NCBI GenBank assembly: GCA_011525785.1
Contig: WYBT01000012.1
Coordinates: 124,001 to 188,000, forward strand
Source: Planctomycetaceae bacterium
GTDB lineage: Bacteria > Planctomycetota > UBA1135 > GCA-002686595
Direction of reading: 5' to 3'
Length of the DNA: 64,000 bases
Translations under genes and position numbers: made by a program
Notes under the pieces: generated by a model
The model's database searches: none
What the model was told of the DNA's origin: nothing
What the model saw: the letters and a program-made list of their open reading frames with translations, nothing else
Shown: positions 1 to 64,000 of the stretch, piece by piece
Position numbering within the stretch: the stretch's first letter is position 1
Layout of the letters: each line of letters opens with the position of its first letter

Positions 1-738
1 CACCTGCTGGCGCGTGATCGTGCCGACCGCGCTGCGGCGCGTGGCGCTCTCGCGCACGACGTAGCCGGTGTACTCGACGCGCTGCGCGAGCTCGGGCGGA
101 ATCGGGTACTCGCGCCGCTGGTCGAAGATGCGCTCGTCGCCGTAGACGCACACGCGGTCGTACAGCCCGGCCAGCGCCTCGCGGATGTCGGGGTGACTCC
201 ACTGCGCGGCCACGGTCGCGGGATCGTCGATCACGTCGCGCAGGCCCAGGATCGTGCGCGTGCCGCAGTGGCGCGCGCGGCGCAGCACGGGGAGCAGCTC
301 GCCGTCGAGTCCGATCGGCTGGTGGTCGGCGATCAACAGGTCGGGCTGGAAGGTCTCGAAGGTCGCGAGCAGCAGGCGCGCGCGCAGCTCGCGCGTCAGG
401 GCCAGCCCGCCGCGCAGGTTGCGCGCGGTGTACGCGCCGTCGTCGTCCTTGGTGACCGCGGGGAGCTTGACCACCTCGACGCCGCGCGGGAGCTGGAACT
501 GCGTCGCGCAGGGATTGCCGCTGACGATCAGCACGCTCGCGTCGCGCAGCGCGTCGGCCAGCGCGGCCGCGAGCGTCAGCGTGCGGCGCAGGTGGCCCAG
601 GCCGAAGGAGTCGTGGCTGTACAGCAGCACGCGCGGCGCGCTCGCCGGACGTCGGGCCGCTGAATCGGCGGAGTTCACTGCGAGAGCGCATTCGACGGCG
701 GGCGCACTCGAGTCCGCTTGGGGGGGACGAAGGTCCAT
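1..738 (-). CDS. Predicted glycosyltransferase (COG4671-like), N-terminal part, cut by window edge
   Basis: Only the first 246 codons are present; the C-terminal half lies outside the window. The frame contains YSHDSFGLGHLRRT at about residues 40-53, the N-terminal motif of COG4671 predicted glycosyltransferases (MurG-like GT-B fold). It continues with VLIVSGNPCATQFQLP, LLIADHQPIGLDGELLP and DRVCVYGDERIFD, which fit the donor-binding half of such enzymes. The start is the ATG at 736-738, because AAGGG sits about 7 nt upstream; an in-frame ATG at 760-762 is possible. The gene is divergent from the surface-protein gene at 1046. Substrate and pathway cannot be read from the sequence. Family assignment is firm; biological role is unknown. 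Confidence 0.8.
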   Translation of the reverse strand, partial: MDLRPPQADSSAPAVECALAVNSADSAARRPASAPRVLLYSHDSFGLGHLRRTLTLAAALADALRDASVLIVSGNPCATQFQLPRGVEVVKLPAVTKDDDGAYTARNLRGGLALTRELRARLLLATFETFQPDLLIADHQPIGLDGELLPVLRRARHCGTRTILGLRDVIDDPATVAAQWSHPDIREALAGLYDRVCVYGDERIFDQRREYPIPPELAQRVEYTGYVVRESATRRSAVGTITRQQV

Positions 739-1045
739 GCGGAGCCCTTGCGCAACGCACATGCCGCAGCCGCGCCACCGCTCGCAAAGGCCCGCGCAGA
801 GGCCTTTTGGGCCCAGATTGCGCCTTCCTGACGGCGCCGACACGCGCGCGGGTCCAGAACGCGGACCGCAGATCCAGATTCCATCAAGAGCGCTTCAAGA
901 CGCGCCGCGAAGCGCCGCGGGCGAGGCCGCCAGGCGCTTGGACTGGCGCTTGCGTTCGGGTCCATCGAACGCGCAGCGAGCGACCGACAGTCGCCGCCCG
1001 CGCGCCACCCCGTCCTACCTCGCTCACCCATCAGGAGCCTGCACC
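739..1045. other. Divergent intergenic region between glycosyltransferase and surface-protein genes
   Basis: This 307-bp stretch separates two divergently transcribed genes and must hold both promoters. The reading frame of the downstream plus-strand gene is open through it, but translated it gives arginine- and serine-rich sequence with no domain. The AGGAG at 1032-1036 just before the GTG at 1046 marks the true start. I see no convincing -35/-10 pair, hairpin or repeat. Confidence 0.5.
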
Positions 1046-2617
1046 GTGCCCCATTCGGACTTCGCGCGAAACTGTCGCCGCGCCCTTCCATTCGCGCTCT
1101 GCCTCGCCGCGGCGAGCGCCGCGCAACCCGCGTTCGCTCAAACCCTGAGCGGGCGCCTGGTCAACGCCAGCGGCGTCGGCGTGGCCGGCGTCGACATCGA
1201 CCTCAAGGCGCAGGGCGGCGGCAGCGATCCGACGCTCTCGCAGGACTTCACCGACGTCAACGGCTTCTTCACCGTGTCGGTCACGCCGCCTGGGACCTAC
1301 CGCGTCGAGTTCATCCCGCCGCCGCCGCCGGCCTCGAGCTCGATGTACCTGCGCCTGGACAACGTGGTCGTGTCGGGCGCGACGAACCTCGGCGTGATCA
1401 CCTTGCCGCAGGGCATCGCGCTCAGCGGGCGCTGCGTGGACGCGTTCGGAGCGCCGCTCGCGGGCGTCAACCTCGACATCGCCGACGCCAGCGGCGCCGA
1501 CGTGGACCTGGTGCACGACACGAGCGATGCGAACGGCTTCTTCGCCGTCGCTGCGCCGGCCGGCGCGCTGCGCGTCGACTTCGACTCGCGCCCCGTGATC
1601 GGGCCGCTGGTCGCGCCGCAGCGCCGCACGCTGACGTTGAGCGCCCCCACCACGCTGCCTGACGTCGTGCACCCGCCGGGCCTCGTTCTGTCGGCCTTCG
1701 TCAAGCGCCAGTCGAACAACACGGCCGTGGTCGGGCTCGATGTCGACGTCTACGACTCGGCCTCGCAGGTCGAGCTCTACACGCCCGACGACAGCACCGA
1801 CGCGCTGGGCTTCTTCGACACGGTCGTGCCCGCGGGGACGTTCGACATCCGCTTCGACGCGCCCGTCGGATCGGGACTGGCGAGCCTCGAACTCGCCTCG
1901 CGCGTCGTGACGACGACCACGTTCCTCGGCACGCAACTCCTGCCGCCGGGCTTCACGCTCAGCGGGGTGGTCACGAGCGGCGCGGGCGTTCCGCAGGCCG
2001 GAGTCGATATCGATCTGCACGTCGTCGCGACCGGCGCTGCGGTCTACCTGTCGAGCGACAACACCAACGCCGCGGGTCAGTACTCGGTCGTCGTGCCCGC
2101 CGGCACGTACCGCGTCGATTACTCGCCGCCGTACACGGTCCCGCTCGCCGGCGCGCAGGTCGCAAGTCTCGTCGTCAACGCGAACAAGGTGCAGAACGCG
2201 ACGCTGCCCAGCTGCCCGTTCTTCACGACCGTCGGCGTCGGCGTCAGCGGTCTGGGCGGCATCACGCCGCAGATCAGCGCCACCGGCGGCACGCCGCGCC
2301 TGGGCAACGACGACTACACGCTGCAGGTCACCCAAGGCCGCGGCGGCGCCTTCGCGATCGTCTTCTACTCGATGAATCCGGCCAGCAATCCGCTGCCGAG
2401 CCCGATGCAAGTCCAAGCGCCCATGACGCGCCGCATCGTCGCCCTCTCCGGTCCGATCGGCGTCCCCGGCGCCGGCGCGGCCTCGTTCAGTCTCCCCGTT
2501 CCCCAAGACCCTTTCCTGGCCGGCAACCTGCTGCGCGCGTGGTTTCGCGTTCGCGATGGCGCAGCCGTGAGCGGCCTCTCTTCGAGCAATGAACTCCGTG
2601 CAACGATCTGTCCTTGA
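1046..2617 (+). CDS. Secreted protein with four tandem carboxypeptidase-regulatory-like repeats
   Basis: The product is 523 aa. The GTG start at 1046 is preceded by AGGAG and gives a signal peptide ending near AAQPAFAQ. Four tandem units of about 90 aa follow. Each opens with a form of LSGRLVNASGVGVAGVDIDL and contains a D-x-x-G-F-F or G-Q-Y turn and a PAGTYRVDY-like strand. This is the transthyretin-like/carboxypeptidase-regulatory (CarboxypepD_reg-like) pattern of extracellular beta-sandwich repeats. The last 130 residues form a different beta-rich region ending in a cysteine, resembling the C-terminal domain of the subtilases further along the window. No catalytic domain is present, so a structural or adhesive surface role is inferred. 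The stop overlaps the next gene by 29 nt. Confidence 0.75.
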   Translation: MPHSDFARNCRRALPFALCLAAASAAQPAFAQTLSGRLVNASGVGVAGVDIDLKAQGGGSDPTLSQDFTDVNGFFTVSVTPPGTYRVEFIPPPPPASSSMYLRLDNVVVSGATNLGVITLPQGIALSGRCVDAFGAPLAGVNLDIADASGADVDLVHDTSDANGFFAVAAPAGALRVDFDSRPVIGPLVAPQRRTLTLSAPTTLPDVVHPPGLVLSAFVKRQSNNTAVVGLDVDVYDSASQVELYTPDDSTDALGFFDTVVPAGTFDIRFDAPVGSGLASLELASRVVTTTTFLGTQLLPPGFTLSGVVTSGAGVPQAGVDIDLHVVATGAAVYLSSDNTNAAGQYSVVVPAGTYRVDYSPPYTVPLAGAQVASLVVNANKVQNATLPSCPFFTTVGVGVSGLGGITPQISATGGTPRLGNDDYTLQVTQGRGGAFAIVFYSMNPASNPLPSPMQVQAPMTRRIVALSGPIGVPGAGAASFSLPVPQDPFLAGNLLRAWFRVRDGAAVSGLSSSNELRATICP

Positions 2618-4913
2618 TGTTCCCCGCGCGCTCGGCGCCGCTCTGCTGGCTTCGCTCGCGCTGTGCGCCTGCGGAGGCGGCGGAGGAGGCGGCGGCGGCA
2701 GCGGCGGACCGACGGTCCCGGGCGACACCGGCGATCTGGCCAGCACGCAAGGGCTGGTGAGCCTCGCCGCGAACGCCTCGGGCGTTCAGGTGAGCTGGGA
2801 GGCGCGCGACGCCTCGGGCGCGAACCTCGCAGTGGCGCTGTTCAGCGGCGTCGACCGCGCGAGCGTCCACCAGGGCGCACCGATCGCGACGGCCAGCGGC
2901 GACGGCTCGAGCTTCGTCGCGATCCCCGGCGGCGCCACGCGCTACTTCGGGCTCGCGCTCGACTTGGGCGGCGGCTCGTACGCGCCGGTGGGCGCGGTGC
3001 TCTCCGCGCGGGCGGCGGCGCCGATCTACGTCGACGCGAGCTCGACCGCAGTCGCGCCGGACGGCAGCTCTCCCGCGCAAGCCTTCTCCGACGTGCGCGA
3101 AGCCGCGCTGCTGGCGTTCGCGCTCGGCGGCGGCAACGTGTGGGTGCGCGAAGGCGTGTACAACGCGCCGGGACTCGAGATCCACACCGGCGTGCACGTC
3201 TACGGCGGCTTCGACGCGAGCTTCAGCCTCGCCGCACGCGATCCGCAGGCCCGTCCCACGCGCATCCGCGGGGTCGCGGGCTCGGCGGTGTGCGAGGTCG
3301 TGGCGGGCGCGGGCGCGGCGATCCTCGACGGCCTGGAGATCGACGGCCAGTCGACGGCCAGCTTCGGCATCGACGTCGACAGCGCCGACTGCGAGCTGCG
3401 CGCGCTCGACGTGCACGACTGCTCGGGTCGCGGCCTGCGGCTGCGCTCGCCGGTGCTGACCAGCGCCATCGACGTGCGGCTGGTGCGCTCGCGCATCGTG
3501 GACAACGGCGCGCAGGGCCTCTCGCTGAGCGGCGCCTTCGACCTGCGCGTCGAAGGCTCGCGCTTCGGCGGCAACGGACTGGAAGGGCTCGACCTGGGCG
3601 GCCTCGTCGGTCCCGGCGGAGTGCCGGTCAGCCTGCGCGTGCGCGACAGCGTGTTCGCCGGCAACGGAGCGGACGGGCTCGACTGCGACCTGACGCCGCC
3701 GCTGAGCCCCTCGGGCAGCGGACGCTACCTGGTCGAGATCGAGACCTCGCGCTTCGAGCGCAATGGCTACGCAGCGCCGACCGAGGCCACTGCGGGGCTG
3801 AAGATCGACATCGACTTCGAGCTGATCCCCGACTGGCGCGCGGACATCGTGGTGCGCGGCTGCACGGCGCGAAACAACCTGCGCGACGGCGTGCTGCTCG
3901 ACCTCGACTCGACCGCGTCGGCCTTCGTGCACCGGCTCCTGTCGAGCGGCAACGGCGGCGACGGACTGGTGGTGAGCTCGGAGAGCACGCCCTCGTTCGT
4001 GACGGTGTCGGCCAGCGTGCTCGCGGGCAACGTCGGCGCGGGCCTGCGCGCCGAACTGGGCCAGGTGCCGCTGGCGGTGAGCCACTGCGTGCTGGCCGGC
4101 AACTTCGGCGGCGGCGTGGTGAGCGCCACGGCGCGCTCGAGCGTGAGCTCGAGCATCGCCTGGATGCAGCCCAACGCCTGGAGCGGCGTGCGCAGCCACT
4201 TCAACGTCGAGAGCAGCGTTGCGCTGGACGCGCCCTTCGTGCGCGCTCCGCTCGAGTACCGGCGCGCCACCGGCTGGAGCAACGGGCAGCTGGTGCTGAA
4301 CGACAACTCCGGACTGGTGCTGGGCGACGACGTGGAGTTCGCCGACGACGGAACCGCGCGCGACGTGAGTGCGCTCGGCGCCAACCAGCGCGTGGGCCTC
4401 ACGCCGACGCTCGACGCGCCCGGGCTGCCCAGCACGCTCGCGCGCTTTGCGAGTGCGAACGTGAGCGAGGACTACACGCTCTCGGCGCTCTCGCTCGCGC
4501 GCGACGCGGGCATGGCCGATCCGCTCACCGGGCCGGTCGACGCCGGGCCGTTCGACGCGCCGCTGGGCGGCGAGCCCGGTCGCGACGCGCTCGAGCGGCC
4601 GACGCTGTTCTACGCGGCGACCAGCGCGCCGGCCGTGGGCCAGAACGTCGGCGCCGGACAGTCGCTCGAGATCGAGTTCCGCGGCGGCGCGCTCGACCCC
4701 GGGTCGATCAACGCGCAAAGCGTGCGCGTGCTGAACTCCGGGGGCCAGGTGCTGAACACGACCGCGTTCCTCCAGAACCAGCGGCTCGTGATCGCGCCTC
4801 CCGGCGGCGGCTGGCCGAGCGGAACGCTGCTCGTCGAGCTGCACGCGACGCTGCAGTCGAGCGCCGGCGCGCCGCTCGCCGCGCGCACAGCGTTCGAGTT
4901 CGTCCGCCCCTGA
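2589..4913 (+). CDS. Lipoprotein with right-handed parallel beta-helix domain
   Basis: The product is 774 aa. The N-terminus has a hydrophobic segment ending LCAC followed by a glycine run, a good type II signal peptide with lipidation at the second cysteine. A fibronectin-like sandwich (about residues 55-135) precedes a DUF1565-like start (YVDASSTAVAPDGSSPAQAF, then a GVYNAPGLEIHTGVHVYGGF stretch). A long right-handed beta-helix covers about 210-500, with repeated N-G-x-x-G-L turns such as NGAQGLSLSG and NGGDGLVVSS. A bacterial Ig-like (SbsA-type) domain closes the C-terminus. Such helices often bind or cleave polysaccharide, but no lyase active site can be assigned. The ATG lies inside the end of the previous gene, suggesting translational coupling; no strong Shine-Dalgarno is visible. 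Confidence 0.75.
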   Translation: MNSVQRSVLDVPRALGAALLASLALCACGGGGGGGGGSGGPTVPGDTGDLASTQGLVSLAANASGVQVSWEARDASGANLAVALFSGVDRASVHQGAPIATASGDGSSFVAIPGGATRYFGLALDLGGGSYAPVGAVLSARAAAPIYVDASSTAVAPDGSSPAQAFSDVREAALLAFALGGGNVWVREGVYNAPGLEIHTGVHVYGGFDASFSLAARDPQARPTRIRGVAGSAVCEVVAGAGAAILDGLEIDGQSTASFGIDVDSADCELRALDVHDCSGRGLRLRSPVLTSAIDVRLVRSRIVDNGAQGLSLSGAFDLRVEGSRFGGNGLEGLDLGGLVGPGGVPVSLRVRDSVFAGNGADGLDCDLTPPLSPSGSGRYLVEIETSRFERNGYAAPTEATAGLKIDIDFELIPDWRADIVVRGCTARNNLRDGVLLDLDSTASAFVHRLLSSGNGGDGLVVSSESTPSFVTVSASVLAGNVGAGLRAELGQVPLAVSHCVLAGNFGGGVVSATARSSVSSSIAWMQPNAWSGVRSHFNVESSVALDAPFVRAPLEYRRATGWSNGQLVLNDNSGLVLGDDVEFADDGTARDVSALGANQRVGLTPTLDAPGLPSTLARFASANVSEDYTLSALSLARDAGMADPLTGPVDAGPFDAPLGGEPGRDALERPTLFYAATSAPAVGQNVGAGQSLEIEFRGGALDPGSINAQSVRVLNSGGQVLNTTAFLQNQRLVIAPPGGGWPSGTLLVELHATLQSSAGAPLAARTAFEFVRP

Positions 4914-4947
4914 TCGCAGGCGCGGGCGCACTGCGCCGCAAAAGCAC

Positions 4948-4985
4948 GCCGCGCCGCTCGTCCTTTCCGAGACGAGCGGCGCGGC
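4948..4985. terminator. Bidirectional intrinsic terminator
   Basis: A perfect 15-bp inverted repeat (arms 4948-4962 and 4971-4985) encloses an 8-nt loop. It lies between the converging lipoprotein and first subtilase genes. A T-rich stretch follows on the plus strand, and the minus strand reads through TTTT beyond the stem, so it can serve both genes. Confidence 0.85.
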
Positions 4986-5023
4986 TTCGTTGTCGTGCGC
5001 CTCGCGGCGCAGCGCCGTGCGGA

Positions 5024-8000
5024 CTACTGGCAGAAGGTCACGCGCACCGCGTTCGTCAGTCCGATGGCGAAGGACGACGCGGGGTCACGCGACCACCACT
5101 GGCAGTAGATCGTGTCGCCCGGATCCAGGCCGAGCAGGTTCATGTACGCCGTGGTGAAGGTGAACGAGTACAGACCCGAGCAGTTGTTCGCCGGCGGCAG
5201 CGCGCCGTTGCTCGACACGATCGGCGTGCGGACCGTCGGAGAGGCCACGCACAGCGTGCCGCCCTGGAACGGCGAGCTCAGCGGGCCGAAGCCCCAGAAC
5301 AAGAGGCCGTTCTTCTGGTTCAACACGTTGGTCGCCCGCACGGCGAAGTTGCCTGCGCTCTTGCTGGGCAGATTCAGAGTGCTGACGGCCGGAACGCAGC
5401 CGAGCGAGTTGGTCTTGGCCGTGCAGTAGGTCGCGATGAGGCTCGTGGTGGCGAAGACCGGCCCGAAGTGACGCGTCGCGCTCAGGTTCCCGGCCACGTC
5501 GCGCGCGCGCAGGTGGAAGTAGCGCCCCGCCCCGGCCGAACCGATGTTCTGCGAGAAGCTCGTCGCGCCCGCACCGATGTTGTTCGCCCCGGTCGGATCC
5601 GTCGTGGGCGAGGTGTCCCACACGCCCACGTAGCCGCTCAGTCCGGAGTTCGCGTCGCTCGAGGCCGCCCAGTTCACCGACACGGTCGTGTTGCACGACT
5701 GCACGTTGACGGTGTGCGTCGTCGAGCTGATCACGCCCGGTTGCGACGGCAGCGCCGTGTCGATCCGGTACGGCCCTGCGATCGCGTAGTCCGCGTCCCA
5801 GTTGCCGCAGTTGTCGACCGTGCGCACGCCGAAGTACCAGCTCGAGTTCGTGAACAGGGAGAAGGTCGTGTAGCTCAGCTGCGACTCTTCGAGGTCCTTG
5901 GCGTTGGCGGGCGCCGCCGAAGCGACCGACGTGCCCCAGCTCACGCCGTAGCCGTCGATGCCCGAGAGGTTGTCGGTCGCCGCGTTCCACACGAAGTCGA
6001 TCGTCGGGTCGTTGCTCCAGACGTTGACCGTGTGCGAGGTCGAGGTGAGACCGCTGGCCAGTCCAGGCTGCGTGCCGTCGACGGTGACGTTCACGCTCTG
6101 CGACGGATTGGGGAAGTTGTCCCCCACCGCCGTGACCTGCCAGCTCTTGACGCCTTCGGTGGCCCACGAGGTGCGCCAGGTCGCCGAGCGGCCGAAGAAC
6201 GGATCGAGGTTGCCCAGCAGCACGTCGCGGCCGGCGTGCTGGTTGCTCAGCAGGTTGGTGATCGAGCCGTCGAGCAGGTTCGTGCTGCTCGAAATCAGCA
6301 CGTCGCCGCTCGAGGTCGAGTTGAGGAACACGGCCGAGGCCGTGCCGCCGCTGCTCGAGGCGAAGGCGGAGATGTCGACCTGCTGCCCGGGCTGCACGAA
6401 GGTGTCGTTCGCGCTGACCGAGAGGTTCACCGCCGGCGTCGCGTCCGCCGTGATGACGTAGATCGTCACGCCGAAGTAGGCGGTGCTGGTCGAGCTGGCC
6501 GGGAAGGACTTCCAACGCCACGTGCCGGCAGCCGGACTGGCGAGGATGCGCACTTCGGTGTTGTCGACCGAGCTCTGCTGCGCCACCCACTCGCCGGTGT
6601 TGTTGTTGGCGGTGTCCAGCGGCGGTTCGTCGAGGTACAGGTTCCAGTTGTTGACCAGCGCCTGGCTCGCGCCCGACGAGGCCTGCGTCTCGACGTAGTG
6701 CATCACCGCGATCAAGCGCTGGGCGTTGGCCGGCACGGTGAACTCGCCGAAGGTCGACTGACCCGCGCCGAGCGTGAAGGCCCACGAGGTCTCCGAGCCG
6801 CCCGAGCCCCACTGCGCGCGTGTGCCGTCGACGCGGCCCGCGCCGTAGTTGTCCAGGTGCGTCGCGCTGGGCGTCGTGAGGAAGGTGTCGTCCTTGGTGA
6901 TCGCCGTCGCCATCAGCTGCGCCGAGATGCGCTCGGGCAGGTAGGCGAAGTCGGCGCGCTCGTCGATCATGAGCGCGGCCAGGCCTGTGACGTGCGGCGC
7001 CGCCATGCTGGTGCCGCTCTGATTGAAGAAGCCGTTGACGTTGGTCGCGTCGGCCGAGCGGATCCAGCGCCCGCCCGCGACCACGTTGGGCTTCCAGCGG
7101 TTGTCGCCGGTCGGCCCGCGGCTCGAGCTCGAGCGGATCGAGCCCGGCGGCCCTTCGACGCCGTCGTTGTAGTCGAGCACGCTGCCCACGGTCAGCACGT
7201 TCTTGGCGGCGGCCTGCTGGCCGACGGTGCCCGCGCCCGAACCGCTGTTGCCCGCGGCGAACACGCTCAGTTGCGCGTCGGCCCAGGTGTTGTCGTCGTA
7301 CAGGCGCGGATCGGCCTCGGTGCCGACCCAGGCGCTGCTGCCCGGCGAAGTGCCCCACGAGTTGTTGGTGACGTGCGGGCGCTGCGTGACGTTGCCCGAG
7401 CCGTCGGTGTAGGTCGTATCGAGGTGGCCGAGGATGTTGGAGACGCTGACCGAGCCGCTGCAGCCGTTGAAAATCTTCACGTTGAAGATGCGGCCCGTGT
7501 TCGCCCAGCCCAGCCCGCGCGCGACGCCGCGCAGGCTGTTGTCGCCCGCGCCGTCGCTCCACATCGTGCCGGCCACGTGCGTGCCGTGGTTGCAGGTGTC
7601 GCTCCAGGCGTTGCCGACTGAGGTCTCGTCCCAGCCCACGCCGAAGATGTGGTTGAGCGCGTTGTGCGCGTTCACCACGCCCGAGTCGACGATGCCCGCG
7701 ACCGTGCGCGAGTTCGTGCCGCCCGTCCAGAAGTTGCGCGAGTCGTCGGCGTTGATCAGGCCCATCGACTCGTCGTGGAACGAGCTCGAGGGCAGGATCG
7801 GCTCGACGAACTGCACGAAGTCGAGCTCCACCACGCTCTCGAGCAGTTGGGGCATGACGCGCACGCGGTGCGCCTGGATGCGCTCGTTGTAGTCGAGCAC
7901 CTCGACGCCCAGGCCCTCGAGCGAGCGCTGCATCCAGCCGTTGGTGACCCACACGTTCGCCAGCGGGCGAGGCTCGCCGCGCACCTGCGCGCCGTCCGGT

Positions 8001-8803
8001 CCGACTTCGATCGGCGCCGCGCCCAGCACGGGCTGCGACTGCGGCCCCAGGTCCGACTCGTACAGGTTGATCCAGGCCTCGAGCGGCTTGTTGGGATCGG
8101 TGTTCTGCAGCAGCTCCGCGAAAACCGGGTGGAGCTTCTGCCAGGTGCGCGGCAGGCCGATCCAGCGCACCGCGTCGTGCGCCGCGAGCGCGTCGATCGC
8201 GCTCGCCGGCAACGCCAGCTTGAGCGTGTAGTGCGGGTGGAAGCCCAGCACGCGCGCGCCCAGCGCCTCGAGCTCGGCCACGCGCTCGCGCGTGATGCGC
8301 TTGCCCATCATCGCGAAGGCGTAGGTCTGCTGCTGCGGCCGGCCGTCGGTGTAGAGCGCCTGCACCTGCGCGGCGAGCAGCGGGTCGATGCGTTCGTCGG
8401 AGGGCGGGAAGTGCTTGCCCGCGGCGAAGCCCAGGAAGTAGGGGTCGCCGGACTCGGGCTGGACCAGCACGTCGCGGCCGTCCTGCACCTCGTACACCGC
8501 CGCGTTGGGCAGCGGGATCGAATCGTCGAGCTGCTCGTCCACGGGTGTCGGCGCGGGCGCGCCCTCGGGGACCAGTCGCCAGTGCGGCTGTCCCTCGCGC
8601 GCGGGGCTCGAGATGGGCGCGCGGGCCGCGGCATCGACGCGCGGAGCAGGTCCGAACGGAGCGCGCGGATCGAGGCCGCCGGCCTGCGGTGCGGGCGCGG
8701 CGATGGAGGCCGGAATGGGCTCGGCGGGAGTGTGCGACTGCCAGGCGGCCGCGAGGGCCGGCATCAGCAGCGCGCCGCAGCACGTCAGGGGATGGCGGAA
8801 CAT
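5024..8803 (-). CDS. Large secreted S8 subtilase with Ig-like repeats (paralogue 1)
   Basis: The product is 1259 aa with a signal peptide ending near LPALAAAWQ. A conserved N-terminal region (about 95-360) includes YFLGFAAGKHFPPSDERID and SFHDESMGLINADDSR and is shared with the three paralogues. The S8 catalytic domain follows: Asp in GIVDSG (about 373), His in NHGTHVAGT (about 408), oxyanion Asn in FAAGNSGSG and Ser in SGTSMAAPHVTG (about 599). After it come a P-like sandwich (about 660-780), Ig-like/fibronectin repeats with TVNVWSN- and TVNVQSCN-type units, and a shared C-terminal domain with LCVASPTVRT and GLDPGDTIYCQWWSRDP. All triad residues are present, so it should be an active extracellular protease. 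Substrate is unknown. Confidence 0.9.
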   Translation of the reverse strand: MFRHPLTCCGALLMPALAAAWQSHTPAEPIPASIAAPAPQAGGLDPRAPFGPAPRVDAAARAPISSPAREGQPHWRLVPEGAPAPTPVDEQLDDSIPLPNAAVYEVQDGRDVLVQPESGDPYFLGFAAGKHFPPSDERIDPLLAAQVQALYTDGRPQQQTYAFAMMGKRITRERVAELEALGARVLGFHPHYTLKLALPASAIDALAAHDAVRWIGLPRTWQKLHPVFAELLQNTDPNKPLEAWINLYESDLGPQSQPVLGAAPIEVGPDGAQVRGEPRPLANVWVTNGWMQRSLEGLGVEVLDYNERIQAHRVRVMPQLLESVVELDFVQFVEPILPSSSFHDESMGLINADDSRNFWTGGTNSRTVAGIVDSGVVNAHNALNHIFGVGWDETSVGNAWSDTCNHGTHVAGTMWSDGAGDNSLRGVARGLGWANTGRIFNVKIFNGCSGSVSVSNILGHLDTTYTDGSGNVTQRPHVTNNSWGTSPGSSAWVGTEADPRLYDDNTWADAQLSVFAAGNSGSGAGTVGQQAAAKNVLTVGSVLDYNDGVEGPPGSIRSSSSRGPTGDNRWKPNVVAGGRWIRSADATNVNGFFNQSGTSMAAPHVTGLAALMIDERADFAYLPERISAQLMATAITKDDTFLTTPSATHLDNYGAGRVDGTRAQWGSGGSETSWAFTLGAGQSTFGEFTVPANAQRLIAVMHYVETQASSGASQALVNNWNLYLDEPPLDTANNNTGEWVAQQSSVDNTEVRILASPAAGTWRWKSFPASSTSTAYFGVTIYVITADATPAVNLSVSANDTFVQPGQQVDISAFASSSGGTASAVFLNSTSSGDVLISSSTNLLDGSITNLLSNQHAGRDVLLGNLDPFFGRSATWRTSWATEGVKSWQVTAVGDNFPNPSQSVNVTVDGTQPGLASGLTSTSHTVNVWSNDPTIDFVWNAATDNLSGIDGYGVSWGTSVASAAPANAKDLEESQLSYTTFSLFTNSSWYFGVRTVDNCGNWDADYAIAGPYRIDTALPSQPGVISSTTHTVNVQSCNTTVSVNWAASSDANSGLSGYVGVWDTSPTTDPTGANNIGAGATSFSQNIGSAGAGRYFHLRARDVAGNLSATRHFGPVFATTSLIATYCTAKTNSLGCVPAVSTLNLPSKSAGNFAVRATNVLNQKNGLLFWGFGPLSSPFQGGTLCVASPTVRTPIVSSNGALPPANNCSGLYSFTFTTAYMNLLGLDPGDTIYCQWWSRDPASSFAIGLTNAVRVTFCQ

Positions 8804-8969
8804 GGCGAGGGTCCGTGCTCGAGAGAGCGCTTGGGGAGAGGGAGCGGCGCACCGCCGGGCCTGCGCGCGCAGACCCTCGGTTGAAATTCGCCTGCCGCGT
8901 CCAAACGGCCCGCTTACTCAGCCGTGACTCGAAATCGGGACCGATCTCGAACCGCTGCCCCCCCAAACG

Positions 8970-9011
8970 GCGCGCGCCGCCTCCGCCGGCGAGGGCGGGG
9001 ACGGCGCGCGC
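8970..9011 (-). terminator. Probable intrinsic terminator of subtilase paralogue 2
   Basis: The arms 8970-8979 and 9002-9011 are a perfect 10-bp inverted repeat that extends inward imperfectly. It lies 40 nt beyond the stop of the minus-strand gene at 9051, and the minus strand continues with GTTT after the stem. It also sits in the leader region of the next minus-strand gene at 8803. Confidence 0.6.
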
Positions 9012-9050
9012 TTTCCGGGCGTGAAGCGCCCCGGCTACGGTTCGGGCCGA

Positions 9051-12000
9051 CTACTGGCAGACCGTGAAGCGCACGGCGTTCGACAGGCCCGTGGTCGAGG
9101 GGCTCTGCGGATCGCGCATCCAGTACTGGCCGTACACCACCTCGCCCGGGTCGAGCCCGAACAGGTTCATGTCCGCGGTCGAGAAGGTGTAGCTGTAGCT
9201 GCCGGTGCAGTCGTTGCCCGCCGGAGTGCCGCCCGAGTTCTGCGACGCGGTGCGGATCGTCGGCGAGGCGACGCACAGCGTGCCGCCCTGGAAGGGCGCG
9301 GCCACCGAGGCGAAGCCGAAGAACAAGAGGCCGTTCTTCTGGCTGATGACGTTCGAGCAGGTGACGGCGAAGTTGCCGGCGCTGCGCGAGGGCTGGAGAC
9401 CGTTGGTCGAGATGCTCGGCACGCAGCCCAGCGAGTTGGTCTTGCCCGTGCAGTAGGTCGCGACCGAGTTCGCGTTCGCGAAGATCGGCCCGAAGTGCGC
9501 CGTCGCGCCCCAGTTGCCCGCGTTGTCCACGGCGCGCAGGTGGAAGTAGCGCGCGCTGGTCGACGAGCCGATGTTCTGCGCGAAGCTCGTGGCCCCGCTC
9601 AGGATGTTCACCGCACCGACCGGCACGGTGGCCGGGTTGGTGTCCCACACGCCGCGGTAGCCCGCGAGGCCCGAGCCGCCGCTGTCGGCGGCGCCGGTCC
9701 AGTTGACCGTCACGTTCGTGCCGCAGCTCTGCACGTTGACCTGGTGCGTCGAGGAGCTCAGGCCCGTCGCCGCAGCCGGCAAGGTGGTGTCGATGCGGAA
9801 CGGTCCGGCGCTCACGTAGCCGACGTTCCAGTTCCCGCTGTTGTCGACCGGACGCAGCATGAAGTACCACGAGCCCTGGGTGAGCGTCTCGCTGTAGCTC
9901 GTGACCTGCTCGATGTCCTTGCTCGCGCTCGGCAAGCCGGCGCTCAGGTTCGTGAACACGCCGTAGCCATCGACGCCCGACACGTTGTCCGCAGCCTGCG
10001 ACCAGGTGTAGGTGATCGACGTGTCGTTGGTCCACACGTTCGGCGTGTGCGTCGTCGACTGCAGGTTCGTCGGCAGCGGCGGCGGGGTGTCGTCCACGTA
10101 GACCGTGACGCTGTCGGTCACGTCCGCCGCGTTGTCCGCGCGCGCTTCGACCGAGAAGCTCTTGACCCCCTGCGTGGCCCAACGCGTGGTCCAGCGGTGC
10201 GTGCGGCTCGAGTTGTGGATCACGTTGCCCATGGTCACGTCGCGACCGCTCGTGTTGTTGCCCATCAAGTCCGCGGTCGAACCGTCGAGCAGCGTGTTGA
10301 AGGAGGCCTGCAACGTGTCGCCGACCGAGGTCGAGTTGAAGTACACGCCCGAGGCGAAGGTCTCCGGGTTGGTGTACGTCGCCGTCACCGTGACGTCATC
10401 GCCCGTGTTGACGTAGATGTCGTTCGCCGTGACGTTGAGCGTCGTCGTCGGCGTGGTGTCGCCGTAGGTCACGATCACGCACACCCCGCCGCGCACGAGG
10501 TTGCCCGCCAGGATCGAGTCGGGCCACAGCTTGACCTTCCAGTCGCCGACCGGCGGGCTGTCGACCATGCGCACCTCCGAGTTGTTCACGTTGGAGATCT
10601 GCGCCACGTAGTCGCCCGTGCTCAGCGAGCCGGTGAAGGGCTCGGCGTCGAGGATCATGTCGACGTCGTTGACCAGCGCCTGCGAAGCGCCGGCGGAGCA
10701 GGCCTCTTCGATGTAGTGGTAGACCACCGTCACGCGCGTCGCGCCGCTGTTCACCGTGAAGTCGAGCTCGACGCCCGTGCTGGCCGACGACTGGTTCACG
10801 CCCCAGAAGTACAGCGCCTGTTGGCTCGTGCCCCAGTGCGCCTTGTACGAGTCGACGCGGCCCACGCCGTAGCTGTTGAGGTGCGTCGCATCGCCGCTGG
10901 GCGAGTCGATCACCTGGTTGTTCTTCGACAGCGTGCCGGCCATCAGCACCGCCGACAGCACCGCGGGGTTGTAGCGCAGGAACGAGTAGTGGTCGCAGAG
11001 CTGCGCCGCGATGCCCGACACCAGCGGCGTCGACATGCTCGTGCCGCCCTTGAGCACGTAGCCATTCGTGGTGCCGGCCTGCACCGAGAGCAGTCGCTGA
11101 CCGACCGCTGACAGGTTCGGCTTCCAGCGGTTGTCGCCCAAGGGGCCGCGGCTCGAGCCGGTCCAGATCGTGCCCGGATCGCCGACGCCAGAGTCGTACC
11201 ACTTGAGCGAGTTGCCCACGGTGAGCGCGTTCTTCGCCGACGACTCCTCGCCGATCGTCTCCGCGGTCGGACCTTCGTTGCTGGCCGACCAGATCCACAG
11301 CTGGTCGTTGGCGAAGGCGTTGGCGTCGATCGTGCGGCAGTCGGTCTCGCTGCCGATGAAGGGCGTCGTGACGACGTTCGAGCTGTAGGAGTTGCTCACC
11401 ACCATCGGCGCGGGCGAGACGTTCGTGCCGTCGTTGTAGGAGTTGTTCATGCGCGACAGCCAGGTCGCGAACGAAGCTCCGCCGCCCTTGCGCACGACGA
11501 ACAGGCGCCGCGCGGTGGTCGCGCCCAGGCCGGGTGCGCCGCCCTGCAGACTGTCGTCGACGTCGTCGTTGCCCGAGATCGTCCCGGCGACGTGCGAGCC
11601 GTGCCCGTCGGTGTCGTCGAAAGGATCGCCGTTGCCCGTGTAGTCCCAACCGACCGCCCACGCGTCGAGCGCGGTGTGCGGCGCGTAGTAACCCGAGTCG
11701 ATGTAGCCCGCCTGGCAGTTGCCGCTCGTCGCGCCGTCGTAGCTGGCGCGCGTGCGGTCGGCGTTGGACATCGCCATCGCTTCGTCGTGGTCGTAGTCGG
11801 GCTCGCGCTCGAGGTCGATGAACTGCACGAAGTCGAGCGCCGCCAACGCCTCGAAGCTCTCGCGCGGGACCTTGGCCACGAACGAGCGCACCGACTCGGT
11901 CCAAACGCCGACCTCGATGCCGAGCTCAGCCAGCGCCTTGTGCTGCCAGCCGTTCGAGAACGTGTCGTAGGCGTCGTACTCGGGATTGCCGCGCTTCTTG

Positions 12001-12677
12001 TTGCCGTCGGGATCGACCTCCATCGTCTCGCCGACCAGCACCTTGGTCGAAGCCTCGCACAGATCGCTCTCGAACACGTTGATGTGCACCGTGAGCGACT
12101 CGCCCGGCTGCGCCTGGGCAAGCACGTGGCTCACGTCGGGGTGGAGCTTCTGCCAGCTCTGCACTGCGCCGACCCAGCGCACGAAGTCGAGCCCGGCGAA
12201 CTCGTCGAGCCGCGCCGGATCGAAGCTCACCTTCAGCGTGTAGAAGGGGTGGAACTCGATCACCTTCGCGCCGGCGGCCTGGAGAGCCGCGACGCGTTCG
12301 TCGGTGATGCGCTTTTGGAACATCACGAAGGCATAGGTGCGCGCGTCGCCGCGCTCGTCGCCCACTCCGCCGAGCGGCAGGTTCGCGATGTTCGCCAGCA
12401 ACTGCGGGTCGATGCGCTCCCCGACCGGCGGGTAGTGCTTGCCCGCGGCGAAGCCCAGGAAGAACGGATCGCCGCTCTCCGGCGCGAGTTCGCGGTCGCC
12501 CGTCGGTCCGACCTCGTACACGGCCGGGTTGGGCAGCGGAATGGCGTCGTCGCGCGACGCGATCGGGACGAAGGTCGGCGTGCCGATGACGGCGTCGCGC
12601 TCGTCGCCGGCCCGCGGAGCGAGCTGCGCGTCGAGCGGCGCCTGGGTGAGGAGAGCCAGCGATACGAGGAGGGACAT
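9051..12677 (-). CDS. Large secreted S8 subtilase with Ig-like repeats (paralogue 2)
   Basis: The product is 1208 aa from the ATG at 12677, chosen because MSLLVSLALLTQAPLDAQ is a signal peptide; the frame is open far upstream but without homologous sequence. The catalytic residues are Asp in GYIDSGYY (about 326), His in DGHGSHVAGTISG (about 359), Asn in WSASNEGP and Ser in GGTSMSTPLVSG (about 547). The conserved N-terminal region carries DHDEAMAMSNADRTR. Downstream are a P-like sandwich, repeats with VTVTATYTNPE and STTHTPNVWTND, and the shared C-terminal domain with FGLDPGEVVYGQYWMRDP. No aspartate or lysine anchor or LPxTG motif is seen. It is the second of four same-strand paralogues. Confidence 0.9.
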   Translation of the reverse strand: MSLLVSLALLTQAPLDAQLAPRAGDERDAVIGTPTFVPIASRDDAIPLPNPAVYEVGPTGDRELAPESGDPFFLGFAAGKHYPPVGERIDPQLLANIANLPLGGVGDERGDARTYAFVMFQKRITDERVAALQAAGAKVIEFHPFYTLKVSFDPARLDEFAGLDFVRWVGAVQSWQKLHPDVSHVLAQAQPGESLTVHINVFESDLCEASTKVLVGETMEVDPDGNKKRGNPEYDAYDTFSNGWQHKALAELGIEVGVWTESVRSFVAKVPRESFEALAALDFVQFIDLEREPDYDHDEAMAMSNADRTRASYDGATSGNCQAGYIDSGYYAPHTALDAWAVGWDYTGNGDPFDDTDGHGSHVAGTISGNDDVDDSLQGGAPGLGATTARRLFVVRKGGGASFATWLSRMNNSYNDGTNVSPAPMVVSNSYSSNVVTTPFIGSETDCRTIDANAFANDQLWIWSASNEGPTAETIGEESSAKNALTVGNSLKWYDSGVGDPGTIWTGSSRGPLGDNRWKPNLSAVGQRLLSVQAGTTNGYVLKGGTSMSTPLVSGIAAQLCDHYSFLRYNPAVLSAVLMAGTLSKNNQVIDSPSGDATHLNSYGVGRVDSYKAHWGTSQQALYFWGVNQSSASTGVELDFTVNSGATRVTVVYHYIEEACSAGASQALVNDVDMILDAEPFTGSLSTGDYVAQISNVNNSEVRMVDSPPVGDWKVKLWPDSILAGNLVRGGVCVIVTYGDTTPTTTLNVTANDIYVNTGDDVTVTATYTNPETFASGVYFNSTSVGDTLQASFNTLLDGSTADLMGNNTSGRDVTMGNVIHNSSRTHRWTTRWATQGVKSFSVEARADNAADVTDSVTVYVDDTPPPLPTNLQSTTHTPNVWTNDTSITYTWSQAADNVSGVDGYGVFTNLSAGLPSASKDIEQVTSYSETLTQGSWYFMLRPVDNSGNWNVGYVSAGPFRIDTTLPAAATGLSSSTHQVNVQSCGTNVTVNWTGAADSGGSGLAGYRGVWDTNPATVPVGAVNILSGATSFAQNIGSSTSARYFHLRAVDNAGNWGATAHFGPIFANANSVATYCTGKTNSLGCVPSISTNGLQPSRSAGNFAVTCSNVISQKNGLLFFGFASVAAPFQGGTLCVASPTIRTASQNSGGTPAGNDCTGSYSYTFSTADMNLFGLDPGEVVYGQYWMRDPQSPSTTGLSNAVRFTVCQ

Positions 12678-13085
12678 GGCGTGGGTTCTGGGTGTTGAGA
12701 CGTGGGGCGCGCGCAGGCGCGGGTCGGCGCTCAGGGCGGCCGGGCGAATCCCGGGGCGCTGGCCGTACTTCCCATCGATCCTGGTCCCGTCCGGCGCGTT
12801 ACCGGGCAGACGCGAGAAATCGCGCGCGCTGCGCGCCGAAGTCGCTCTGGGCGCGAAGGAATGGCCCCCAGCCGAATTCGAGACCCCGCGCCGACCAACG
12901 CGCGCTCGCGCACCAGACGCGCTCGAGAGCCGACGTTTCAGGCCGCCGCCGCAACTCTCAGGCGAGCCCGGCCGTCGCGCCTCGCGAGCGCCTCCCGCGC
13001 TGGCGCCGACGACGACGTCGCGCGGCCCGCCCTTCGCAGACGGGCGCGAGCCGCGCGCAGGTCGGCGGATACCCTGCCGCTCGCC
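12678..13085. other. Divergent intergenic region, subtilase 2 / TIR gene
   Basis: This 408-bp non-coding stretch lies between two divergent genes. Frames run open on the plus strand because of the GC content, but they read as arginine/alanine-rich sequence with no domain. I see no hairpin, repeat or credible promoter hexamers. Confidence 0.5.
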
Positions 13086-14186
13086 ATGAGCTCGCCGCTG
13101 CGCACCGTGCTGGTCAGCTACCGCCGCGCCGACGTCCCCCACCTCGCGCGGCGCGTGTACGACGCGCTCCTGGCCCGCTTTCCCGAGCGCGTGTTCTTCG
13201 ACATCGAAGAGATCGAACCCGGCCAGGACTTCGTCGAGGCGATCGACGCCGCACTGGCCAGCGCCGGCGCGCTCGTCGCGGTGATCGGCGAGGACTGGAC
13301 CGCGCGGCAGAGCGCGGGCCGCTCGCGCCTGCTCGACGAGCACGACTTCGTGCGGCTCGAGCTGGCCGCTGCGCTGCGGGCCGGTGTGCGCGTGTTCCCG
13401 GTGCTCGCGCCGGGCGCCGAACCTCCGCCCGCCGCCGACTTGCCCGACGAACTGCAACGCTTCGCGCGGCTGCAAGCGCTGCGCTTGACCGACGCGCACC
13501 TGCACGAGGACCTCGAGCGCCTGGTGGAGCTGGTGGCGCGCGCGCTCGGCGAGGAACGCCCGCGCGTGGCGTTGATCGGCATGCCGGGCAACGACGAGTG
13601 GACCGTGACGATCCAGGTGCTCGACCAGGACGTGCGCGAGATCCTCTGGCGCGTCGTCGAGAGTGGCGACAAGTCCGTCGACGGACGCGGCCCGCTGCGC
13701 TCGAGCGGCTTCGAGCTCGCGCGCAACGCTCGCACGGGTCTGCCGCTGCCGCGCGCGCACATCGAGCTCGCCTCCGGCGACGCCCCGCGCACGCTCGAGA
13801 TCGCGTACGTCGATGCGCGCGGCGTTCGCCAAGGTCCCTTCGCACTCCATTTCGACCCGCGCACGGAGCTCGTGCGCTTCGTCAAGCACGTGCTCGGCCT
13901 CACGAACTGGGTCGAGTTCGGCCGCGATGTCGAGGGCCGGAGCGTCGCCTACTTCACGGCGCTGCTCTCCTACAAGGCCGCGCTGCGCGCCGTGCGCTAC
14001 TCGTTCGACGACCAGACGACCGAGCACGCGCTGCGCATCGTCCCCGCGCGCCGCCTGTCGCTCAGCGAGCTCGAGGAAGGCGACGAGTCCTTCGTCGTAC
14101 TGCCCGCCGCCGCCCGCCGCGTGCGCGTGCGCCTGGAGTTTGTCGACGGCAGCGAGCAGAGCGCCGACTTCACCTGCCAGGACTGA
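13086..14186 (+). CDS. TIR-domain protein with unassigned C-terminal half
   Basis: The product is 366 aa from the ATG at 13086. Residues 5-150 match a bacterial TIR domain. VLVSYRRAD is box 1, RVFFDIEEIEPGQDFVEAI is the box 2 region, and ALVAVIGEDW and FVRLELAAAL follow. The glutamate of that last segment (E92) sits where the NAD-hydrolysing glutamate is found in active TIRs. Residues 160-366 are beta-rich, with WTVTIQVLDQDVREILWRV and KAALRAVRYSFDD, and I do not recognise the fold. No cyclase, Argonaute, CRISPR or other defence partner is adjacent. Bacterial TIR proteins act as NADase effectors or as signalling scaffolds; which applies here cannot be decided from sequence. Confidence 0.75.
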   Translation: MSSPLRTVLVSYRRADVPHLARRVYDALLARFPERVFFDIEEIEPGQDFVEAIDAALASAGALVAVIGEDWTARQSAGRSRLLDEHDFVRLELAAALRAGVRVFPVLAPGAEPPPAADLPDELQRFARLQALRLTDAHLHEDLERLVELVARALGEERPRVALIGMPGNDEWTVTIQVLDQDVREILWRVVESGDKSVDGRGPLRSSGFELARNARTGLPLPRAHIELASGDAPRTLEIAYVDARGVRQGPFALHFDPRTELVRFVKHVLGLTNWVEFGRDVEGRSVAYFTALLSYKAALRAVRYSFDDQTTEHALRIVPARRLSLSELEEGDESFVVLPAAARRVRVRLEFVDGSEQSADFTCQD

Positions 14187-14285
14187 ACGGAACGGCCGCC
14201 GCTGCCTGCGACAAGCACCGCTGAGCCCGTGGATTCGCGCGAGCGCGAGTCGAGCCGCGCCGGGCGCCGGTAGCTTGTGGCGACG

Positions 14286-15497
14286 ATGTCGAAACGACTT
14301 GAAGCGCTCGAGCGCGCGCTCGCCGAGCTCGAAGCGGAAGGCCGGCTGAGCGGCGAGCAGCGCGAGCTGGTCGTGCAACGGCTGCGCGAGGTGTGGAACG
14401 CGCGGCGCGTGGACTTTGCCTCCGTGGTCGCGGCCTTCGGCGGAGTGCTGGTCGCAGCCGGGCTCTTGTACTTGGTCGGCTACAACTGGGAAGCGCTGGG
14501 CAAGCTGGCCAAGTTGGTCCTGGTGTTCGGAGTGTGGCTGGGGCTGCACTTCGCCGGCTGGCGCCTCGCCGAGCGCGGCGAGTACCCGCGCCTGGGCCGC
14601 GCGTTCACGCTCGCGGGCGTGCTCGCCTTCGGCGGCGCGCTCGGTTTGGTGGCGCAGATCTACAACCTCTCGTCGCACTACCCCAACGCCGTGCTGCTGT
14701 GGTGGACGCTGAGCATCCCCATCGCGCTGGTCACGCGTTCGCGCGCGGTGCTCGTCGCGGTGCTGGCGCTCGCGCTCCTGTGGACCGCCTGGCACGCCGG
14801 CGTGTGGCTCGACGATCAGCCGAACGATCGCGACCGCGATTGGCTGGCGAACTTCCCGCTGCTCGGAGCGGCCTGGGCCGCACTCCTGTGCGCGCTGGTC
14901 GCGCTGTGCGAGCGCACGAGCTACGCCGACTTCGCGGAGGTGCTGCGCAAGCCGATCGTGCCGCTGGCGGCGGCGGCGCCGTTCGTGCTCGCCTTCCACG
15001 AACCCTGGCACGGCCAACCTTCGTGGTGGTCGCAGGCGAGCGAGGCCGGCGATCCCGCGCTTTCCGAGCATCTCGAGCGCCTGAAGCCGGTGTGGGTCGC
15101 GTGCAGCGTGGCCGCGCTGGCTCTGGGGGCCGCCAGCGCCCGCACCCGCGCGCCGCACGTACGCATCGGTTTTGGCCTGCTCGTCGCGACCGTGCTGCTC
15201 GCCCTGCTGACGCTCCTGGCGCCGAGCTGGCTTCCGCTCGTGGCCAACATCGCGCTGTTCGGCGGAGCGTTGGTCGCGATCGCCCTCGCGACGCGACTCA
15301 GCCGCGCCTCGCTCGCGAGCAGCGGCGTGCTGCTGTTCCTCGCCGGCGTGGTCGCGCGCTACTTCGAGTACCTGTGGGACAAGCTCGAGGGCGCCTACGC
15401 GTTCCTCTCCACCGGCGCGCTGCTGCTCGGCGTGGCCTGGGTGTTCGAACAACGACGTCGTAGCACGCGCGCGCGCGCGCAGGAGTCGAAGCCGTGA
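14286..15497 (+). CDS. DUF2157 polytopic membrane protein
   Basis: The product is 403 aa. A soluble N-terminal helix pair (about 1-45, ending near LREVWNARRVDF) is followed by some ten hydrophobic segments, e.g. VVAAFGGVLVAAGLLYLVGY and LVLVFGVWLGLHFAGW. That is the layout of DUF2157. The motif ALGLVAQIYNLSSHYPNA is typical of the family. The start is set at the ATG 14286; a GTG at 14277 is an alternative, and neither has a strong Shine-Dalgarno. The gene overlaps the next by 4 nt (GTGA), forming an operon with a GDYXXLXY protein, its usual partner. No biochemical function is established for the family. Confidence 0.8.
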   Translation: MSKRLEALERALAELEAEGRLSGEQRELVVQRLREVWNARRVDFASVVAAFGGVLVAAGLLYLVGYNWEALGKLAKLVLVFGVWLGLHFAGWRLAERGEYPRLGRAFTLAGVLAFGGALGLVAQIYNLSSHYPNAVLLWWTLSIPIALVTRSRAVLVAVLALALLWTAWHAGVWLDDQPNDRDRDWLANFPLLGAAWAALLCALVALCERTSYADFAEVLRKPIVPLAAAAPFVLAFHEPWHGQPSWWSQASEAGDPALSEHLERLKPVWVACSVAALALGAASARTRAPHVRIGFGLLVATVLLALLTLLAPSWLPLVANIALFGGALVAIALATRLSRASLASSGVLLFLAGVVARYFEYLWDKLEGAYAFLSTGALLLGVAWVFEQRRRSTRARAQESKP

Positions 15498-16054
15498 ACT
15501 CCACACTGAAGTTCTGGGCGGCGATCGCGCCCTCGGTCCTGGCCGTCGCCGCGATCGCGGTGCGCGCCGAGTTGCACCTCGCGCGCGCGCTCGAGGTGCG
15601 CCTCGAGGTGCGACCCTACGATCCGATGGACGCGCTGTCGGGCCGCTACATCGCCGCGCCGCTGGCGATCACGACGCTCGAGATCGGCGCGCTGCGCAAC
15701 GAGTGCGACGGCGCACAGCCGGGCGACAGCGTGTGGGTCGCGCTCGAGCCCGGCGAGCCGTGGTGGACGCCGAGTGCGGTGCTGTGCGCGCCGCAAGCCG
15801 GCACGCTCGCCTTGCGCGGCGTCTTGCGCGATCGCAGCGATGCGCTGTGGACGGTCGACTACGAGCTCGAGCGCTTCTACATCCCGCACTACGCCGCCGA
15901 TCCCAGCGCGCCGACGAGCGGTCCGCGCCCGCAGATCATCGCGGTGGTGCGCATCGACGAGGGTGGCGCGGGGCTGCTCAGCGATCTGCTGATCGAGGGC
16001 GAGCCGTACGCGGACTGGAACGCGCGCCAGCCGCAGCCAGGCGAGCAGCGCTGA
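15494..16054 (+). CDS. GDYXXLXY-type membrane-anchored protein
   Basis: The product is 186 aa. The GTG start at 15494 overlaps the preceding stop and has AGGAG 9 nt upstream. One N-terminal transmembrane helix (about 8-26) is followed by VRPYDPMDALSGRYIAAPLA. This matches the conserved block of GDYXXLXY-domain proteins in degenerate form: G-R-Y replaces G-D-Y. The rest is a predicted extracytoplasmic beta-rich domain ending near YADWN. Pairing with DUF2157 supports the assignment. Function is unknown. Confidence 0.7.
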   Translation: MNSTLKFWAAIAPSVLAVAAIAVRAELHLARALEVRLEVRPYDPMDALSGRYIAAPLAITTLEIGALRNECDGAQPGDSVWVALEPGEPWWTPSAVLCAPQAGTLALRGVLRDRSDALWTVDYELERFYIPHYAADPSAPTSGPRPQIIAVVRIDEGGAGLLSDLLIEGEPYADWNARQPQPGEQR

Positions 16055-16103
16055 GCCGCGGGGCGGCGCGCGCGGGCTCGAACGCGCGACACGGAAAAGC
16101 GCT

Positions 16104-16140
16104 GCGGGGCGCGCAGTTCGCGAAGAACTGCACGCCCCGC
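16104..16140. terminator. Bidirectional intrinsic terminator
   Basis: The 16-nt arms 16104-16119 and 16125-16140 pair with one mismatch around a 5-nt loop. The hairpin lies between the converging GDYXXLXY and third subtilase genes. The minus-strand side continues with CTTTTCC, so it is better placed to stop the subtilase transcript. Confidence 0.8.
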
Positions 16141-16164
16141 GCGCGTTGCGCTCGCCGAGCGCGA

Positions 16165-19100
16165 TCAGTTGCAGATGGTGAACTGCGCGGCGTTCGAGAG
16201 GCCCGTGGTCGAGGCGCTCTGCGGGTCGCGCATCCAGTACTGGCAGTACACCGTCTCACCCGGATCGAGGCCGAACAGGTTCATCTGCGCGGTCGAGAAG
16301 GTGAACGAGTAGCTGCCCGAGCAGTTGCTGCCCGAGGTGCTGCCGCCGGAGTTCTGCGAGGCGGTGCGGATCGTCGGCGAAGCGACGCACAGCGTGCCGC
16401 CCTGGAACGGCGCGTTGAGCGGCGCGAAGCCGAAGAACAACAGGCCGTTCTTCTGGTTGATCACCTGCGTGCAGCTCACGGTGAGGTTGCCGGCGCTCTT
16501 GGAGGGCGAACCCACCGCGCTGATCGCCGGCACGCAGCCCAGGCTGTTGGTCTTGCCCGTGCAGTAGGTCGTGGCCGCCGAGGGCGTGATGTAGATCGGC
16601 CCGAAGTGGAACTGGTTCTGTCCGTTGCCGGCGTTGTCGTAGGGCCGGATGTGGAAGTACCAGGGCTGCGCCGAGGGCGCGAGATTGGTGGTGAAGCTCA
16701 CCGCCGCGGGCCCGCTCTCGAGCGTCGCGTCGGGCGTCGTCGTGGGGTTGTGGTCCCACAGGTACGAAGCGCCGGCCACGCCCGACCCGCCGCCGTCGGT
16801 CATCGCATCCCACACGACGGTCACGCTCGGGTTGCACGAGTACGAGCCCAGCGCGTTGGTCGTCGAGCTCAAGCCCGTGATGTAGTTGGGCTGCACGCCG
16901 TCGTAGAGGATCGGGCCGTACCACACGTAGCTCGCGTTCCAGTTGCCGCTGCGGTCGACCGGGCGCAGGCTGTAGTAGTACGTGCCGAACGAGCCGCTCA
17001 GCGTCGTGGCGTAGCTGTTCACCGCGCCGATGTCCTGCGAGGTGTTCGGCAGCGCGGCGACGCCCTGCAGCACGTGGCTGTACCCGTTCACGCCCGAGAC
17101 GTTGTCCGAGCCCGGCGTCCAATTCAGCGCGATGTTCGGCGAGTTGCGCCACACGCCCGCGGGGTGCGTCGACGAGGTCAGGCCCGTGGGCAGCGTCGGC
17201 GGCGTGCCGTCGACCGCGATCGAGACCGAGTCGGTCTTGTCGACCCAGTTGTCCGAACGCGCATTGACGCTGAACAGCTTGAAGCCCTCCGTGGCCCAGC
17301 GCGTGGTCCAGGTCACGCTGCGCGAGTCGTTCGGCGCGATGGTGCCCACGAGCACGTCGCGGCCGAGGTGCTGGTTGTTCATGTAGTTCGCCGTGGCGCC
17401 GTCCTCGAGCACGCCGGTGGAGTTCTGCAGCGTGTCGCCGACCGAAGTCGAGTCGAAGAACACTGCCGAAGCGACGTACTCGGGGTTGGTCGCCGTCGCC
17501 GTGATGCTGACGTTCTCGTTGGGCTTGATGGCCGTGTCCGAGGCCGTGACGTTCAGCGTCCCGTTGGGCGTGGTGTCGTCGTAGTGCACGAGCACCGCCA
17601 GGCCCACGCGCGAGTTGCTCGTCGCGCTCTGCGGGTGAACCTTGATGCGCCAGTTGCCCTCGACCGGGTTGTTGATCAGGCGGATCTCGGTGTTGTCGCG
17701 CGCGCTCTGCTGCGCCGAGAACTCACCGGTGTTGGTGGTCGTGGTGTTGCCGTTCGTGGGGCTGTCGATCCACAGGTCGAGGTCGTTGACCAGCGCCTGG
17801 GACGCGCCCGAGCTCGCGGCCGCCTCGTGGTAGTACATGCACACCGACAGTCGCGTGGCGTTGGCGTTGACGGGCACGTCGACGTATGTGCCCGTGCTCG
17901 TGCCCTGGGTCCAGCCCCAGAAGTACACGCCGCCCGGCCCGTAGTGCGCCTTGTACGCGTCCACGCGGCCCGCGCCCCAGCTGTCGAGGTGCGACGAGGT
18001 CGGCGTCGACAGCACGATGTCGTTCTTGGTCATCGCGCTCGCCATGAGCAGCGCGCCCGTCGTCACCGCGTTGTGCCGCAGGAACGAGTGGTGGTCCATG
18101 AGCTGCGCGGCGATGCCCGCGACGTGCGGCGCGGCCATGCTCGTGCCGGTCTTCAGCACGTACCCCGTGAGGTTGTCGGCATCGCACGACAGGATGCGAG
18201 TCGCCGGCGCGGAAATGTTCGGCTTCCAGCGCGCGTCCCCCGTCGGGCCGCGGCTCGAGCTGGTGTACATCTCGCCCGGGTCTTCAGCGCCCTCGGCGTA
18301 GTCGCGCACGCCGCCGACCGTGAAGACGTTCTTCGACGAGGGCTCGATGCGCACGGTGCTGGCGCCAGAGCCATCGTTGCCCGCCGCGAAGACGTGCAGC
18401 TGCGTGTAGGTGAACACGCTGGCGTCGATCGTGCGGCAGTCGGCTTCGGTGCCGAACGCGCCGCCCGAGGGCGCGGGCGTGCCCCACGACTGATTGGTGA
18501 CGTGCGGCCGCGGCGTGACGTTGCCCGATCCGTCGGTGATGCTCGAGTCGAAGGTCCCGAACACCGTGGCCATCGACGAGCCGCCGTACCAGCAGCCCGT
18601 GCCGTAGAACATCTTGGTGTTGAAGAAGCGCGTGGTGGCGAGGTTGGCGATGCCCTGCGCGGCGCCCTCGTAGCTGTCCTCGACCGCGCCCGAGCCCATG
18701 ATCGTGCCCGCCACGTGCGTGCCGTGGCCGCACAAGTCGTCGGTGGTCGCCTCGGCCGAGCCCGAGAGGTTCGAGGCGGTCCAGAAGAAGCCCGTGAGGC
18801 CCGAGTGCGAGTACTCGATGCCGGAGTCGCCTTCGCCGACGACCGCGGTGCTCGCGCCGTCCCACACCGTGCGGGTGCGGTCGGCGAGCACCATCGGCAT
18901 CGACTCGTCGTGTGCGAGCTGCGGCGTGCCGTGCGGCTCGATGAACTGCACGAAGTCCAGCGCGGCGAGCGCCTCGATCTGCGACGGCGAGATGCGTGCG
19001 CGGAAGGCGCGGATCGAGTCGACGTACTCGAACACGTCGACGCCGAGTTCCTGGAGCGCGCGCTGCTGCCAGCCGTTCGACATCCAGGCCTTGGGGCCGA

Positions 19101-19806
19101 CGTTCGGATCGTCGACCACGCTCACGCCGTCGGGGCCGCCGAGCTCAACCGTGCCCACGCGCCGCGAGATCGACGCTTCGCACAGGTCGGAGTCGTAGAC
19201 GTTGATGTAGGTCTCGAGCAGTTCGCCGTCGCGCAGATCGGCGATCGCCTCCCCCATCGCGACGTGGACCTTCTGCCAGGGCTGCGGAACACCGACCCAG
19301 CGCACGAAGTCCAGGCCTGCGAGAACGTCGACCGCGGCCGGCGCGAGCGCGACCTTGACGCAGTAGTGCGGGTGGAACTCGAGCACGCGCGCGCCGTGCT
19401 CGCGCAGCACTTCGAGGCGCTCCTCGGTGAGGCGCTTCTCGAACATCACGAAGGCGTAGGTCTCCTGCGCCGGACGGCCGTCGAGGTAGAGCGACTGCAA
19501 CGAGTTCGCGAGCAGCGGGTCGATGCGCTCACCCGCGGGCGGATAGTGCTTGCCGGCCGTGAAGCCCACGAAGAAGGGATCGCCGCTGGCCGGCGCGAGC
19601 ACGCGGTCCCCGTCGTCGCCGGGCTCGACCACCGGCGGCACGGGCAGCGGGATCGAGTCGTCGAGCGCGAGTTCCACCGAGGTGAACTGCGCGGGGTCGT
19701 TGAGCGGCGCGACGGGGAGCGACTCGGGCGAGTGGGGCGCGCGCAGCGAGTCGGGAACGCCGCTTTGCAGCGGACAGGCGAGGACCAGGGAGACGGCGAA
19801 GAGCAT
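16165..19806 (-). CDS. Large secreted S8 subtilase with Ig-like repeats (paralogue 3)
   Basis: The product is 1213 aa. The start is placed at the ATG 19806, giving the signal peptide MLFAVSLVLACPLQSG; an upstream in-frame ATG at 19875 would add a polar leader and is less likely. The triad is Asp in GEGDSGIEYSH (about 326), His in CGHGTHVAGTIMG (about 361) and Ser in KTGTSMAAPHVAG (about 556), with Asn in FAAGNDGSG. The N-terminal region includes LAHDESMPMVLADRTR. C-terminal repeats include STTNALGSYSCNP, and the terminal domain has LCVASPTIRT and GLDPGETVYCQYWMRDP. Sequence similarity to paralogue 2 is high in the terminal domain, suggesting relatively recent duplication or gene conversion there. 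Confidence 0.9.
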   Translation of the reverse strand: MLFAVSLVLACPLQSGVPDSLRAPHSPESLPVAPLNDPAQFTSVELALDDSIPLPVPPVVEPGDDGDRVLAPASGDPFFVGFTAGKHYPPAGERIDPLLANSLQSLYLDGRPAQETYAFVMFEKRLTEERLEVLREHGARVLEFHPHYCVKVALAPAAVDVLAGLDFVRWVGVPQPWQKVHVAMGEAIADLRDGELLETYINVYDSDLCEASISRRVGTVELGGPDGVSVVDDPNVGPKAWMSNGWQQRALQELGVDVFEYVDSIRAFRARISPSQIEALAALDFVQFIEPHGTPQLAHDESMPMVLADRTRTVWDGASTAVVGEGDSGIEYSHSGLTGFFWTASNLSGSAEATTDDLCGHGTHVAGTIMGSGAVEDSYEGAAQGIANLATTRFFNTKMFYGTGCWYGGSSMATVFGTFDSSITDGSGNVTPRPHVTNQSWGTPAPSGGAFGTEADCRTIDASVFTYTQLHVFAAGNDGSGASTVRIEPSSKNVFTVGGVRDYAEGAEDPGEMYTSSSRGPTGDARWKPNISAPATRILSCDADNLTGYVLKTGTSMAAPHVAGIAAQLMDHHSFLRHNAVTTGALLMASAMTKNDIVLSTPTSSHLDSWGAGRVDAYKAHYGPGGVYFWGWTQGTSTGTYVDVPVNANATRLSVCMYYHEAAASSGASQALVNDLDLWIDSPTNGNTTTTNTGEFSAQQSARDNTEIRLINNPVEGNWRIKVHPQSATSNSRVGLAVLVHYDDTTPNGTLNVTASDTAIKPNENVSITATATNPEYVASAVFFDSTSVGDTLQNSTGVLEDGATANYMNNQHLGRDVLVGTIAPNDSRSVTWTTRWATEGFKLFSVNARSDNWVDKTDSVSIAVDGTPPTLPTGLTSSTHPAGVWRNSPNIALNWTPGSDNVSGVNGYSHVLQGVAALPNTSQDIGAVNSYATTLSGSFGTYYYSLRPVDRSGNWNASYVWYGPILYDGVQPNYITGLSSTTNALGSYSCNPSVTVVWDAMTDGGGSGVAGASYLWDHNPTTTPDATLESGPAAVSFTTNLAPSAQPWYFHIRPYDNAGNGQNQFHFGPIYITPSAATTYCTGKTNSLGCVPAISAVGSPSKSAGNLTVSCTQVINQKNGLLFFGFAPLNAPFQGGTLCVASPTIRTASQNSGGSTSGSNCSGSYSFTFSTAQMNLFGLDPGETVYCQYWMRDPQSASTTGLSNAAQFTICN

Positions 19807-19957
19807 GGCGCTTGATTCGTAGGAGGAAGTGGGTGGCCCGCCGTGGCGGACCGTGGATGCACTCATCCCAGCCATCCGCGCCCGAGCTGGGGCGTTACGT
19901 GGGAAATCGCAACGACCCGAACGGGGCTACTTGGAGTCCGGCGTCGCGACCGCGGCG

Positions 19958-20317
19958 TCAGCTCGGCCGCGGCGCGCAGGGCGGCGCGCCATCGCCCGGG
20001 CGCGGCGGCGCAGCGGCCAGCGGCGGCGGCTTCTGATCCGCTCGCTCCAACGCGATCAACGCGCCGGCGTCGACCTCCACCAGTCCGCGCTGCACGAGGA
20101 CGTGGATGCGCTCGAGCAGTTCGGCCGCCAGCGCCGGCTGCGCGCGGCACAGCTCCTCGAGCACCGCCGGGCCCTCGTTCTCGATGCGCTCGAGGCACTC
20201 GAAGGTGAGCTGCTCGAGCTGCGCCTCGCGCGCGCTCGCCCGCTGGCGCTCGCCCTCGTCCGGTGAATCCGGTTCGTCCCGCGCGTCCACTTCGGCCTGT
20301 GCCACTGCAGGCTCCAT
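19958..20317 (-). CDS. Small protein resembling the N-terminal segment of the adjacent kinase
   Basis: The product is 119 aa, starting 30 nt after the kinase stop on the same strand. Residues 31-80 include QLTFECLERIENEGPAVLEE and LERIHVLVQRGLVEVD. Their spacing mirrors residues 18-65 of the kinase (FLYLEEREQGLCRNLEEFAR, then ERIRALESAGLLVSAD). This helical element often precedes the kinase domain in planctomycete kinases. The C-terminal 35 residues are proline/alanine-rich. I infer a real gene from this similarity and the operon position. It could be an interaction module for the kinase, or a remnant of a second kinase. Confidence 0.5.
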   Translation of the reverse strand: MEPAVAQAEVDARDEPDSPDEGERQRASAREAQLEQLTFECLERIENEGPAVLEELCRAQPALAAELLERIHVLVQRGLVEVDAGALIALERADQKPPPLAAAPPRPGDGAPPCAPRPS

Positions 20318-20347
20318 CCGGCGCGTGCGCGCCGCGTTACGAGACGT

Positions 20348-23260
20348 TCATTGATTCTCGAGCCGGCGCACCAGTGCTTCGAAGCGCGGATCTTCGCGCA
20401 GCACGCGCAGGTCTTTCGCCGTGCGCAGGCGCGTGGAGTCCGCGAAGCCGCCCTGGATCGCGGCGGCGAGCATCTCCAAGCCCAGCTCGAGCGCGCGGCC
20501 CTCGATCGACGCTGCGCCGCTCTCGCGCGCGGCGACGCTGATCTTGCCGAGCACTTCGACGCACTCGTAGAGCACATCCGGTCGCCCGGTCGCGTGACCG
20601 CGCCCCTCGACGACGAACTCCAGCGCGGTCTCGAGCTCGCCCGCGGCACGCCGCGCGCTGGCGCGCATGAACAGCGCGCTGGCGAGTCCGGCCTTGACGC
20701 CCGCGTGACCGCCGGTCGCCTCCAGCGCCGCGCGCAACAGCTCGACCGCGCGCGTGGAATTCGCCTCGGCCTCGTCGAGCCGCCCCAACTCGGTGGCGAT
20801 GCCGCTGTGGATCGAGAGCGCGACGCCGAAGAAGTAGCCGTACTCGATGCGCTCGGGGTAGCGCTGGACCAGCTGCTCGAGCGCCGCGACCGACTCGCGT
20901 GCGACGTCGTTCGCACTCGCGAAGTCGCCGTTGTTGGCGGTGTGGGCAGCGAGGTTCAAGCCGATCACGGCCACGCGTTTGCGCTGCTCGGGGTCCTCGG
21001 GGAAGTCGTTCGAGAGCGAGCGCGCCGCGTCGAATCCCTCGGTCAGCACGCGGGTCGCGCGCTGGACGTCGGCGTTCGTCATCAGGCGCAGGCCGTAGTT
21101 GTTGGCGAGCTCGATCATCTGCTCGCGGACGCGCACCGAGTCCGGCGTCTTGGCCAGCACGCGCTCGAGCAGCTCGAACGACTCGGCATAGCAGCGATCG
21201 GCGTCGTCCATGCGCGAGAGGTGCACGAGCACCTGGGCCGCGGCGGACAGCGAACTGGACAGAGCGAGTTCGAGATCGGGGTCGTCGGCCTCGAACTCGC
21301 GCAGCTTCCGCGCGAGCGCGGTCGCCTGCTCGTACAGCGAGAGGCTCTGCTCGGTCTCGCCGCGCGAGTAGACGGCATAGGCCAGCGAGTATCGCAGGAG
21401 CACCAGGTCGATGCCCGCGCGCAGCCGCTGGGGATCGTGGAAGTCCTCGTCGGCCAGGATCTCGATCGACTCGCGCCACAAGTCTTCGGCCCGCGCGGCG
21501 TCGCCGCTTCCGCTCGCCTGCACGGCGAGTTGCCCGAGCGCGCTGGCGAGCGTGTGGCGCGTCTTGAACGAGTTGTCGCTGAGCCGCGCCTCGCGCAGCA
21601 GCTCGATGGCGCGCTCGTAGCGCACGCGCGCCTCGTCGTAGCGCCCCAGCTCGCTGAGCAGGTCGCCGATCGAGCGCTCGGTGTAGGCGCGTTCACGCGC
21701 GAGCTCGGCGCTGCCCGCGGCCTCCGACTCCATCTGCGAGTAGAACTCGAGCGCCTTCTCCAGCAGCTTGCGCCGCACCGGCTGCATCTGCGGCACATCG
21801 GCCAGCGCGTCGGCGCCCGTCTCGGCCAGCATCTGCTCCACCGCCAGCCGCGCGCGCTCGTAGTTGGTCTGCGCGCGCTGGCGCTCGGCCGTCTCGCGCT
21901 CCAGCGCGCCCTCGAGTTCGCCGTTGGCGCGCGAGAGTTCCTCGCCGCGGCGTTCGATCTCGGCGTTCGCCTCCGTGAGCTCGCTGTTGAGCTTGCGCTG
22001 CTCCTCGGCCGCGCGCGCTTGCAGCACGCCGTACGTCGCCGGCCCGCCGATCGCGACGACCAGCGACAGCGCGGCTGCGAGCGCACGCGCCGGATGACGA
22101 CGCGCCCAACGCCAAGCGCGCTCGACGCCGCCCAGCGGGCGCATCGCGATCGGCCGGCCGTCGAGCAGGTTCGTGAGGTCGTCGCCGAAGGCGCGCGCGC
22201 TCTGGTAGCGGCGCTCGAGCTCGACCGACATCGCCGCGGCGCACACGGTCTCGACGTCGAGTGAGACGCTCGAGTTGAGCCGGCGCGGCGACTGGGCGGC
22301 GCCGGCGAGGATCTGCTGCACGATCTCGGTCACTCCCGCGCCCGAGTACGGCAGGCGCAGCGTGAGCAGCTCGTACAAGCTCACGCCGAGCGAGTACACG
22401 TCGGTGCGAGCATCCGCCTCCGAGGCCTTGCCGCTCGCGAGTTCGGGCGACATGTAAGCGGTCGAGCCCATCAGCGCGCCCGCGCCGGTGAGCCGCTCGG
22501 CGCCGCGCTGCGACGCCAGACCGAAGTCCACCACCAGCGCGCGGCCTTCGCGCGTGAGCATCACGTTCGAGGGCTTGATGTCGCGGTGCACGACGCCGCG
22601 CGAGTGCGCGTGCTCGAGCGCGGCGCACACCTGGCGCACGAGTTCGAGGCAGGCCTCGATCCACGGCCGCGCGAACAGCTCGCCCTCGACCGTTCCCGTG
22701 AAGGCGCAGGCCAGGTCGCGGCCCGTGAGGCTGTGCGGTTCGCGACCGCGCAGGCGCCGCAGCACCTCGTCGAGCGAGACGCCGTCGACGAGCTCCATGG
22801 CGTAGTACGGCACGCCGCGCTCTTCTCCGCAGGCGAACACGGCCGCGATGCCCGGATGCGAGAGTTTGGCGACGGCCTCCACCTCGCGGCGGAAGCGCTC
22901 GCGCGCGCCGTCGAAGTAGAGCTGCTCGGGACGGATCAGCTTCAGCGCGACGGCGCGTCCCAGCGAGCGCTGCTGCGCGCGGAACACCACGCCCATGCCG
23001 CCGCCGCCCAGTCGCTCGAGCAAGCGAAAGTCGCCGAGTTCCTCGGGAAACGGTTCGGCCGCATCGGCGCTGACGAGCAGCCCCGCCGACTCCAGCGCGC
23101 GGATGCGCTCAGCGACCGTCGCGTCCCTCGCGCGCGGGTGGCGCCGCGCAAATTCTTCGAGGTTCCTGCACAGGCCCTGTTCGCGCTCCTCGAGGTAGAG
23201 GAACACCAGATCCTCGTCGGCGGCCCCGCCCTCGCCGACACTCGCGCGCTTGGAATCCAT
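20348..23260 (-). CDS. Transmembrane Ser/Thr protein kinase with TPR region (PknB family)
   Basis: The product is 970 aa. A short helical element (about 18-65) precedes the kinase domain. The glycine loop is RLGGGGMGVVF (83-93), the lysine is in VALKLI (K107), the catalytic loop is HRDIKPSN (D227), DFG is at 245-247, and GSTAYMSPE leads into the P+1 loop. All key residues are present, so it should be active. One transmembrane helix lies near 392-412 (LAAALSLVVAIGGPATYGVL). A coiled coil (about 415-470) and about 450 residues of degenerate TPR-like helices follow. It is divergent from an ECF sigma gene with 92 bp between starts, a pairing common in planctomycetes. I infer a linked signalling role. 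Confidence 0.9.
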   Translation of the reverse strand: MDSKRASVGEGGAADEDLVFLYLEEREQGLCRNLEEFARRHPRARDATVAERIRALESAGLLVSADAAEPFPEELGDFRLLERLGGGGMGVVFRAQQRSLGRAVALKLIRPEQLYFDGARERFRREVEAVAKLSHPGIAAVFACGEERGVPYYAMELVDGVSLDEVLRRLRGREPHSLTGRDLACAFTGTVEGELFARPWIEACLELVRQVCAALEHAHSRGVVHRDIKPSNVMLTREGRALVVDFGLASQRGAERLTGAGALMGSTAYMSPELASGKASEADARTDVYSLGVSLYELLTLRLPYSGAGVTEIVQQILAGAAQSPRRLNSSVSLDVETVCAAAMSVELERRYQSARAFGDDLTNLLDGRPIAMRPLGGVERAWRWARRHPARALAAALSLVVAIGGPATYGVLQARAAEEQRKLNSELTEANAEIERRGEELSRANGELEGALERETAERQRAQTNYERARLAVEQMLAETGADALADVPQMQPVRRKLLEKALEFYSQMESEAAGSAELARERAYTERSIGDLLSELGRYDEARVRYERAIELLREARLSDNSFKTRHTLASALGQLAVQASGSGDAARAEDLWRESIEILADEDFHDPQRLRAGIDLVLLRYSLAYAVYSRGETEQSLSLYEQATALARKLREFEADDPDLELALSSSLSAAAQVLVHLSRMDDADRCYAESFELLERVLAKTPDSVRVREQMIELANNYGLRLMTNADVQRATRVLTEGFDAARSLSNDFPEDPEQRKRVAVIGLNLAAHTANNGDFASANDVARESVAALEQLVQRYPERIEYGYFFGVALSIHSGIATELGRLDEAEANSTRAVELLRAALEATGGHAGVKAGLASALFMRASARRAAGELETALEFVVEGRGHATGRPDVLYECVEVLGKISVAARESGAASIEGRALELGLEMLAAAIQGGFADSTRLRTAKDLRVLREDPRFEALVRRLENQ

Positions 23261-23352
23261 GCGTTGAGTCGAAGTCTACGACGCTCGAACAGGGGTATGC
23301 TTCGATCACGCGGCGAAGGTGCTCGAGAGCGTCGAGCCCGCGCCCCGCGCCC

Positions 23353-23976
23353 ATGAACGACGACGTCGGCCAACTCGCCGAACGCGCGGCCGCCGGCGAC
23401 CGAGCCGCGCTGGATCGCCTGCTGGAGCTCTACCTCCCCGAGCTGCGCGCCTTCGTGCGACTGCGCGCCGGCGCGGTGGTGCGCGCGCGCGAGTCGAGCT
23501 CGGACATCGTGCAGTCGGTGTGCCGCGAGGTGATCCAGCACGCCGAGCGTTTCCAATTCCCCAGCGAAGTGGCCTTCAAGCAGTGGCTGTACACCACCGC
23601 GCTGCGCAAGATCGTCAACCGCAAAGATTTCTACCTCGCGCAGAAGCGCGACGCGCAGCGCGAGATCCCGATCTCGAGCGGCGACAACTCCAAGGCCGAG
23701 CGCCAGCTGTTCGACTGCTACCGCTCGTTCTCGTCGCCCAGCCGCCAGGCGATGGTGCGCGAGGAGATCGAGCGCGTCGAGAAGGCCTTCGAGGACCTGC
23801 CCGAGGAGTACCGCGAGGTGATCACGCTCGCGCACGTCGTGGGGCTTTCGCGCGCGGAGATCGCACAGCAGATGGGCAAGAGCGAAGGCGCCGTGCGCGT
23901 GCTCCTGCACCGCGCGTTGGCGCGCGTGTCCGCGTTGCTCGCCGACCCCAACGCCAGCAAACCGGCGCAGGACTGA
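23353..23976 (+). CDS. ECF-type RNA polymerase sigma factor
   Basis: The product is 207 aa. Region 2 covers about 8-95: LPELRAFVRLRAG, then SSDIVQSVCREVIQHAERF and FKQWLYTTALRKIVNRKDF. Region 4 covers about 140-195: EEIERVEKAFEDLPEEYREV and LSRAEIAQQMGKSEGAVRVL, the DNA-reading helix-turn-helix. This ECF01-like layout is frequent in planctomycetes beside protein kinases. No anti-sigma gene is adjacent; the divergent kinase is the plausible regulator. The next gene starts 10 nt downstream. Confidence 0.9.
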   Translation: MNDDVGQLAERAAAGDRAALDRLLELYLPELRAFVRLRAGAVVRARESSSDIVQSVCREVIQHAERFQFPSEVAFKQWLYTTALRKIVNRKDFYLAQKRDAQREIPISSGDNSKAERQLFDCYRSFSSPSRQAMVREEIERVEKAFEDLPEEYREVITLAHVVGLSRAEIAQQMGKSEGAVRVLLHRALARVSALLADPNASKPAQD

Positions 23977-23985
23977 GCGCAGGCG

Positions 23986-25464
23986 ATGGAGCTCGAATTC
24001 CACGGCGCCAGCGGGGAAACGACGGGCTCCTGCCACCTGCTGCGCGCCGGCGGCAAGACCATCCTGCTCGAGTGCGGACTGTTCCAGGGCCGGCGCGCCA
24101 AGACCTACGCGCGCAACTTGAAGCTCGGCTTCGACGCGCGCGCCATCGATGCGGTGGTGCTGAGCCACGCGCACATCGATCACTCCGGGCGCCTGCCGCT
24201 GCTCGTGCAGCGCGGCTTCAAGGGCGCGATCCACTCCACCGCCGCAACGCGCGATCTGTGCGACGCGATGCTGAGCGACTCGGCCATGATCCAGTTGCGC
24301 GACGCCGAGTATCTGAGCCGCCGACGCCTGATCGAGCGCGTGCGCGGCCAGCGCGTCGGCCCGGCTGGACACTGGCGCCCCAGCGAGGACGAGCCGCCCT
24401 CGCGCGGCGTTTCGAACCTCGGCGCGCGCGAGTTCGCGCCGCTGTACCTCGAAGAGGACGTGCGCGCGACGATGAAGCGCTTCAAGCCGCACGCCTGTGG
24501 CGAGTGGTTCGCGATCGGTCCGCAGGTGCGCGTGCGGCTGCACGACGCGGGGCACATTCTCGGCTCGACCTGGGTCGAGCTCGAGGTGCGCGAGCGCAGC
24601 GGAGTGCGGCGCCTGGTGTTCACCGGCGACTGGGGCCGCGCGCAGCCGATCCTGCGCGACCCCGAGCCGCTGCGCGCGGGCGATGTGCTGATCTCCGAGT
24701 GCACCTACGGCGATCGGCGCCATCCCCCGCTCGACAACACCGAGGCCGAACTCGAAGCCGCGGTCGAGCGGCTGATGAAGCGCGGTCGCGGCAAGCTCCT
24801 GATCCCCGCCTTTGCCGTCGGACGCACGCAGCACGTGCTGTACGTGCTCGAGTCGATCTTCGAGCGCCGCCGCGGCCCTGCGCTGCGCGTGGTGGTCGAC
24901 AGCCCGCTCGCCAAGCGCGCCACTGAGATCGTCTCCAAGCACCCCGAGTGCTTCGACCGCGAAGCGCTGGCGCGCATCCAGCGCGTGCAGAGCGGCGCCT
25001 CCAAGCGCCTGCACGTGTCGTTCACCGAGACCGTCGACGACTCCAAGGCGCTCAACCGCGAGAGCGGTCCGGTGGTGATCGTCTCGGCCTCGGGGATGAT
25101 GGAGTCCGGGCGCGTGCTGCACCACCTCGCCTGGAGCATCTCGAGCCCCGACACCGAGATCGCGATCGTGGGCTACCAGGCGCGCGGGACGTTGGGCCGC
25201 AAGCTGGTCGACGGCGAGAAAGAGATCAACATCCTCGGCTTCCGCTACGACGTGCGAGCGCGGATCACGACGATGAACGGTTTCTCCGCGCACGCCGACC
25301 GCGACGGGCTGATGGAGGCGCTCACGCCGCTCGCGCCCCAGGTCGAGACGTTGTTCCTGATCCACGGCGAGAACGACCAGCGCCTGCCGTTCGCGCGCGC
25401 TCTGCGCGACGCGGGCTTTGCGCGTGTCGAGTGCCCGCGCGACGCGCGCGTGTGGCGCGTGTGA
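23986..25464 (+). CDS. Metallo-beta-lactamase/beta-CASP ribonuclease (CPSF73/COG1236-like)
   Basis: The product is 492 aa. The MBL signature SHAHIDHSG at 60-68 supplies H61, H63, D65 and H66. DAGHILGS gives the next metal histidine and FTGDWGR the bridging aspartate. The beta-CASP insertion carries ISECTYGDRRHPP, IPAFAVGRTQHVLYVLE and VIVSASGMMESGRVLHHL, followed by GYQARGTLGRKLVDGE and NGFSAHADRDGL. All metal-binding residues are present. Family members cleave RNA as endo- or 5'-exonucleases. It follows the ECF sigma gene by 10 nt and probably shares its transcript. Its RNA target is unknown. Confidence 0.9.
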   Translation: MELEFHGASGETTGSCHLLRAGGKTILLECGLFQGRRAKTYARNLKLGFDARAIDAVVLSHAHIDHSGRLPLLVQRGFKGAIHSTAATRDLCDAMLSDSAMIQLRDAEYLSRRRLIERVRGQRVGPAGHWRPSEDEPPSRGVSNLGAREFAPLYLEEDVRATMKRFKPHACGEWFAIGPQVRVRLHDAGHILGSTWVELEVRERSGVRRLVFTGDWGRAQPILRDPEPLRAGDVLISECTYGDRRHPPLDNTEAELEAAVERLMKRGRGKLLIPAFAVGRTQHVLYVLESIFERRRGPALRVVVDSPLAKRATEIVSKHPECFDREALARIQRVQSGASKRLHVSFTETVDDSKALNRESGPVVIVSASGMMESGRVLHHLAWSISSPDTEIAIVGYQARGTLGRKLVDGEKEINILGFRYDVRARITTMNGFSAHADRDGLMEALTPLAPQVETLFLIHGENDQRLPFARALRDAGFARVECPRDARVWRV

Positions 25465-25475
25465 GCGCAAGCAGC

Positions 25476-25511
25476 GCAGGGCGGCCCGAGCCAGCGCTCG
25501 AACCGCCCCGC
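25476..25511. terminator. Candidate terminator between converging genes
   Basis: Arms 25476-25484 and 25503-25511 pair over 9 bp with one mismatch. An inner CGAG/CTCG stem can stack in between. It lies between the stop of the beta-CASP gene (25464) and that of the converging subtilase (25534). There is no T-tract, so confidence is limited. Confidence 0.45.
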
Positions 25512-25533
25512 AGTCAGCCCTCCACCGGGCGAG

Positions 25534-28500
25534 TCACTCGCACATCACGACCGCCACGGCGTCGCTCAGACCCGTTCCGTAGCTGTCGCCCGGATCGCGG
25601 TACCAGTACTGCGCGAAGATCACGCTGCCCGGCGCGTTGAAGCCGTTGGCGTTGGCGTAGGCGCGCGTGAAGGCGAAGTCGAACACGCCCGAGCAGTCGT
25701 TCGGGCCGGCGTTGCCGCCCGAGCTCAGCAGCGTCGTGCGGATCGTGGGCTGCGCGACGCACTTGAGTCCGCCCTGGAAGGGCTGCGCAGTCTCGGCGAA
25801 GCCCCAGAACAAGAGGCCCGACTTGTTGTTGATCACGTTGCTCGCCAGCAGGTGCAGGTCGTCCTGACCCGTGGCGCTCAGCCGTCCGCTCATCGACATC
25901 GTCGGGAGGCAGAACTGGCTGTTGAGCTTCGGCGTGCAGAGCGACCAGCCGCCGGCGGTCATCACCGAGTACGGACCGGCGTGCACGGTCGCGCTAGCGT
26001 TGCCCAGGGCATCGACCGCGCGCACGTGGAGGTAGTACACGGCCAGCGAGTCCGGCGCGTAGACGCTCGCGATGGGGATCACCACTTCGACCGAGGCGTC
26101 GGGGATGGTGTCGAGCACCTGGTCGAACTCGTACGAGTACCCGACGACCCCGACACCGGCGTCGAACGAGTCGTCCCACTGGAACTGCACGTTGCTGTCG
26201 CAGCCCCAGGCATTCACGGGGTGAGTCGTCGACACCACGTTGGCGGGCGCGCTCGGCGGCGTGCCGTCGACGTACACCACATTCGTCGTGCTCAGCGTCC
26301 CGACGTTGTCGGCGTAGCAGCTGGTGTCCACCTGCTTCCAGCCGTCGCTGTACCACTCGTACTGGAAGTTCGCCGAGCGCGAATTGCCGTTGAGGATGTC
26401 GCCCAGGAGGCATTCACTCGCGGAGTTGGTGCTGTCGAGCAGCGAGTCGTAGGGACCGTCGTTCAGATAGCGCCAAGAGTCGACCAGCCAACCGCCGCCC
26501 GGCGCGCTCGTGCGCAGGTGAGCCGCGGACGCGACCCAGTGCGGGTTGTAGACGGTGGACGTGAACGTCACCTCATCTCCAGGCCGCACGTAGGTCGCGT
26601 TCTGCGTCACCTGCAGCGTCGGGGCAGGCGTCGTGTCGTTGTAGATCGCGAAGGCGCTCACGCCGAAGCGCCCGGTCGTCGTCGCGCTGTAGGGATGCGC
26701 CTTCCAGCGGTACCAGCCCGAGGGCGGGTTCTCGATGTAGCGGATCTCGGTGGTGTTGCGACTCGACTGTCCGGCGTTGTACTCACCGGTGTTCGTGCCG
26801 GCGCTGAACGGCTCGCGGTCGATCCACAGGTCCCAGTCGTTGATCGCGGCCTGCGAGGCGCCCGCGGACGCGGCCTGCTCGTGCCAGGTCATGGTGATGA
26901 CCAGTCGCGCGCAGCCGGGGTAGACGTACACGTCGGCGTACGTGCCTTGTCCGGCGCCGAGATCGAAGCCCCAGTTCGTCCAGCCCGCGCCGTTGCTGTT
27001 GAAGTTGGCGTGGTAGGCCTGGACGCGACCTGCGCCGTACGTGTCGAGGTGGCCGTTGAGGTGCGTCGTGATGACCGTGTTGTCCTTGGGCACCGCCGTC
27101 GCCATCAGATTCGCCGCCATGCGCGCGGGCGCGTTGCGGAAGAACGAGTGGTTGTCGCACATCTGCGCGGCGACGCCGGAGACGTGCGGCGCAGCCATGC
27201 TCGTGCCGGCCTTGTAGGTGTAGGTCGAGGTGGTGTTCGCCTGCAGCGAGCGGATCCAGTCGCCGGGCGCGACGACGTTCGGCTTCCAGCGCGAGTCGGC
27301 CGCCAGGCCGCGGCTCGAGAAGTTCGAGAGCGCGCCGGGATAGGTCGAACCCGAGCGGAAGTCGTTCACGCTGCCGACCGTGAAGGCGTTCTTCGCCACC
27401 GCGGGCAGGCCCACCGTGCCGCTCGTCGGACCGTCGTTGCCGGCCGAGAAGACGTACAGCTGGTACTGCCAGAACACCTCGTCGTCGAGCAGGCGCGCCT
27501 CGTACTCGCTGCCCGTCCAGGCGCCGCCCATGGGCGAGCTGCCCCACGAGTTGTTGACCACCATCGGCCGCGCGTTCGCGCCGTAGGGTTGACGCATCAC
27601 GCTCAGCGCGCCGGCGAAGTCGACGATCTGGGTGGCGCACGAGGTGAAGATCTTCGCGTTGAAGAAGCGCCCGTTGACCCCGTTCGAGCCGACGCCCGGC
27701 GCCATGCCGCGGTGCTCGGGCGAAGCCGTGCCGTCGCCGGCGATCGTGCCGGTCACGTGCGTGCCGTGGCCGCACGGGTCGGCCCAGGGTCCGACGCCGC
27801 TGCCGGAGAAGTCCCAGCCCACGCCGTTGAAGTGGTAGAGCAGGTCCCAGTGCGAGGTCGAGATGCCCGAGTCGAGCTCGCCCACGCCGACCGGGAAGAA
27901 GCTGTTGCCGTTGGCGTAGTAGCGCGAGCTGTCGGCCATGATCATCGCGCTGGAGTCGTCGTGGTGCAGGCGCGCGAGCGTGACCGCTTCGACGAACTGC
28001 ACGAAGTCCAGCTCGGCGAGCAGCTCGAGCGCCGCCGCGCCGCCGCGCACGCGGAAGGTCCGCTGCGCGTCGTCGTAGACGCCGACTTCCAGACCCAGCG
28101 CCTCGAGCGCGCGCTGCTGCCAGCCGTTCGAACGCCAGGCGTGCGCTGCGGCGCGCTGGTCGCCGGCCGCGGCGCTCGCGTCGGGTCCGATCTCGATCGG
28201 GGTCGCGCTCACTTCGCGCGTCGAGGCCTCGCACAGGTCCGACTCGTACACGCTGACGTACATCTCCAGCCGCTCGCCGTCGCCGGCCTGCTGCGCGCGC
28301 TGCAGCAACGCGGGGTGGAACTTCTGCGTGGCGCGCGGTGCGCCGATCCAGCGCACGAAGTCGAGCGCCGCGACCTCGTCGATGCGCTCGGGCGGCAGCG
28401 CGACCTTGACGCAGTAGTGCGGATGGCGGCCCAGCACGCGGCAGCCCAGCTCTTCCAGCACCGCGAGCCGCTCCGGAGTGATGCGCCGCTCGAACATCAC

Positions 28501-28854
28501 GAAGCCGTAGCTGGTCGGCGCGGGCCGTCCGTCGACGGGCTCGAGGCGCACCTGCGAGGCGAGCAGCGGATCGACGCGCTCACCCTGCGGCGGGTAGTAG
28601 CTCGAGGCGACGAAGCCGAGGAAGTGCGGCGAGGCGCTGGACTTGTTCTCGCCATCGCCCGCGCCGGGCGCGAGGTCGTCGAGCGCGATGTCGAACACCG
28701 CCGGTGAGCCGCCGTCGACACCCGGCGAGCCTTCGCGGGCTTCGAAGCGCGCTCCGGGCGCGGGCTCGAGCGCAGCATCAGGGGCAGGTGCTTGAGCGGC
28801 AGCGCTCGCGCACAGGGAGATCACGGACACGAAGGACAGTCGGGACGATCGCAT
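25534..28854 (-). CDS. Large secreted S8 subtilase with Ig-like repeats (paralogue 4)
   Basis: The product is 1106 aa, the shortest of the four. The signal peptide is MRSSRLSFVSVISLCASAAA. The triad is Asp in GELDSGISTSH (about 328), His in CGHGTHVTGTIAG (about 362) and Ser in KAGTSMAAPHVSG (about 552), with Asn in FSAGNDGPT. The N-terminal region includes LHHDDSSAMIMADSSR. It has one fewer Ig/fibronectin unit than the others before a diverged C-terminal domain (LKCVAQPTIRTTLLSSGG, then IFAQYWYRDPGDS). It is the most divergent paralogue. A repeat cluster lies upstream of its start. Confidence 0.9.
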   Translation of the reverse strand: MRSSRLSFVSVISLCASAAAQAPAPDAALEPAPGARFEAREGSPGVDGGSPAVFDIALDDLAPGAGDGENKSSASPHFLGFVASSYYPPQGERVDPLLASQVRLEPVDGRPAPTSYGFVMFERRITPERLAVLEELGCRVLGRHPHYCVKVALPPERIDEVAALDFVRWIGAPRATQKFHPALLQRAQQAGDGERLEMYVSVYESDLCEASTREVSATPIEIGPDASAAAGDQRAAAHAWRSNGWQQRALEALGLEVGVYDDAQRTFRVRGGAAALELLAELDFVQFVEAVTLARLHHDDSSAMIMADSSRYYANGNSFFPVGVGELDSGISTSHWDLLYHFNGVGWDFSGSGVGPWADPCGHGTHVTGTIAGDGTASPEHRGMAPGVGSNGVNGRFFNAKIFTSCATQIVDFAGALSVMRQPYGANARPMVVNNSWGSSPMGGAWTGSEYEARLLDDEVFWQYQLYVFSAGNDGPTSGTVGLPAVAKNAFTVGSVNDFRSGSTYPGALSNFSSRGLAADSRWKPNVVAPGDWIRSLQANTTSTYTYKAGTSMAAPHVSGVAAQMCDNHSFFRNAPARMAANLMATAVPKDNTVITTHLNGHLDTYGAGRVQAYHANFNSNGAGWTNWGFDLGAGQGTYADVYVYPGCARLVITMTWHEQAASAGASQAAINDWDLWIDREPFSAGTNTGEYNAGQSSRNTTEIRYIENPPSGWYRWKAHPYSATTTGRFGVSAFAIYNDTTPAPTLQVTQNATYVRPGDEVTFTSTVYNPHWVASAAHLRTSAPGGGWLVDSWRYLNDGPYDSLLDSTNSASECLLGDILNGNSRSANFQYEWYSDGWKQVDTSCYADNVGTLSTTNVVYVDGTPPSAPANVVSTTHPVNAWGCDSNVQFQWDDSFDAGVGVVGYSYEFDQVLDTIPDASVEVVIPIASVYAPDSLAVYYLHVRAVDALGNASATVHAGPYSVMTAGGWSLCTPKLNSQFCLPTMSMSGRLSATGQDDLHLLASNVINNKSGLLFWGFAETAQPFQGGLKCVAQPTIRTTLLSSGGNAGPNDCSGVFDFAFTRAYANANGFNAPGSVIFAQYWYRDPGDSYGTGLSDAVAVVMCE

Positions 28855-29006
28855 GGAAGAGAGGCCTTGGGAGGAATCGGTGAGTCGCCGCGCGTGTGGA
28901 GTTCACGCGCCTGCTCGCCCGAGAGGACGCCGCCGCGCCCGCGCCCAAGTCGTTCTCGAGAATTTCGCGTCCCGCCGACGCCACGCTGAGAAGTCGGCTT
29001 GTCAGC

Positions 29007-29098
29007 GCGGCCTTCATGCCGCGTTGAATGGGCGCAGCGGCCAAAGCGCCGCCGCGCCCCGCGGCATTCGGCCGCGCTGAAATCTCGGTGGGGTCGCT
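29007..29098. repeat. 92-bp direct repeat, copy 1
   Basis: These 92 bp are identical, base for base, to 29155-29246. The unit contains a GCGGC/GCCGC short stem and ends in GGGGTCGCT, where it runs into a long hairpin. The two copies start 148 bp apart. Together they fill most of the 407-bp region between subtilase 4 and the anti-sigma gene. A diverged partial copy lies at 35512-35616. Confidence 0.95.
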
Positions 29099-29149
29099 AC
29101 TACCCCCTGAAACCTCCGCGAAGACGCGGAGACTCCAGGAGGCAGTAGC
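29096..29149 (-). repeat. Long hairpin of the repeat element, copy 1
   Basis: The 25-nt arms are 29096-29120 and 29125-29149, with a 4-nt loop. On the plus strand there are five A.C or C.A mismatches. Read as minus-strand RNA, each becomes a G.U wobble, giving an uninterrupted 25-bp stem. The hairpin is followed (plus-strand sense) by CTCA, i.e. TGAG on the minus strand, as at the other copies. This suggests an element working as minus-strand RNA. Confidence 0.75.
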
Positions 29150-29154
29150 TCAGG

Positions 29155-29246
29155 GCGGCCTTCATGCCGCGTTGAATGGGCGCAGCGGCCAAAGCGCCGC
29201 CGCGCCCCGCGGCATTCGGCCGCGCTGAAATCTCGGTGGGGTCGCT
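29155..29246. repeat. 92-bp direct repeat, copy 2
   Basis: This is a perfect second copy of 29007-29098. It runs into a shortened hairpin (29244-29261) that directly abuts the stop codon of the anti-sigma gene. Confidence 0.95.
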
Positions 29247-29261
29247 GCTACCGGTAGTAGC
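29244..29261 (-). terminator. Short stop-abutting hairpin of the repeat element, copy 2
   Basis: GCTGCTACC (29244-29252) faces GGTAGTAGC (29253-29261) with no spacer. One of the nine pairs is G.T as plus-strand DNA. It corresponds to the outer part of the long hairpin with the inner part missing. It ends at the base next to the stop codon of the minus-strand gene at 29262, so it may act as that gene's transcript end. Confidence 0.5.
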
Positions 29262-30191
29262 TCAGCGCGGCTCGCGTACCGAGAGTTCGCGCAGTTCGAA
29301 GCCCGCCCGCTCCAGGGCCGCGCGCAGCTCCGCCGACGCCAAGCCCTGCGGCGCGACGAACGGCGCTGGGTCGGCGCTGTCCTGGGCTCGAACGGCGACC
29401 AGCACCTGCAGCTGCTGCACGCCCAAGGGCGTCAGGAATCCGCGCTGGTAGCGCACGCGCACGCTCGCGCCTTCGCCCGCGAGCGCGAAACGCTCCGCCG
29501 GGAGCACGTGCAGCCCCGCGGGCAGTCGCAGCGCTGCGCGTGACTCGCCCGAAGGGTGCAGGAGCTCGAAGGGCCGGTCCGCCTGCGCCGCGAAGACCAG
29601 CACCTCGCTCGCTCGTGCGAGGTTCAGGGGCAGCACGAAGTAGCCCGCCTCCACCGGCTCGCGCGGCGCCTGGGCCAGGCGGCGACGGGCCGCATCCAGT
29701 TCCGCCTCGCGCGCCAGCTCGACGAAATGCTGTGGGTCGACGTTCGCGGGCTCAGCCTCGCCGCGCAGGTTCTCCAGGCCGCGCGCCACCAGGCCCTCGA
29801 GCTGCGGGACCTCCGCGGCGTACTCGCGCGCGGCTTCGAAGCCCGGCGCCAGCGCCACCTCGAAGCGTGCGGCGGGCGTGCTGCGCACCAGCTGCACACC
29901 GAGCCAGACCAGCAACGCTGCGGCGGCGGCCAGCGAGGCGGCCCACACGATCGGACGGCGCGAGCTGGCCCGCTCGCTCAGCGCGACGGTCTGCGCCTTC
30001 GCGTTGCGCAGGAGCTCGTCGGTCTCGAGCAGGGCGCGAACGCGCGCGGCCAGCGCCGGCTCCGCGGACAGCCGGCGTTCGAACTCGAGCTGCTCGCGCT
30101 CGTCGAGCAGCCCGTCGATGTAGGCCACGCACAGCGCGCGGTCGGCGTCGCTCCAGGCGCTTTCGCCACGTCCCTCGGGGCGCGAGTTCAT
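29262..30191 (-). CDS. Transmembrane anti-sigma-type protein
   Basis: The product is 309 aa. The ATG overlaps the stop of the ECF sigma gene by 4 nt (ATGA), the classical sigma/anti-sigma arrangement. The cytoplasmic N-terminus (about 15-65) reads CVAYIDGLLDEREQLEFERR, then ALAARVRALLETDELLR, matching the helical sigma-binding domain of anti-sigma factors. It lacks the zinc-binding H-x3-C-x2-C. One transmembrane helix covers about 80-102. A C-terminal extracytoplasmic domain of about 200 aa, with a helical stretch (EVPQLEGLVARGLENLRGE) and a beta-rich end, could sense a signal. The partner is inferred from overlap. Confidence 0.75.
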   Translation of the reverse strand: MNSRPEGRGESAWSDADRALCVAYIDGLLDEREQLEFERRLSAEPALAARVRALLETDELLRNAKAQTVALSERASSRRPIVWAASLAAAAALLVWLGVQLVRSTPAARFEVALAPGFEAAREYAAEVPQLEGLVARGLENLRGEAEPANVDPQHFVELAREAELDAARRRLAQAPREPVEAGYFVLPLNLARASEVLVFAAQADRPFELLHPSGESRAALRLPAGLHVLPAERFALAGEGASVRVRYQRGFLTPLGVQQLQVLVAVRAQDSADPAPFVAPQGLASAELRAALERAGFELRELSVREPR

Positions 30192-30766
30192 TCGCTCAGG
30201 TCCTCCTCGACGAGTCCTTTGCGCTGCAGACACTCGCGCAGCGCGATCAGTGCGCGGTGGACGCGCACGTGGACGGTGTTGCGGTGCACGCCCAGCCGCG
30301 CCGCGATGGCTTCGCCCTCCAAACCCGCCTCGTAGCGCAGCTCCAGCGTGCTGCGCTGCTCGTCGTTCAGGCGCGTGCGGCACTCCGCGAGCGCGGCGAG
30401 CAGTTGGCGTCGAGCGAGGCTCTCGCGCGGGCCGCGGGAGGGGTCGCTGGGCGGGTCGAGGAGGGCGGCGGAGTCGGGCACGGGGCGGGCGCGCTGGCGC
30501 TTGCGGAAGTCGGAGAGGACGCCCCAGGCGCGGTATTTCAGGAAAGCGCTCAAATCCCGCGGCGGCGGCGCGCCGCGCGCGATGTAGGCCAGCGTCGAGC
30601 GCACGGCCTCCTGCGCCAGGTCCTCGAGCTCCTCGCTCGGCGCGCCCCGCCGCGCGAGTTCCGACCGTGCCGCGAGCAGCGCCAGCTGGGCGAGCTGTTC
30701 GCGCTCCGGCCCGCGCTCCCGCGCGCCGGACCACAGCGCTTCATCCTCGACGTCTTCGCTCGCCAC
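30188..30766 (-). CDS. ECF-type sigma factor
   Basis: The product is 192 aa from the GTG at 30766 (VASEDVEDEALWSGARERG), taken because the frame upstream lies in the end of cheB and is unlike sigma factors. Region 2 includes SEELEDLAQEAVRSTLAYI and LSAFLKYRAWGVLSDFRKRQ. Region 4 includes CRTRLNDEQRSTLELRYEAG and EAIAARLGVHRNTVHVRVHR. No clear Shine-Dalgarno is visible, and no in-frame ATG suits. It sits 41 nt downstream of cheB and is coupled to the anti-sigma gene, so chemosensory output may reach transcription through it. Confidence 0.85.
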   Translation of the reverse strand: MASEDVEDEALWSGARERGPEREQLAQLALLAARSELARRGAPSEELEDLAQEAVRSTLAYIARGAPPPRDLSAFLKYRAWGVLSDFRKRQRARPVPDSAALLDPPSDPSRGPRESLARRQLLAALAECRTRLNDEQRSTLELRYEAGLEGEAIAARLGVHRNTVHVRVHRALIALRECLQRKGLVEEDLSE

Positions 30767-30807
30767 GCGCGAGAGCTTGACCGCGTGCGCGAGGGCCGCG
30801 CAAGGCT

Positions 30808-31854
30808 TCAGGCCGCGAGCTGGCGCAACCGCGCGCCGATCTCGTTCAACGGCAACACGCCCTCCGCCGCGCCCAGGGCAACGGCTTCCTTGGGCATGCC
30901 GTACACCACGCAGGTGGCCTCGTTCTGGGCCAGCGTTCGGGCGCCGGCCTGGCGCATGGCGAGCAGCCCGCGCGCTCCGTCGTCGCCCATGCCAGTGAGC
31001 AGCGCCGCGGCGCAGTTGGCGCCCGCAACGCGCGCGCAGGACTCGAACAGCACGTCGACCGACGGTCGGTGGCGGTTGACGCGCTCGCCGTCGAACACGC
31101 GCACGCCGTACACCGCGCCCGAGCGCGTGAGTTCCATCTGACGGCCGCCGGGCGCGATCAACGCGTGGCCGGTGAGCACGCGGTCGCCGTCCTGCGCTTC
31201 CTTGACCTTGATGCGGCAGGCGCCGTCCAAGCGCTCGGCGAACGACTTGGTGAAGCGCTCGGGCATGTGCTGGACGACCACGATTCCCGGCGCGTCCGCG
31301 GGCATCGAGCCCAGGACCTCCATCAGCGCGTCGGTGCCGCCGGTCGAAGCCCCGAGGGCCACGACCTTGTTGGTGGTGCGCAGCATCGCGCCAGTGCTCG
31401 CCACGGGGGCCTTGGCGACTTGCGGCGCGGCGCCGGCAGGTCGCACGCGCACTCGCGCGCGGGCCGCGGCGCGCACCTTGGCCACCAGATCGCTGGCGAA
31501 CTGCGCGCTCTCGCCGGGCACGCTCGCGCGCGGCTTGGTCACGAAGTCGACCGCGCCCAGCTCCAGCGCGCGCAGCGTGGTGTCGCAACCGATCTCGGTC
31601 AGCGATGAAACCATCACCACCGGCGTCGGCCGCAGCCGCATGAGCTTCTCGAGGAAGGTCAGCCCGTCCATGCGCGGCATCTCGACGTCGAGCGTGAGCA
31701 CGTCGGGAGCGAGCGACTTGATCTGATCGGCCGCCACGATCGGATCGGCGGCCACGCCCACGACCTCGAGCCCCGGGTCCTTGGACAGCACTTCGCTGAG
31801 CATGCGCCGCATCAGCGCCGAGTCGTCGACGACCAGCACGCGCGAGCGAGTCAT
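30808..31854 (-). CDS. cheB: Chemotaxis response regulator methylesterase/glutamine deamidase CheB
   Basis: The product is 348 aa. The receiver domain (1-125) has the phospho-acceptor D56 in LTLDVEMPRMDG. The methylesterase domain (about 160-345) has the catalytic Ser in ALGASTGGTDAL, His in VVVQHMPERFT and Asp in LLTGMGDDGARG. It removes methyl groups from receptor glutamates and counteracts the CheR half of the neighbouring fusion. The ATG at 31854 overlaps the preceding stop (ATGA); an upstream ATG at 31902 would run into the neighbour's coding end. Confidence 0.95.
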   Translation of the reverse strand: MTRSRVLVVDDSALMRRMLSEVLSKDPGLEVVGVAADPIVAADQIKSLAPDVLTLDVEMPRMDGLTFLEKLMRLRPTPVVMVSSLTEIGCDTTLRALELGAVDFVTKPRASVPGESAQFASDLVAKVRAAARARVRVRPAGAAPQVAKAPVASTGAMLRTTNKVVALGASTGGTDALMEVLGSMPADAPGIVVVQHMPERFTKSFAERLDGACRIKVKEAQDGDRVLTGHALIAPGGRQMELTRSGAVYGVRVFDGERVNRHRPSVDVLFESCARVAGANCAAALLTGMGDDGARGLLAMRQAGARTLAQNEATCVVYGMPKEAVALGAAEGVLPLNEIGARLRQLAA

Positions 31855-33584
31855 GCCGCTTGCGCCTCCGCGTCGCACACCCGCCAGCGGTACAGCGCGC
31901 ACGAGGCGCGGCCGCCTTCGGTCAGTTCGAATTGCTCACAGAACGCGCGCACCAGCGCCAGGCCGCGCCCCGAGGGCTCTCCGGGCGCAGGCGGCGTCAA
32001 GCTCTCGGGATCGAAGCCCGCGCCGTCGTCGCGCACGCAGATCTGCAGCACGCCGCCGTTGGGTTGGGGTTGATGGTCGAAGCGGATCCAGACCGAGCCG
32101 TGACGGAGCGTCTCCAGGCGCTGCTGCCGCTGGCGCTGGTACTTCTCGAAGCCGTCGGGACCGCGCTTGAGCGAGGACTCGCAGGCCAGCACGCCGTGGT
32201 CGACCGCGTTGGTGTACAGCTCGGTGAGGATCAGGTGCAGCGCCTCGCGGTGCGGATCGAGGCCTTGCAGTTCGTGCAGCGCGCGCAACAGGAGCGGGCG
32301 CGGGTCGAGTTCGCGCAGCGCGTCCGCGCCCAGGCGCAGTTCGAGCGACCAGGCCAGCGGCTGCCGTCCGGCGCCGGCGCTGTTGGCCACCAGCTTGAAG
32401 CGCGGGACCGCGGCGGGGTCCACGCGCAGCTCCATCAGCGTCACGTCGTCGCGCTGCGGCTGATCACGGCGATGGCCGGCCAGCGCCATCTCCAGGCGTT
32501 CGAACAAGAGTTCGACGTCGCCGCGTCCAGCCAGGATCCCGGTCAGCCGTTCGGTCTCGAACTGCTCGCCGTGCGCGTTCTCCTGTTCGATCAAGCCATC
32601 GGTGTACACGTACACCCGCTCGCCGCTCTGCGCCTGGAAGCGGCGCAGCGTGTCGTCGAACTCCTTGGGCCCGAGCACGCCCAGCGGCACGTGCAGCGAC
32701 TCGATCGCCTGCAGTCCCCCGCTGGCGTCGCGCACGAAGGCCGGTGGCAGCCCGCCGTTCCACGCGCCGATCGCGCCGGTGGCGTGATCGACTTCGAGCG
32801 CGCAGGCGCACAGGAAGATGTTGCGCGGGAACAGGCTGCGCATGCGCTTGTTGAGCTCGCGCAGGATGTCCGACATGCCGAAGCCGGCGCGCGTCATCGA
32901 ATAGAAGATGTCGGCGGCGGGCAGCGCGCCGAGCGCGGCCTGCAGGCCGTGGCCCGTGAAGTCGCCGACCAGGACGTGCTGGCGGCCGGCGGGCCCCCAG
33001 GCGGAGAGCACGATGTCGCCGTGGAAGTTCTCGGCCGACGCCTCGAGCACGCGCAGATTCTCGCGCCCGCTCGCGTCGCGCTGCACGATGTGGTGCATGA
33101 GCGCCTTCGCCAGGCGCTGTTCCTCGCGCGCCGCCACGCGGTGCGCCAGCAGCTCCTCGCTCTGGCGCCGCAACAGATCGTGGAGCTCCCCGATCTGGCG
33201 CCAGGCGCGCACCTTGGCCTGCAGCACGTCGGCCGACACGGGCTTGTGCAGACACTCGTCCCCGCCCGCCTGCGCGCAGCGCACGAGCGCTTCGTTCGAG
33301 TGGTCGTAGGTCACGATCAGCACCGGCGTGAAGCACTCCGCCGAGAGCTTCTTGATGCGCGCGCAGGCCGAGAAGCCGTCCTCGACCGGCATGTGCGCGT
33401 CGAGCAGCACGCAGTCGGGGCGTTCGCGCTCGAAGGCCTCGACCGCCTGGGCGCCGTCCTCGACCAGCACGACTTCGCAGCCGAAGTCGGACAAGAGCGC
33501 GTTGAGCAACTCGCGCTGCGAAGGCTGGTCGTCGGCGACCAGCACCTTGAGGGGCCGCGTATTCGCTGCGAAGGGAGCTTGCAT
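31851..33584 (-). CDS. Response regulator-SpoIIE phosphatase-HATPase fusion
   Basis: The product is 577 aa. The receiver domain (about 10-130) has acceptor D62 in CVLLDAHMPVEDG. A linker coiled coil leads to a PP2C/SpoIIE-type phosphatase (about 180-375) with LVGDFTGHGLQAALGALPAA, VYTDGLIEQEN and QRDDVTLMEL supplying metal-binding aspartates. A C-terminal GHKL ATPase (about 420-570) has LTELYTNAVDHG, VRDDGAGFD and GRGLALVRAF, as in RsbW-type anti-sigma kinases. So one protein holds both phosphatase and kinase of a partner switch, under phospho-input, next to a STAS gene that could be its substrate. The output partner is not proven. Confidence 0.9.
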   Translation of the reverse strand: MQAPFAANTRPLKVLVADDQPSQRELLNALLSDFGCEVVLVEDGAQAVEAFERERPDCVLLDAHMPVEDGFSACARIKKLSAECFTPVLIVTYDHSNEALVRCAQAGGDECLHKPVSADVLQAKVRAWRQIGELHDLLRRQSEELLAHRVAAREEQRLAKALMHHIVQRDASGRENLRVLEASAENFHGDIVLSAWGPAGRQHVLVGDFTGHGLQAALGALPAADIFYSMTRAGFGMSDILRELNKRMRSLFPRNIFLCACALEVDHATGAIGAWNGGLPPAFVRDASGGLQAIESLHVPLGVLGPKEFDDTLRRFQAQSGERVYVYTDGLIEQENAHGEQFETERLTGILAGRGDVELLFERLEMALAGHRRDQPQRDDVTLMELRVDPAAVPRFKLVANSAGAGRQPLAWSLELRLGADALRELDPRPLLLRALHELQGLDPHREALHLILTELYTNAVDHGVLACESSLKRGPDGFEKYQRQRQQRLETLRHGSVWIRFDHQPQPNGGVLQICVRDDGAGFDPESLTPPAPGEPSGRGLALVRAFCEQFELTEGGRASCALYRWRVCDAEAQAA

Positions 33585-33600
33585 GGCGTGACGCTCCGCT

Positions 33601-33906
33601 TCAGGCGACCTCGAACAACTGGTGGAAGTTCGCCACCTTGAGGATCTTCGACACGGCTGGGCGCACGTTGGCGATCGCGACGGGGAACTTGTCGCCGCCC
33701 GCGTGCTCGCGCAGGAGCAGCAACATGCCCAGGGCCGAGCTGTCGATGTACTCGGCGTCCTTGAGGTCGACCACCACCTGGCGCGGACGCGGGCTCGCGC
33801 TCTCGTAGGCGCGCCGGAAGTCGCTGTGGCACTTGAAGTCGAAGGCCCCGTGCACGCTGATCGTGAGCGTGCCGCTGTCCAAGGAGTACTCGCTGGTGAT
33901 GTTCAT
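33601..33906 (-). CDS. STAS-domain anti-sigma factor antagonist
   Basis: The product is 101 aa, a complete single STAS domain. VVVDLKDAEYIDSSALGMLL carries serines 56-57 at the phosphorylation site of SpoIIAA/RsbV proteins. The gene is 16 nt upstream of the phosphatase-ATPase fusion, its likely partner. The phosphatase half would dephosphorylate this serine and the HATPase half could phosphorylate it. The ATG at 33906 gives the normal family length. Confidence 0.9.
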   Translation of the reverse strand: MNITSEYSLDSGTLTISVHGAFDFKCHSDFRRAYESASPRPRQVVVDLKDAEYIDSSALGMLLLLREHAGGDKFPVAIANVRPAVSKILKVANFHQLFEVA

Positions 33907-33929
33907 GGGGACCGGACGCCGACCAGCGC

Positions 33930-35438
33930 CTAGAAGAGCGTGATGTCGGGCTCGGCGACGGTGCGAGTGTTTCGGACGATCTGCTCGCCGTACTGATGCT
34001 CGCTGTGCGCCACGTCGGCGCTGGCGTTCCCAGGCACGGGTCGCACGAAGGCCTTCCCGTCGTGCGTCTGGAACAGCACCTCGAGCGGCGCGTTGCCGCC
34101 CAGGCGCGCCCCGATCAGCGGGATCGACTCGCGCTCGAGGAACTGCTTCACGAAGGCCGCGTTGCGCTCCGACGCAGAGCCCGAGAGGCTGATCTGGCTG
34201 AGCACGTGCGCGGCGCCGAAGGCCTTGGCGCGCAACCGACGGCGCTCGCCTCCGCGCTGCATCACCGCGTTGATCAAGAGCTCCATGGCGTGCACGCCGA
34301 AGCGGCTGGAGTGCTCTTCGCCGCCCGGAGCGGTCGGCAGCAGGATGTGGTTCATGCCCCCCACGCGCGCGATCGGATCCCACAGGCAGGCCGCGACGCA
34401 CGAGCCCAGCAGCGTGCGCACGACGGTCGGAGTCTGCGTGGCGAACACTTCGCCGATGGTGATCGAGCGCCGCGGCAGTTGCGCGCTGCTCGCGTTGCGC
34501 GCCTCGGCCGCCAGCACGCGCGCGGGCATCGCCGGCGGCGGCGTCGCGAGGCCGCGACTGGCCGCGCGCTTTTTGTGCACCGTCTTGGGCAGCGGCTCGA
34601 ACAGCTCGGCGAGAAAGTGCAGGTTCTCGGAGTGCCCGATCATCAGGTACCCCTCGTCGGCGAGGTGCGTGTGCAAACGCCGGAACAGCGCGTCCTGCGT
34701 GCGCCGATCGAAGTAGATCACCACGTTGCGACAGAAGATGGCGTCGAAGCGGCCTTCGACCCCCCATTCGTCGTCCATGAAGTTGAGCCGCTCGAAGCGC
34801 ACCAGCTGCGCCAGCTCGGGCCGCACCTTGTAGTGGCCCGCCCAGCGTCCCTTGCCGCGCAGGAAGTGCCGGCGGACGGTCTCGCTCGGCAGGCCGTCGA
34901 CGCGCTCGGTCGGATAGACGCCGGCCTTGGCGCGCGCGAGCACGTCGGTGTCGATGTCCGTGGCCAGGATCTCGATGCGCCAGCCCTTGCCCGCGAAGTG
35001 CTCGAAGGCCGTCATGGCGAGCGTGTAGGGCTCTTCGCCGCTCGAGCACGCCGCGCTCCACAGTCGCACGTGGCGCGGCCCGCCCTTGCGCGCGCGCGCC
35101 TCCAGCTCGGGGAACAGGCGCGTGCGCAGGAATTCGAAGTGGTGCGGCTCGCGGAAGAAGTCGGTCTTGTTGGTCGTGACGCAGTTGATCAGCTCGACCA
35201 CTTCCTCGGCCTCGGCCGGGAGCGAACGCACCAGCTCGCAGTACTCGCCGTAGCTGGCGAGGTCATTGGCGCGCAGGCGGCGCGCGACACGTCCTTCGAC
35301 GAGGCTGCGCTTGGAGTCGTTGAGCGAGATGCCCGTCAGCTCGTAGATCAGCGTGCGCAGCGAGTCGAACTCGGCATCGCTGAGCTGGCCCTGGGGTGCG
35401 GGTGAATCCGGATTGAGTTCAGGGCGCGTCGGGGACAT
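33930..35438 (-). CDS. CheR methyltransferase fused to CheD glutamine deamidase
   Basis: The product is 502 aa. Residues 18-290 are CheR: TTNKTDFFREP, the SAM loop LWSAACSSGEEPYTLAM and FDAIFCRNVVIYFD. After an Ala/Pro-rich linker, residues 328-485 are CheD. RTLLGSCVAACLWDP holds the nucleophile C347 and GGMNHILLPTA holds H364. Their 17-residue spacing equals that of Cys27/His44 in Thermotoga CheD. The protein would both methylate receptor glutamates and deamidate glutamines. It ends in EPDITLF, a tail nearly shared with the soluble MCP-like protein at 40393. CheR-CheD fusions are unusual; the two are normally separate genes. Confidence 0.92.
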   Translation of the reverse strand: MSPTRPELNPDSPAPQGQLSDAEFDSLRTLIYELTGISLNDSKRSLVEGRVARRLRANDLASYGEYCELVRSLPAEAEEVVELINCVTTNKTDFFREPHHFEFLRTRLFPELEARARKGGPRHVRLWSAACSSGEEPYTLAMTAFEHFAGKGWRIEILATDIDTDVLARAKAGVYPTERVDGLPSETVRRHFLRGKGRWAGHYKVRPELAQLVRFERLNFMDDEWGVEGRFDAIFCRNVVIYFDRRTQDALFRRLHTHLADEGYLMIGHSENLHFLAELFEPLPKTVHKKRAASRGLATPPPAMPARVLAAEARNASSAQLPRRSITIGEVFATQTPTVVRTLLGSCVAACLWDPIARVGGMNHILLPTAPGGEEHSSRFGVHAMELLINAVMQRGGERRRLRAKAFGAAHVLSQISLSGSASERNAAFVKQFLERESIPLIGARLGGNAPLEVLFQTHDGKAFVRPVPGNASADVAHSEHQYGEQIVRNTRTVAEPDITLF

Positions 35439-35616
35439 GCAGGCGCTCGCCGGCCGGGCGCGGTGGCCCTGGCGAGCGAGCGCTTTTCGGTCGTCCGCAC
35501 CGTCGTTCTGGAGCGCCGCTGCGCCCCGCGGCCTTCGGCCGCGCTGAAATCTCGGGTTGGGTCGCCACTAGCTCCTGGAGCCTTCGCGAGGCGCGAAGGC
35601 TCCAGCCATCAGTGGC
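35439..35616 (-). repeat. Intergenic region holding a partial third copy of the repeat element
   Basis: From 35512 to 35616 the sequence aligns with 29044-29149 with several substitutions and an indel. It ends in a hairpin with 25-nt arms (35564-35588, 35592-35616), 20 of 25 positions pairing, loop 3 nt. The inner stem differs from copy 1 (GGAGCCTTCGCG against its complement), yet pairing is kept by changes on both arms. The hairpin directly abuts the stop codon of the MCP gene at 35617, as copy 2 abuts the anti-sigma gene. It probably ends the MCP transcript. The rest, up to 35438, is the leader of cheR-cheD. Confidence 0.75.
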
Positions 35617-37341
35617 TCAGAACTCTTCGAAGGCGTTCTCGACCGCGCTGGTCGCGGCGGCGAGCTTGGATTCGAGTTCGTCGGCGTGCGAAGCCCCGCT
35701 GCTCGACGGCGCGCTGGCCGCGGCCGTTCGACGCAGCGGCGCAGCCGGACTCGCCGCCCCGCTGGAGCGGGCCGGCGCGCGCGGCGCACTGCGGGCGCGC
35801 CCCGCGCCGATCTGGAACTGCGCCACCTGCTCGCGCATGGCCTCGGCGTCCTGCGTGAGCGAGTTGGCCGTGCCGCTGAGCTCCTCGGTCTGCGCGGCGT
35901 TGGACTGGGTCACCTGATCGAGCTGCGTGACGGCCTGGTTGAGCTGCGCGATGCCGGTCGACTGCTCGCGCGAGGCCGCCGCGATCTCGGCGATGATGTC
36001 GGCCACGCGTTGGATCGAGCTGACGATCTCGCTCAGCTTCTGTCCCGACTGACCGACCAGCGCCGAGCCGCGTTCGACGCGCCCCACGCTGTCCTCGATC
36101 AGCGCCTTGATCTCCTTGGCCGACGCCGCCGAGCGCTGCGCGAGGTTGCGCACTTCGCTCGCCACCACGGCGAAGCCGCGGCCCTGTTCGCCGGCGCGCG
36201 CGGCCTCGACCGCGGCGTTGAGCGCGAGCAGGTTGGTCTGGAAGGCGATGTCGTCGATGGTGGTGATGATCTCGGCGATGCGGCGCGAGGAGTCGTTGAT
36301 CTCGCCCATGGCCGAGACGGCGCGCGCGGTGACTTCGCCGCCGGACTTCGCCACGTCGCTGGCGCCTTGCGCGAGCTGCGCAGCTTGCTGTACGTTGTCG
36401 GCGTTCTGCTGGATCGTCGAGGTGATCTCCTCCAGGCTGGCCGCGGTCTCCTCGAGGCTGGCCGCCGAGCGCTGCGGACCCGAGGAGATGTTGTTGGCGG
36501 CGTCGGTGAGCTGGCGCGAGGCGCTGCTCACGCTGTCGACCGATTCGTCGACCTGCACCAGCGCCTGACACAGCCCGTCGAGCGCTCCGTTGAGCGCCGT
36601 CGCCATGCGGCCGAACTCGTCGGCGCCGCTGTGGGACATGCGCGCCGTGAGTTCCTTGGCTGCGACGCGCGACAGCACGTCGTTGGCTTCGCCCATGGAG
36701 CGCTGCAAGTTGCGCACGATCGTCCAGCCCATGCCGACGGAGATCGCCACGAACACGGCCGCCACGCCCGCCAGCCAGGCCTTGCGCGCGCCGATGGCGG
36801 CGGAAGCGGCGGCGATGTTCTCCTCGGCCATCTCGCCCGCGCGGGTGACGGTGGCGTCGATCGCCGCGCTGTGCGCGCTGAAGCGCTCGGTGAGCTCGCC
36901 GCGAGCCAGCGCCTCCGCTGCGGGCCAGTCGCCGGCCGCGACGCGCGGCGCGAGCTGCGTCTCGATCAACTCGTAGAACTGCCGCGCCTCGCGCGTCGCC
37001 GGGCCAAGCAGCTGGGCGCGCGCAACTTCGTCGGCGAGGTGCTCGTCCCAGTACGCGACGCGCTGCTCGAACTGCTCGCGCAACTGCGCGATGCGCGCCT
37101 TGTCGCGCGCGGCCGCCTGAGCGTCGTGCTCCCCGCTCAGTCGCAGCGCCAGCGCGTACGACTCCACCACGAAGTTGGGCGGCGGCAGGATGTCTGCGAC
37201 CAGGTCCTTGGTCTGGATCACGTCGCGGTAGTCGGAGTCCTCCACCGACGAAGGCATGGCGCGGAAGGTGAGCGCCAGGAACAAGGCGAAGCCCAGCGCC
37301 AAGGCGCCGATAAGTCCGATGAGTTTGTTGCGAACGGTCAT
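35617..37341 (-). CDS. Transmembrane methyl-accepting chemotaxis protein
   Basis: The product is 574 aa. TM1 is about 9-28 and TM2 about 189-210. They enclose a helical periplasmic sensor of about 160 residues (a four-helix bundle type is likely). HAMP follows at about 211-263. The cytoplasmic domain has the hairpin tip [20 protein letters not shown], then [18 protein letters not shown], and methylation-helix sequence such as [15 protein letters not shown]. The tail is Ala/Ser/Pro-rich and ends NAFEEF without the NWETF-type tether, so CheR may bind elsewhere. Ligand is unknown. Confidence 0.93.
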
Positions 37342-37375
37342 GGGTCGGGGGGATGTGCGGTGTGCGTGGGGGCGA

Positions 37376-37861
37376 TCAGGCGACTTGCGCGGGCTCGATG
37401 CCGAAGACGCGTTCGATGTCGAGCAGCGCGATCAGGCGCTCGCCTTGTTTGGCCATGCCGGTCAGGAAGCCGGTGTTGACCCCGGCCCCCAGCGAGGGCG
37501 TGGGCTCGAGCGAGCGCTCGTCGAAGTCGAGCACGTCGTTGACCGCGTCGACGATCAGTCCGACGACCTTGGAGGCCACGTTGACGACCACGATCACCGT
37601 GAACTTCGTCGGCGGCGCGGACTCCAGGCCCAGGCGCGTGCGCAGGTCGATCACCGGCATCACGGCGCCGCGCAGGTTCATCACGCCGCGCACGTGCGCG
37701 GGCGCGTTGGGGATCGGCGTGACGGCGGAATAGCCGCGCAACTCCTGCACGCGCAGGATCGGCACGCCGTACTCCTGCTCGGCCAGGCGGAAGGTCAGGA
37801 ACTGGCGGGCGTCGTCGCCCGGATTGTTGGACGGGTTCTTCATGAGCTCGTTCTCGTTCAC
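37376..37861 (-). CDS. cheW: Chemotaxis coupling protein CheW
   Basis: The product is 161 aa. The SH3-like fold is shown by [38 protein letters not shown] and [13 protein letters not shown]. CheW bridges receptors and CheA. The GTG start at 37861 overlaps the cheA stop by 4 nt (GTGA); an internal ATG at 37843 gives a 155-aa alternative with equal domain content. Confidence 0.95.
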
Positions 37862-39972
37862 AGGGCCAGCGCCGCGGAGCGGCCGCTGGAAAGGCGCATC
37901 AGGCCCGGGACGTCCAGGATCAGGGCGACGCGCCCATCACCCATGATCGTGGCCCCCATCACGCCCTCGACGCGCCGGAAGTTCGCATCGAGGTTCTTGA
38001 TCACGACCTGGCTCTGACCGCACAGCTCGTCGACCAGGAGCGCCACGCGGCGCCCGTCGTTCTCGACGACCACGGTGAGCGCGCGCGTCGGATCGGTCTG
38101 CGCGTCGGGGATGCCCAGCAACGCGTGCGCGCGCAGGAGCGGCAAGGTCTCGTCGCGCACGAGCACGACCTCCCCGCCGGCGAGCAGCGACTTGAGCGCA
38201 GCGCGCTTGGGCCGGAAGGACTCGACGATCGACAGCAGCGGCAGGACGAACAGCTGGCCGCCGATCGAGAGCGTGAGACCGTCGAGAATGGCCAGCGTGA
38301 GCGGCAGCTTGATGCGGAAGCGCGCGCCGACGCCGCGCTGCGATTCGATCACCACCGAACCGCCCAGCGACTCGACGTTCTTCTTCACCACGTCCATGCC
38401 CACGCCCCGGCCGGAGACGTCCGAGACGGTGGCGGCGGTCGAGAAGGCCGGCTGGAAGATCAGCTGATGAATCTGCTCGTCGCTCCACGAGTCATCGGCG
38501 CGGAGCAAGCCCTTCTCGACGCCCTTGGCGCGGATGCGCGCGGTGTCGAGGCCGGCGCCGTCGTCCTGGATCTCGACGAACACGCTGCCGCCCTCGGTGA
38601 AGGCGCGCAGCCGCACCACGCCCTCGCGCGGCTTGCCGGCGGCTTCGCGCGCAGCGGGCGGCTCGATGCCGTGGTCGAGCGAATTGCGGATCAGGTGCGT
38701 GAGCGGGTCGCCGATCTTCTCGACCACGCCCTTGTCGAGCTCGGTCTCCTCGCCTTCCAGCTCCAGACGCACCTCCTTGCCCAGTTGCGCGGAGAGATCG
38801 CGCACCATGCGCGGATAGCGGCTGAAGATGCTGCCGATCGGCACCATGCGCACGGCCATCACGCGCTCTTGGAGGTCGCGCGTGTTGCGCTCGACGGCCA
38901 GCACGGCTTCGCGCAACTGCGCCAGTCGTTCGGGCGAGAAGTTGCTCACCACGTCGGCCACCATCGACTGCGAGATCACCAGCTCGCCGATCACGTTGAT
39001 GAGCTGGTCGACCTTCTCGACGCTGACGCGGATCGAAGCGCTCTCGCTCGAGCTGCGGGACGCGGCGCTGCGACCCGAGCTGCGCGGCTCGCCCGCGGCC
39101 GGCGCGGCGCGACCGGCCTCGCCAGGGGCTCCACTAGCAGCGTTCGCGCGCACGGCGCTCGAGGCCTCCGCCGAGGGTCGCTCAGCCGCGGCGCCGACCG
39201 ACTCGCGCGCCGGAGCGGCCTGGGGCGCGCGCTCCGCCGACGCCAGGGTCTCGAAGCGCAGCCGCGCCTCGTCGCCGACGAACATGAACACGTCGCGCAG
39301 CGCCGACAGCGTGGCCGCGCTCTGGAGCTGGATGCGCCACGACAGGTAGCAGCACTCCGGGTCGAGTTGCTCCCAGTGGGGCAACTCGGAGAAGTCCACT
39401 TCGAGCGCCTCCCGTTCGCCGAGCGAGGCGAGTTCCTCGAGCAACAGCAGCGGATCGGCGCCGGTCGAGAAAAAGCCCGTGGCGGGCGCGAACTCCACCG
39501 TGTAGCGCTGGGTCGCGGCGCTTGGTGCTGCGCTCGCGCTGGCCGGACTTGCTGCCGGCGCGTCGGCGCCGGGCTGTTCCATCCAGCGCGCCAGCTCGGC
39601 CTCGATCGCCGCGGTCTCGGGCGCGGCGGCGTCGGTCTGGCCGTACTCGTGGGCGCGCGCGCACTCGAGCAGGCCCTTGAGCACGTCCGTGGCGCGCAGC
39701 AACAAGTCCACGAGCGCGCGCTCGGCGCCGAGCGCGCCGGTTCGCATGCGGTCGAGCAGGTTCTCGAGCGAGTGCGTGAAGTGCGCCACCGGCTCGAAAC
39801 CGAAGCTGCCGGCGCCGCCCTTGATCGAGTGCGCCGCGCGGAACACGCTGCCCAGCAGTTCGGCGTCGCCCGGCGCGGTCTCCAGCCGCAACAGGCCGTC
39901 CTCTAGCGCTGCGATGTGCTCGACGCATTCGTCCAGGAACGCGCGCCGAAAGGGTGTGAGATCGATCTGCAT
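37858..39972 (-). CDS. cheA: Chemotaxis sensor histidine kinase CheA
   Basis: The product is 704 aa from the ATG at 39972 (MQIDLTPFRRAFLDECVEHI). The HPt domain has acceptor H48 in FRAAHSIKGGAGSFG. A P2-like segment (about 185-280) is followed by an Ala/Ser-rich linker and the dimerisation helices (IRVSVEKVDQLINVIGELVI). The ATPase has the N box LIRNSLDHGIEPP, G1 IQDDGAGLD and G2 GRGVGMDVVKKNVESLGG. A CheW-like domain ends the protein. All catalytic motifs are intact. It should phosphorylate the CheY encoded just upstream, the CheB receiver and perhaps the receiver of the phosphatase fusion. Confidence 0.95.
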   Translation of the reverse strand: MQIDLTPFRRAFLDECVEHIAALEDGLLRLETAPGDAELLGSVFRAAHSIKGGAGSFGFEPVAHFTHSLENLLDRMRTGALGAERALVDLLLRATDVLKGLLECARAHEYGQTDAAAPETAAIEAELARWMEQPGADAPAASPASASAAPSAATQRYTVEFAPATGFFSTGADPLLLLEELASLGEREALEVDFSELPHWEQLDPECCYLSWRIQLQSAATLSALRDVFMFVGDEARLRFETLASAERAPQAAPARESVGAAAERPSAEASSAVRANAASGAPGEAGRAAPAAGEPRSSGRSAASRSSSESASIRVSVEKVDQLINVIGELVISQSMVADVVSNFSPERLAQLREAVLAVERNTRDLQERVMAVRMVPIGSIFSRYPRMVRDLSAQLGKEVRLELEGEETELDKGVVEKIGDPLTHLIRNSLDHGIEPPAAREAAGKPREGVVRLRAFTEGGSVFVEIQDDGAGLDTARIRAKGVEKGLLRADDSWSDEQIHQLIFQPAFSTAATVSDVSGRGVGMDVVKKNVESLGGSVVIESQRGVGARFRIKLPLTLAILDGLTLSIGGQLFVLPLLSIVESFRPKRAALKSLLAGGEVVLVRDETLPLLRAHALLGIPDAQTDPTRALTVVVENDGRRVALLVDELCGQSQVVIKNLDANFRRVEGVMGATIMGDGRVALILDVPGLMRLSSGRSAALAL

Positions 39973-39994
39973 CGGTGGCGAGCTCGCACGGACT

Positions 39995-40360
39995 TCAGGG
40001 CGCGACCTTCTGCACGACCTTGAGCAGTTGGTCGGGTTGGAAGGGCTTGACGATCCAGCCGGTGGCACCCGCCGCCTTGCCCTCTTGCTTCTTCGACTCC
40101 TGCGACTCGGTGGTCAGCAGCAGGATCGGCGTGAACTTGCACTCCGCCCGCGCCCGCGCGGCGCGCACGAAGCTGATCCCGTCCATCACCGGCATGTTGA
40201 GGTCGGTGATGATCAGATCGACCTTCGCGCTCGCCAGTCGCTCGAGCGCCTCCTTGCCGTTGCCGCCCTCCAGCACGCTGAAGCCCGCCTGCTTGAGGGT
40301 GAAGGCCACCATCTGGCGCATGGATACCGAGTCGTCGACGATCAGAACGGTCTTGTTCAC
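39995..40360 (-). CDS. cheY: CheY-type single-domain response regulator
   Basis: The product is 121 aa, a lone receiver. The acidic pair is in VLIVDDS (D9, D10), the acceptor is D53 in IITDLNMPVMDG, the threonine is in LLLTTES and the lysine is K105 in WIVKPF. The gene lies between the soluble MCP-like gene and cheA with gaps of 22-32 nt. It may act on a flagellar switch or another output; no flagellar genes are in the window. Confidence 0.93.
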   Translation of the reverse strand: MNKTVLIVDDSVSMRQMVAFTLKQAGFSVLEGGNGKEALERLASAKVDLIITDLNMPVMDGISFVRAARARAECKFTPILLLTTESQESKKQEGKAAGATGWIVKPFQPDQLLKVVQKVAP

Positions 40361-40392
40361 GGCGGAGGGCGAGGCTGGGGGGTGGCAGAGAG

Positions 40393-41382
40393 TCAGAACA
40401 GCACGATGTCGCCCGCAGGGTCTTTCGACGCGGACGCAGGATTCGCAGCTCGGCGCTCGTTGAGCGCGGCGTCGCGCTCTTCGGGCATCGTGTAGCGGCT
40501 GGAGTGGTTGGTCAGCAGCGCGCGCGCGCCGCTCGAGCCGGTCGCGGGCGCGCCGGTGCGCAAGGTGCGCTCGACGGATTCGATGCCTTCGACAACGTGC
40601 TCGAGGCGCTGGCTCACGCGGTCCTGGAACTGCAGGCCGACAACCGCGCCCGAGACCTCGTCGGCCAGGGCCTGGCTCGCGCGCGTGATCTCGCCCAGGC
40701 GCCGGTGCATCTGGCGATGGCGCTCTTCGAAGGACACCACCGCCTGTTCGATGCGCTCCTTGCCGAGCAGCACTTCGCTCATGTCCGCCGAGGCCAGCTC
40801 GCGCAAGTCGCTGACGGTCGCGGCGACGTCCGCGCTGAGCTTGTTGATGATGTCGGTGATCGAGACCACGATCTCGGCCGACTTGACCGAGAGCTGGCTG
40901 ATCTCGCCGGCCACGACAGCGAAGCCCTTGCCCTGCTCGCCGACGCGTGCGGCTTCGATCTTGGCGTTGACGGTCAACAGCCTCGTGCGCGTGGCGACGT
41001 CATTGACATCGGCGAGGATGGCGCTGATGCGCTTCATGCCCTCTTCGACGTCGTCCATGCGGTAGACGGCCTTCATCGAGAGCTCGCCGCCCTTGACGAT
41101 GCGCTGCAGCAGGTTCTCGAGCGTCGCGTGCGACGAGGTGATCAGCCCGTCGACGCCGCCGTCGCCTTCGTCGCCGTGCACCAGCGCCGTGGCCTGCTCG
41201 ACGCCTTGGCGCGCGCGCGCCGCCATGCCGTTGAAGTTGGCGCACACGCTGACCACCGCCTGCTCGACCTGCTCGCGCGTCTCGCGCACTTGCGTGGCGA
41301 GCACCGGCAGCAGCGGCAGGACGGCTTCGACGTCGGGCGCGCGCGCGCCCAGCGCAGGGCGCGGTTCGGAGAGCGGAGTCAT
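40393..41382 (-). CDS. Soluble MCP-like protein with CheZ-like D-x-x-x-Q motif
   Basis: The product is 329 aa without transmembrane helices. The receptor hairpin tip is present (LLTVNAKIEAARVGEQGKGF, then AVVAGEISQLS). Towards the C-terminus, VVGLQFQDRVSQRLEHV contains D254 and Q258. That F-Q-D-x-x-x-Q arrangement is the one in the catalytic helix of CheZ (Asp143/Gln147 of E. coli). The protein ends AGDIVLF, close to the DITLF tail of the CheR-CheD fusion. The ATG overlaps the STAS stop by 4 nt. It may be a cytoplasmic receptor, a CheY-P phosphatase, or both. No CheZ, CheC or CheX gene is otherwise present in the cluster. Confidence 0.8.
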   Translation of the reverse strand: MTPLSEPRPALGARAPDVEAVLPLLPVLATQVRETREQVEQAVVSVCANFNGMAARARQGVEQATALVHGDEGDGGVDGLITSSHATLENLLQRIVKGGELSMKAVYRMDDVEEGMKRISAILADVNDVATRTRLLTVNAKIEAARVGEQGKGFAVVAGEISQLSVKSAEIVVSITDIINKLSADVAATVSDLRELASADMSEVLLGKERIEQAVVSFEERHRQMHRRLGEITRASQALADEVSGAVVGLQFQDRVSQRLEHVVEGIESVERTLRTGAPATGSSGARALLTNHSSRYTMPEERDAALNERRAANPASASKDPAGDIVLF

Positions 41383-41708
41383 GACGGGTTGGAGGAGTCG
41401 TGCGAGGCGGCGGCCCCGAGTTGGGACTGGAGTCCGAGCGTGGCGAGCGCGCGCTCGAACGCGGCCGACGGGCGCGTGACCGAGCAGGCCGAGCCGTACT
41501 CGCGTCGCGCGCGGACGAAGGCGAGCAGCAACTGCACGCCGCAGGCGTCGACGCGCTCGACGCTCGAGGCGTCGATCTCGAGCGGGCCGGCTACGGCGAG
41601 GTAGGGATCGAGACGGCGCTTGAGGGCGGCGACGTCGCGCGCGATCAGCTCGCGCTCGAGGACGATCGACTGCCCGGCGGCAACAGTGGCGGAGGGAGCG
41701 GGATCCAT
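41379..41708 (-). CDS. STAS-domain protein, first gene of the chemosensory cluster
   Basis: The product is 109 aa from the ATG at 41708 (MDPAPSATVAAGQ), which gives normal STAS length; the ATG at 41801 would add 31 polar residues. GPLEIDASSVERVDACGVQL matches the STAS core, but the phosphorylatable serine is replaced (VDACG). It is therefore probably a non-switching MlaB-type or chemosensory STAS protein rather than an RsbV-type antagonist. It is coupled to the MCP-like gene by ATGA and divergent from the cytochrome gene. Confidence 0.75.
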   Translation of the reverse strand: MDPAPSATVAAGQSIVLERELIARDVAALKRRLDPYLAVAGPLEIDASSVERVDACGVQLLLAFVRARREYGSACSVTRPSAAFERALATLGLQSQLGAAASHDSSNPS

Positions 41709-41809
41709 GCGGCGACGGGGCGAGCTGTCGACCAGCGCTGCGCGCGAGTTGAGCGCCCCGCGCGCGAGTGGCTCGGCTGCGGGAACGGGCCGCACTACCA
41801 TGGCCCGGC

Positions 41810-42937
41810 GTGAGCCCTCGTCCTCTCTCAGCGCTCCACCGCGCTCTCCGCGCCCCGAGTGTGTTCGCCAGCGCGCTGGCCCTGACCGCGGGCGTGGTCG
41901 GCGGCGCCGCCCTCGCGTTGCGCGCAGCGCCGCCGGGCTCGAGTTCGGCTGGGCAGGACCCGACCGCGCGCGAGCAGGGCGCAGGCTTCGAGCGTTTCGT
42001 GCTCGCCAAGCCGGCCCCGGCGCTCGACGGCCGGCCGGCGCGGCTCGAGCAGGCCACCCAGTCCAGTTGCAACGAGTGCCACGCGGCCATCGTCGACGAG
42101 TGGGCCGCGAGCACGCACTCGCAGGCCTGGGTCAACGAGCTCTACCAGGAGGACCTCGAAGGCCGCAAAAAGGCCGAGTCCTGCCACGGTTGCCACATTC
42201 CCGCGCCGCTCCACGCGCTCCCCGACTTGAACGCCAAGCCGCAGCCGCGACCCGCGCAGGGCGCCGAGGCCTGGCACTTCGGCGTGTCGTGCGAGAGCTG
42301 CCACCTGGCGCCCGACGGCGCGCTGCTTGGCCCGACCGGCGCTCCCACCGACGCGCACCCGACGCGCAAGCACGAGAGTTTCGTCGGCGCGGGCAGCAAC
42401 GCGCTGTGCGCGGCCTGCCACAAGACCACGGTCGGCCCGGTGATCGGAATCGCCAAGGATTTCCTCGGCAGCACGGCCGCCGCGGCCGGCGCGAGTTGCG
42501 TGGAGTGCCACCTGGCGCTCGTGCGCGAGGTCGACGACGGCGCCGGCGGAAAACGGGCCGTGCGCAGCCACGAACTGCAGTCCGCGCGCGACCCGGCCTT
42601 CCTGTCGCAGTGCTTCGAACTCAGCGCCGAACGCGAGGGCGAGCACGTGCGCCTGCGCGTGCGCAACCGCGCCGGCCACCGCGTGCCGGGCCTGGTGGGA
42701 CGCGCGCTCGAATTCCGCGCGCGCTCGCTCGACGCCAAGGGCGCGGAACTCGCCAAGGCCGCGCTCACGCTCGACACGCAGAGCTACCTGCCGCTGGGCG
42801 AATCCGTGCTGCTCGAGGTCGGTCGCGCGGGCGCGCGCCTGGAGGTCCAGGGCTGGCGCCACGATCCGCGGCTGGACGATCCGGTGATGTTCCTCGAACG
42901 CCAACTCGAACCTGGCGTGAACAGCGGTGCGCGGTAG
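41810..42937 (+). CDS. Secreted or anchored pentaheme cytochrome c
   Basis: The product is 375 aa from the GTG at 41810; an earlier GTG at 41768 is possible. A hydrophobic segment (about 17-37) is a signal peptide or anchor. Five CxxCH heme sites occur: CNECH, CHGCH, CESCH, CAACH and CVECH, spread over about residues 85-235. This resembles cytochrome c-554/NrfB-type multiheme proteins. The C-terminal 120 residues are a heme-free beta-rich domain starting LSAERE and containing RNRAGHRVPGLVGRA. The donor and acceptor are unknown. Periplasmic electron transfer is inferred. A VWA protein gene follows after 34 bp. Confidence 0.85.
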   Translation: MSPRPLSALHRALRAPSVFASALALTAGVVGGAALALRAAPPGSSSAGQDPTAREQGAGFERFVLAKPAPALDGRPARLEQATQSSCNECHAAIVDEWAASTHSQAWVNELYQEDLEGRKKAESCHGCHIPAPLHALPDLNAKPQPRPAQGAEAWHFGVSCESCHLAPDGALLGPTGAPTDAHPTRKHESFVGAGSNALCAACHKTTVGPVIGIAKDFLGSTAAAAGASCVECHLALVREVDDGAGGKRAVRSHELQSARDPAFLSQCFELSAEREGEHVRLRVRNRAGHRVPGLVGRALEFRARSLDAKGAELAKAALTLDTQSYLPLGESVLLEVGRAGARLEVQGWRHDPRLDDPVMFLERQLEPGVNSGAR

Positions 42938-42971
42938 CGGCGCCGCCGCTGGGAGCTAGAGGCGCTTCGCC

Positions 42972-44702
42972 TTGAGCCGCACTCGAAGCACTCGGTCTCG
43001 CTCCGCAGCGCCCGCCAGCGCAGGGGCGCGGCTGCGCGAGGTCGGCGAAGCGCTGCGGTGGTGCGTCCGGCGCGGAACGTGGCTCGCGAGTTCGTGCCTC
43101 GCCGCGTGGGTCGCGTCCACCGGCGCGAGTTGGGCCGCTCCCGCGCAAGCAGCGGCGGCTTCGCACCGCGCGGGCGGCGCGAGCGCGACCCAGACGCGCG
43201 AGGACGCCCCCGCGCGCGCGGCCCGCTGGTTCGCACAGGCCCAGCGCGAGGCCGAACGCCTTCCGCCCGAGCGCTTGAGCGCGCTCGAGACGATCGTGGC
43301 CGACCTGCGCATCCTGGTCGCCAGTCAGCCCGAGCTGCGCCAAGCCGCCGCGCTCGCGCTGCTCGACCTCGCCTCACTCGCGCCGCGCGGCGCCGGCGCG
43401 CGTTGGGGCACGCCGCTCGAGGACGCCAGCGCGCTCGCTTTCGAGGCCCTGGGCCGCGGCCTGGACCTCGACCGCGAGCACAGTTTCGCACTCGCGCTGG
43501 CGGGCGAGGCTGCGAACCGGGCCCCCCAACACCCCGCTCCGCGGCGGCGAGCAGCCCTCGAGGCCCTGCGCGAGCGCCGGCTGGAGGCCACGCTGAGCAG
43601 CGTGCTCGCGGCCTTGGACGACCCTGTTCGCGAGGTGCGCGACGCTGCAGCGCAAGCGCTGTCGGGCTGGGATCAGCCCCAGGTCCACCAGGCCATGATC
43701 GGCCAGTGGCTGCGCGTCCGCGCCGACCCGCGTTGGTCCGCCTCGCGCGCCCTGGAGCGCCACTTCGCCGCCCTGCGCCTGCCGCGCGACGGTCCGCTCG
43801 AGCGCGCGCTGTTCGACGCCCTGCGCCCCGACCTCGTCGGGCGCGACTGGCGCGCGGTGGTGCGGGCGCTGCGCGCGAGCCGTGCGCTCGACAACGCGCT
43901 CGCCGTGCCTGTGCTGATCGAGTCGCTGGGCCTGTGGGTCGGCCGCCGGCGCGCTTGGGAGGCGGCCGGCGCGCGCGGGCCGCGCACGGCGCGCGACGGG
44001 ATCTCGCTGCGCGTCGAGCAGGAGTTCGTCGCTGCGCTCGAAGAGCGCTCGGGCAAGCGCATCGGGGCCTATCCCGAGCGTTGGGCGCGCTGGTGGCGCA
44101 ACGCGCACGACGATGCGCCGAGCGAGGAAGGCGGGGCCGGCGGTCAGGCGACGCGGGCCGGCTTCTATGGCCTGCGACCGGCCACCGACCGGGTGTGCTT
44201 CGTGCTCGACAACTCGGGCTCGATGGGACAGGCCAGCCGCGAGGCGACCTCGCGCTACGCCCGCGCGCTGAGCGAAATGGAGCGTTTCCTGCGGGAATTG
44301 GGCCCCGGCGCGCGCTTTCGCGTGGTGCTGTTCTCGAGCAAGCTCGAGGTCTGGAAGCAGGAACTGGTCCCCGCCACGCCGGCGGCCATCGGCGAAGCGC
44401 TGCACTGGGCCGGCTACCACAAGCCCGACGGCGGCACCGAGCTGCGCCCGGCGATCGAACACGTGCTGCGCCTGGACCGCCAGGGCGAGCCGGTGCTCGC
44501 GCGCCTGGAGGAGGACACGGTGATCGTGCTGTGCGACGGCGCGACCGCCGAGGGCCCGCGCTGGGTCGAGCCGCTGCTCGAGCGCGTCGGCCCGGCCACC
44601 TGCGTGGCGTTCCACTGCGTGATGATCGGCCGCGGCGGCGACGGAGCGCTGCAAGCCCTGGCGGAGCTCAGCGGCGGCGCCTGCGTCGAGAGCGACGGCT
44701 GA
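42972..44702 (+). CDS. Secreted HEAT-repeat and von Willebrand A domain protein
   Basis: The product is 576 aa from a TTG at 42972, since no in-frame ATG or GTG precedes the signal peptide (LASSCLAAWVASTGASWA); GAGG lies about 9 nt upstream. Helical repeats of HEAT type fill about 100-320 (e.g. VLAALDDPVREVRDAAAQAL). The VWA domain (about 400-575) has the MIDAS motif DNSGSMG (about 414), a threonine in DGGTELRPA and an aspartate in VLCDGATAEGP, so metal binding should be intact. It may be a protein-binding surface factor. Co-transcription with the cytochrome is likely. Confidence 0.8.
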   Translation: MSRTRSTRSRSAAPASAGARLREVGEALRWCVRRGTWLASSCLAAWVASTGASWAAPAQAAAASHRAGGASATQTREDAPARAARWFAQAQREAERLPPERLSALETIVADLRILVASQPELRQAAALALLDLASLAPRGAGARWGTPLEDASALAFEALGRGLDLDREHSFALALAGEAANRAPQHPAPRRRAALEALRERRLEATLSSVLAALDDPVREVRDAAAQALSGWDQPQVHQAMIGQWLRVRADPRWSASRALERHFAALRLPRDGPLERALFDALRPDLVGRDWRAVVRALRASRALDNALAVPVLIESLGLWVGRRRAWEAAGARGPRTARDGISLRVEQEFVAALEERSGKRIGAYPERWARWWRNAHDDAPSEEGGAGGQATRAGFYGLRPATDRVCFVLDNSGSMGQASREATSRYARALSEMERFLRELGPGARFRVVLFSSKLEVWKQELVPATPAAIGEALHWAGYHKPDGGTELRPAIEHVLRLDRQGEPVLARLEEDTVIVLCDGATAEGPRWVEPLLERVGPATCVAFHCVMIGRGGDGALQALAELSGGACVESDG

Positions 44703-45063
44703 GCGGCCGGCCAGCCCGAGCGCGCCGCAGCGTCGTCGAATGCGACGGCAGCGACGATTGAACGGCGCACGGAGCGCGCGGCGCGGCAGCTTGCGCGCTT
44801 CAATCCCAAGCGCGCCGTCGGTACATTGGCGGGAATTCGGAGCGGGCTTCGAAACCTCTGCGACCCCCGCGGTCGCGGGCGGCCCGACCGAAGCGTCCCC
44901 AGGCCGTCCGATCGGTGTCGCCGCGCGCGGCGCCGGCCCCGGACCGCGGCGGGGCGCGACTTGTCCGCTCCGGCCGCCCGAGCACCTGCCGCGCGCAGCG
45001 CTCCGAGCCGGTTTCCACTCGCGTCCGCCGCGCGCCAACGCGCCGCGCGACGCCCGCCCAACG
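44703..45063. other. Intergenic region upstream of the nuo operon
   Basis: This 361-bp region precedes nuoA and should contain the operon promoter. TACATT at 44822-44827 resembles a -10 box, and TTGCGC at 44791-44796 lies 25 bp upstream, too far for a sigma-70 pair. No hairpin or riboswitch-like structure is evident. Open frames here have no recognisable protein content. Confidence 0.4.
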
Positions 45064-45438
45064 ATGCTCGAGAGCTACGCCCCCATCCTGATCTACGCGG
45101 CCGTGGTGGCCGGTTTCGCCGTGGCGAACCTGGTCATTTCCGACCTGCTCGGCCGCAAGCGCCGCGCGATCGGCAAGGACCGGCCCTACGAGTCGGGCAT
45201 GACGCCGCAGGGCAGCGCGCGCGTGCGCCTGTCGATCCACTTCTACCTGGTGGCGGTGCTGTTCATCCTGTTCGACGTCGAGTCGATCTTCCTCGTGCCC
45301 TGGGCCGTCTCCGCACGCTCGCTCGCCGCCGCTGGCGCGGGCGGAATCGTGTTCGCCGAGGTCGCGCTGTTCGTCGGAGTGCTCGCGGTCGGACTGGTCT
45401 ACGTTTGGCGCAAGGGAGGTTTGGAATGGGATCGCTAG
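45064..45438 (+). CDS. nuoA: NADH-quinone oxidoreductase subunit A
   Basis: The product is 124 aa with three transmembrane helices (about 5-27, 60-82, 92-114). The conserved loop [20 protein letters not shown] holds the family signature, and [20 protein letters not shown] is the NuoA helix 2 with its acidic residues. It is the first gene of a complete complex I operon. The stop overlaps nuoB by 13 nt. Confidence 0.95.
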
Positions 45439-46115
45439 CACAGGGCGGCCTGCGGCCGGTTTCGGACGGCCCCATGGCCGCGGACGCTTCGGGCTCGGGC
45501 TTTTTCGCCACGCGCGCCGACTGGCTCGTCAACTGGGGCCGCAAGAACAGCCTGTGGCCGATGCCGCTGGGACTTTCGTGCTGCGGCATCGAGTTGATGG
45601 CGATGATCGGGCCGAAGTTCGACCTGGCGCGCTTCGGCGCCGAGGCCGCACGCTTCACACCGCGCCAGTGCGACCTGCTGATCGTGGCCGGCACGCTGAC
45701 CTGGAAGATGGCCACGGCGGCGCGCACGATTTACGACCAGATGCCCGACCCCAAGTGGGTCATCGCCATGGGCGTGTGCTCGAGTTCGGGCGGCATGTAC
45801 GACAGCTACGCCGTCGTGCAGGGCATCGACTCGATCATGCCGGTCGACGTCTACGTGCCGGGCTGCCCGCCGCGGCCCGACGCGGTCATCGACGCGATCT
45901 TGAAGCTTCAAAAGCAGATCGAGCGCGAGGCGCCGGTCGCCAAGCTCCTGGGGACGGGCGCGCCGCAACGCGACGAACGCGGCACCGGCAAGTTCGTCTA
46001 CCAACCCAATCACGGACTCGCCAAGGGCGTGCTCGACAAGCACCCGCACGACCCCAAGGGCAAGCTGGGCCTGGGCGATCCCCTGCCGCGCAAGACGGAG
46101 ATCAAGAAGCCGTGA
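45426..46115 (+). CDS. nuoB: NADH-quinone oxidoreductase subunit B
   Basis: The product is 229 aa. It ligates cluster N2 through cysteines in [18 protein letters not shown] and VPGCPPRPD. The ATG at 45426 lies inside the end of nuoA and is preceded by an excellent AAGGGAGG. The C-terminal tail of about 45 residues (from GTGKFVYQP) is longer than usual and lysine-rich. It sits in the peripheral arm and passes electrons to quinone. Confidence 0.96.
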
Positions 46116-46672
46116 CGACCTCCGAGAGCAGCGCGGCGAGCACCGCTGCGCCCGAGAAGCCGGCCCCGCGCTGGGCGGCTGCGTTGACCGGCCTGGAGTA
46201 TCGACAGCTGGTGGGCGCGGACGGACTCGACACGCTCGAGGTCGCGCGCGAGCACCTGCACGCCGTTCTGGCGGCGCTCAAGGAGCGCGCGGGTTTCGCC
46301 ATGTGCACGCTGGTCACGGCCGTCGACCATTATCCCAAGACGCCTCGTTTCGCGCTGACTCATCAATTGTTGAGTCTCGAGCACTCGCAGCGCATCCGCG
46401 TGCGCTGCTGGCTGCGCGACGACGACGCACACGCACCCACCTGCTGCGATCTGTGGCCCGGCGCCAACTGGTCGGAGCGCGAGTGTTTCGACATGTTCGG
46501 CATCCGCTTCGACGGACATCCCGACCTGCGCCGACTGCTGATGCCGCAGGGTTACGACCATCACCCGCTGCGCAAGGAATTCCCGCACGCCGGCATCGAG
46601 CCCGACCGGCTTTATCGCCAGTGGGACCGCCAGCGCCGCGAGGGCTGGAATGAAGAAGGAGCGGCGCAATGA
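46112..46672 (+). CDS. nuoC: NADH-quinone oxidoreductase subunit C
   Basis: The product is 186 aa from the GTG at 46112, overlapping the nuoB stop (GTGA). The family motif [20 protein letters not shown], followed by [21 protein letters not shown], identifies the 30-kDa subunit. NuoC and NuoD are separate here, not fused as in E. coli. The N-terminal 25 residues are low complexity. Confidence 0.95.
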
Positions 46673-47931
46673 GCGGTGCGAAGACCAGTGAAGCGCTGAC
46701 GCGCCAGGTATTCGAATACGCGCCCGGCACGCCGCCGCAACTGGACCAGGACGATCCGCTGCACGGCGAGCTCTTGAAGCTCAACATGGGCCCGCAGCAC
46801 CCGGCTACGCACGGAGTGCTGCGCCTGGCGGTGACGCTCGACGGCGAGCAGATCGTCGACGTCGATCCCGACGTGGGCTTCCTGCACCGCGGCAAGGAGA
46901 AGAGCTGCGAGTCGCTCGGCTGGCACAAGTTCTTCCCGCACACTGACCGCCTCGACTACGTGCAGCCGCTGATGAACAACATCAGTTACGCGCTGGCGCT
47001 CGAGAAGCTCGGCGGCATCGAGGTCCCGCCGCGCGCCAAGGTCGTGCGCGTGCTGCTGATGGAACTCAGCCGCATCATGGCGCACCTGATCTACATCGGG
47101 ACGCTGGGCATCGACCTGGGCGCGGTGACGATCTTCTTCTACTCGTTCCGCCAGCGCGAAGAGCTCTACAAGGTGGTGGACGCCTACACCGGCCACCGCA
47201 TGAACAACACCTACGTGCGCATCGGCGGCGTGTACGCCGATGTCGACGAGAAGGTGACGGCGATGATCGAGAAGTTCCTGGCGGACTTCCCGGCCGCGCT
47301 CGACGAGATCGATGCGATGCTGACGCGCAATCGCATCTGGTACGACCGCAATAAGGACATCGGCGTCATCTCCAAAGAAGACGCCGTCGCGATGAGCCTG
47401 ACCGGCCCGATCCTGCGCGGCAGCGGCGTGAATTGGGACCTGCGGCGCGCGCAGCCCTATTCGGGCTACGAGGAGTACGACTTCGACGTGCCGATCGGCT
47501 CGGTGGGCGATTGCTACGACCGCTACCTCGTGCGCATGAGCGAGATGCGCGAGTCAGCGAAGATCGCAAAGCAGGCGCTCGAGAAGCTCAAGAGCGTCAA
47601 GGGCGACGTGCTGATCGAGGACCGGCGCTACGTGCTGCCGCCCAAGGACCTGGTGCACAGCTCGATGGAAGAGCTGATCTTCCAGTTCAAGGTCGTGACG
47701 GACATGCGCTTGCCGCGCGGCGAGGCCTACCACGGCGTGGAGTCGTCGAAGGGCGAACTGGGCTTCTTCGTGGCGAGTGACGGCACTTCCAAGCCGCTGC
47801 GCTGCCACATCCGCGCGCCGGGACTGATGAACATCCAGGCCTTGCCCATGCTCGCGAAGGGCCGCCTGTTCTCCGACATGGTGTCGCTGATCGGTTCGAT
47901 GGACTTCGTGATGGGCGAGGTGGATCGCTGA
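46669..47931 (+). CDS. nuoD: NADH-quinone oxidoreductase subunit D
   Basis: The product is 420 aa (49-kDa subunit). Signatures are LNMGPQHPATHGVLRLAVTL, DVGFLHRGKEK and DFVMGEVDR at the C-terminus. It forms the quinone-binding site with NuoB. The ATG overlaps the nuoC stop by 4 nt, with AAGGAG upstream. Confidence 0.97.
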   Translation: MSGAKTSEALTRQVFEYAPGTPPQLDQDDPLHGELLKLNMGPQHPATHGVLRLAVTLDGEQIVDVDPDVGFLHRGKEKSCESLGWHKFFPHTDRLDYVQPLMNNISYALALEKLGGIEVPPRAKVVRVLLMELSRIMAHLIYIGTLGIDLGAVTIFFYSFRQREELYKVVDAYTGHRMNNTYVRIGGVYADVDEKVTAMIEKFLADFPAALDEIDAMLTRNRIWYDRNKDIGVISKEDAVAMSLTGPILRGSGVNWDLRRAQPYSGYEEYDFDVPIGSVGDCYDRYLVRMSEMRESAKIAKQALEKLKSVKGDVLIEDRRYVLPPKDLVHSSMEELIFQFKVVTDMRLPRGEAYHGVESSKGELGFFVASDGTSKPLRCHIRAPGLMNIQALPMLAKGRLFSDMVSLIGSMDFVMGEVDR

Positions 47932-48412
47932 TGGCTCTGTCGCCGAAACTGGTGCGCGAGTTCGACGAGCTCGTCACCCACTATCCCGAGAAGCGCGCAG
48001 GACTGATTCCCGCGCTGCACCGCTGCCAGGAAGAGAACGGCGGCTGGCTGAGCCCCGAGGCGATCGAGGACCTCGCCGCCTACTTCGAGCTCGAGCCCGT
48101 CGAAGTCTTCGGCGTCGCCTCGTTCTATCCGATGTTCCGCATGACGCCGCGCGGCAAGCACCTCGTGAGCGTGTGCCACAACATCTCGTGCACGCTGCGC
48201 GGCGCTGAAGAGCTGCTGAGCCACGTGTGCAAGGTCACCGGCGCGCCGGTCGGCGGCACGTCGTCCGACGGCGAGTTCACGGTCGTGCGCGTCGAGTGCC
48301 AGGGCGCGTGCGCCAACGCGCCGATGTTCGACCTCGACGGCGTCTACCACGAGGACCTCGACGCGGCCAAGGCCGAGCAGATCCTGCGCCGCGCGCGCGA
48401 AGGAGCGAAGGC

Positions 48413-48416
<4 letters not shown>
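47931..48416 (+). CDS. nuoE: NADH-quinone oxidoreductase subunit E
   Basis: The product is 161 aa, a thioredoxin-fold [2Fe-2S] protein. Ligands lie in SVCHNISC and ECQGACANAP. GLIPALHRCQEENGGWLSPE is the N-terminal family motif. It couples to NuoF in the NADH-oxidising module. Start and the nuoD stop share one base. Confidence 0.96.
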
Positions 48417-49734
<1,318 letters not shown>

Positions 49735-49735
<1 letters not shown>

Positions 49736-51258
49736 TGAGCCAACCCACGACTCCGACGCCGAGCGACAAGCCGGCGACGATCAAGATCCAGGTCGACGGC
49801 CGCGAGGTCGAGGCCGATCCCAAGCAGCCGCTGATCCGCGCCTGCCACGACAGCGGCGTCGACGTGCCGATGTACTGCTACCACCCGGGTCTGACGCCGG
49901 TGGGCTCGTGCCGCATCTGCCAGGTCGAGGTCGCCGCGGCGCCGGGCCAGCCCTCGCGCGTGGTGGCGGCGTGCCGCACGCCGGTCAGCCCCGGCATGGT
50001 CGTGCAGACCGACACGCCCAAGGCGCACGAAACGCGCCGCGAGTGCCTCGAGTTCCTGCTCAAGAATCACCCGCTCGACTGCCCCATCTGCGACAAGGCC
50101 GGCGAGTGCGATCTGCAGGACTACTCGTTCAACGAAGGCCAGGGCAAGGGCCGCTCGAGCGAGCCGCGCCGCAAGCTCGAGAAGCGCAAGAGCCTGGGCG
50201 ACGTGATCGTGCTCGACGAAGAGCGCTGCATCCTGTGCTCGCGCTGCGTGCGCTTCTTCCAGGACGTCACGCACAAGCCGCAGCTCACGGTGAGCGGCCT
50301 GGGTTCGCGCTCGACGATCTCGACCTTCGGCGACAAGCCGCTGACGGGCAACTACCAGGGCAACCTGGCCGACATCTGCCCGGTCGGCGCGCTGACGCTC
50401 AAGCCCTTCCGCTTCCAGGCGCGCGTGTGGAACTTGTCCAAGTCGCTGTCGACCTGCGCGGAGTGCTCACGCGGCTGCTCGATCACGGTCGAGGCGCTGC
50501 GCGGCAAGGAGGTCAAGCGCTTCCGCCCGCGCTTCAACGCGCAAGTCAATCAGTACTGGATGTGCGACACCGGGCGCTTCGCGTACGCGCCCGTCACCCA
50601 GCCGCTCGCCCCGGCCGGCAGCGCGCTCGGCGGTCGCCTGGCGGGCGCCGCGGTCCGCGGCTACGGCGGACTGGAACTGGTCGAGGTCGAGCCGGCGCTG
50701 GCCGAAGCGGCCGACATCCTGGCGGCCCACCCCAAGCCGCTGGTGCTCCTCTCGCCCTTCGCGACGCAGGAGGAAGCGCGCGCGGCGCTCGAACTGTGCG
50801 CGACGCTGGGCGTCGCCGCGCGTTTCGTCTCGCCGGCGCCGAGCGCGTTGAAGGACGACCTGCTCAACACCGGAGACCCGTGCCCGAACCGCCGCGGACT
50901 GACCGAGCTGGGCCTTGCGCCGGTGGAGCCGGCGCAAGCGCGAGTCGAGTTGGCGCAGGCGCGCGCGGCGCTGCTCATCGGTGAACGCATCCAGGAGCTG
51001 CTCGAGCCCGCCGAACTCGCGAAGCTGCCGGCCGAGCTGCGCCTCGTGGTGTTCGACGTGTGCGCGCACGACCTGCCGGCGCTCGACGTTGCGGTGGGCG
51101 CGCCCACGCACGTCGAGAAGAGCGGCCAGTGGCTGAACATCGACGGCCACGTCGGCGTGCTCAACGTCGCCGTGCCGCCGCCCGCCGGCGTCGGGCCGCT
51201 GGAGCGCACGCTCCGCGAGTTGCGCGCTGCGCTGGCCCCGTCCGCAGCGACCCGCTGA
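49735..51258 (+). CDS. nuoG: NADH-quinone oxidoreductase subunit G, short form
   Basis: The product is 507 aa, against about 900 in E. coli. The N-terminal [2Fe-2S] ligands are in MYCYHPGLTPVGSCRICQ and ACRTPV. The H-C-C-C cluster site is in HPLDCPICDKAGECDLQD, and the ferredoxin-type sites are CILCSRCVRF and ICPVGALT. A 4Fe-4S/molybdopterin-like start (CAECSRGCSITVEALRGKE) follows, but the long molybdopterin-fold region is reduced to about 200 residues ending in NIDGHVGVLN. All clusters of the conduit remain. The start shares one base with the nuoF stop. A 132-bp C-rich gap follows before nuoH. Confidence 0.93.
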
Positions 51259-51390
51259 GTCGCCCCTGATCCCCGCCGCGTCCCCCGCCGCGCTCCCACC
51301 CCAGGGTTCCTCCCCCACGCGCACCGTCCCACCCCGCGCGCCGCGCATCCGAGTCCCTCGGAAGCGCGCGCGCCCATCGAGCAACGGACC

Positions 51391-52404
51391 ATGGATGTTC
51401 CCCAACCGCTGATCTGGATCGCCAAGATCGTCGTGATCTTCGGCGGCCTCGTCGGCACAGCGGCGCTGATGTCGCTGGCCGAGCGCAAGGTCTCGGCCTG
51501 GATGCAGTACCGCATCGGCCCCAACCGCGTCGGGCCGTTCGGCCTGCTGCAACCCCTGGCCGACGGCATCAAGTTCATCTTCAAGGAAGAGCTGATCCCG
51601 GCCGGCGCGAACAAGTTCATGTTCCGCCTCGCGCCCGCGCTCTCGGCGGCGCCCGCGATGCTCACCATGGCCGTGATCCCGATCGGCGGGACCGCCGTGA
51701 TCGCGGGTCGCGAGATCCCGCTCTCGATCGCCGACGTCGACATCGGCGTGCTGTTCCTGCTGGCCTTCTCGGGCCTTTCGATCTACGGCGTGATCCTGGG
51801 CGGCTGGGCTTCGAACTCGAAGTACTCGCTGCTCGGCGGTCTGCGCGCCTCGGCGCAGATGATCAGCTACGAGTTGACGCTGATCCTCACGATCCTGGCG
51901 GTGGTGGCGCTCGAGGGCACGCTCAACCTGCGCGCGATCAGTGAGAACCAGGCCAGCATCGGCCAGTGGAACATCTGGACGCAGCCGCTGGCCTTCGTGC
52001 TCTTCACGATCACGATGTTTGCGGAGACCAATCGGCACCCGTTCGACTTCGCCGAGTGCGAGCCCGAGTTGGTCGGCGGCTTCCACACCGAGTACAGCGC
52101 CATGCGCTTCGCCCTGTACTTCCTGGGCGAGTACTGCGCCATGACGGTGCTCTCGTGCCTCAACGCGACCTTGTTCCTGGGCGGGCCGTCGGTCCCGTTC
52201 TGGCCCGAGGCGCCGTGGTTCATCGGGGTCGCAGCCTTCTGCCTCAAAGCCGGCTTCTTCCTGTTCCTGTTCCTGTGGGTTCGCTGGTCGCTGCCGCGCA
52301 TGCGCTTCGACCAACTGATGCGCCTGGGCTGGAAGGTGTTCCTGCCGCTGGCGCTCGCCAACCTGCTCGTGACCGGCGCCTTCATCTCCTTCGGAGCGCA
52401 CTGA
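51391..52404 (+). CDS. nuoH: NADH-quinone oxidoreductase subunit H
   Basis: The product is 337 aa with about eight transmembrane helices. AERKVSAWMQYRIGPNRVGP and FAETNRHPFDFAECEPELVG are the quinone-channel motifs of the family. It joins the peripheral and membrane arms. It is the only nuo gene not coupled to its upstream neighbour. Confidence 0.97.
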   Translation: MDVPQPLIWIAKIVVIFGGLVGTAALMSLAERKVSAWMQYRIGPNRVGPFGLLQPLADGIKFIFKEELIPAGANKFMFRLAPALSAAPAMLTMAVIPIGGTAVIAGREIPLSIADVDIGVLFLLAFSGLSIYGVILGGWASNSKYSLLGGLRASAQMISYELTLILTILAVVALEGTLNLRAISENQASIGQWNIWTQPLAFVLFTITMFAETNRHPFDFAECEPELVGGFHTEYSAMRFALYFLGEYCAMTVLSCLNATLFLGGPSVPFWPEAPWFIGVAAFCLKAGFFLFLFLWVRWSLPRMRFDQLMRLGWKVFLPLALANLLVTGAFISFGAH

Positions 52405-52406
52405 TC

Positions 52407-52918
52407 ATGGTCATCGTCCAGCGCAAAGAACTGACGTTCGCCGAGCGGCTGTACCTGCCGGAGATCTTCCGTGGGTTGTCGATCACGTTCTCGAAGTTCT
52501 TCGAGAAGCCGATCACGCGCCAGTACCCCGAAGAACCGCTGCCCACCGACGAAGTCACGCGCGGTCAGCCGCGGCTGGTGGTCAAGGACGACGGCAACAT
52601 CGCCTGTGTCTCGTGCGGCATGTGCGAGATCGCCTGCCCGGCCTACGCCATCACGATCGACGGCGGCGAGACCGACCGACAGATCGAGCGCGAACCCAAG
52701 CGCTTCGAGATCGACATGCTGCGCTGCATCCTGTGCGGCTTCTGCGAAGAGGCCTGCCCGAAGGACGCGATCTTCATGTCGAACGAGCTCGAGCTGGCCG
52801 ACACGACGCGCCGCGGGCTGGTCTACGACCTCGAAAAGCTCAAGCGCCCCAAGTCGGCGCTGCAGCCGCGCATCGACTACGTCTACCGCATCAACAAGCG
52901 TTGGCGGAGCAAGCAGCC

Positions 52919-52922
<4 letters not shown>
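52407..52922 (+). CDS. nuoI: NADH-quinone oxidoreductase subunit I
   Basis: The product is 171 aa. Two 4Fe-4S motifs, CVSCGMCEIACP and CILCGFCEEACP, bind clusters N6a and N6b. The start lies 2 nt after the nuoH stop and the end overlaps nuoJ by 4 nt (GTGA). Confidence 0.97.
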
Positions 52923-53445
<523 letters not shown>

Positions 53446-53449
<4 letters not shown>

Positions 53450-53766
53450 ACGTTCCCAGCGAACACCTGTTCTTCCTGTCGGCCGGGCTCTTCGCTCTGG
53501 GAGTGCTCGGCTTCCTCGTGCGGCGCAACGTGATCGTGGCGCTGATGTGCGTCGAGCTGATGCTGAACGCCGCGAATCTGGCCTTCCTCGCCGCCAGCCG
53601 CAGCCACTCCAGAGCCGACGCACTCGATCTCCAAGGGCCCGTGTTCTCGATCTTCGTGATCACCGTCGCGGCGGCGGAGGCCGCGGTCGGTCTGGCCCTG
53701 GTGATTGCGCTCTATCGGCTCAAGCAATCGGTCGAGACGGATTCGGCCAGCGAGATGAAGGGCTAG
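53446..53766 (+). CDS. nuoK: NADH-quinone oxidoreductase subunit K
   Basis: The product is 106 aa with three helices. ALMCVELMLNAANLAFLA holds the first conserved membrane glutamate, and VAAAEAAVGLALVIALYRL the second. Both are needed for proton transfer in the family. The GTG start overlaps the nuoJ stop. Confidence 0.96.
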
Positions 53767-53769
53767 TCG

Positions 53770-55785
53770 ATGCAAGACCCGCTTTCGCAAGCCTGGTTGT
53801 GGTGGATCCCCCTGCTGCCGCTGATCGGCAGCGCGCTGTGCGGCGCCCTGCACCTGGCCACCTTGCGTGCGCGCAAGAGCGATCCGAACGCCAAGGGGCC
53901 GTCGGCGCTCGCGCCTGTGGTGGCCTGCGCTGCGATGGCCGGCGCACTGGCCTTCGCGCTGCGCGGCTTCATGGACCTGCGAGCGTTGGCGCCGTCTGCG
54001 CGCACGCTGCTCTCGACGGCCTGGGAGTGGATCACGATCGGCGACCCGGCGCGCCCGTGGTTCGACGTCGACGTCGCGCTCGTGCTCGACCCGCTTTCGA
54101 GCACGCTGACGCTGGTCATCACCGGCGTGGGCTTGCTGATCCACATCTACGCCGCCGGGTACATGAAGGGTGACGCGGGCTACGCCAAGTTCTTCGCGTA
54201 CCTCAACCTGTTCGTGTTCGCGATGCTGATCCTGGTCCTGTCGAGCTCGCTGCTGGGCGTGTTCGTGGGCTGGGAAGGCGTGGGCCTGTGCTCGTACCTG
54301 CTGATCGGCTTTTGGTACGAGAAGGGCTGGCCGGCCGAGGCCGCGCAGAAGGCCTTCGTGACCAACCGCGTCGGCGACGCGTGCTTCCTGATCGGCAGCT
54401 TCCTGCTGCTGCGCCTGTTCGGCACGCTCGACATGGCGGACATCGTCCTGCGCATGAAGGCCGACTTCCGCCTCGAGACGATCGACGCGACCACGCAGCT
54501 CAACCTCACGCTGGCCGCGCTGTTCCTGTTCGGCGGCTGCTGCGGCAAGTCGGCGCAACTGCCGCTGTTCACCTGGCTGCCCGACGCCATGGCGGGTCCG
54601 ACGCCGGTCTCGGCGCTGATCCACGCGGCCACCATGGTGACCTCAGGCATCTACCTGATCGTGCGCCTCAATCCGCTGTTCGCCTCGAGCCCGGCGGTCA
54701 TGACCTTGATCAGCGCCGTCGGCGTGACCACGGCCCTCATCGGCGGTTCGACCGCGCTCGTCCAGCGCGACATCAAGAAGGTGCTGGCCTACTCGACCGT
54801 CAGCCAGCTCGGGTACATGTTCCTCGGTCTGGGCACGGGCGCGTTCGCCGCCGCAGTGTTCCACCTCGTCACGCACGCCTTCTTCAAGGCGCTCTTGTTC
54901 CTCGGCGCCGGGTCGGTGATCCACGGCATGCACGAGGAACAGGACATGCACAAGATGGGCGGCCTGCGCAAGCACATGCCGCAGACCTTCGCGACCTTCC
55001 TGGCGGGCGCGGCCGCGCTCTCGGGCCTGCCGCTGATGAGCGGCTTCTTCTCGAAGGACGAGATCCTCGCCCACACCTTCAATTCGGGCGGCGTGTACTA
55101 CGCGTTCTGGATCGTCGGCGTTCTGACCGCCGCGATGACGGCGTACTACACCTGGCGCATGGTGGCGCTGACCTTCTTCGGACCCGAGCGCTTCGACCAC
55201 CACCACGTGCACCCGCACGAGTCGCCGGCGCTCATGACCGTTCCGCTGATGGTGCTGGCGCTGCTCTCGGTGCTGGGCGGCGTGCTCGGCCTGCCGCCGG
55301 TGTTCCACGTCGCGCACGTGCTCGACGGCTGGCTCGCGCCGGTGGTCGAGCCGGGCAAGGCGATCCTCGCCATGCACCATCCGCACGAGCACCTCTCCCA
55401 CGCGGTCGAGTGGCTGCTCCTGGGTCTGGGCGCCGCGGTCGCGTTGGCCTTCGCGCACACCGGCTTCTACGCCTACACGCGCGGGCCCGAGCGCGACCTC
55501 GCGATCGACCGCGGCGCACCGGGCGTGGCCGGCTTCCTCGGCGAGGCCTGGACCATCGACGGCGCGTACTCGCGCCTGGTGGTGATGCCGCTGAGGCTGT
55601 GCGCCTTCACGGTGCGCTTCGTGGTCGATCAGCTCGTGATCGACGGCCTCGTCAACGGCTCGGCGACGCTCGCCAAGGGCGTAGCTGCGCGCGTGCGCGG
55701 CATGGCCTCGGGCCAGCTCGAGTCGTACGCGCTGTGGATGGGCGCAGGCGCGGCGCTGATCTCCCTGTGGTGGATGTGGAGCTGA
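53770..55785 (+). CDS. nuoL: NADH-quinone oxidoreductase subunit L
   Basis: The product is 671 aa, an antiporter-like subunit with about 14-16 helices. WEGVGLCSYLLIGFWYEK carries the key glutamate, and GKSAQLPLFTWLPDAMAGPT the key lysine. ATMVTSGIYLIVRLNPLF and the histidine-rich loop FDHHHVHPHESPA follow. The C-terminal amphipathic arm expected of NuoL is present in the last 120 residues. Confidence 0.96.
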   Translation: MQDPLSQAWLWWIPLLPLIGSALCGALHLATLRARKSDPNAKGPSALAPVVACAAMAGALAFALRGFMDLRALAPSARTLLSTAWEWITIGDPARPWFDVDVALVLDPLSSTLTLVITGVGLLIHIYAAGYMKGDAGYAKFFAYLNLFVFAMLILVLSSSLLGVFVGWEGVGLCSYLLIGFWYEKGWPAEAAQKAFVTNRVGDACFLIGSFLLLRLFGTLDMADIVLRMKADFRLETIDATTQLNLTLAALFLFGGCCGKSAQLPLFTWLPDAMAGPTPVSALIHAATMVTSGIYLIVRLNPLFASSPAVMTLISAVGVTTALIGGSTALVQRDIKKVLAYSTVSQLGYMFLGLGTGAFAAAVFHLVTHAFFKALLFLGAGSVIHGMHEEQDMHKMGGLRKHMPQTFATFLAGAAALSGLPLMSGFFSKDEILAHTFNSGGVYYAFWIVGVLTAAMTAYYTWRMVALTFFGPERFDHHHVHPHESPALMTVPLMVLALLSVLGGVLGLPPVFHVAHVLDGWLAPVVEPGKAILAMHHPHEHLSHAVEWLLLGLGAAVALAFAHTGFYAYTRGPERDLAIDRGAPGVAGFLGEAWTIDGAYSRLVVMPLRLCAFTVRFVVDQLVIDGLVNGSATLAKGVAARVRGMASGQLESYALWMGAGAALISLWWMWS

Positions 55786-55798
55786 GCGAAGCCTGGCC

Positions 55799-57364
55799 AT
55801 GCACTACGACCTGTTGCTCTTGACCTTCCTGCCGCTCGCTGCGGCCTTCGCGATCGCCTTCACACCCAAGGGCGCCGAAGCGCTGCAGCGCTACCTCGCG
55901 CTCGGCGCGACGCTCGTGGTGGCCGTGCTCGGCGTGCGCCTGTTCATCGGCTTCGGCGCCGAAGGCACGCCGGTCGAACGCTACCTGTTCGACGCGCCGT
56001 GGTTCGCGCTGCCCAGCTCCTATGGCGCGCCGACGCAGGTGCGCTTCAAGCTCGGGCTCGACGGCGTGTCGCTCCTGATGGTCACGCTCACGGCCGTGCT
56101 GATGCCGATCGTGATCCTCTCGACCTGGGGACACGTCCACAAGCGCGTCAAGGAGTTCATGGTGTGGATGCTCGTCATGCAGACGGGCATGCTCGGGACG
56201 TTCCTCGCGCTGGACCTGGTGCTGTTCTACTTCTTCTGGGAGATCAGCCTCATCCCGCTGTACTTCCTGATCGGCATCTGGGGCGGCGAGCGTCGGCTGT
56301 ACGCGACGATCAAGTTCTTCCTCTACACGCTCGCGGGCTCGCTGGTGATGATGATCGCCATCATCTCGATCCTGTGGACGCGCGGGACGAGCGACGTCTT
56401 CGAGCTGATCAACGTGCTCTGCCGCGCGCCGCTGGAAGAGCAACTGTGGCTCTTCGCCGCGTTCGCGCTGGCCTTCGGCATCAAGGTGCCGCTGCTGCCG
56501 TTCCACACCTGGCTGCCCGACGCGCACACCGAGGCGCCGACCTCGGGTTCGGTGGTGCTCGCGGGCGTGCTGCTGAAGATGGGCACGTACGGACTGGTGC
56601 GCTTCTGCATCCACATGCTGCCGGGCGCCGCGATCGCCGCTGCGCCGGTGATGATGGCACTGGGCGCGATCGGGATCCTCTACGGCGCGCTCCTCGCCTG
56701 GGCTCAGGACGACCTCAAGCGCTTGATCGCCTGCTCCTCGGTCAGCCACCTGGGCTACGTGGTGCTGGGCCTGTTCGCGCTCACCCCGGCCGGCATCAAC
56801 GGCGGGATGCTGCAGATGGTCAACCACGGCATCTCGACCGGCCTGCTCTTCCTGCTGGTCGGGATGATCTACGAGCGCCGCCACTCGCGCGCGCTCGACG
56901 CCTTCGGCGGAGTCGCGGTGGCCATGCCGATCTTCGCGCTGTTCTGGGTCATCACCACCCTCTCGAGCGTGGGCCTGCCTGGGCTCAACGGCTTCGTGGG
57001 CGAGTACCTGATCCTGTACGGCTCGTTCCAGGCCTCGCCGCTGTGGTCGATCGTCGGCCTGAGCGGCGTGATCTTCGGCGCGATCTACATGCTCATGGCG
57101 ACGCGGCGCATGTTGTTCGGCGCGCTCGACAAGCCCGAGAACCGCGAGCTGGGCGACCTGGGCGCGCGCGAAGTCGGGCTGCTCTTGCCGCTGGTGGTGC
57201 TCGTGGTGTGGCTCGGCGTGAGTCCGAACACCTTCCTGTCCAAGACCCAACCGGACCTCGAGCAGATCAACGTGCGCCTGGCCGAGGCGCGGCGCGCGCT
57301 GCTCGCCAGCGCCGACTCCACGACCCATCCCTCGGCTGAACCGCTCCAGGAGCAGTCGCGATGA
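55799..57364 (+). CDS. nuoM: NADH-quinone oxidoreductase subunit M
   Basis: The product is 521 aa with about 14 helices. YFFWEISLIPLYFLIGIWGG has the essential glutamate, and GIKVPLLPFHTWLPDAHTEA the lysine and the loop typical of NuoM. The start lies 13 nt after nuoL; the stop overlaps nuoN (ATGA). Confidence 0.97.
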   Translation: MHYDLLLLTFLPLAAAFAIAFTPKGAEALQRYLALGATLVVAVLGVRLFIGFGAEGTPVERYLFDAPWFALPSSYGAPTQVRFKLGLDGVSLLMVTLTAVLMPIVILSTWGHVHKRVKEFMVWMLVMQTGMLGTFLALDLVLFYFFWEISLIPLYFLIGIWGGERRLYATIKFFLYTLAGSLVMMIAIISILWTRGTSDVFELINVLCRAPLEEQLWLFAAFALAFGIKVPLLPFHTWLPDAHTEAPTSGSVVLAGVLLKMGTYGLVRFCIHMLPGAAIAAAPVMMALGAIGILYGALLAWAQDDLKRLIACSSVSHLGYVVLGLFALTPAGINGGMLQMVNHGISTGLLFLLVGMIYERRHSRALDAFGGVAVAMPIFALFWVITTLSSVGLPGLNGFVGEYLILYGSFQASPLWSIVGLSGVIFGAIYMLMATRRMLFGALDKPENRELGDLGAREVGLLLPLVVLVVWLGVSPNTFLSKTQPDLEQINVRLAEARRALLASADSTTHPSAEPLQEQSR

Positions 57365-58824
57365 AGCTCTCCGTGCTGCACTCCTTGTTCGACGCTGCGG
57401 CGCTGAGCGCGCTCGCCCCGCTGATGGCGCTGGCCATCGGCGCGTTGCTTGTCCTGCTCGCCGGCTTGACCCCGCTGTCCAAGGCGGCCCGCGGACTGCT
57501 GGTCGCGGCGTCGCTCGTGTTCGCGGGAGTCCTGAACGCCCGGATCCTGCTCGCGGAGCAGGTCCCCGGGGTCGTGCTCGACGGCGTGTTCGTCGCCGAT
57601 CGCGCGACGGCCATGTGGGGCCTGATCTTCATCGCCGGCGTCGCCGTGGCGTGGCTCTTCAGCCGCAACTACTACGACGAGGACAGCTCGCACCAGAACG
57701 AGCACGACGTCCTGCTGCTCGCCACCGCCGTGGGCATGTCGATGATGGCCGGCGCGCGCGACCTGATCGTGTTCTTCATCGGCCTGGAGTTGCTCTCGAT
57801 CCCGCTCTACGCGCTGGCGGCGTTCCGCCGCAATCGCGCCAAGTCGGTCGAGGCGGGCCTCAAGTACTTCCTGCTCGGCGCCTTCGCCGCGGGCTTTTTC
57901 CTCTACGGCGCCGCGCTGGTGTACGCAGCGAGCGGCACGCTGTCCCTCGATGTCTTCGCCGACCCCGCGCAACGCGCGAAGGTGCTCGAGAGCCCCATGG
58001 CGCTCGTGGGCGTGGCGATGCTCGCGGCCAGCGTTTTCTTCAAGGTGAGCGTGTTCCCCTTCCACGTCTGGGTCCCCGACGTGTACGAGGGCAGCCCCAC
58101 GCCCGTCACGGGCCTGATGGCGACCGGTACGAAGGCCGCGGCGTTCGCGTTCCTGCTCAACGCGCTGCTCGCGCTGCCGACGAGTTCTGCGACCAGCGTC
58201 GCTCTGATCGCCCTGATCACCATGGCGGTCGGCAACCTCGGCGCGCTGCTGCAGCAGGACGTCAAGCGCATGCTGGCTTACTCGGGCATCGCCCACGCCG
58301 GCGTCGTGCTGCTGGCGATCGCAGGCGCAGTCGGCGGCGACCCGCAGCCGCACGGCGCGCTGCAAGCCGCTCTGTTCTACATGGCGGCCTACGTGGCCAC
58401 TGCGGGCGGCGCGTTCGGCGTGCTCGCGCTGCTCGAGTCCGACGGCGAGCGCATGACGACGCTCGACGGCCTGCGCGGCCTGGGCCAGCGCCGCCCCTAC
58501 CTCGCGGCGGCGCTCACCGTGTTCATGCTCTCGCTCGGCGGCATCCCCGCCACCGGCGGGTTCCTGGGCAAGTACCTGGTGTTCTCGGTCGCCGTGCGCG
58601 CCGAGATGATCCCGGCCGCGATCGTGGGCGTGCTGCTGAGCGTGATCGCACTGGGCTACTACCTGCGCGTGATCATCGCCATGTGGATGCAGGCCCCGAA
58701 CGAGGACTCGCCGCTCGCCAGCACCAAGCCCATCGCCTTCAGCGCGCGCTTGGCGTCGACCGCCTGCGTGGCGCTGGTGCTGCTGATGGGCCTGTTGCCG
58801 CGCTGGTTCCTCGAGCACATGTGA
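57361..58824 (+). CDS. nuoN: NADH-quinone oxidoreductase subunit N
   Basis: The product is 487 aa, the third antiporter-like subunit. FFIGLELLSIPLYALAAFRR and FKVSVFPFHVWVPDVYEGSP, then TGLMATGTKAAAF, are NuoN signatures. It is the last gene of the operon. No T-tailed terminator is obvious in the 55 bp before the next feature. Confidence 0.96.
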   Translation: MKLSVLHSLFDAAALSALAPLMALAIGALLVLLAGLTPLSKAARGLLVAASLVFAGVLNARILLAEQVPGVVLDGVFVADRATAMWGLIFIAGVAVAWLFSRNYYDEDSSHQNEHDVLLLATAVGMSMMAGARDLIVFFIGLELLSIPLYALAAFRRNRAKSVEAGLKYFLLGAFAAGFFLYGAALVYAASGTLSLDVFADPAQRAKVLESPMALVGVAMLAASVFFKVSVFPFHVWVPDVYEGSPTPVTGLMATGTKAAAFAFLLNALLALPTSSATSVALIALITMAVGNLGALLQQDVKRMLAYSGIAHAGVVLLAIAGAVGGDPQPHGALQAALFYMAAYVATAGGAFGVLALLESDGERMTTLDGLRGLGQRRPYLAAALTVFMLSLGGIPATGGFLGKYLVFSVAVRAEMIPAAIVGVLLSVIALGYYLRVIIAMWMQAPNEDSPLASTKPIAFSARLASTACVALVLLMGLLPRWFLEHM

Positions 58825-58879
58825 TCGCCGCCCGCGGAACTCGCGGAGCCGCGCTCAGCGCGCCATCACGGCACGACGG

Positions 58880-59224
58880 TCAGCTCCAGACCATTCGAAA
58901 GTTGGTCGACTTCGACGCCGGCGGGTCGCGATACCAGCCTTGCGCGTAGAGCTTGTCGCCGACGCTGAACGGCGAGCCCAGCGCTGAGGGGCTGGCGGTG
59001 ACGAAAGCGTTCCAATCGAGTGTGAGCACTCCATCGCACGCGCCCGTGGTCCCGCCGGATCCCTCAGCACCCGTGCGCTGCGTCGGCGCTTTGACGCACA
59101 AGAAGCTGCTCCCCGATCCCCACGCGACACTCGCTGGGCCGGCGCCCACGTAGAGGACCAGCCCCTGCTCCTGCCCTTCGAGGTTGGCGACGCTCAGCAC
59201 ACACGGGTTCACCCAGTCGGCGCA
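58880..59224 (-). pseudogene. 5'-truncated remnant of a subtilase-type C-terminal domain
   Basis: About 114 codons align with the C-terminal domain of the four large subtilases. QGLVLYVGAG corresponds to NGLLFFGFA, FLCVKAPTQRT to TLCVASPTIRT, and VGDKLYAQGWYRDPP to PGEVVYGQYWMRDPQ. No signal peptide, protease or Ig-like part is attached. Upstream, the open frame enters the antisense of the adjacent sigma gene, where similarity stops. I read this as the surviving 3' end of a deleted surface-protein gene; no sensible start codon lies in the homologous part. Confidence 0.75.
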
Positions 59225-59236
59225 CTGTGCGAGCGG

Positions 59237-59749
59237 GTGCTGCCCGCACTGTACGGCTGGGCGCAGTTGCGCATCGGAAGCGAACTGCGCCGGTCGATGG
59301 AGCCCGAGGACCTGGTGCACGAGGTCTGGGCGCGCGCGTTGGCTGGTTTCGAGTCCTACGACGCTTCACGCCCGTTCCGCGCGTGGCTGTTCGGTATCGC
59401 GCGCAACGTGCTCTTGGAGGCCCTGCGCGAGGCCCGCAAACGAGCCGCGTCAGGCGAGGATCCCTCCGAGATGCGGCGCGCGTTGGAGCAAGCGCCCGAC
59501 GAAGTCACGAGCTTCACGCGCCGGCTCGCGCGCGACGAGGCGTTGGCGCACTTCCTCGAGCGAGTGCGCGAACTGGGCGAGGACGAGCAGACCCTCGTGC
59601 GCCTGTGTGGACTCGAAGGCGCGAGCTGCAAAGACGCAGCCTTGGCGCTGGGGATCAACGAAGAGGCGGCCCGCAAGCGCTGGCAACGACTGCGCACCGA
59701 GCTGGTGCGGCGCGACTTGCCGCGCGAGTTGCTGGACGAGGCGCTGTAG
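59237..59749 (+). CDS. ECF-type sigma factor, possibly 5'-truncated
   Basis: The product is 170 aa from the GTG at 59237. Region 2 includes YGWAQLRIGSELRRSMEPED, then LVHEVWARALAGFESYDASR and PFRAWLFGIARNVLLEALRE. Region 4 includes VRELGEDEQTLVRLCGLEG and CKDAALALGINEEAARKRWQ. The first helix of region 2, normally 15-25 residues before ALYGWAQLRIG, is mostly missing. The frame stays open upstream (ALCERV precedes the GTG) but runs into the antisense of the adjacent remnant without an ATG. It may work from an upstream non-canonical start or be decaying. It converges with the PilZ gene, 4 bp apart. Confidence 0.7.
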   Translation: MLPALYGWAQLRIGSELRRSMEPEDLVHEVWARALAGFESYDASRPFRAWLFGIARNVLLEALREARKRAASGEDPSEMRRALEQAPDEVTSFTRRLARDEALAHFLERVRELGEDEQTLVRLCGLEGASCKDAALALGINEEAARKRWQRLRTELVRRDLPRELLDEAL

Positions 59750-59753
59750 CGGA

Positions 59754-60038
59754 CTACAGCCGATCGAACTCGATCGCGTAGCCGGTCGTGTCGGAGCTCA
59801 TGCGCTCGACGCGCACCAGCTTGCCCGTGTAGTCGCGCGACGAGGCGCTGTCGCGGATGCGCACGCGCACGCTCAGCGGGTCGGTCGAGAAGAAGAACAC
59901 GCCCGCCGTGGAGATGTTCTCGGCCTGCCCCCGCAAGGTGGCCGCGTCGAGCTGGATCTCGAGTTGGACGTCGCTGTCGCGGCGCGTGGCCCGGCGACGC
60001 TCGCCGACGCTCGTGTTCGGTTCTTCGTTTTGGCTCAT
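59754..60038 (-). CDS. PilZ-domain protein
   Basis: The product is 94 aa, a single PilZ domain. ERRRATRRDSDV carries the R-x-x-x-R element and GQAENISTAGVFFF the (D/N)-x-S-x-x-G element that bind cyclic di-GMP, so binding is likely. No output domain is attached, so it would act through a partner. The ATG at 60038 gives a short polar N-terminus (MSQNEEPNTSVGERRR). Confidence 0.85.
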   Translation of the reverse strand: MSQNEEPNTSVGERRRATRRDSDVQLEIQLDAATLRGQAENISTAGVFFFSTDPLSVRVRIRDSASSRDYTGKLVRVERMSSDTTGYAIEFDRL

Positions 60039-60270
60039 TGAGGGGCGCGGAGTTCGAGGGGTGCCGTTCCGCCGCCGCAGACGCCGCAGCGATCGGGCGC
60101 CGGGCGCGGAGTTCGAAGGCAGTTGTCGGACCGGCGCCCTGTGGGCTTGACTGGCTTCGAGCGCAGTCGGAGTTCCGCCCCAGACCTGGGAGCGCGCACG
60201 GCGGAAGGCCGCGGAGGAGAGCTACCATCTTCCGCGCTTCACGCCCCCCCAACCCACCGACGAGCAGGTC

Positions 60271-60675
60271 ATGGTCAACCGCCGCGCACACCCTCACTTC
60301 GACGACAAGTCGACCCTCGACTGGAACACCCGCTGGAGCGAGGCGCTGGCCGCCGCGCAGTGCGAGAACAAGTTGATCTTCATCGAGTTCGGCCGCGAGC
60401 AGTGAGGCCAGTGCCGCGCCCTCGTGCAGGGCGTAGTTCCCCACCCCGAAATCGCGCCGCTGCTGCAAAAGGGCTTCGTGGCCCTGGCCAGTGACTGCGA
60501 CGAGCCCGAGGAGCAAGTCGAGCTCCTCGCCGGCCATCTCGAAGACGCTTACATGCTCCCGTTCGTGATCTTCGCCGGACCTGACGGCCGCTTCCTCGAC
60601 GGAATGTCCGGCGCCGTCAATCCCCTCAGCTTCAAGCGCCGCCTCGAGAAGTTGAGCGCCGGCCCCAGCGCCTGA
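60271..60675 (+). CDS. Probable selenoprotein: thioredoxin-like protein with U-x-x-C motif (in-frame TGA at 60403)
   Basis: Read through the TGA at 60403-60405 as selenocysteine, the product is 134 aa. Before the TGA it reads LIFIEFGREQ, after it GQCRALVQGVVPHPEIAPLL. The TGA codon (position 45) therefore sits three residues before C48, exactly where a thioredoxin-fold protein has the first cysteine of CxxC. Coding similarity to the fold continues on both sides in the same frame, with no shift: a Trp/Leu-rich helix before, and the cis-proline strand MLPFVIFAGPDGRFLDGMSG after. A 6-bp hairpin with a CGTGC loop lies 11 nt downstream of the TGA and fits a bacterial SECIS. The gene lies 11 nt upstream of the aminotransferase gene. 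A redox role is inferred. The alternative is a nonsense mutation. Confidence 0.8.
60417..60433 (+). promoter_or_regulatory. Candidate bacterial SECIS hairpin
   Basis: CGCCCT (60417-60422) pairs perfectly with AGGGCG (60428-60433), enclosing the loop CGTGC; a G.T pair can extend the base. The loop GU is 19-20 nt beyond the TGA at 60403-60405. The position, stem length, small loop and a G within its first two bases match the general bacterial SECIS pattern recognised by SelB. Confidence 0.7.
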
Positions 60676-60686
60676 TCGTCCGCCCC

Positions 60687-61829
60687 ATGGCCCAACAACC
60701 CTTCACTCCGCCCGAGCGCCTGCTCCTGGGGCCCGGCCCCTCCCCCGTCGCGCCTTCGGTGCTGCGCGCGCTCTCGCTGCCCACCGTCGGACACCTCGAC
60801 CCCGAACTGTTCGCAGCCATGGACCAGATCCGCGCCAACCTGCGCGCGATCTTCGGCACGCAGAACGCGGCGACGCTGGCCGTGTCCGGCACCGGCACCG
60901 CGGGCATGGAAGCGGTGCTGTGCAACCTGATCGAGCCGGGCGACGGCGTGCTGGTCGCAACCCACGGCTACTTCGGCGCGCGCATCGCGCAGATCGCCGA
61001 GCGCTGCGGAGCGCAGGTCACGCGCGTCGACGCGCCCTGGGGCGCCGCCAGCGACCCGCAGGCAGCGCGCGCGGCCGCGCACGGCAAGCGCATCCGGCTG
61101 GTGGCCGTCGTGCACGCCGAAACCTCGACGGGCGTGCGCCAGGAGCTCGCCCCCTGGAACGCGCTGGCGCGCGAACTCGACGCGCTGCTGTGCGTCGACG
61201 CGGTGACCTCGCTGGGCTGCCTGCCGATCGAAGTCGACGCCCACGGCATCGACGGGATCTGGTCCTGCACGCAGAAGGGGCTGTCGTCGACGCCTGGCCT
61301 CGCGCCGGTGAGCTTCTCGCCGCGCGCAGTCGAACGCGTGCGCGCCCGCCGCTCGGCGGTGCAGAGCTTCTACCTCGACCTGGGGCTGTTGCTCGAGTTC
61401 TGGGACGCGCCGCACGGCTACCACCACACCATTTCGAGCAACCTGCTCTACGGCCTGCACGAGGCGACGCGACTGGTGCTCGAGGAGGGGCTCAGCGCGC
61501 GCTTCCAACGCCACGAGCGCGTCAGCCGCGCGTTCCTTGCGCTCGCGCGCGAGTTGGGGCTCAGCCCGTTCGTGCCCGACGAGTTGCGCCTGCCGCAGCT
61601 CACCACCCTGCGCGTTCCCGAGGGCGTCGACGATCTCGCGCTGCGCAAGCGCTTGTTGCTCGAACACGGCATCGAGATCGGCGGCGGCCTGGGCGCGCTG
61701 AAGGGCAAGCTGTGGCGCGTGGGCCTGATGGGGCACGGCGCCGACGAGCGCAACGCGCAGCGTTGTGCAGCGGCCCTCGGCGCCTTGCTCGGGACGCGCA
61801 GCGAGGCCCACTCCGTTCGCGGCCAGTGA
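60687..61829 (+). CDS. Class V aminotransferase, alanine-glyoxylate / serine-pyruvate type
   Basis: The product is 380 aa of standard family length. PERLLLGPGPSPVAPSVLRA is the N-terminal substrate-binding motif. GTGTAGMEAVLCNLI binds PLP phosphate, LLCVDAVTSLG holds the PLP aspartate, and WSCTQKGLSSTPGLA has the Schiff-base lysine K197. GGLGALKGKLWRVGLMGHGA holds the carboxylate-binding arginine. It transfers amino groups between alanine or serine and glyoxylate. It lies between the selenoprotein gene (11 nt) and the next gene (1-nt overlap). Confidence 0.9.
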   Translation: MAQQPFTPPERLLLGPGPSPVAPSVLRALSLPTVGHLDPELFAAMDQIRANLRAIFGTQNAATLAVSGTGTAGMEAVLCNLIEPGDGVLVATHGYFGARIAQIAERCGAQVTRVDAPWGAASDPQAARAAAHGKRIRLVAVVHAETSTGVRQELAPWNALARELDALLCVDAVTSLGCLPIEVDAHGIDGIWSCTQKGLSSTPGLAPVSFSPRAVERVRARRSAVQSFYLDLGLLLEFWDAPHGYHHTISSNLLYGLHEATRLVLEEGLSARFQRHERVSRAFLALARELGLSPFVPDELRLPQLTTLRVPEGVDDLALRKRLLLEHGIEIGGGLGALKGKLWRVGLMGHGADERNAQRCAAALGALLGTRSEAHSVRGQ

Positions 61830-64000
61830 TGAACCGACGCACGTCGCTGCTGCTGGCCTCGGCGCTGTTCGCGCTCTCGGGCTTCACCGGGCTGTGCTAC
61901 GAAACCGTCTGGTTCAAGCGGCTGGGGCACATGTGGGGCAGCTCCACGCTCGCCATGGCGAGCGTGATCGCGGCCTTCCTGCTCGGGCTGGGCCTGGGCG
62001 CGCGGCTCTTCGGCGCCTTCGCCGATCGCTCGCGCCGGCCGCTGTTGTGGTACGGCGTGTTCGAGATCCTGATCGGCGTGCTGGCGCTCGCGCTGCCGCC
62101 GGTGATGTCGTGGGTCGCGGACTTCGCCGCGCCGCTCTCGGTGCGGCTGGGCGAACAGCCGCTGCTCCTGGGCCTGGCGCGCGTGGCCCTGACCTTCGCG
62201 CTCATCGGCCCGCCGTGCATGTTGATGGGCGCGACGCTGCCGATCCTCACGCGCCAGCTCGCAGGTACAGGCGTCGGCGTCGGCAAGTCGGCGGCCTGGC
62301 TCTACGCCTTCAACACGCTCGGCGCCGCCGCAGGGGCGTACGCGGCCGGCTTCCACCTGCTCGACGCGCTGGGCCTGGTCGGGACCAATGCCCTGGCGGC
62401 CGGGCTGAACATCGCCGTGGGCCTCGCGGCGATCGTCATCGCGCGCGGCGCGCAGCTGGAGTTGCCCGCGAGCACTGAGTCTCCCGTGACTGCGGCCAGC
62501 GGCGGCGAGCCGAGCCTGTCGCGCGTGCTGTGGGCCGCAACCGGCGCTGGCTGCGCATCGATCGCACTGCAGATGCTGTGGGCGCGAGAACTCGCGCTGC
62601 TCGTGGGCCCCACGACCTACGCGTTCTCGAGTTGCCTGTGGGTGTTCATCCTTGGCGTCGGACTTGGCAGCCTGCTGTTCCGCTTGCGCGCGGAGCGTCC
62701 CGGCTCGATCGAGTCGACACTGTGTCTGGCTTGCGCGCTGGTCGTGCTGCCTGCGCTGGTCGGCTGGGCGCTGCGGCCGCAACTCGCGCAACTGATGGGC
62801 TACCTGCGCGAGGCGCGGGTCGACGCCTGGGCCAACGCGGCGCTGTGCAGCGCCGTCAGCGCCGTGCTGCAGTTCGCGCCGACACTGGGCATGGGCATGG
62901 TTTTCCCCGCGCTGGTGGAGCTCACGCGCGCCAGCGCCGAGAACGCCGGCCGCGCAGTCGGACGGGTGTACGCCTGGAACACGATCGGCTCAGTGGCCGG
63001 CGCGGCGCTCACGAACCTCGCGTTGACGCCGAACCTGGGCTCGTTCTGGAGCGTGCGCGCTGCGCTCGGCGCTTACGCGCTGGCGCCGCTGTGGCTGTTC
63101 GGCGCGCGCGGTCCCGCGCTGGCCACCAGCGTGGTGTGCGCGATCGCGCTGCTCGCGCAGTGGCGCGGCGCCGATCCGCTCGACACCAACCTGGGCGCGT
63201 ACCTCTACGGAGTGCAAGGCGCCGAGATGACGCGGCGCGACTTCAAGCCGCTGTACTTCTCCGAAGGACCCAGCTGCAACGTGCTGGTGCTCGAGGGCGA
63301 GCCGTTCCCCACGCCCTACCTGCAGCGCCCGCCCGAGCGCCTGATCAACCTGCGCGTGCACGGGAAGATCGACGCCAGCTCGGCCAACGACATGGCCATG
63401 CAGCTGGGCATGGCGTACATCCCGCGGCTGCTGCACCCGGCCGCCGACGACGTGGTCGTGATCGGCATGGGCTCGGGCGTCACCGTCGGCGCCGCGGCGA
63501 TCTTCGATGGCACGCGCGCCACCTGCTGCGAGATCGAGCCCTCGATCGTCGAGGGCGCGCGCTTCTTCGAGCTGTTCAACCACGGAGCGGTCGAGCGCGA
63601 CAACGTGCGCGTCGTGCTCGACGACGGGCGCAGCTACGTCCAGGGCCACCCGGGCGGTTGGGACCTGATCCTCTCGCAACCCTCCAATCCCTGGATCGCC
63701 GGCGTCGCGAACCTGTTCACCGAGGACTTCTACCGCACCGCGCGCTCCAAGCTGGCCCCGCGCGGCCTGCTGGCCCAGTGGATCCAGGCCTACGCCTTCA
63801 CCGCGCGCGACTTCGCGTTGGTGCTGCGAACGCTGACGGCGGTGTTCCCCCACTGCGTGCTGCTGCGCGTGAGCGAGTACGACCTGCTGCTGGTCGCCGG
63901 CGATCGGCCGGTGAGCCCCGAGCGCGCGACGCTCGAGCAGGCGCAAGCGCTGCTCGATGGCAACGCCCTGGCGCGCGGCGATTTCGAGCGCTACTTCGCG
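61829..64000 (+). CDS. Membrane-fused spermidine-synthase-like protein, C-terminus outside window
   Basis: The frame is open for 724 codons to the window end. The N-terminal 400 residues hold about 12 hydrophobic helices, beginning LLASALFALSGFTGLCYETV and including GPPCMLMGATLPILTRQLA. This is the transporter-like membrane domain often fused to spermidine-synthase-like folds. The cytoplasmic part has HGKIDASSANDM, the SAM-site glycine loop VVVIGMGSGVTVGAAAIFDG, CCEIEPSIVEGARFF and the loop DLILSQPSNPWIAGVANLFT. Catalytic aminopropyl transfer is unproven for such fusions. The ATG shares one base with the aminotransferase stop. Confidence 0.85.
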   Translation, partial: MNRRTSLLLASALFALSGFTGLCYETVWFKRLGHMWGSSTLAMASVIAAFLLGLGLGARLFGAFADRSRRPLLWYGVFEILIGVLALALPPVMSWVADFAAPLSVRLGEQPLLLGLARVALTFALIGPPCMLMGATLPILTRQLAGTGVGVGKSAAWLYAFNTLGAAAGAYAAGFHLLDALGLVGTNALAAGLNIAVGLAAIVIARGAQLELPASTESPVTAASGGEPSLSRVLWAATGAGCASIALQMLWARELALLVGPTTYAFSSCLWVFILGVGLGSLLFRLRAERPGSIESTLCLACALVVLPALVGWALRPQLAQLMGYLREARVDAWANAALCSAVSAVLQFAPTLGMGMVFPALVELTRASAENAGRAVGRVYAWNTIGSVAGAALTNLALTPNLGSFWSVRAALGAYALAPLWLFGARGPALATSVVCAIALLAQWRGADPLDTNLGAYLYGVQGAEMTRRDFKPLYFSEGPSCNVLVLEGEPFPTPYLQRPPERLINLRVHGKIDASSANDMAMQLGMAYIPRLLHPAADDVVVIGMGSGVTVGAAAIFDGTRATCCEIEPSIVEGARFFELFNHGAVERDNVRVVLDDGRSYVQGHPGGWDLILSQPSNPWIAGVANLFTEDFYRTARSKLAPRGLLAQWIQAYAFTARDFALVLRTLTAVFPHCVLLRVSEYDLLLVAGDRPVSPERATLEQAQALLDGNALARGDFERYFA

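Follow-up and report, generated by a model that had tools for sequence, protein, structure and literature searches.

The window analyzed here is a 64,000-nucleotide stretch (G000:C4:124001-188000) taken from a draft genome that measures 6.8 Mb and is split into 63 contigs. It contains a single thioredoxin-like frame coding for 134 residues plus a stop, in which the sole internal stop is a TGA at codon 45 (Table 1). This TGA is followed by GGC CAG TGC (Gly-Gln-Cys) and, read as selenocysteine (Sec, U), the 21st amino acid, it would give a UGQC motif in the active-site context GREQUGQC. The frame's own stop is also a TGA, at 60673-60675. A preliminary description of the same DNA had proposed one continuous frame broken only by the internal TGA, and both the frame and its domain match bear this out.

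Table 1. Features at and around the thioredoxin-like locus (window positions).
Feature	Position	Strand	Basis
PilZ-domain gene, upstream, opposite strand	59754..60038	-	profile match
Read-through thioredoxin-like gene, predicted selenoprotein	60271..60675	+	frame, Pfam match, orthologues
TGA within the frame (codon 45), predicted to encode selenocysteine	60403..60405	+	orthologue codons at 80 loci
Cys48 codon, second active-site position of UGQC	60412..60414	+	C48 unchanged across 47 aligned proteins
Predicted SECIS hairpin, 7-bp stem 60416-60422 with 60428-60434, loop CGUGC 60423-60427	60416..60434	+	fold
Conserved hairpin core, 5 bp, 60418-60422 with 60428-60432	60418..60432	+	80-locus comparison, covariation
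83-aa ORF from GTG, the piece kept by annotation	60424..60675	+	ORF list; database protein P0055
Pro97 codon, likely cis-proline	60559..60561	+	P97 unchanged across 47 aligned proteins
Class-V aminotransferase gene, 11 nt downstream, possibly same operon	60687..61829	+	profile match

The Pfam domain Thioredoxin_7 (PF13899) matches the read-through protein over residues 17-104 with 45.5 bits against a cut-off of 27. DUF255/Thioredox_DsbH (PF03190) also matches, at 31.9 bits (cut-off 27), with profile positions 17-82 of 163 aligned. A structure model of the protein has a pLDDT of 92.9 and its matches are thioredoxin folds; residue 45 and Cys48 lie at the start of a predicted helix (46-55). The invariant Pro97 is presumably the cis-proline that faces the active site of thioredoxin folds.

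The aminotransferase gene is found downstream in 12 and the PilZ gene upstream in 14 of the 80 orthologous loci described below, the window included in both counts and many loci having only about 1.5 kb of flank. We considered these neighbors as a clue to function and rejected them, as no function follows from them. Further upstream, at window positions 52000-59000, lie genes that resemble NADH-quinone oxidoreductase (nuo) subunits, judging from the ORF translations alone.

Gene callers cut this kind of protein at the TGA. The database protein matching the gene (P0055) is an 83-aa product holding only the part after the TGA, and the expectation that automatic annotation would truncate the gene is thus borne out. 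Our protein database search returned 174 proteins; among the 120 listed, 87 have 126-208 aa and 33 are pieces of 76-88 aa spanning only 56-62 % of the query. All four pieces with sequence inspected start at residue 52. The homologues among these 120 are either full length with Cys45 or pieces beginning after codon 45. When the window protein is aligned with 46 of the 87 full-length relatives, every sequence shows Cys at residues 45 and 48. The TGA of the window was entered as Cys in this alignment and any U entry would also be displayed as C; codon 45 is therefore better judged from the DNA loci.

We compiled 80 distinct orthologous loci by tblastn (E <=1e-12, residue 45 covered, repeated contexts removed) from overlapping sets of 61 relatives, 154 class genomes and a 392-genome phylum sample, plus named genome contigs, with 22 further stretches fetched. 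Left out were L010 (same place as L037), loci repeating the 120-nt context of another, and matches with E >1e-12, the latter including the presumed paralogues L062, L063, L064 (all TGC) and L065 (TGA), among others. L065, found in a genome of the same order (G043), is a thioredoxin paralogue with a TGA at the first active-site position (HFGAPW-U-GWC). The orthologue L038, from the same-genus genome G001, has a 120-nt context identical to that of L023, a Planctomycetota record. Matches at E 1e-20 or better occur in 59 of the 154 class genomes and 37 of the 392 phylum genomes. Some match at E 0.001, mostly to paralogues, is present in 59 of the 61 relatives, and 25 of them have a strong orthologue (12 TGA and 13 TGC). 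Thirteen of the 14 named-contig loci belong to Planctomycetota, planctomycete or Planctomycetia records, and one to a record named 'bacterium'. Together with the context shared by L038 and L023, this makes it likely that the host is a planctomycete.

Codon 45 is TGA at 47 loci, TGC at 29 and TGT at 4, with no other codon found. The TGA is therefore common to the window gene and 46 related genes, while 33 of the 80 loci carry a Cys codon at the same position. Examining homologues for residue 45 had been suggested as a check, and a Cys codon or TGA was found in 80 of 80 loci, none having an unrelated residue. With Gly-Gln-Cys after the TGA and Cys at codon 45 in orthologues, the TGA occupies the place of the first Cys of a CxxC motif, as first described.

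One alternative is that translation really ends at this TGA, or that the TGA is an error of sequencing, in which case the locus would be either a broken thioredoxin gene or a pair of short genes. TGA is indeed the commonest stop of the family (57 of 80 frames) and the 63-contig assembly is a draft; however, the TGA recurs at the same codon in 46 other distinct loci, the position holds only TGA, TGC or TGT anywhere, and the TGA is accompanied by a hairpin. Furthermore, TGA loci show protein-level constraint on the codons past the TGA, with differences of 0.263, 0.195 and 0.448 at codon positions 1, 2 and 3 (25 TGA loci); codon-position differences before and after the TGA point to conserved coding sequence on both sides. 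We regard a broken gene as extremely improbable.

Downstream of the TGA, the window sequence can form a 7-bp hairpin that begins 10 nt past the TGA and contains one G-U pair. The preliminary description had reported 6 bp from 11 nt, which corresponds to the Watson-Crick part of this stem; the hairpin stands and its extent is revised. The 5-bp core, with its 5-nt loop, begins 12 nt past codon 45. Published rules for bacterial SECIS elements call for a stem of 4-16 bp, a loop of 3-9 nt with a G in the first two places and a spacing of 16-37 nt (PMC13188914). The stem-loop after this TGA (7 bp; loop CGTGC, with G and U as its second and third bases; 17 nt between UGA and loop) satisfies these rules, which are themselves unselective: scanning the window with the stem, loop-G and spacing rules, the energy rule not being applied, we found that 898 of 1158 TGA triplets on both strands satisfy them, 576 with at least 5 bp. 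The fold stability of the single window sequence is ordinary (z-score -0.82; equalled or exceeded by 41 of 200 shuffles). No SECIS family of Rfam matches positions 60200-60700, where the sole match is CcsR1 at 16 bits against a gathering score of 65.3. Because of this high background (41/200 shuffles; 898/1158 TGAs), we rejected the single-sequence fold and the published rules as proof. The likeness to bacterial SECIS elements that had been pointed out holds for stem, loop and spacing and is strengthened by covariation, but an argument from the one sequence is insufficient.

Across loci, the hairpin is coupled to the codon. Of the 47 TGA loci, 46 have all five core pairs, against none of the 33 Cys loci (Fisher p about 1e-21, kinship disregarded), the single exception being L060, a TGA locus with the outer pair broken. 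Among the 44 distinct TGA rows, 99.5 % of cells pair compared to 74.7 % when shuffled, and 51 cells are changed on both sides in a compensatory manner compared to 13.3. Their covariation score is 0.640, against 0.180 for shuffled rows and at most 0.150 with the partner slid by 1-3 columns. Two of the five measures are not above the shuffles, namely pairs with a double change (160/500) and further pair types (271/500). The 33 Cys rows are near shuffled values, with 56.4 % of cells pairing (53.1 % shuffled) and a covariation score of 0.113 (0.091 shuffled); they are slightly above on some measures (27, 12 and 43 of 500 shuffles) and one slid version scores higher (0.227).

It could be argued that the hairpin carries no recoding signal and simply results from the codons used in a conserved, GC-rich region. 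The stem lies within conserved codons and hairpins of such size follow most TGAs of the window. Every one of the 47 TGA loci has the loop G-U, which belongs to a Val codon, but so do 24 of the 33 Cys loci, and its conservation is thus no separate evidence. Codon choice would have to account, however, for the absence of the full set of five pairs from every Cys locus and for strong covariation being restricted to TGA loci. The TGC loci L023, L024 and L027 encode the same CRALVQG peptide as L037 and yet break the stem. We therefore give the codon-choice explanation hardly any credence. The hairpin is not beyond chance in the single sequence and clearly is across the 80 orthologous loci compared here. 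The lesson for method is that single-sequence rules are unselective in a GC-rich window, whereas the coupling of stem and codon splits the two groups almost perfectly.

The genome carries the genes for selenocysteine insertion that the preliminary description had expected of the host: selA (486 bits), selB (342.8 bits with the two pieces of its frame taken together), selD (315.4 bits) and selC, the tRNA-Sec (72.5 bits), all above cut-offs. ARAGORN reports this tRNA as SeC with anticodon TCA. Of 61 genomes, 59 contain selA, 58 contain selB and 59 have a tRNA-Sec (58 above cut-off). The 12 relatives with a TGA orthologue all have selA and selB and 11 have tRNA-Sec, which was not found in the draft genome G036; all three are present in 10 of the 13 relatives with a TGC orthologue. 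As all relatives are drafts or of limited completeness, single absences mean little. Conversely, sel genes occur in nearly all relatives and their presence adds little; we rejected co-occurrence as proof because, being near-universal among the 61 genomes, it merely fails to refute Sec insertion.

Two further in-frame TGAs were observed in this genome. The selD gene (locus L020, G000:C19:330824-331768, forward strand) has one, in the context DCAGUAGK, which we take to be its catalytic position, and selD is thus itself a predicted selenoprotein. SelD is listed with a UxxK motif in the 2026 review (PMC13188914). At locus L129 (G000:C33:144380-144649, reverse strand), an in-frame TGA opens a CxxC-like motif (UVNC) in a longer thioredoxin-like frame, with 525 codons before the TGA and 92 after, making it a second candidate UxxC selenoprotein of the genome.

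Alternatively, UGA45 may be read as Cys or Trp through an altered code or a suppressor tRNA. The frame would be open under such a code, and at 33 of 80 loci a Cys codon takes the place of the TGA. Against this, TGA terminates the window frame and 57 of the 80 orthologous frames, so TGA in general still works as a stop; no locus has Trp at codon 45; and the TGA-coupled hairpin together with a full Sec machinery points to Sec. We rejected a changed genetic code on the basis of frame ends, which are TGA in 57, TAG in 18 and TAA in 3 of the 80 frames, none being reached in 2. An apparent second in-frame TGA in G096 proved to be the gene's own stop. A reading of UGA45 as Cys or Trp is, in our estimation, very improbable.

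The frame, the TGA and the hairpin are confirmed as real, and the interpretation as a selenoprotein is supported. The sequence-based checks suggested beforehand all spoke in its favor, and no outcome named as refuting it was encountered. Codon exchange, a covarying TGA-linked hairpin and the sel genes agree with the U-x-x-C selenoprotein originally claimed, and we consider it highly likely, from sequence comparison, that the locus encodes a 134-residue thioredoxin-fold selenoprotein in which UGA45 is decoded as Sec via the SECIS hairpin 10 nt further on. We infer that, when the ribosome reaches UGA45, SelB carrying Sec-tRNA-Sec would bind the hairpin and deliver Sec. Sec45, placed with Cys48 at the start of the predicted helix, would make the nucleophilic attack, and Cys48 would serve as the resolving residue; with such a pair the protein would reduce disulfides or related oxidized substrates, probably in the cytoplasm.

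Thioredoxin is itself among the known proteins that resemble this one. Trp is usual in the active site of thioredoxins, and GREQUGQC lacks it; the window protein scores 12.1 bits with the thioredoxin profile PF00085, below the cut-off of 23.5. A Sec-containing thioredoxin, likewise with UxxC in a thioredoxin fold, is listed as experimentally verified (PMC13188914). The thiol:disulfide interchange protein UxxC family (PF13098) is also thioredoxin-like with Sec first, and appears in the 2022 and 2026 lists (PMC9312934, PMC13188914) and, as 'Trx-like 2' (cd02953), in the 2008 ocean survey (PMC2398784). With PF13098 the window protein scores 20.7 bits, below the cut-off of 27, a separation by profile score, and the two may overlap; PF13098 is precomputed for most full-length relatives among the matches listed. 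The Trx7/PDZ (seleno)protein NF041199 shares a Thioredoxin_7-type domain and is the best NCBIfam model (21.3 bits, cut-off 300), but only positions 2-57 of its 390-position profile match, and its Sec motif is listed as CxxU as opposed to UxxC in the window protein (PMC13188914). Of the DUF255/Thioredox_DsbH structures 7tkv and 3ira (PF03190), 7tkv is a 642-residue multi-domain chain, compared to a lone 134-residue domain with an active-site TGA here.

Neither the window protein nor any of six relatives scores above the cut-off of an NCBIfam model. TsoB (NF045694) scores 19.6 bits against 805 and DsbD (NF001419) 10.3 bits against 330 for the window protein, and DsbH (NF043050, cut-off 190) is listed only for the relative P0067, at 11.9 bits. 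Across the 47 aligned members, the commonest sub-threshold models are selenoprotein or DsbD-type families. By profile score the protein belongs to Thioredoxin_7 and falls outside NF041199, PF13098 and PF00085. In the portions of the surveys available, UxxC thioredoxin-like families are included in both the 2026 table of 119 families (PMC13188914) and the 2008 table of 51 (PMC2398784), with no Thioredoxin_7 UxxC row found in the former and none of the latter's UxxC thioredoxin-like families placed under Thioredoxin_7; in the 2022 list, Thioredoxin_7 appears with the motif CxxU (PMC9312934). The family is not named in the accessible text of the open-access papers PMC13188914, PMC9312934, PMC4807772 and PMC2398784, the planctomycete candidates of PMC4807772 being placed in its supplement. 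The gene would join a known kind, thioredoxin-like UxxC selenoproteins, and it may have been lumped with 'thiol:disulfide interchange protein'.

In a tree of 80 proteins, the Sec/Cys label needs 13 changes by parsimony, compared to about 26 for shuffled labels, and 4 of them are forced by well-supported branches; the tree was made by a quick method from few columns and has many open forks. The well-supported branches provide four independent Sec/Cys pairs, and for most pairings stem and codon go together in each of the four (sign test, median p 0.125, four pairs being too few). This pattern indicates that Sec and Cys are exchanged repeatedly in the family. Distant orthologues with TGA are also found (L107, L108, L109, L110, L119, L120, L094, L096 and L098). 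In L109 and L119 the frame has a hydrophobic segment at the N-terminus and is greatly extended at the C-terminus, so the family seems to include an exported form too.

We hypothesize, with somewhat better than even confidence, that these genes form an undescribed Planctomycetota selenoprotein family whose members are either short and cytoplasmic or longer and exported. Within it, Sec and Cys would have replaced each other on many occasions, the stem being made and unmade with the codon. If Sec insertion holds, the family contributes a UxxC selenoprotein of thioredoxin-like type, represented by 47 distinct TGA loci and equipped with a covarying SECIS of its own. If the wider hypothesis is true, the family would constitute a natural series showing selenoproteins arising and decaying, and its close Sec/Cys pairs, one of them within a genus (G000 with TGA, G001 with TGC), would offer a direct test of the benefit of selenium in the same protein.
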